The translations under genes and the position numbers were made by a program. From IMG/VR virus record IMGVR_UViG_3300007276_000318, positions 1 to 23,347 of that record: a stretch of DNA of 23,347 nt; one strand, 5' to 3'. The notes under the pieces were generated by a model, which saw only the letters and a list, made by a program, of their open reading frames with translations, searched no databases and was not told where the DNA came from. Positions 1-23,347 of this stretch are shown one piece after another (position 1 is the stretch's first letter; each line of letters opens with the position of its first letter). Origin of the DNA: a virus.

Positions 1-310
1 AATCTCTTGTCTCTTGATGTAAATATAGTGACTGATCACCACCATCATTCAACGCACCTTCTGTCAATTCTGAACCATCAACAAAAGTTGTTACTCTTTG
101 GGTCACATCAGAATCTCTTGAGATATAAACCACTTCACCATTTAAGGGTGCTGTATTAAATACGACATTACCAGAACCATTAAATGTGTAGCCAGTTACG
201 ACTACATCATCTACTGTTACTGTTATGTCTGCTTCTTCTATATAACTAAAGGTCACTACAAATTCTGTAGTAACCCCATTAGCTGTATAGGTAACATTAC
301 TTAAAGCCAT
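1..310 (-). CDS. Tail fibre protein, N-terminal part (T7 gp17-like), cut by window edge
   Basis: Reading the minus strand from an ATG at 308-310 gives 103 open codons that run off the left edge. The product starts MALSNVTYTANGVTTEF and shows the pattern of the T7 tail-fibre N-terminal domain: a short beta-rich stretch, a Tyr-Thr-Phe segment, 'APLNGEVVYISRDS', then 'FVDGSEL' and an 'HQETRD' end that matches the T7 gp17 head region ('DFTDGS...EEARD'). In T7 this domain fixes the trimeric fibre to the tail tube proteins gp11 and gp12; receptor binding lies in the C-terminal part, which is outside the window. A strong AGGAGG site (complement of 315-320) lies five bases before the ATG and overlaps the stop codon of the upstream internal virion protein gene, so the two are probably co-translated. 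The family call is firm; host specificity cannot be read from this part. Confidence 0.88.
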   Translation of the reverse strand, partial: MALSNVTYTANGVTTEFVVTFSYIEEADITVTVDDVVVTGYTFNGSGNVVFNTAPLNGEVVYISRDSDVTQRVTTFVDGSELTEGALNDGGDQSLYLHQETRD

Positions 311-318
311 ATTGCCTC

Positions 319-3300
319 CTATTTATTTAAAATATTAATCATTTGTTGAATACCGAGTTGTCTTTTAAAAGGTGTTAATTTACCTGCAGATTCCGCTGCT
401 TGTCCAAAATCACCCTGTAGGACACCTGCTGTTCCCTTGAAAGCATTTACTCCTATTTGACCAATTGGTGTATTAGCTAAGTTAAAGAAGTTTTTATCTC
501 TTCCTGTAAAACTTGACCTATTAAATACATTGTCATAACCAAATAATGAACCACCAATACCATTAATAACATCTAAGTTACCAATTAGTGAACTTCTACT
601 AAAACCAATAGCTATTGATTGAAAAGGTGTATCAGCTATTTGTCCGAAACCTTTATCATGACCTGTACCCGCACTAGTAAGTTCATCTCTGATTCCTACT
701 GCCATAGTACCCATAGTAGCTGCCCAGAACATCTTGTTACTGAACTTTAGTACTTCATCAGCATCTTGGTGTTTAATACCATTAGCTAAGTTACCATAAG
801 TAAATCCTGCAATCTTAGATGTAGCATTTACACTAAATGTTCTAAATTGGTTCAATATACGTCCAAGAGAAGTAGTCTGCCAAAATGCAGCAGTAGTACT
901 ATCTGGATCAGCGTATATATGTGAAGTTTGAAGTTTAATTGTATTCCTAAAAGCCTCTCTAGACTCAGTACTCCAATTCTCAAAGTTCATTGCTTTAACA
1001 CTCCCATTCTCATCAAATGATACATGTTTTAAGTAATTATCTTTAATAGAATCATATAGGTCATTAGTCTTAAAGACTTTCTCACCCGCTTCTTCAATCC
1101 ATGTACCTAAACCTGCATTCTCTAAAGTTCTATTAGTTGTAACTTTGTTAGCTGATAGAAACTTACTGATAATACCTTTTGGTTCATTTCCTTGAAAATG
1201 TTGACCCCATTTAATTGCTAAACCATTTGAAGTTGCTCTACGCCCAACAGTCTCTATCCACCCTAAAGTGTTTTGAGTTACTGAACCTGCAGCATCAATT
1301 GATTTCTCAACACTAGACATTACTCCATTTTTATATATTTGTTCTGCTTGTGATACTCCACGACTTGAGAAAGCCATGTCACCCATACCGATTCCAGTAA
1401 GAGCTGCCATATCATCAGTCAGTGATCTTATATTAGTCACTCCTGATCCGAGTAAATGATTCTTCCTAATCATGTGTCTCAAAGGATCAACTAGTGATTT
1501 AACTGCATTGTAAGCTCCAATTTCACTTACAGTACCTCCAAATTCTGCCATAGATGCAATACCTACATTCTGCATTAAGTTAGTAACACTAATCTTCTTG
1601 AGTAGTCTTACAGCATCATTAGCTTCTGCTTCTAATACATCACCTTGACCACCTAGACCACCATACTGAAAAGACTTAATATCTTGTTTCAATACTTTAT
1701 CTAAATAATCTGTATTAGCTTTAATATGTGGATCATTATTAGCTATTAATCGTTTCTTCTCAGCTAGGATTGCATCAGCTCTCCAACTATCTAAAACTTT
1801 AATATCTTTAATCCCATGTTCAGCAGCAGCAGTTCTTGCAGCCATTCTACTATTATATCTGTCTTGTGTAGATATAAAGTTGTCATCCATTAGGTCAGCT
1901 AGTGTCTTACCATTAGTATTAGGTATCTCTGCTGTAATATCAATCTCAGCTCTTTTACCTAATTCACCTAACTCATTAGCAGCTTTCTGTGCATCAGCTT
2001 TCTTTATTGCTGATTCAACTGCATCCTTAACACCTTCTGTACTCTGACCTTCTGCTGATTTTAAGAATTTATTAAGATTCTCAATATAAGTAGAATTAGC
2101 TTCTATGTGATTTGTTATATCTTTACTCTGTAAACCAAAAGTAAAATCTCTAGCTTGTGTTCTTAGAAAAGATTCTTCATAAGGTAATCCTGCTTCATCT
2201 AAAGCTTTCTTCATACCAACATAAATACCTTCTTCTAAATCTTCTTTTGGAACTAATCTAGCTTTATTAGATGCCCATGATCTATGAATATAATTCTCAG
2301 AACTTTCACCTACACCTATTACTCCTTTAGAGATCGCATCATCAGCAACTTCTTTGTTAAGTTTATTATAATTCTTAGCAAATTCATCACTAATAGATTG
2401 TACTTTAGGATCAGGGTATTTATTCATGAACGATGGTTTGTCCATAACTAACCTATCTCTAAATACAGGTACTACTTCATTCTCAAACTTTGCAAAGTCT
2501 GTATATACACCCATTCTATTTGCTAGGCTTTTCTCAGCATTCATGTGTTTAAGTAATTCATACCCTTGTGTCTTATAGTTGTCCATCATTGAACCATGAT
2601 ATCTATTACGATAAATCGTCTTAGTCTCACCTGCTCTAATTCTTGACATTCCTTGTCTACCTGAGTTATCAGGGGCTAACCAGTTATAGAAACCTGCAAC
2701 GTGAGGATTCTCACTAGAAACTAAGTTACCTTTATTGAATAGGTATTTAGTTGCATAACTATCTGTATCAGCTTGATTAACTATAAAGTCACTTGCTTTG
2801 TTACCAAGATTTTGCATGTGTCTACTTAGACCTGCATTAATATCTGCAGGAGAAGTTTTCATTACATCTGAAACATTAGTTAAAAAGTGATTTGCGTTAA
2901 TTCTTTTGTTATCACTTAATTCATCTAATTGTTTCTTTAGTATTAATTCGTAACCTTTTTCACCATCAACTATAACACTTTCAGCAAATTTACCTGATCT
3001 AATTCCTAGAAATTCTCTAATCTTATCTGGTGTATTTACCATATTATAATCAATACCTAATTCTTTAGATATACTTTTAATACTAAATTCAGGGCTTAAA
3101 GCTGTTGTAAGTTTAGGATGAGTACCTTGTAGTATCTGTCTAAGTTCTTGACCAGTATGTTTTTCCATAGTACTTGATTTTCTTATTAATCTTTGTACCT
3201 CATTCTTAGCCTTTTTAAACTCAGGGTGTTTCTTACCAAGCTCTTGTGCAATATACTTCATATTACCTTTAGCTTCTTTAATACCTATCTGTACTGAATC

Positions 3301-4986
3301 ATAATCTTGCAACAATTGTTTTCTTATTGATTGTGCTTTATTTAATTTTAATTCAGAAAGTCTTCTAGCTAATTGAACAGCTTGTTCACTATCAGCTTCT
3401 CTAGCTACAACTTCTATTAATTCCTTAGCTTGTTGTTTACCTAGATTAATAAAACCTTCTTCATTCTGTACTAACTCTTTTATCATTTTATTATTCATTA
3501 CTGAATCAGCTACACCTCTAACACCTACTCCGATTCCCATTCCTGCCATAAATATAGGCATACTGAACTCATAATCTTTCTTGTAAGCATTCCATACTAA
3601 TTCTTGACCACCTTGTTCTACCGCCTCAGCAGCAGTTAGATAACCAAGCTTCTTAGCTGCAGTTAGAGATTTAAAAGCATTACCACCAATAGTAGCTGCA
3701 CCTTGAGCTGCAATAGCAGAAGTTACAGGCATGAATATTACTGCATCAGTTAATAATGACCCCATAAAACCTGAGGCATTTAATACTGGATTTTCTTTAG
3801 CATATTCTTTCATTTCAGATAATCTTTTATTTCTCTGATTCATTAATGTAGCTACTGTTCTAAAATCTTTTTGATTGTAAGAATAATCTTCAATCAGACT
3901 TGTTAAATCCTCACTATCTAAATCCTTAGTTAGTTCATCATATAACATATCTTTTTTAGGATCATAATTAGGATCAATCTTATCAGAAGTTAATACACCT
4001 TGGATACCTCTTTGTATCAAATTACCCATCGCTGATTCCTCAGTTAGTTGGTTTACAAAGTGATCACCAAGCTCATCTATATCAGCTTGCTCTATGTTTG
4101 GAATTTCTTTTGCGTTCTCATAGACATAACTAGCTGCCTCAGGGATAGCATTAAGTGTAGCACGAGTACCACGCTCAATAAGACCACTAGGCTGAAATGA
4201 AGAAGCACCTCCAAATTCTGATGTAGACTCTGCTTGAACACTTGGTGTATTAACACCAGATGGTTCTCTAAAGTTCTGTTTACTTTTACTTATAAAAGAA
4301 CTTACTTCATCTACAATTTCCTTAGGTGTATTATTAGTCATATTACTTGCAATCTTAACATGACTAACCATTTTAGCTGCTTCACCTACGGACATTATTT
4401 CTCTAGATTGATTCATAACATTTAATGCTACAATATCATCAACAACAGTATTTTCAAACTTAGGTGGTAGGCTCTGTCTAACTACATTATCATGTATGTT
4501 AATCTTTGTCTTATCACTACCTGAGAACATTTTCATATAATCTGTTGCTTTAGTACCATTAGCATCTGCAGGTATTTTACCAGATTTTAACATACCAATA
4601 ACACCTGTAGACCTCTTCTTACTACCTGCACCAACTAAATGTGATGCAGCCATAAGTCCTTGCTCAGTTATCTTAATACCGTTAATCTCTTTACCTACAT
4701 AATCTAATGCACCATTAGCTTTTAAATAACCTTTAAGCCTAGGTCTCCACTCTTTGAAGGCTTTCTCCTGAGCTTGAGCACTCTTTAGAAAATCTTCCTT
4801 ACTCTTAATACCATCCTTACCTACCCATTTACCCCTAGAATCTTTATAACCTAAGTCCTGTAATGCCATGCCTCCGAATTGATATTTACCTAGGTATCCT
4901 AGTTTATTTACAGCGTCATATTTACCTCTTGATTCTCTGTGTGCAATCTTATTTGCAAAATCATCTAGCTCTATTTTATCAGCCAT
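319..4986 (-). CDS. Internal virion protein with N-terminal lysozyme/transglycosylase-like domain (T7 gp16-like)
   Basis: This 1555-residue protein is the largest in the window and follows a gp15-like gene, as gene 16 does in T7. Its N-terminus looks like a peptidoglycan-cleaving domain: 'HRESRGKYDAVNKLGYLGKY' followed by 'QFG', with Glu18 as the probable catalytic acid in an E-S motif and the GxYQFG segment behind it. Residues beyond about 160 are mostly charged helix with two hydrophobic Gly/Ala-rich stretches (about residues 410-440 and 475-495), fitting a protein that is ejected and lines or crosses the envelope. T7 gp16 has 1318 residues, so this one is about 240 longer. I chose the ATG at 4984-4986 because GGAGGT lies four bases before it; a further in-frame ATG at 4998 precedes that site and is less likely. 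By family knowledge it helps open the cell wall and move DNA into the cell. Confidence 0.87.
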   Translation of the reverse strand: MADKIELDDFANKIAHRESRGKYDAVNKLGYLGKYQFGGMALQDLGYKDSRGKWVGKDGIKSKEDFLKSAQAQEKAFKEWRPRLKGYLKANGALDYVGKEINGIKITEQGLMAASHLVGAGSKKRSTGVIGMLKSGKIPADANGTKATDYMKMFSGSDKTKINIHDNVVRQSLPPKFENTVVDDIVALNVMNQSREIMSVGEAAKMVSHVKIASNMTNNTPKEIVDEVSSFISKSKQNFREPSGVNTPSVQAESTSEFGGASSFQPSGLIERGTRATLNAIPEAASYVYENAKEIPNIEQADIDELGDHFVNQLTEESAMGNLIQRGIQGVLTSDKIDPNYDPKKDMLYDELTKDLDSEDLTSLIEDYSYNQKDFRTVATLMNQRNKRLSEMKEYAKENPVLNASGFMGSLLTDAVIFMPVTSAIAAQGAATIGGNAFKSLTAAKKLGYLTAAEAVEQGGQELVWNAYKKDYEFSMPIFMAGMGIGVGVRGVADSVMNNKMIKELVQNEEGFINLGKQQAKELIEVVAREADSEQAVQLARRLSELKLNKAQSIRKQLLQDYDSVQIGIKEAKGNMKYIAQELGKKHPEFKKAKNEVQRLIRKSSTMEKHTGQELRQILQGTHPKLTTALSPEFSIKSISKELGIDYNMVNTPDKIREFLGIRSGKFAESVIVDGEKGYELILKKQLDELSDNKRINANHFLTNVSDVMKTSPADINAGLSRHMQNLGNKASDFIVNQADTDSYATKYLFNKGNLVSSENPHVAGFYNWLAPDNSGRQGMSRIRAGETKTIYRNRYHGSMMDNYKTQGYELLKHMNAEKSLANRMGVYTDFAKFENEVVPVFRDRLVMDKPSFMNKYPDPKVQSISDEFAKNYNKLNKEVADDAISKGVIGVGESSENYIHRSWASNKARLVPKEDLEEGIYVGMKKALDEAGLPYEESFLRTQARDFTFGLQSKDITNHIEANSTYIENLNKFLKSAEGQSTEGVKDAVESAIKKADAQKAANELGELGKRAEIDITAEIPNTNGKTLADLMDDNFISTQDRYNSRMAARTAAAEHGIKDIKVLDSWRADAILAEKKRLIANNDPHIKANTDYLDKVLKQDIKSFQYGGLGGQGDVLEAEANDAVRLLKKISVTNLMQNVGIASMAEFGGTVSEIGAYNAVKSLVDPLRHMIRKNHLLGSGVTNIRSLTDDMAALTGIGMGDMAFSSRGVSQAEQIYKNGVMSSVEKSIDAAGSVTQNTLGWIETVGRRATSNGLAIKWGQHFQGNEPKGIISKFLSANKVTTNRTLENAGLGTWIEEAGEKVFKTNDLYDSIKDNYLKHVSFDENGSVKAMNFENWSTESREAFRNTIKLQTSHIYADPDSTTAAFWQTTSLGRILNQFRTFSVNATSKIAGFTYGNLANGIKHQDADEVLKFSNKMFWAATMGTMAVGIRDELTSAGTGHDKGFGQIADTPFQSIAIGFSRSSLIGNLDVINGIGGSLFGYDNVFNRSSFTGRDKNFFNLANTPIGQIGVNAFKGTAGVLQGDFGQAAESAGKLTPFKRQLGIQQMINILNK

Positions 4987-4997
4987 ATTTACCTCCA

Positions 4998-7160
4998 TTA
5001 GATTTTCAAGTCAAAGAGGTGTTGCTCTAAACTCCTTTGATCTTGTTTACTTTTAATGTTCTTTCTTCTATTATTTGTTGCATCTTCTTCAACTTCTGAG
5101 ATTGACCTATGTTTACCACCTGTCATTTTCTCTCTAAGTCTAGAAGGTGATTTAGAAATAAAATCCTCTAATTCACTATAAGAGAATTGTGCTCTATCAA
5201 CTAATCTACCATTATATAACATATCATAGTTACCAGTTTTACCATAGTTATGTGACTTTTGAAAACTAATATTAGTTCTAGCTCGCCACTCACTTATCCA
5301 ACCTTCACCCGTAGAAATCTCTAGGTCACTACGTTGTTCCATAATACTTGGGAATCTAGGTTTACCGTTAGCATCTACTGATTTACTAAACTCATCAATA
5401 CTTATATTATTAAGGTTTTTATGATTAACTGGTATTACTATTTCACCACCATTGCTCATCTCCATAGACCTATTAGATTTATTAAATAAGTCCATAGCTA
5501 ACTCCTTAGCATCTTCATCAGAATTACCTGCCATTCTATAAGCATGATAATTACCTGCTATTTCTGCTGAGTTTTGCATGTCACTGACATAATCATCAGT
5601 AGTCCAAGGAGCATCTTTAGATACATCATTTAACCACTCAGTGTCAATTGGTGTATCTGGTGAACCCTTGAGATAACCTTTAGAATTAAAAGATGTAGAT
5701 TGTGCTTCTAAAGCTTCAATAGCATTACGTTTAACAGAGTCTTCCATATTAGGATCATTCCATATTCTAGACATTCCTCTAATTTTACTAACCTGTTTAA
5801 CACCTATTATAGCTTCTACAGCTTGTCCTGAACCTAACGATGCAGCTTGTATTTTATTTAAAGCGTCATTAGCGTTATCCCATTTTTCTTGACCTGAACC
5901 TGCAGGTACATCAAACATCTTAGTGAATTTATCTGGTATCTTACCACCAACTTCAATATACTCTCCAAAAGCTACTTGACCTTCTTTAGTACTTAAAGCT
6001 GCATTTACATTACCTACAGATAATTCTTCACCAGTAATACCTAATACATCAGTAAAAGACCTTTCAAATAGGGCTTCCCTCTGTTTCTTAGGTAGACCTG
6101 CTGACCTATCAATACCATTTACTAAACCTTCTTTATATTTTAGCGATGAAACTATTATATCATTCTCTTGTTTAAACTGCTTCCTAATCTTATGCTCATC
6201 TTGAGCTGTAATAACTTGACCACTAGCTTTCATAGTCTCTAACTCTTTGTCAATATTAACTTCAAAACCTTGATTTGTTTTAGTATATAAAGACTCTTTG
6301 AAACTATCTAAACCTTGCTCATAATTGACCTTATCAGCTCTAGCACCTTTTTGCTTAGCAACGGCAACTAGTTTGTTATAATCTTCATCAGTAGGTGATA
6401 TACCCATTGACTCTCTAAACTCTGGTGTATCTAAAATATCTGCAACTACAGAATTATTAGGTTTACCTGTTTGGATCATTAGACCTCTAAGTATAGCTTC
6501 TTTAGCTTGTTTACTAGTTATATTTTCTCGGTACTTATTCCTATATTCATCGCTCAGGGATAGACCAGAACTTGCAGGGTCTTGTAGTCCAAGTGTAGCA
6601 TCATAATCTAATTCCGCTAATCTTCCTGCAAACTGTTCTTGATTGATTAAACCTTCTGCTAACATTTGACCTGCAATTGATGCACCTTCTGCTGTAGCGT
6701 CGCTAACCTTCTTGACATGTAAAGCACCTCTTTGCTGAACCATATCAGTCAGAACTCCTTGTTCCATTTTATCTAAGTTTTCTCTCAACTCATTTGCATA
6801 AGGTTTATCTTTGTGTTTCTCCATGAAACTTTCAGCATACTCAGTGTACTTAGTTTTTAAACCATCATCACCAATTGACTCAAAGTTCTCTGTACTTATT
6901 ATCTGCTTCTTAACATGTTTTAGAAAGAATGGTGTTTGTTTTCTACTTTCTAATCTATTTTTAGCATTTATATTCTCAATGTAAGCACCAGTAATACTTT
7001 GAACTGCACCTTGTGCACTATTACTTAAACTTTCAATACTTTTTGCAGCACTTATAGCTCGCATTTCAGCTTTAACATCAACACCTGATAGGTTTGATTG
7101 CTGAGAATTTGTTAACTGTGCTTGTCCTAATTGTGGCTTGTTAAAGAATTTACTTGCCAT
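4998..7160 (-). CDS. Internal virion protein (T7 gp15-like)
   Basis: This 720-residue protein lies between the gp14-like and gp16-like genes, and its length is close to T7 gp15 (747). It is largely helical and charged, with no clear membrane segment and no enzymatic motif that I can see. The N-terminus is rich in Gln, Ser and Asn, then helices such as 'AEMRAISAAKSIESLSN' follow. In T7 this protein forms part of the inner core and, after ejection, the periplasmic tube through which DNA passes. The assignment rests on order, size and composition more than on residue-level similarity. The start at 7160 is well supported by AAGGAGG about six bases upstream. The gene ends 11 bases before the start chosen for the gp16-like gene, whose ribosome binding site fills that space. 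Confidence 0.8.
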   Translation of the reverse strand: MASKFFNKPQLGQAQLTNSQQSNLSGVDVKAEMRAISAAKSIESLSNSAQGAVQSITGAYIENINAKNRLESRKQTPFFLKHVKKQIISTENFESIGDDGLKTKYTEYAESFMEKHKDKPYANELRENLDKMEQGVLTDMVQQRGALHVKKVSDATAEGASIAGQMLAEGLINQEQFAGRLAELDYDATLGLQDPASSGLSLSDEYRNKYRENITSKQAKEAILRGLMIQTGKPNNSVVADILDTPEFRESMGISPTDEDYNKLVAVAKQKGARADKVNYEQGLDSFKESLYTKTNQGFEVNIDKELETMKASGQVITAQDEHKIRKQFKQENDIIVSSLKYKEGLVNGIDRSAGLPKKQREALFERSFTDVLGITGEELSVGNVNAALSTKEGQVAFGEYIEVGGKIPDKFTKMFDVPAGSGQEKWDNANDALNKIQAASLGSGQAVEAIIGVKQVSKIRGMSRIWNDPNMEDSVKRNAIEALEAQSTSFNSKGYLKGSPDTPIDTEWLNDVSKDAPWTTDDYVSDMQNSAEIAGNYHAYRMAGNSDEDAKELAMDLFNKSNRSMEMSNGGEIVIPVNHKNLNNISIDEFSKSVDANGKPRFPSIMEQRSDLEISTGEGWISEWRARTNISFQKSHNYGKTGNYDMLYNGRLVDRAQFSYSELEDFISKSPSRLREKMTGGKHRSISEVEEDATNNRRKNIKSKQDQRSLEQHLFDLKI

Positions 7161-7173
7161 AACTTACCTCCTT

Positions 7174-7716
7174 TTACATCATAGATGAAGCTGCTGACAT
7201 ACCTGCTTGTATACCTGCTACTACAGTAGCCATATCATTAGCTGCCTTTTCTGCTCCTGCATCAAAACTTACCATATCTGATATAGCTTGTTTATTAGCT
7301 TGTCCTGCTCTCATTAAACCTAAGAACTGTCTATTTTTTTGTTGGGTTGCTTGTTGTTGATTTTCATTATGTGCTTTACTTACACTACTAGAAATCTGAG
7401 CTTCTAAAGCATCTACTGATCTACCAGAAACACCTGAACCTGCAAATGCCTGTGCAAAAGCATCTTGTCCTGCTAATTTATTTTCTTCTATTAAAACATC
7501 ATTCTTAAATTTCTGTTGTTTTATAGCTTCATTGTTATTAAACATATTTTGAGTATCAAATTGAAATTGTTGATTAAGTCTTTTAATCTTAGCTGCATTC
7601 TGTTTCTCAATTAATTCAGCCTTTATTAGTGACTGGGAAGCTCCTGTATAAGCTGCTAATAGCATTGAAACTCCTATAGAACCTCCTGCGGCAGCTTGTT
7701 GTTTTCCTGTTGGCAT
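7174..7716 (-). CDS. Internal virion protein (T7 gp14-like)
   Basis: This 180-residue protein is Ala-, Gln- and Ser-rich. It has a hydrophobic N-terminal stretch ('GGSIGVSMLLAAYTGASQ', about residues 11-28), a long Gln-rich helical middle and a hydrophobic small-residue C-terminus ending in 'GIQAGMSAASSMM'. T7 gp14 (196 residues) has the same layout and the same place: after the tail tube genes and before gp15 and gp16. In T7 it is ejected first and forms an outer-membrane channel for DNA entry. The motif 'GSGVSGRSVDALEAQI' resembles the 'G.S...GSSMDRI' region of gp14. TAGGAGG lies just upstream of the ATG. No separate gp13-like gene is present between this gene and the tail tube B gene. Confidence 0.8.
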   Translation of the reverse strand: MPTGKQQAAAGGSIGVSMLLAAYTGASQSLIKAELIEKQNAAKIKRLNQQFQFDTQNMFNNNEAIKQQKFKNDVLIEENKLAGQDAFAQAFAGSGVSGRSVDALEAQISSSVSKAHNENQQQATQQKNRQFLGLMRAGQANKQAISDMVSFDAGAEKAANDMATVVAGIQAGMSAASSMM

Positions 7717-7739
7717 ATATTCCTCCTATTGAAACAAGG

Positions 7740-7753
7740 GGGAGTTACCTCCC
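7740..7753 (-). other. GNRA-type RNA hairpin over the tail tube B stop codon
   Basis: On the transcript the bases GGGAG-GUAA-CUCCC form a five-base-pair GC-rich stem closed by a GUAA tetraloop, a member of the unusually stable GNRA class. The loop contains the UAA stop of the upstream tail tube B gene. The hairpin lies about 10 bases before the AGGAGG site of the gp14-like gene. There is no clean U-run after it, so a classical terminator is unlikely; an mRNA processing, stability or translation-coupling element is more plausible, but function is inference. Confidence 0.45.
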
Positions 7754-10096
7754 ACCCTGTGATATTAATTGACCTTGCCATTCAAGGCTTCTTATTTGTA
7801 ATGGTGTCCATGTATCAACTGTTGTGATAACGACACTTATATCTTGAGAACGACCATTAACAGGAAATTTTGCATCCCTTGTATTTACTGGCTCTCTCCC
7901 TACAACTACACTTCCTAGTAACTGTGGTATAAAAGTATGTTGATAAACTGGTCTTCTTGTTCTTGTAACATTGACCTTAAATCTACCCGAGTATCCTAAT
8001 GATACTGCCATACGTCTTAACATTAATAATGCATAGCCTATCTTAGTTGAAGTACCATCACTACCTTGTGTTTTAGGTATGATCTCACTTAGTTCAACTT
8101 TAGACTCAAAGGTGTTCCCTTGGATACTATTTGTTGCACCTGATGCCACTAATTTACCAAGCTCTGTATCTACTATAACAACATCAGATAACTGACCTGC
8201 TAAAGTTACATCACTAGTATAAAAGTCTAGATATGGTGTATAACCAATCTGTGAATCAGTATCTTCTACAATCTCTGCAGGATTTAATGGCAATGAACCA
8301 TAGATAGTTTGTGTGTTATCTGTGTCTTCAAATACTATCTTTAAATCTTCACCTGTAGCATACATGTATTTAATGTCATATTTAAATGTCCACTTGTGCC
8401 AAGCATTTTGGACTAAAGTGTTCTCAGTGACATAAGAGTGTTGGACATATAAAGTCTTTTTATCGTAATCAGTTCTTGCTAAATATACATCATCAGTAAA
8501 TACACTTTGAAGTATTGAACCTCTAATTAATTTCTCACAATGTTTAGTCACTGGATTATCTGTGAACCCTGATGCCGAAGCTGTGTCTACCTGATAAGCC
8601 TTAATAGTTGAAAAACTACCTTGAGTTATAGGGAAATACATAGCCCTTCTTACAGGTATAGGTACATTATTACCTAAGTCAAATGATGACACCTGTGTGA
8701 ATATAGCTGCTGATATATCTAAATTATTAGGTAATGCTAGTTTACTTTGAGATAACCCTGTATTAATTATAATACTATTATCTAAAGTGAATACATTATC
8801 TATAGTTCTAAAACCTAACTTAGATGAATCTAATTCTAAATCTACTGCATCTGATATTAAATAACTAGATGTTGTAGTTCTATATACATTAAAATAGTCA
8901 CCAATAACACTAAATACTAAAGTTGAATCAGAAGCAAAACCTAATCTTGAATTAAAGATAATAATATCCTTAATTGTTTGTCCAACAAAACTTGGAGCAG
9001 GATTACTTAAGTTATCACCTGATGTTGGTGCTATAAAGTTTGAATGAGTAACAGTAATAGTAGTTACTGTGTCTTTTATGATTTCACAAGGCATAGTTGT
9101 ATTGTCTAATTCATTTATAAAGTAATGTGGCACTTCTACCCAAGCCTTATAGTCATCTGAATATTGTAGGTAATATGTTGTTAAATCTTCATTCACACTA
9201 GGGTTTACCCTTACTTTAAAATTCTCGCCTAGGTTTGGTGAGAAACTGTCTGCAGATGTTATACTGACTTCCGCAGGTAGTACAGATGGGTCTGTTATTG
9301 TTTTATTATTATCCTCAGTAGCTTCTGTTATTGTATGTATATAATCACCATAATCACATTCTACTTCAAAATAATCAAAATCTTGATTACGTACAATAAC
9401 TGTATTATTATGCTTATGATATGATTCTAACAGTGGTATTGTATTATTCATCTTAATTGTAGATGTACCTAGTACAGCACCACCACCTTCTGCTAAACCT
9501 GTTTCTAATGCTATCATTACTGATTTAGGTGTATCACCGCTTGCTGCTTTATATTCACCAACAGGTGTTTTAGTGCCACTTAAGTCAACATGAGTTATTT
9601 TATATGTAGCGTCAACTATAGCACTTGTTATCCATATAAGACCTCTACCGTAAGTACCATCCCATGTAGGATTATTATCAGTACTAGCAACCTCAATACC
9701 TCTATTTAATATAATTAACCTATCACTAGTTTCAATAGCTGATAAATCATCTTTATTAGTATGAGTCAAATAAGTCTTAACACTTGCTGCTTGAGACATT
9801 GTAGTAGCTTCCCAACCTTCATCAAAACGATAAACTGTACCATCTGGTTTAACACCAATTGCCACCTGTTCACCATCAATTGTCATATTGAACATAGCGT
9901 GTTCATCAGCATAAGTCCTAGACCCATCCTGTGCTATGATATCATCTAACATTACAGGACTTCTTCTAGTTAATATCCCTGAGATATCAGGAATCATATT
10001 TACTTGATCTTCTACTTGGTTATCTAAGCGAACACTAGGTGATTGCTGTGATATACCATTAGTGAGGTTTTTTATAACTTTACTAATTAAGCCCAT
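7745..10096 (-). CDS. Tail tubular protein B (T7 gp12-like)
   Basis: This 783-residue protein matches T7 gp12 in length (794) and in several stretches. The N-terminus 'MGLISKVIKNLTNGISQQSP' mirrors gp12 'MALISQSIKNLKGGISQQP'. A central 'PAPSFVGQTIKDIIIFNSRL' followed by 'GF' mirrors gp12 'PWPSFVGSSINDVFFFRNRLGF'. Near the C-terminus 'WHKWTF' matches gp12 'WSHWDF', and the end 'TPLQIRSLEWQGQLI' matches 'TPLNIIGCGWEGNYL'. In T7 six copies form the tail nozzle below the gp11 ring and hold the fibres. AGGAGGTAATT precedes the ATG. The gene follows the tail tube A gene with a two-base gap, so both are probably translated from one message. The stop codon lies in the loop of a stable hairpin. Confidence 0.94.
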   Translation of the reverse strand: MGLISKVIKNLTNGISQQSPSVRLDNQVEDQVNMIPDISGILTRRSPVMLDDIIAQDGSRTYADEHAMFNMTIDGEQVAIGVKPDGTVYRFDEGWEATTMSQAASVKTYLTHTNKDDLSAIETSDRLIILNRGIEVASTDNNPTWDGTYGRGLIWITSAIVDATYKITHVDLSGTKTPVGEYKAASGDTPKSVMIALETGLAEGGGAVLGTSTIKMNNTIPLLESYHKHNNTVIVRNQDFDYFEVECDYGDYIHTITEATEDNNKTITDPSVLPAEVSITSADSFSPNLGENFKVRVNPSVNEDLTTYYLQYSDDYKAWVEVPHYFINELDNTTMPCEIIKDTVTTITVTHSNFIAPTSGDNLSNPAPSFVGQTIKDIIIFNSRLGFASDSTLVFSVIGDYFNVYRTTTSSYLISDAVDLELDSSKLGFRTIDNVFTLDNSIIINTGLSQSKLALPNNLDISAAIFTQVSSFDLGNNVPIPVRRAMYFPITQGSFSTIKAYQVDTASASGFTDNPVTKHCEKLIRGSILQSVFTDDVYLARTDYDKKTLYVQHSYVTENTLVQNAWHKWTFKYDIKYMYATGEDLKIVFEDTDNTQTIYGSLPLNPAEIVEDTDSQIGYTPYLDFYTSDVTLAGQLSDVVIVDTELGKLVASGATNSIQGNTFESKVELSEIIPKTQGSDGTSTKIGYALLMLRRMAVSLGYSGRFKVNVTRTRRPVYQHTFIPQLLGSVVVGREPVNTRDAKFPVNGRSQDISVVITTVDTWTPLQIRSLEWQGQLISQGGR

Positions 10097-10098
10097 AA

Positions 10099-10668
10099 TT
10101 ACCTCCTATTTCTAAATGCTATATTACTCGCTCTAGTGCTTTGAAGCATGTTTAAATCTCTGTTATCAATATCTTCTTTCTGTAGTTCTAAATCTTTAGC
10201 ATAAATATCTTGCTTTATATTTTCATTAAGTTCAGGTGAACCAAAGTATTCTGCATTATATCTTAAACTTGCATAAGCTACTACTACTTGTCTAAAAGAC
10301 TGTGGTAATAAATCCCATGCTAATTCAGTTACTAAATTCATATATACATCTTCACCGATAACAAAACTATTAGTTCTTTTATTAAAAATTCTTAAACCTC
10401 TTTGTACTAGATAACCTGAGTCTCTTGGTACATCTACTCTAATTGTATCAGATGGTAAATTAACATAACCATCACTATCTTGTATAATTAATTGTTCATC
10501 TATTTCATTGAACCACCAACCTTTAGCTTGTTTCTGTCTAGAAATCTCTAAGAGTATTCTTCGAGCAACTACTGCTTGCTCATAAGTACTTGTTACACTT
10601 GATACAGGAGCGTCACCAGTTGTACTTAATATCTGATTCATTGCCTGTAATTCTGTTAATGCTGCCAT
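10099..10668 (-). CDS. Tail tubular protein A (T7 gp11-like)
   Basis: This 189-residue protein is close in size to T7 gp11 (196). Its N-terminus 'LQAMNQILSTTGDAPVSSV' matches the gp11 pattern 'AVNIVLAGIGEAPVNTL', and the helical segment with 'SRQKQAKGWWFN' fits the family's conserved 'W.FN' region. In T7 twelve copies form the adaptor ring between portal and nozzle and help fibre attachment. The gene comes right after the terminator that follows the capsid gene, as in T7, where gene 11 is read through T-phi. AAAGGAGATAT lies before the ATG at 10666-10668. Confidence 0.92.
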   Translation of the reverse strand: MAALTELQAMNQILSTTGDAPVSSVTSTYEQAVVARRILLEISRQKQAKGWWFNEIDEQLIIQDSDGYVNLPSDTIRVDVPRDSGYLVQRGLRIFNKRTNSFVIGEDVYMNLVTELAWDLLPQSFRQVVVAYASLRYNAEYFGSPELNENIKQDIYAKDLELQKEDIDNRDLNMLQSTRASNIAFRNRR

Positions 10669-10694
10669 AATATATCTCCTTTATTAAAATTAGC

Positions 10695-10723
10695 AAAAAA
10701 AGGGGAAGCACTTAAGCCTCCCC
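10695..10723 (-). terminator. Rho-independent terminator after the capsid gene
   Basis: Read on the minus strand, GGGGAGGC-TTAAGT-GCTTCCCC forms an eight-base-pair stem (one G-T wobble) with a six-base loop, followed at once by seven T. It lies about 34 bases after the tandem stop codons of the capsid gene and before the tail tube A gene. T7 has its only strong early-late terminator, T-phi, in the same gene-10 to gene-11 interval, where partial readthrough gives much capsid and less tail protein. The structure is plain in the sequence; the regulatory role is inferred from the T7 parallel. Confidence 0.92.
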
Positions 10724-10756
10724 AATTATCTATTAACTAACCCTAAGGACTAGTTA

Positions 10757-11710
10757 TTATGCTTGTTCTTCAAATCCAAAAGTGATTGCTGAACCATGAT
10801 TAAGAATACCATAACCAACTGCAAGTTTACCAACCATAAGGTCTGCAAGTCTTGTAGGGATATAGTCAGTCTTAATTGAAACTGAAAGTAACTCTAGGAT
10901 ACCTACAGCTTCTTTTGAAAATAGTACACCAACTGCATTTTCATCACCAGTTGTAGCTGTTACTGCAGGGAAGTTAGGTGAGTACATAACTTTTGCACCA
11001 AGAACCATAGGTACTTTACCAGACTGAGCATAAGGATCATTAACCCAAGTAAGTCCAGTTTGTGCTGCATTGTTTAGTAATGCAAAGTATGGTTGTGGTC
11101 TAAGTAAGTATACTGGATCACCAACACAGTCTTTATCTCTAAATTCTGTCATTGCTAATGCCATCATAGCTTGTACTTCATCACCAGTCATAGCAGTATC
11201 AAAGTCTGCTTGAGTTTGAATAACACTTGAGAACACATCGTCAGCAAATGTTTTAAGCCCTGCTGCTGTAGCCGCTGTACCATCTACGATACGTCCTGCT
11301 TCAATAACTTTAGCAATAATTGCAATATCTACTGCTTTAGCTAGTGCTCTACCAATTGACTCAATATGAGCTGATTGTGCATTGTAATGTACCATAGCAT
11401 TATCAAGATCAGAAATCCAACTATGAGCTACAGTTAAGTCACCAATAGAGATTACTCTCTCAGTAGCTTTAACTGAATCTAAAGAAAGTTCTGATAGAGT
11501 TTCTTCATCTCTTGATGCTGCTGTAGCATTACCAACGATAGGGAATGCTTTAGATTTCCCAGAATCGATTGAATCATTTGTAATTAGTGGACGTGCCACG
11601 TTTGTTACTTTAAAATACTTTAGAACATCTGTTGCTGCTTTTTGTTGAAATAGTTCTCTTGCCGTTCCACCTGCTGCACCATTGTTTTCTCCTGCTGAAT
11701 TATAAGCCAT
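10757..11710 (-). CDS. Major capsid protein (T7 gp10-like)
   Basis: This 317-residue protein fits the T7 gp10A family (345 residues). The stretch 'SGKSKAFPIVGNATAASRDE' lines up with gp10A 'SGKSAQFPVLGRTQAAYLAP', 'RVISIGDLTVAHSWISDLD' with 'KVITIDGLLTADVLIYDIED', and 'NAMVHYNAQSAHIESIGRAL' with 'AMNHYDVRSEYTSQLGESLA'. The C-terminal 'VGYGILNHGSA' matches 'AKYAMGHGGL'. It should form the HK97-fold shell of the head. AAGGAGGTAATTAA gives a strong ribosome binding site. Two stop codons in a row (TAATAA) end the frame, and I saw no slippery site for a T7-like 10A/10B frameshift, so only one capsid form is expected. Its codons look somewhat richer in G and C than those of the neighbours, as is common for highly expressed phage genes. 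Confidence 0.95.
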   Translation of the reverse strand: MAYNSAGENNGAAGGTARELFQQKAATDVLKYFKVTNVARPLITNDSIDSGKSKAFPIVGNATAASRDEETLSELSLDSVKATERVISIGDLTVAHSWISDLDNAMVHYNAQSAHIESIGRALAKAVDIAIIAKVIEAGRIVDGTAATAAGLKTFADDVFSSVIQTQADFDTAMTGDEVQAMMALAMTEFRDKDCVGDPVYLLRPQPYFALLNNAAQTGLTWVNDPYAQSGKVPMVLGAKVMYSPNFPAVTATTGDENAVGVLFSKEAVGILELLSVSIKTDYIPTRLADLMVGKLAVGYGILNHGSAITFGFEEQA

Positions 11711-11725
11711 TTAATTACCTCCTTG

Positions 11726-12424
11726 TTAGAACCCTGATAATCTTCTTTTTGCCTCTACTTGTGCGGCATACTCAGGGTCTTGTTTATACTTCATAGACAT
11801 ATATTCGTCTATGTACTCATCCCTATCTGCATAAGGACGGTTTGCTTCATTGCTAGTGCCTCCTGCCTCGATAACTTTATCGGGAGCTGAACCATTAGCT
11901 TTTAGATACATAGATTGTAGACCTGCTACTGCTAACTTAGCAATACCCATGTCACCAGATTCCATTACAGCTCGGTTAAAAGCGTTAAAATCATCATCAC
12001 TAAGATTGGCTGAACCCCATTCTTGTAACTCTGAATAAGCTTCTTGACCACCTACTACACTTAGAATCTCTGCGTCATTCTTTTCAATCTGGGCTTGGTG
12101 TCCTGCAACAATCATATCAAAGTGAGCACCGAGACCTGCGTCATCAATTACCTTTCTTTGTTCATCTGTCATTTCACCTTTTAGTGCCATATCAACTATG
12201 CTATCTATACTTGGTTGGTCTTCATCGGACTCACTACTTTCCTCTGCTGACTTTTCCTGTAAACCTAATTTACTACCAGTTGTCTTAATCTCGTGTGAAG
12301 TATCTACTTGCTCACCCGTGGAGGCTTGCTGAGTTTCTTCATTAGATTGATCCATTGATTGAGAATCTTGTTCACTTACTACTTCTTCACTACTTTGTTC
12401 TGAATTTTGTTGTTCATCACTCAT
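11726..12424 (-). CDS. Capsid assembly scaffolding protein (T7 gp9-like)
   Basis: This 232-residue protein has a very acidic, Ser/Gln/Glu-rich and probably disordered N-terminal half, and a helical C-terminal half. The C-terminus 'YADRDEYIDEYMSMKYKQDP' followed by 'EYAAQVE' lines up with T7 gp9 'FADRSEMIKAMSDPRYRTDANYRRQVE', and both end in Phe. It is shorter than gp9 (307), mainly in the acidic part. Scaffolding proteins of this type fill the procapsid, guide shell assembly and leave on DNA packaging. The gene lies between portal and capsid genes, as in T7. AAGGA about ten bases before the ATG is a weaker ribosome binding site than most here. Confidence 0.91.
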   Translation of the reverse strand: MSDEQQNSEQSSEEVVSEQDSQSMDQSNEETQQASTGEQVDTSHEIKTTGSKLGLQEKSAEESSESDEDQPSIDSIVDMALKGEMTDEQRKVIDDAGLGAHFDMIVAGHQAQIEKNDAEILSVVGGQEAYSELQEWGSANLSDDDFNAFNRAVMESGDMGIAKLAVAGLQSMYLKANGSAPDKVIEAGGTSNEANRPYADRDEYIDEYMSMKYKQDPEYAAQVEAKRRLSGF

Positions 12425-12439
12425 AATATATTTTCCTTA

Positions 12440-13969
12440 TTATTCTTGTTGTTTACTCGCTGCATTTATTGCAGGAGAAATTGCTTGTTGCTCTAGTTGA
12501 GCTTGTTGTGCAGCTTGTTGTTCTGCTTGTAACTCACCTTCTGTTTTAATTAACTCTGATGTACCTATATCTAAACTATTAGCAACTCTTGCAATAAGTT
12601 CTGGCATCTTCATGTAAGTACCAAATTCTTGTCCAAGCGCTGATTGCATAGTCTGTAAGAATGCTGTAATAGCATTGAAGTCTGTACCTCTACCAAGTGC
12701 TGCTGAACCAGTTGTTACTTCTAGTTCAATAGAATCTTTAAGAGCATCATTAATTAAACCTTTCTTCTTAAGTCTTTTAAGATAAAGCTTTACTAGTGGA
12801 GATTGCAATACATTAGCAAGTGTTGAATAGATACCACCAAGTGAAACTTCAAGTTCCTGTGACACTCTTCTAATCTCTTCTGCTGTAACTCTCTCTGCAT
12901 TTCTAGTAACTGAACTGTCTAATAGAAATAGTGTGCCTAAGTCTCTTCTAAGTACTTCCATTTCCTGTTGAGCTATTTGCAGGTCTAATCTTTTATCAGC
13001 TTGTAATACACCAACGTCATCTGGATTTCCCATAAGAACATCACCTGAATTAGCTGTCTGTAATTTCTTAGCTGTAAGTGTAGCATTAGGTTTAACTAGG
13101 TATACAATCCTAGCTGACTCTGCTGCTGCTTCTAATACTGATTTTCTCAAACCTTCATAAGAGTTTAAATCACCTTGAAAATCTTCAATGTATGATCTAC
13201 CAAAACTCTCACCTCTATCTACGAATGGTACAAATATATATGGTAATTCATCTTCTTTATAATTACCTTTTGTTCCATCCATTTCCATATTTAAAATATC
13301 TTGATGAATATCATACTTGCCATCTTTATTTCTTTTGATAACAGTATATACACATAGAGCATCTTTATCTTCCCTATGTCCATCCTTAAGTTCACTAGAC
13401 TTATCTAATTGCATCTGAGCATCTTTATCTAACTCAGAAAACATCATAGATTCTTTTATAATCATCTCAAGTACCTTTTTAGACTTACTTCTTTTGATTA
13501 CAAAATTCTCTAAACTAAAAACTTTAGGATCATCTGATTCTGGTATATGTAAAATTACTGAACCACCAACAATACATTGCTTAATAGAATCTACTAGTGT
13601 AGACCTTAATTGTGATATTTCCATTTCATTTACAATACTCTTTTCTAATACTTGCAAAGCTTGATTTACTTGACCTTCACCTTTACCCATTTTCTTTAAT
13701 GTAAGCGGATTAATACCCATCTTAAAGAATGCTGTGGCAGGCGGGAATAAAGTTAAGATAATCTTGTTTGCTAGGTTGTTAACACCTCGTGCACCTAGTG
13801 ACTGATAGGGATTCCCATAAGAGTTCCCCTCGTTACTACCATCGTACGTTCCGGTGTATAACTGAGGTATAGTAAGTGCTGCTGCATTCTCTGCTCTCGT
13901 TAGATAATTCTTACGCATTGCTGCAAGTTTATCATAACGCTTCTTAGCACTCATTTTATTCTCACTCAT
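12440..13969 (-). CDS. Portal / head-tail connector protein (T7 gp8-like)
   Basis: This 509-residue protein matches T7 gp8 (536 residues) along its length: 'YQSLGARGVNNLANKIILTL' followed by 'FPP' against 'WQAVGARGLNNLASKLMLALFP', 'GESFGRSYIEDFQGDLNSYE' against 'GESYGRSYIEEYLGDLRSLE', and 'NAERVTAEEIRRVSQELEVS' followed by 'LGGIY' against 'TGERVTAEEIRYVASELEDTLGGVY'. It ends in a Gln/Ala-rich tail, also seen in gp8. Twelve copies should form the ring at the head vertex through which DNA is packed and ejected. The start at 13969 follows the upstream stop codon directly with only a weak AGGG in front, so coupled translation is likely; a second ATG five codons on (13954) is possible. Confidence 0.95.
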   Translation of the reverse strand: MSENKMSAKKRYDKLAAMRKNYLTRAENAAALTIPQLYTGTYDGSNEGNSYGNPYQSLGARGVNNLANKIILTLFPPATAFFKMGINPLTLKKMGKGEGQVNQALQVLEKSIVNEMEISQLRSTLVDSIKQCIVGGSVILHIPESDDPKVFSLENFVIKRSKSKKVLEMIIKESMMFSELDKDAQMQLDKSSELKDGHREDKDALCVYTVIKRNKDGKYDIHQDILNMEMDGTKGNYKEDELPYIFVPFVDRGESFGRSYIEDFQGDLNSYEGLRKSVLEAAAESARIVYLVKPNATLTAKKLQTANSGDVLMGNPDDVGVLQADKRLDLQIAQQEMEVLRRDLGTLFLLDSSVTRNAERVTAEEIRRVSQELEVSLGGIYSTLANVLQSPLVKLYLKRLKKKGLINDALKDSIELEVTTGSAALGRGTDFNAITAFLQTMQSALGQEFGTYMKMPELIARVANSLDIGTSELIKTEGELQAEQQAAQQAQLEQQAISPAINAASKQQE

Positions 13970-14404
13970 TTATGTTTGTAACCCTGTCTTACCTTTTGAC
14001 AATCCCATGCCAGAAGATACAGAACCACCTTTCTTTCCTTTCTTTTTACTACGTCCTAGAATGATACTTGATCCTCTAGTTGCATCAGCATTAGAAGCAT
14101 TTTGCTTTCTTAGATCAGAAGACGCTTGTTCTTGGTCTCTTACTGCTGCAGCTCTTTGCTCTGCATCTCTTTTAGCTGCATCTTTTCCTGCTTCTTCTTT
14201 AGCATTAGTTGGTGATAGGATAATTTTATCTAATCTACCTACTTGTCTAGAAGTATCTTCAATTGCTTTTTTACCTGTAGATACACCACTATTAATGACG
14301 TCTGTAGCTACTTTAACTCCATCACCTACAATCTTTGCACCTGTATCTCCAACATCTTTAACAGCTTTAACTATCTGTGCTACTGGACTTGATTTTCCAC
14401 CCAT
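13970..14404 (-). CDS. Small basic/Ala-rich protein, possibly T7 gp7.3-like virion protein
   Basis: This 144-residue protein has no motif I recognise with confidence. Its layout is an N-terminal Gly-Gly-Lys start with Lys-Ala-Val-Lys helices, a charged Ala/Glu/Arg middle (about residues 66-100) and a Lys/Gly/Ser-rich end ('GRSKKKGKKGGSVSSGMGLS'). T7 gp7.3 (99 residues) has the same order of features, a basic Lys/Val helix first and a Gly-Gly-Lys-Lys-Ser end, and also lies just before the portal gene. In T7 gp7.3 is a virion protein needed for tail function and host range and is ejected with DNA. The link is positional and compositional, so it is a moderate call. GGGAGGTTATT precedes the ATG. 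The 140-codon opposite-strand frame over this gene is a shadow of its Ala- and Lys-rich codons. Confidence 0.6.
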   Translation of the reverse strand: MGGKSSPVAQIVKAVKDVGDTGAKIVGDGVKVATDVINSGVSTGKKAIEDTSRQVGRLDKIILSPTNAKEEAGKDAAKRDAEQRAAAVRDQEQASSDLRKQNASNADATRGSSIILGRSKKKGKKGGSVSSGMGLSKGKTGLQT

Positions 14405-14414
14405 AATAACCTCC

Positions 14415-14663
14415 CTATTGTTTTACTAAAACTAGACTAGGATTCCTCCTGTTTAATCGTTTAGCATTTGATTCATATTTTCTAATTAACTTTTGACAGT
14501 CTTCATAGTTCATTGCTTTAGTAAAGCCTGAATTATCAACTAAGATTTTATACATATCTTCATCAACTTTTTCAGGTGTATTACTACGTCTTCTTGTAGT
14601 CTTTACTTCATCAGTAGGCTCTTTCTTACCATACTTACGTTCACTCTTGCTTGTCTTTGTCAT
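14415..14663 (-). CDS. Small basic protein of unknown function
   Basis: I do not recognise this 82-residue protein. The first 35 residues are dominated by Lys, Arg, Thr and Ser and are probably disordered. The rest looks helical ('DEDMYKILVDNSGFTKAMNY', then a Lys/Arg-rich helix). It has one Cys, no membrane segment and no signal peptide. The start at 14663 has AAGGA eight bases upstream and overlaps the end of the preceding zinc-binding miniprotein gene by 23 bases. The gene lies in the T7 gene 6 to 7.3 interval, where small non-essential or virion-associated genes are common; that is context, not evidence of function. Confidence 0.75.
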   Translation of the reverse strand: MTKTSKSERKYGKKEPTDEVKTTRRRSNTPEKVDEDMYKILVDNSGFTKAMNYEDCQKLIRKYESNAKRLNRRNPSLVLVKQ

Positions 14664-14805
14664 CTATTTTTTCCTTGAATTTAATGTCAAAACATTTCTC
14701 ACAGTACTCACCACTGTCTTTGGTGTGATATTTTCTACAACCATATTCAGATAGATAAGCTAATATCATGACTTCTTCTTTACACTTTTTACATTTAAAC
14801 GGCAT
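14641..14805 (-). CDS. Zinc-binding miniprotein (two CxxC pairs)
   Basis: This 54-residue protein starts MPFKCKKCKEE and has CxxC at residues 5-8 and CxxC at 35-38, with a further Cys23 and His27 between them, a pattern that suggests one or two bound zinc ions. The C-terminal 15 residues are Lys/Asp/Glu-rich. The open frame extends upstream to 14928, but the ATG at 14803-14805 is the only one with a good ribosome binding site, GGAGG six bases before it, and the upstream extension overlaps another credible gene in a different frame. The function is unknown; small zinc ribbons in phages often bind nucleic acid or a host protein. Confidence 0.7.
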   Translation of the reverse strand: MPFKCKKCKEEVMILAYLSEYGCRKYHTKDSGEYCEKCFDIKFKEKIDDKDKQE

Positions 14806-14932
14806 CTTCATCCTCCGCAATAGAAATATCTCTCTCTTGTATAGCCATACATTCATTATGATCATGCCACATAGGTTCTCTACCACAGTACTTACACTTA
14901 AGGCTTTCATAGTCTTTATCTGTTTCACACAT
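14795..14932 (-). CDS. Small zinc-finger protein, 45 residues
   Basis: A short frame starts at the ATG at 14930-14932 and stops at TAA at 14795-14797. The product has a CxxC pair (Cys13, Cys16), then HxH (His23, His25) and Cys28, and a very acidic end ('AEDEDAV'). The ATG overlaps the TGA of the exonuclease gene in ATGTGTGA, with GAAGG about six bases upstream, a typical coupled start. Its last 11 bases overlap the start of the next zinc-binding gene, and the GGAGG that serves that gene lies inside this frame. Tight overlaps at both ends and the ordered metal ligands argue for a real gene. Function is unknown. Confidence 0.66.
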   Translation of the reverse strand: MCETDKDYESLKCKYCGREPMWHDHNECMAIQERDISIAEDEDAV

Positions 14933-15806
14933 CTTTAACCTTCTTCTTTGGCTTCTTCTTAGCCTTAGCTAAAGCCTCTGTATAATCCTCAGACCACTTA
15001 GTTAACATTTCATTATCAACATTTAGTATCTCATAAGGATTAAAAGTTCTATTAAACTGTTTAAGTTCAATTAAATCTGTCTGGTGTAATATTCTTGCCT
15101 GACCAAATTGTTCTAAAGATTTCTCCTTAGCTAATTCTATATCTTTATCATAATACATGTAATACCTAACAAATACTTGTTCAAGTAATTCAAGATCATT
15201 TTGACACTCAGATAAAGCCTTCTCAGCTTTAACCTTACCTATACGGGGACAACCTTTATAACCATCTACAGTGTCTCCTGTTAGTACCTGAGTATACAAC
15301 CATTTCATTGCTTGGTCATAAGTTGGAGTCCAAAACTTTTCTTTCTTAAAGTCCCATTGCCTAACAGGAATAGTTCTTAAGTCTTTATCCTGTGAATATA
15401 TTGAGATATTATCATCACCTGATGTACCTGCTATTCCCATACAATCATCAGCCTCTAATTCTTCAATCATAAATAGGTTATATTTCTCAGAATTATCAAT
15501 AAGATGTTGTCTCAAGAATTTTAAACCTAATGGCTTTACTACTTCTTTTCTATTTGATTTATAAGTAGGGAAGAATCTTTTACGATAGTTCTTTTCACAT
15601 GAAATAGAATATATAATATTCTCTCTATCGTAACCACATTTCTCTGCAATACTATTAATACCTTCATCAAGTAATTTAATAATATCTTCTTCACTAAATG
15701 AGCTACATGTTTGATCACCAAAATCTGAGTAATCTTCTGTGGCTCTACCTATTGTAAAATTAAGGATATCTCCATCAACTATTAGTGTTGGTTTCTTATT
15801 CTTCAT
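14925..15806 (-). CDS. 5'-3' exonuclease (T7 gp6-like, FEN family)
   Basis: This 293-residue protein has the size of T7 gp6 (300) and the metal-binding acids of the FEN/5'-nuclease fold: 'LIVDGD' (Asp11, Asp13), the basic 'FFPTYKSNRK' segment (residues 79-87), 'EELEADD' (Glu118, Asp120, Asp121), 'SQDKDL' (Asp140, Asp142) and 'TGDTVDGYKG' (Asp178, Asp181), which begins the helix-hairpin-helix region 'CPRIGKVKAEK'. In T7 this enzyme removes RNA primers and degrades host DNA for nucleotides. The last 15 residues are Lys-rich and probably bind DNA. Its stop codon overlaps the start of the small zinc-finger gene. In T7 gene 6 directly follows the polymerase gene region; here ligase, holin, kinase and junction nuclease genes lie between. 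Confidence 0.93.
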   Translation of the reverse strand: MKNKKPTLIVDGDILNFTIGRATEDYSDFGDQTCSSFSEEDIIKLLDEGINSIAEKCGYDRENIIYSISCEKNYRKRFFPTYKSNRKEVVKPLGLKFLRQHLIDNSEKYNLFMIEELEADDCMGIAGTSGDDNISIYSQDKDLRTIPVRQWDFKKEKFWTPTYDQAMKWLYTQVLTGDTVDGYKGCPRIGKVKAEKALSECQNDLELLEQVFVRYYMYYDKDIELAKEKSLEQFGQARILHQTDLIELKQFNRTFNPYEILNVDNEMLTKWSEDYTEALAKAKKKPKKKVKDV

Positions 15807-16035
15807 ATTCTACCTCTAATTTAACTAATTCAGTTATATTACTAGATACCTCAGCTTTATTATATAGAGCCATCATTAATGAGTCTATGCCATATCTATG
15901 AGTTAATGAACCTAATATACCTCCACCTAATTCCTGAGATTTTTGAAAAACCTCATACATGGCATGTACTATAGCTTCCAGTTCTAATTCCCTAGTTTTT
16001 AAATCTCCTAGTAACCTATCATCATCATTTTCCAT
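15796..16035 (-). CDS. Small acidic protein of unknown function
   Basis: I do not recognise this 79-residue protein. It begins MENDDDRLLGDLKT and consists mainly of amphipathic helices with many Glu, and a Gly-rich turn ('ELGGGILGSL') in the middle. There is no Cys, no signal peptide and no clear membrane helix. The frame extends to an ATG at 16050, but the ATG at 16033-16035 has AGAGG five bases in front of it and is preferred. It overlaps the end of the junction nuclease gene by 11 bases and the start of the exonuclease gene by 11 bases, so it is probably translationally coupled in the replication and recombination block. Confidence 0.75.
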   Translation of the reverse strand: MENDDDRLLGDLKTRELELEAIVHAMYEVFQKSQELGGGILGSLTHRYGIDSLMMALYNKAEVSSNITELVKLEVEYEE

Positions 16036-16462
16036 AACTACCTCTTTCATTTAAATATTTAATGGCACTGGATAGTACCTCTATACTGTCTCCAAGTTTA
16101 CCTATACCAGTATTACAACCGCTACATAATAAACCTCTAACTTCACTTGTGGCATGGTTATGATCAACGCTCAACCACTTCACATTACCTTTTTGATCTA
16201 ACTGAGTCTCTGCATTTTTACATATAGCACATCTACCTTTTTGTTTAAGGAAAATGTGATTGTACTCATCAATACTCATATCAAATCTTTGTTTAAGGTT
16301 ATATCCTCTGGTATCTTCTGGTCTCTTAGCTCTAGTCTGCATGTTCTTTGTACGAATACAATCACCACATCTAGACGTATGACCATCTTTACTAGCTGAC
16401 CTTTTATTAAAATCAGCTAAATCTTTTGTTTCTTTACATTTACTACACTGCTTCTTGCTCAT
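16025..16462 (-). CDS. HNH / endonuclease VII-type recombination endonuclease
   Basis: The 145-residue product starts MSKKQCSKCKETK. Two zinc-type pairs come first (CSKC at 6-9 and CGDC near residue 30), then the endonuclease VII core: 'CAICKNAE', 'LSVDHNHATSEVRGLLCSGC' and 'NTGIG'. The DHNH with the two CxxC pairs is the zinc and catalytic core of the T4 gp49 family, which cuts Holliday junctions and branched DNA before packaging. In T7 that job is done by the unrelated endonuclease I (gp3), not seen here. A homing HNH endonuclease is an alternative, but the VRGLLC..CN pattern and the place in the recombination block favour a resolvase. I chose the ATG at 16460-16462, with GGGAG seven bases upstream, over a longer frame reaching 16495. 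Confidence 0.85.
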   Translation of the reverse strand: MSKKQCSKCKETKDLADFNKRSASKDGHTSRCGDCIRTKNMQTRAKRPEDTRGYNLKQRFDMSIDEYNHIFLKQKGRCAICKNAETQLDQKGNVKWLSVDHNHATSEVRGLLCSGCNTGIGKLGDSIEVLSSAIKYLNERGSYGK

Positions 16463-16649
16463 CCTCTGGCTCCCAATTGAAAACATTAGTACCACCTAGT
16501 TTAGTAAAATCCATAGGTTTACTTGGAGGTGGTAACATTCCTGCAGCTTCTATAAAACTCAGTAGTTGATCTGGATCAATATCCGTATTACCAGAAGATT
16601 GTGCTCTAAGCTCCCTACCTATTTGTCTAATCATTTCACTTCTCTTCAT
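16443..16649 (-). CDS. Small protein of unknown function
   Basis: I do not recognise this 68-residue protein. It begins with a basic helix ('MKRSEMIRQIGRELRAQ'), has a Pro-rich middle ('GMLPPPSKPMDF') and an acidic end ('WEPEDEQEAV'). The ATG at 16647-16649 has GGTGG five bases in front; a GTG three codons earlier (16658) is possible. The gene overlaps the end of the kinase gene by 14 bases and the start of the endonuclease gene by 20 bases. No transmembrane segment is present. Confidence 0.72.
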   Translation of the reverse strand: MKRSEMIRQIGRELRAQSSGNTDIDPDQLLSFIEAAGMLPPPSKPMDFTKLGGTNVFNWEPEDEQEAV

Positions 16650-17169
16650 TTGAACCACCCATCATGATGCCAATTTGTTTACACATTTCATCTGGTGCTA
16701 ATAGGTTACTTACTTTGTGTTTAAAGTTATAATCATCTAGTGCACACTCTGTACTATCTGTAGCTCTACTGTGGTCTACATTAGCTCCTCGTTGTTCACC
16801 TTCGATTCTAACTAAGAACCCTAGTCTATCAAAGAAATCAGCTTCATTTTCAAATCTTACATCATCACAGATAATAACGTCTGCATCTGACTCAGTAATC
16901 ATTTTTGCCATTTGATTTAACCAAAAATCTGGAGATTTATGCCTACCCCATAACCCTAGAGTTATCAGTAAGTCTCTATCTTTATCACCTTCAACTCTAA
17001 GTCCAAGGTCTTTATATATTAAATTCTGTAATTGATATAATGGTTTTGATAATGACATAATCTCGACTTTCATAGTGTCACCAAATGCTGCTTTAAGCAT
17101 ATGTGAGATTGTACTCTTACCTACTGCCATCTTACCTGATATTCCTAATAATAGTTTTTGTTTGCTCAT
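16636..17169 (-). CDS. Deoxynucleoside monophosphate kinase
   Basis: This 177-residue protein starts with a P-loop, 'LLGISGKMAVGKSTISHML', with the Walker A stretch at residues 12-20. Residues near 97-110 read 'DADVIICDDVRFENEADFF', which fits the Asp-Val-Arg-Phe-x-Asn-Glu signature of phage T4 gp1-type dNMP kinases, and 'RIEGEQR' follows as an Arg-rich lid-like stretch. The predicted reaction is ATP-dependent phosphorylation of deoxynucleoside monophosphates, closing the path from degraded host DNA (helped by the exonuclease) to dNTP for the phage polymerase. GAGGAAATAAT precedes the ATG, and the gene begins two bases after the holin gene. A general P-loop NTPase of other use is a less likely alternative. 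Confidence 0.86.
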   Translation of the reverse strand: MSKQKLLLGISGKMAVGKSTISHMLKAAFGDTMKVEIMSLSKPLYQLQNLIYKDLGLRVEGDKDRDLLITLGLWGRHKSPDFWLNQMAKMITESDADVIICDDVRFENEADFFDRLGFLVRIEGEQRGANVDHSRATDSTECALDDYNFKHKVSNLLAPDEMCKQIGIMMGGSNEEK

Positions 17170-17170
17170 A

Positions 17171-17554
17171 TTATTTCCTCATACGCTTCTCAATAGAGCG
17201 TCCATGTGTGTATATTGATATAAAAGCTGTTGCCATAAGATAGAAATCTGATGGTAAATCTGCTAGTTCTGGTAGATATATATTTAAATCATAATAAGCT
17301 ACTATAAGCTTAGATAAATGATATAAAGGGAATCTAACAAAGATTGCTATAAATACTATTAATGCTGCTATAGGTCTCCATGATCTTTGTAACCATGAAT
17401 CTGATTGAATCTCAGCAAGTACTATAGCTTTATTAGCTTCTATACCAGAAGTTAATGCTTTATCATAAGATAATTGAATATCTGCTTTTAATTTATCGGC
17501 TTGACCTTGGTCTGGTACTACCTTTTTAATTATGTCAAATATATCTGATAACAT
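17171..17554 (-). CDS. Holin, 3-TM type
   Basis: This 127-residue protein has an amphipathic N-terminal helix, then 'AEIQSDSWLQRSWRPIAALI' and hydrophobic segments at about residues 62-78, 79-92 and 103-116, ending in a basic 'HGRSIEKRMRK' tail. The 'S.WLQRSWRP' motif and layout fit the family of three-TM holins first named from gene transfer agents and common in marine phages. Such holins make holes in the inner membrane at the end of infection. It lies between a small unknown gene and the kinase gene, as class II holin genes often lie among late small genes. AAGGAGATAAT is the ribosome binding site. No endolysin or spanin gene is adjacent. Confidence 0.86.
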   Translation of the reverse strand: MLSDIFDIIKKVVPDQGQADKLKADIQLSYDKALTSGIEANKAIVLAEIQSDSWLQRSWRPIAALIVFIAIFVRFPLYHLSKLIVAYYDLNIYLPELADLPSDFYLMATAFISIYTHGRSIEKRMRK

Positions 17555-17555
17555 A

Positions 17556-17852
17556 TTATCTCCTTATGGTATTATGTTGGTCTCTTAATAACGTCTTGAT
17601 ACCCGCTAGTTTCTTCCAAGTGTCCTTAGGGAACGGCTTGTTGGTTAGTAATAGTTCTTTTGTAAGGAACCTTATGATGCCAATAAGTGCTGATATCGTA
17701 TGTGATACGTTTATTGATTCGTGCATAATATGAGAATCAAACTTACTAGGTCGGTTAGGATCATAGTTTTCAGTTGGTGCTCTGTATACTGGTATTTTTA
17801 ATTGTGTTTCTTTTATAATTTTAACTTTCTGTGCTAGTGGTAATGCGTCCAT
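17556..17852 (-). CDS. Small protein of unknown function next to the holin gene
   Basis: I do not recognise this 98-residue protein. The N-terminal half is Lys- and Pro-containing ('KIPVYRAPTENYDPNRPSKF'). A moderately hydrophobic stretch, 'VSHTISALIGIIRFLTKELL' (about residues 49-68), could be an amphipathic or single membrane-associated helix. A basic C-terminus follows. The ATG overlaps the ligase stop codon in TAATG and is separated by one base from the holin gene that follows, so it is coupled to both. A lysis-associated role is possible from position but is not supported by any motif. Confidence 0.7.
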   Translation of the reverse strand: MDALPLAQKVKIIKETQLKIPVYRAPTENYDPNRPSKFDSHIMHESINVSHTISALIGIIRFLTKELLLTNKPFPKDTWKKLAGIKTLLRDQHNTIRR

Positions 17853-18964
17853 TATAAATCCTCTCTTAACCTAAGACCTACTGGAAATCTTGGTACGTTG
17901 TTTTTATTAGTTAATCCTTGAAATTGTACTGTTAATAATTTATCTATGTATTCATTTTGGTTTTCCCAATATGTTTTAAGCATAGATTGTTTTCCTTTCA
18001 TCTTAGCTTTAAATTTATTTCCATCTCCAGTAATACATACAAAGGCAGCACAGTGTCCAATAAGTTTTCCCTTACCTTCTTCCATACCAACTATCTTATA
18101 CTCAGCATCTTCCATTACTTTTATCTTTTGTAAATGCTTTGATCTTTTATTCTCATAACCACCATCATATAAGTTTCTAGCCATAGCACCTTCATAACCA
18201 CGTTCTAAACACTTTTCTGTATAAGCCATTAGTTCTTCTTTATCTTTACATAAGACAGTCTCAACGACAATTATAGAACTATTTTTACCTAGCATTGCAT
18301 CTAAACGTCTTAGGTCTTGCATTCTTTCAATAAAAGGTTTATCACTTGGTATGTCATATACATGATATTGACATAGTTTATGATCCTTTGATGGTTTAGT
18401 CTGTTGTCTAATTATATGCATAATAGTCTCAAAGTCATCTTTATAATTATGGTTATATAATTCACCATCAAGTTCTTTAAACATTTGTGGTATATCATTC
18501 AATTCTTCTACAATGTGTGGTACAGAAATCATTAACTTTCTAGTCCTTGACCACATGGAAGCATCTTGAAAGCAACCACGACCACCATCTAATTTAGGTT
18601 GAGCTGCACAAGGATATATAATATCTTTACCCCTTTTGTCAAAAGAGTGTGCTAGTTGTGGTAAATAACCTCCGTCAATGACATTAGTATCTACACACTC
18701 ATTAGTTGCTTCTGCTAAACTTTCAACATAACCACTTCGTTTCTTCTTGTCCCATCTAGCTTGAGCTTCTTTTTCAGCTTGCTGCTCTGGTGCTGTCTCA
18801 TTAGCTTTACCAATGTTCTTACCCACTTTAATAATATCTCTTGATTCAGTTATTTTACCACCTAATTGTCCACTACGACTTGTAATAGTATTACCTACAG
18901 TAAATATTTGCCATTGCTGTATTTTACCTGTACTTGTTTTTTTATATAACATTTTTAATATCAT
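17852..18964 (-). CDS. ATP-dependent DNA ligase with N-terminal WGR-like domain
   Basis: This 370-residue protein has the nucleotidyltransferase motifs of ATP-dependent ligases: motif I 'QPKLDGGRG' with the AMP-accepting Lys124 and Arg129, motif III 'KELDGELY' (Asp166, Glu168), motif IV 'YEGAMAR' (Glu258) and motif V 'KHLQKIKVM' (Lys280, Lys282), then an OB-fold C-terminal region. The first 80 residues, 'MLYKKTSTGKIQQWQIFTVG' to 'GKNIGKANET' and 'ARWDKKKRSGYVES', look like a WGR-type fold and are not part of the T7 ligase (359 residues), whose homologous core is larger. It should seal nicks in replicated DNA. AAGGAGATACT precedes the ATG at 18962-18964. In T7 the ligase gene (1.3) is early and well before the polymerase; here it follows the polymerase after a 181-base gap. 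Confidence 0.93.
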   Translation of the reverse strand: MILKMLYKKTSTGKIQQWQIFTVGNTITSRSGQLGGKITESRDIIKVGKNIGKANETAPEQQAEKEAQARWDKKKRSGYVESLAEATNECVDTNVIDGGYLPQLAHSFDKRGKDIIYPCAAQPKLDGGRGCFQDASMWSRTRKLMISVPHIVEELNDIPQMFKELDGELYNHNYKDDFETIMHIIRQQTKPSKDHKLCQYHVYDIPSDKPFIERMQDLRRLDAMLGKNSSIIVVETVLCKDKEELMAYTEKCLERGYEGAMARNLYDGGYENKRSKHLQKIKVMEDAEYKIVGMEEGKGKLIGHCAAFVCITGDGNKFKAKMKGKQSMLKTYWENQNEYIDKLLTVQFQGLTNKNNVPRFPVGLRLREDL

Positions 18965-19145
18965 AGTATCTCCTTAAGATTGAACGAGTAGTTTGTCAAC
19001 ATACTCAGGTTTAGGAATGTTTATGTAAATCTAATTAACGGTTATCTTTACATAAATGTTGAGAAGTTTTACAAGATTCTCAGCTTGTTTTCATATTATT
19101 CTATAAGTCTTTGTTAACTTTCTATTAGTTATGCCCATATAAAAT
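18965..19145 (-). other. 181-base non-coding gap between polymerase and ligase genes, with two inverted repeats
   Basis: This AT-rich stretch has no open frame with a credible ribosome binding site (a 15-codon frame near its start lacks one). It holds two inverted repeats. TTTATGTAAA and TTTACATAAA (19020-19029 and 19047-19056) are a perfect 10-base pair with a 17-base spacer that itself contains TAACCGTTA, a short palindrome. TGAGAA and TTCTCA (19060-19065 and 19077-19082) form a second pair with an 11-base spacer. Neither is followed by a T-run on the minus strand, so simple terminators are unlikely. A replication start, an operator or RNA processing site, or an unrecognised phage promoter are all possible. 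Confidence 0.5.
19020..19056. repeat. Perfect 10-base inverted repeat with nested palindrome
   Basis: The arms TTTATGTAAA and TTTACATAAA are exact reverse complements and enclose 17 bases that contain TAACCGTTA (arms TAAC and GTTA). It lies in a gap between otherwise tightly packed replication genes. It could form a hairpin in RNA or a cruciform in DNA, or be a site for a dimeric protein; the sequence does not decide between these. Confidence 0.6.
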
Positions 19146-20990
19146 TTAATGAGTCTCAGCGTAATTACTGCCTGAGTTGCTATCTGAATCAAGTTTTAAT
19201 TTGATCCCTAATTTCTTCTCTGTATTAGTCATTGCTAATTTAGAGATTTGATCTAATTCTTCATGTGTTATTTCTTCTGGGCCATATCCTATTTGAAGCT
19301 CATCGTGTACAAAAGCCAGTTGTTTGATATAATTATTGTAACAAATATCTCTTTGACTAAGTATTTCGTGTATCTCATTCATCCAATTCTTACAAACAAT
19401 AGCTCCTGCTGATTGAAGTAAATAGTTTAAAGCTGCATGTTCACTTGAACAGTATATCTTACGTCCGTCTAGTGCTTTAACATAACCTTTAGTCTTAATA
19501 ACATGTTTAACTGCTTCTGTAAGTTTAACTAATGCAGGTAAATTTTTATCAAAACTATCAACTACTTTCTTCATAGCTTTTACTGACATACCACAAGTCT
19601 CTGCAAGACCTGCAATACCAGAACCATATATCTTAGCGTAGATAAATGTCTTAGCTGTATCTCTTGAGTCTAAACCTGCTGCTGTTTGGTTAACAGTGTG
19701 TATGTCACCATTTAATACTACATCTGCATATTCACCATTATCAAATGGGAACATATAATGAGCTAACATTCTCAACTCTAAACCACTTGCATCAGTACCG
19801 AATAACTTCATACCTTTAGGAGCTTCAAATAATCCTCTACACTCTTTGCCCCAAGGTGATCTTACCGATGGTATCTGAGCTAAATTAGGTCTACTATGTG
19901 TACACCTACTTGTCCCTGCGCCCAATGTATTAACCCTACCGTGAATACTTTTAGTATCTTCATTATAAAGTTTAATCCACGCAGCGTTACCATTAGATAA
20001 CATACCAAGTCTTTTATCAATCATCAGATATTCTGAGATATATTTAGCTACTGGGTACTTCATCTTGTCTAATACTTCTTCACTAAGTGTAGGTTTACCA
20101 TCAGCTCCAAAGTCTTTAGGCTTCCAGTTACATCTAGACATTAACCGTTGACCTACATCATATCTTGAATTAGGGTTAAACGGTTTGACCTTTAGTGCTG
20201 TATAAGCGGCACCTTGGTGTCTATCACCTTTAGTTTTATCCTTGTACTTAATAGTTCTCTTAGGTACTTTAATACCCATGTTTACTAAGAAGTCACCACC
20301 AAGTTCATCTTCAATTAACTCAGTAAGTTCTTCTTTACGAGCTGTAAGATCATCTAGCAACTTATATGCTTTATCTATATTAAAGTTAAAACCTTTCTCT
20401 GTTTGAGCTAGACATATCCTTTGAGATTCATGTTCTGTTTTTAAAGCTTCTACTGGTATATCTTCTTTCTCTAGTCTGTGGAATAGTTTAGCGTTCACAA
20501 TTACATCTTGTACGCAGTAATCCATCATATCTTCTGAGAAGGTCTCGAATCCTACTTCTTTTCCAAAGTCACCTTTATGGCAACCCATCCGTAAGCCATA
20601 GGCTTCTAATGAATGTTTACCAATACAAGCCATACGTCTTTTCTCAACTTCTGTACGTTGGTTTACTGGTTTATTCATTACTGATCTTAATCTCTTAAAA
20701 TCTCTATTTTTAATGTCTGGGAATGCTAACTTAGCAGCAATAAGTGTATCATAGACCTCACCAGTGTAAGTCCACTTAGGGTATATTTTCTTTATAGCTC
20801 TTAAGTCGAAGTCAAGCCCATTATGTGCAATTAAGACTTTTGCGTCTTGTAAGAATTTTAGACCCTTTTTTATTTCATCGGGTCTAAATCTCCATACTTC
20901 ATCTGTGTCGACATTTATTGCAGCGATACAATGTATCTTTGTCATGTGTTCTAAATAATTATCTGATTCAATGTCAAATAGTATTCTCAT
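19146..20990 (-). CDS. DNA polymerase (T7 gp5-like, family A) with 3'-5' exonuclease
   Basis: This 614-residue enzyme aligns along its length with T7 gp5 (704). The exonuclease domain has 'FDIESD' (Asp6, Glu8), 'AHNGLDFD' (Asp62) and 'DYCVQD' (Asp162), so proofreading should be active. The polymerase has motif A 'GTDASGLELRMLAHY' (Asp400), motif B 'RDTAKTFIYAKIYGSG' (Arg443, Lys447, Tyr451, Tyr455) and motif C 'VHDELQIG' (His562, Asp563, Glu564). The end 'SNYAETH' keeps the C-terminal His of gp5. The segment that corresponds to the T7 thioredoxin-binding insertion (gp5 258-333, about 76 residues) is about 41 residues here (about 230-270), with the first half missing, so processivity may rest on another factor. 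Tyr451 is at the place of E. coli Pol I Phe762. AAGGAAGTAAA precedes the ATG. Confidence 0.96.
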   Translation of the reverse strand: MRILFDIESDNYLEHMTKIHCIAAINVDTDEVWRFRPDEIKKGLKFLQDAKVLIAHNGLDFDLRAIKKIYPKWTYTGEVYDTLIAAKLAFPDIKNRDFKRLRSVMNKPVNQRTEVEKRRMACIGKHSLEAYGLRMGCHKGDFGKEVGFETFSEDMMDYCVQDVIVNAKLFHRLEKEDIPVEALKTEHESQRICLAQTEKGFNFNIDKAYKLLDDLTARKEELTELIEDELGGDFLVNMGIKVPKRTIKYKDKTKGDRHQGAAYTALKVKPFNPNSRYDVGQRLMSRCNWKPKDFGADGKPTLSEEVLDKMKYPVAKYISEYLMIDKRLGMLSNGNAAWIKLYNEDTKSIHGRVNTLGAGTSRCTHSRPNLAQIPSVRSPWGKECRGLFEAPKGMKLFGTDASGLELRMLAHYMFPFDNGEYADVVLNGDIHTVNQTAAGLDSRDTAKTFIYAKIYGSGIAGLAETCGMSVKAMKKVVDSFDKNLPALVKLTEAVKHVIKTKGYVKALDGRKIYCSSEHAALNYLLQSAGAIVCKNWMNEIHEILSQRDICYNNYIKQLAFVHDELQIGYGPEEITHEELDQISKLAMTNTEKKLGIKLKLDSDSNSGSNYAETH

Positions 20991-20991
20991 T

Positions 20992-21612
20992 TTACTTCCT
21001 TAGTTGTTTATCTAAAAACCTTTTTAATACTCTTGTTGGCACTAAGTGAGCATCTTCATTCGTCCTAGGATCACCTGAGAACAAAACTCCAATAACTCTA
21101 CCATCTTCATTCATCACTGGTGAACCTGAGTTACCACCAAATGCTGTTACTGATATATGTATGTAAGGTATAGGATAGGGTTTAACCCAACTAAATATAC
21201 CATATTTTTCTATTACAAATCTACCATCCCTAGAGGTTAAATCATTACCCATAGGATGACCTACTACATGTACTTTATCAAACTGTTCTAATTCTTTTCT
21301 AGCTAATCTTAAACCATCTTTACGATCACTTTCTAAGATACATAAGTCATGCTCATCCGATATCATTGCTATTTTTCTGTAGTTATTATTAATGTTTAAA
21401 CCTATATCATCACCACATACGTGCATATTGGTTACTAAGAAGTTTCTATTTCTATATTTAAGATAGAATCCTGTACCTGTACCTGTAGCTGATGCTAGTT
21501 TTACTATATGTTTTGCTAATTCTTTGTATACAAATTTCTCTTCACTCGTGAATGATGACATAAGTAATACTGTTAGTATTAGTGTATTCATCCCTACTAT
21601 TAAATTTCTCAT
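20992..21612 (-). CDS. Secreted trypsin-like serine protease
   Basis: This 206-residue protein begins with a signal-peptide-like start, 'MRNLIVGMNTLILTVLLMSS', followed by a polar Ser/Glu stretch, so export to the periplasm or membrane is likely. It has the chymotrypsin-fold triad in order: 'FLVTNMHVC' (His64), 'DEHDLCILE' (Asp89) and 'FGGNSGSPVMN' (Ser162), with the oxyanion GNSGSP motif. It is the size of a single protease domain and has no PDZ domain. Its target is unknown. It lies between the helicase region and the polymerase gene, which is unusual for a phage replication block. GGGAGG precedes the ATG at 21610-21612; a start at Met8 is possible. Ideas include degrading envelope proteins, helping lysis, or affecting host stress or superinfection, but none is shown by the sequence. 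Confidence 0.87.
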   Translation of the reverse strand: MRNLIVGMNTLILTVLLMSSFTSEEKFVYKELAKHIVKLASATGTGTGFYLKYRNRNFLVTNMHVCGDDIGLNINNNYRKIAMISDEHDLCILESDRKDGLRLARKELEQFDKVHVVGHPMGNDLTSRDGRFVIEKYGIFSWVKPYPIPYIHISVTAFGGNSGSPVMNEDGRVIGVLFSGDPRTNEDAHLVPTRVLKRFLDKQLRK

Positions 21613-21632
21613 TGAAAACCTCCCTGTCCCTC

Positions 21633-21758
21633 CTATTTATATTCTATTCTTTTACATACTGAGCACTTTTTAAATCCAAACCATTTACCTGTTCTTGGAG
21701 ATAATATTTTTAAGCTTCTGTATCTGTGTATTCCTAATAGACAATATATCCACTTCAT
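21633..21758 (-). CDS. Zinc-knuckle microprotein, 41 residues
   Basis: A frame of 41 codons runs from the ATG at 21756-21758 to TAG at 21633-21635, with AAGGAGG a few bases upstream. The product starts MKWIYCLLGIHRYRSL and has Cys6, His11, Cys32 and Cys35, in the order C-x4-H ... C-x2-C, with a basic middle ('RTGKWFGFKK'). The CxxxGH..C..C arrangement recalls small prophage proteins of the DUF1660 type, which is only a resemblance. It ends 20 bases before the protease ATG. The strong start site and ordered metal ligands support a real gene. Its ribosome binding site can be paired by an upstream anti-Shine-Dalgarno sequence. Confidence 0.75.
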   Translation of the reverse strand: MKWIYCLLGIHRYRSLKILSPRTGKWFGFKKCSVCKRIEYK

Positions 21759-21760
21759 AT

Positions 21761-21797
21761 AACCTCCTTACTAATATAAGGGAGGTATTTCACTCCC
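21761..21797 (-). promoter_or_regulatory. Competing RNA hairpins that can hide the microprotein ribosome binding site
   Basis: On the transcript, GGGAG (complement of 21793-21797) can pair with CUCCC (21780-21784) in one hairpin. In the alternative, ACCUCCCUU (21778-21786) can pair with AAGGAGGU (21762-21769), the ribosome binding site of the 41-residue gene, with an eight-base loop and one bulge. The two hairpins share the CUCC bases, so they exclude each other: one frees the start site and the other hides it. A second AAGGAGGUGA lies upstream at about 21842-21850 and can also pair with ACCUCC. That is a layout for translation control; the trigger is unknown. Confidence 0.4.
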
Positions 21798-21807
21798 ATT
21801 AATTATT

Positions 21808-21827
21808 AAAAACTCTTATTTAAGAGT
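21808..21827 (-). terminator. Weak stem-loop followed by T-run
   Basis: On the minus strand ACTCTT-AAAT-AAGAGT is a perfect six-base-pair hairpin followed by four further T. The stem has only two G-C pairs, so strong termination is doubtful. It lies between the helicase stop codon and the microprotein gene and might lower readthrough or mark an RNA end. The stop codon of a possible damaged micro-ORF is inside it. Confidence 0.3.
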
Positions 21828-21892
21828 ATTAGATACTTTAATCACCTCCTTCATAAACTCGGTTCTTACACCTGCATTCTCAAAAGGTTTAT
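21816..21892 (-). pseudogene. Possible micro-ORF with a broken start codon
   Basis: Downstream of AAGGTAACAAT the sequence reads AT-AAACCTTTTGAG. If one G stood after AT, a 25-codon frame beginning Met-Lys-Pro-Phe-Glu-Asn-Ala would run to TAA at 21816-21818 with a well-spaced ribosome binding site. As it stands there is no standard start. In the same frame an upstream ATG at about 21918-21920 is followed after seven codons by TAA. The encoded residues look protein-like, including 'NAGVRTEFMKEVIKVSN'. This may be a decayed micro-gene, a sequencing error or chance. Confidence 0.25.
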
Positions 21893-21924
21893 ATTGTTAC
21901 CTTAGTATGACCTTAGTCATGGTA

Positions 21925-23347
21925 TTAAAATCCTTGATCTTCACTTGTTTCAAATGTTGCTACTGATTCTGAAAAGACACCTGTTGTATTGTCATAATAA
22001 ATTTTATCACAATGACCTGTTTGACCTGTCTTACGACATTTCAATAAGGATATCTGTACAGTACTTCTCTCTTCCGGTGTTTCTGCCATCTGATCTCTTG
22101 TTAGTAATATGACGTTATCGGCTAGCTGTTTTAGCCCTCCACTACCTCTCAAATTATTAACCGAAGCTACATTCCCTTCTTCAAAAGCTTTACCACCATT
22201 GGTGGAGTTATTCAAATGTGATACCACAAATAAGTGAATACCTAGCTCTTGAGTTAAAGACTTTAATGATGTCATAATATGATCTAAAGCTTTACGCTCA
22301 TCAATATTACCGTCCATACCAGAAACTAACATACTAATATGATCTAGATAAACAACCTTACAGTTTTCTACATTAGCTAGATATCTTATCATGTCATATA
22401 ATTTATCTGTAGATAATGAACCAAATGTATCAACAATAGATAATTTAGAATTCCCATCTTCGTCCTTAGCATTAACCATATCAGTCCAAGCCTTACGTAC
22501 TATAGGGTCTTTATTAGAGTCCTCTTCTAGATGTAGTTGTCTACCTAATTTGACTGATACTAGACCCTCTAGTGTATCTCTTATACCTTCTTCTAGATGT
22601 ATGATGCCTTGATTGAAAGCTGTAGTGTCATTAAAGTGTAACTCTATTTGCTTCATCAGTGTAGTCTTACCTGCACCACTTGCTGCTGTAATGATCGTTA
22701 AATCACCTAAACGCATACCTCTCATGTTATTAGTTAGATTAGGTAAATAACTAGGGAAATCATAGTGTTCAGTCTTATCAACCTTATCTAGTAACTCTAG
22801 TAATTTATCACCACTTTTTATTTCTTCTGGTACATGAGCTTCTGCATTCCAAATAGCTTGTGAGAGTTCTTGCGACTTACCTGCTTTAAGCATTTCATTA
22901 GCATCTTTAAGAGGTAACTTAGCAATCTTAGCATAACCTGTCGGAAACATACTTTGTATTTCCCTAGCGGCTTGTTTACCAACATCATCATTATCCATTA
23001 AAATTATCAATTCTTTGAATTTAGATAAGTAATCATAGTTAGCCTTAACATCTCTTTTAGCACTTGCTGCCCCATTAGGTAAAGATACAACAGGATATTT
23101 ATCCCCTTGTAATGTACTGACACTCATAGCGTCAATCTCACCCTCAGTTAGTACTACCTTGATCTTTTCACTTGGTGTCCAAATGTTTTGACCAAATAGT
23201 GTTGCTTCTTTAGCACTACCTGACCATGCAAATTTCTTATTTTTATCTCTATACTTTTCTGCTACGATATCACCATCATTGTTATAGTAGTAAGTTACAT
23301 GCTTACCATTAGTGACACCATAAGTAAATTTCTCTAGTGTTGCTTTA
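21925..23347 (-). CDS. Primase-helicase, C-terminal part (T7 gp4-like), cut by window edge
   Basis: The frame is open from the right edge, and 473 codons are visible; the start lies outside. The Met at 23127 is internal, since coding sequence similar to gp4 continues upstream ('YRDKNKKFAWSGS', 'LFGQNIW', 'VVLTEGEID'). TOPRIM acids are Glu in 'TEGEID' and the Asp pair in 'ILMDNDDVG'. The helicase part has Walker A 'ASGAGKTTLMKQ' (near 22660-22685), Walker B 'VVYLDHISML', motif 'LRGSGGLKQLADNVILL' and the Arg-finger-type 'LLKCRKTGQTG'. These match T7 gp4 closely. The C-terminus is acidic and ends in Phe ('FETSEDQGF'), as T7 gp4 does ('DTDF'); in T7 that tail contacts the polymerase. The N-terminal zinc domain of the primase is not visible. 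It unwinds DNA and primes lagging-strand synthesis. Confidence 0.95.
   Translation of the reverse strand, partial: KATLEKFTYGVTNGKHVTYYYNNDGDIVAEKYRDKNKKFAWSGSAKEATLFGQNIWTPSEKIKVVLTEGEIDAMSVSTLQGDKYPVVSLPNGAASAKRDVKANYDYLSKFKELIILMDNDDVGKQAAREIQSMFPTGYAKIAKLPLKDANEMLKAGKSQELSQAIWNAEAHVPEEIKSGDKLLELLDKVDKTEHYDFPSYLPNLTNNMRGMRLGDLTIITAASGAGKTTLMKQIELHFNDTTAFNQGIIHLEEGIRDTLEGLVSVKLGRQLHLEEDSNKDPIVRKAWTDMVNAKDEDGNSKLSIVDTFGSLSTDKLYDMIRYLANVENCKVVYLDHISMLVSGMDGNIDERKALDHIMTSLKSLTQELGIHLFVVSHLNNSTNGGKAFEEGNVASVNNLRGSGGLKQLADNVILLTRDQMAETPEERSTVQISLLKCRKTGQTGHCDKIYYDNTTGVFSESVATFETSEDQGF

Follow-up and report, generated by a model that had tools for sequence, protein, structure and literature searches.

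A trypsin-like serine protease with a probable membrane anchor is encoded by an exchangeable gene in the replication block of T7-like phages

Why does a T7-like phage carry a trypsin-like protease gene between its primase-helicase and its DNA polymerase? The question was raised by a stretch of viral DNA of 23,347 nucleotides, here called the window, in which a first-pass annotation had noticed a His-Asp-Ser triad behind a signal-peptide-like N-terminus and had suggested a function in the periplasm. The window and its sister contigs are genome fragments. The protease ORF begins with ATG after a ribosome-binding site, GGGAGG, and the polymerase ATG (20990) lies one base past the protease stop. 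The position between the two replication genes was confirmed (Table 1). A holin gene is located in the window downstream of the polymerase.

Table 1. Features of the protease locus in the window
Feature	Position	Strand	Basis or remark
Trypsin-like serine protease with predicted N-terminal membrane anchor, 206 aa	20992..21612	(-)	Profile, structure and alignment evidence
Probable signal anchor (N-in/C-out): hydrophobic N-terminus, about residues 1-22	21547..21612	(-)	29 members compared for hydropathy and flanking charge; helix 2-22 in model
H64-V65-C66: catalytic His and invariant Cys	21415..21423	(-)	Alignments A1, A3
D89-L90-C91: catalytic Asp and invariant Cys	21340..21348	(-)	Alignments A1, A3
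S162: catalytic Ser in GGNSGSP	21127..21129	(-)	Alignments A1, A3
Primase-helicase	21925..23127	(-)	Listed ORF incomplete at 5' end; upstream border of slot
DNA polymerase	19146..20990	(-)	Downstream border of slot
Conserved noncoding leader: AAGGAGGTGAT, covarying hairpin, ATTAATGGGAG hairpin	21770..21853	(-)	Comparison with sister contigs

The affiliation to the trypsin-like proteases held. The product matched Pfam Trypsin_2 (PF13365) with E = 1.1e-14 and 55.8 bits against a gathering cut-off of 27.6. Residues 27-183 matched PHROG 9683 'protease' (E = 6.5e-11), as did 4 of 4 members of alignment A1; this likeness is a sequence match, and PHROG 9683 was compared by its annotation alone. Sequence similarity was also observed to HtrA/Deg entries of the PDB. 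The comparison with the HtrA and chymotrypsin families, proposed together with the original annotation, agreed with it: the AlphaFold2 model (pLDDT 78, four-sequence alignment) had a chymotrypsin fold, for which Z values of about 20-23 over about 170-190 residues were computed against MarP and HtrA-family proteases. MarP (Rv3671c), a mycobacterial membrane-tethered periplasmic protease with the same fold, provided the top Foldseek matches and the top VIA-align match (3k6y: Z 22.8, rmsd 2.4, 179 residues), with which all entries differing by no more than 1 in Z, Deg and DegP ones among them, count as tied. The identity to MarP is about 21 %, the NCBIfam MarP equivalog cut-off was missed (35.5 bits vs 250), and the scores were far below the NCBIfam cut-offs for DegS, DegP and HtrA. 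MarP has four N-terminal transmembrane helices, whereas the window protease has one hydrophobic N-terminal segment. DegS, DegP and HtrA have the protease-domain fold in common with the window protease, and DegS likewise has a single N-terminal anchor. However, HtrA and DegS possess a C-terminal PDZ domain, while the protease domain of the 206-aa window protein reaches the C-terminus and a PDZ domain is missing.

The triad was computed as complete: H64 in TNMHVC, D89 in EHDLC and S162 in GGNSGSP. These residues, together with N62, C66, L90, C91 and the GxSG motif, were invariant in 28 of 28 aligned sequences, the homologues being 20-46 % identical to the window protein. From the intact triad and the modelled fold we infer that the window protease may be catalytically competent. 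The claim of a signal-peptide-like N-terminus stood only in part. The hydrophobic segment is real, with a Kyte-Doolittle peak of 2.33 at the N-terminus vs 0.73 for the best later segment, and the N-terminal peak exceeded any later one in 29 of 29 non-redundant members. The charge was more positive before the segment than after it in 22 of the 29 members, the window included. A clean signal-peptidase-I motif was absent at the window protease N-terminus on inspection by eye, thus the term signal anchor is preferred to signal peptide, and the hydrophobic N-terminus is probably uncleaved. One homologue, L041, has a lipobox-like LLGAGGC as read by eye. The first-pass annotation had named the lack of a signal peptide together with triad substitutions in close homologues as speaking against its reading; given the invariant triad and the hydrophobic N-terminus in all members, this combination was not observed.

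Cysteine conservation was computed on a retrieval of 29 loci (24 without near-copies) with a pattern demanding only the HVC cysteine. The DLC cysteine was constant among these loci, though free to vary in that retrieval; a regex check recorded it in 23 of 24, and the miss, L021, is read as the regex catching an earlier 'DL'. An even number of cysteines followed the anchor in 26 of 29 members, a count that is weakened, like the 29 of 29 for the hydrophobic peak, because the members are related and not statistically independent. The N-terminal peak, the conserved cysteines and the even counts speak for a domain that is anchored in the membrane and lies in an oxidising compartment. The sequence features point to a topology with a periplasm-facing protease domain, in which C66 and C91 may form a disulfide. 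In MarP, a disulfide joins the start and the end of the protease domain (predicted as 214-397 for an ortholog and stated to occur in MarP as well; PMC4992679), a cysteine pair different from the putative C66-C91.

Scans of viral contigs with the window protein alone yielded no match; relatives were obtained through the neighbouring genes and then with alignment A1. In these neighbour- and alignment-guided scans, the same helicase-polymerase slot held a protease in the sister contigs L002, L008, L010, L014, L016 and L055. A protease follows the helicase in L011 and L009, and both contigs end inside the protease gene. The gene was missing from the sisters L012, L013 and L057. The location in the replication block is valid for the window and these sisters, but not for all relatives. 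In L115, a more distant T7-like phage, the protease comes directly after the polymerase. In other phage types, it lies beside packaging, rII or spanin-like genes: group B homologues, from other uncultured viral contigs, adjoin terminase and portal genes, group C homologues a ClpP-like protease gene with rIIA/rIIB close by, and in group D an Rz-like spanin gene (weak match, E = 0.0018) follows the protease. A helicase-polymerase slot for the group B protease was ruled out by its terminase and portal neighbours. Other, more distant T7-like contigs with helicase and polymerase gave no protease match. The helicase-polymerase interval of the T7-like records CRP-804, HTVC109P, LUZ100 and Syn5 contained small hypotheticals or nothing, in agreement with the initial view of the gene as foreign to T7, which to our knowledge has no such protease gene. 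Among 50,697 phage records no close relative was detected, only weak matches to host-like or staphylococcal proteases, and the group C and D members used as queries gave no match to the phage records. Bacterial and archaeal genome contigs searched with alignment A1 gave no match, thus a recent host origin is unsupported at that sensitivity. Upstream in L002 and L011 lies, as read by eye, a C-terminal part resembling T7-type RNA polymerase. The 5'-3' exonuclease gene of L008 (7978-8896) appears as two overlapping ORFs, due to a frameshift or an assembly error.

The noncoding leader in the slot was present in L002, L008-L010, L012-L014 and L016, including sisters without protease. Compensatory changes were observed in its hairpin, with 94 % of cells paired vs 28-52 % in slid controls. 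An Rfam search of the leader gave no match at gathering score. The AAGGAGGTGAT(C) of the leader presumably matches the complement of the 16S rRNA 3' tail, and no conserved ORF comes after it. L009 (7320-7430) and L010 (2920-2960) have nearly identical flanks but diverge in the 3' half of the leader, where L010 has a short hairpin and L009 a longer element closed by a 7-bp stem. Between leader and protease, the window has a small cysteine-containing ORF of 41 aa (21636-21758, minus strand) that resembles by eye a 47-aa ORF at L011 795-938; a family search with the 41-aa ORF gave no match. In L013, a sister without protease, a tRNA-like cloverleaf with a CCA end and a possible GAA anticodon occupies the slot (4458-4553); it received no ARAGORN call, and its folding energy was not unusual (z -0.45).

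Exchange of the gene was computed from close relatives. The flanks of L008 and L010 share about 87 % nucleotide identity, which ends 6 bases ahead of the protease start and resumes at the last bases of the gene, whereas the two proteases share 40 % amino acid identity; the 100-base identity profile drops to 56-65 % within the protease gene. L010 and L016 are 99.4 % identical in DNA over protease and polymerase vs 65 % for their helicases. The tree places the L010 allele with L017/L018 (support 100/99), alleles of another phage type that lie beside terminase and portal, and a single clade for the T7-like alleles was rejected (AU p about 0.01). The protease gene is thus an exchangeable cassette, an accessory gene in the replication block. 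Its dN was 0.35-0.78 vs 0.05-0.29 for the neighbouring genes, about two-fold or more higher and below its dS, these rates being rough since synonymous sites are near saturation. In L016, the protease is immediately preceded by an endonuclease VII/HNH-like gene (1575-1991), which may drive the exchange. Exchange and fast change are the pattern expected of an optional gene whose partner varies, though they are not proof of it. The loss or swap in close relatives suggests a dispensable tool against the host or rival viruses.

For the function, we give about even chances to a catalytically competent, anchored and periplasm-facing protease, stabilised by a disulfide, that is part of an accessory cassette and cleaves host or rival-phage proteins located in the envelope. 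One N-terminal helix would hold the protease in the host inner membrane, and the C66-C91 disulfide would stabilise the domain facing the periplasm. Gene position alone suggests co-expression with the middle genes of the replication block, in the middle period. The targets of the exported protease would be proteins located in the envelope that differ from host to host or among competing phages. Substrate and purpose we infer as follows: the preferred picture is superinfection exclusion, in which the protease would cleave host entry factors or the ejection proteins with which a second phage spans the periplasm; as a close alternative, its target may be a defence or stress protein of the host periplasm. 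SieA of P22 is an inner-membrane exclusion protein that blocks DNA injection by a podophage, probably at the trans-periplasmic conduit, and its types are under 30 % identical to each other (PMC10883804). It is likewise phage-coded, located in the inner membrane and divided into sequence-divergent types, and the putative role is compared by analogy only; a protease activity, as proposed for the window protein, is not described for SieA. The anchor, the cysteine pairs and the cassette exchange fit the actions first considered, namely cleavage of proteins in the envelope, in stress response or in defence, or help with lysis, and do not separate these options. Fast change and exchange could equally be expected of counter-defence or a lysis aid, thus they do not single out exclusion.

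As an unlikely alternative, the protease may aid lysis by processing an envelope protein or activating a cell-wall hydrolase late in infection, as proposed for MarP and RipA. MarP, the nearest fold, reportedly cleaves the hydrolase RipA (PMC12067865), and since a similar fold acts there on a cell-wall hydrolase, lysis stays in play. The spanin-like gene after the group D protease, the window holin gene and, in sister contigs, a small acetyltransferase-like gene where related isolates carry a T7-type lysozyme point the same way. However, the protease is not adjacent to the holin in the T7-like clade, and three sisters lack it, while lysis genes are seldom optional; moreover, the window is incomplete, and an endolysin may sit outside it. 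Equally improbable is counter-defence, in which a host defence or stress protein of the membrane or periplasm would be destroyed; a membrane-anchored, variable and dispensable protease exchanged by recombination would be suited to this, but known anti-defence genes were not observed in linkage with it. A housekeeping or nutrient role, either quality control of the DegS/DegP type or the supply of replication by protein breakdown, is considered very unlikely: sequence and fold resemble HtrA/Deg proteases, yet the 206-aa protein has no PDZ domain, hosts usually have their own Deg proteases, and exchange and loss speak against a routine role. Selfish or neutral cargo retained in a recombination hotspot, as the endonuclease gene beside the protease in L016 and the tRNA-like element filling the slot in L013 might indicate, is the least probable, as a dN below dS and the triad, cysteines and anchor invariant across distant phages reflect selection for function.

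Phage databases contain annotated trypsin-like proteases (PHROG 9683; BFVD entries), thus this kind of protein is already known. A full-text literature search, with most subscription journals and all bioRxiv preprints outside its coverage, retrieved no work on phage proteases of the trypsin type that are exported; neither an exported, cysteine-paired, exchangeable protease of T7-like phages nor proteolytic superinfection exclusion as a mechanism was found in this literature. Whole-gene exchange between near-identical phage genomes often marks conflict with hosts or other phages. The defined active site in an exchangeable slot allows a clean comparison of wild type and S162A and offers, through N-terminomics, a route to the substrate. 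A broader reading, which we hold to be doubtful, is a phage protease family that excludes rivals or disarms hosts by periplasmic cleavage, with alleles exchanged between unrelated phage types and thereby changing specificity. If ejection or receptor proteins were cut, these phages would have a protease-based way to exclude competitors.
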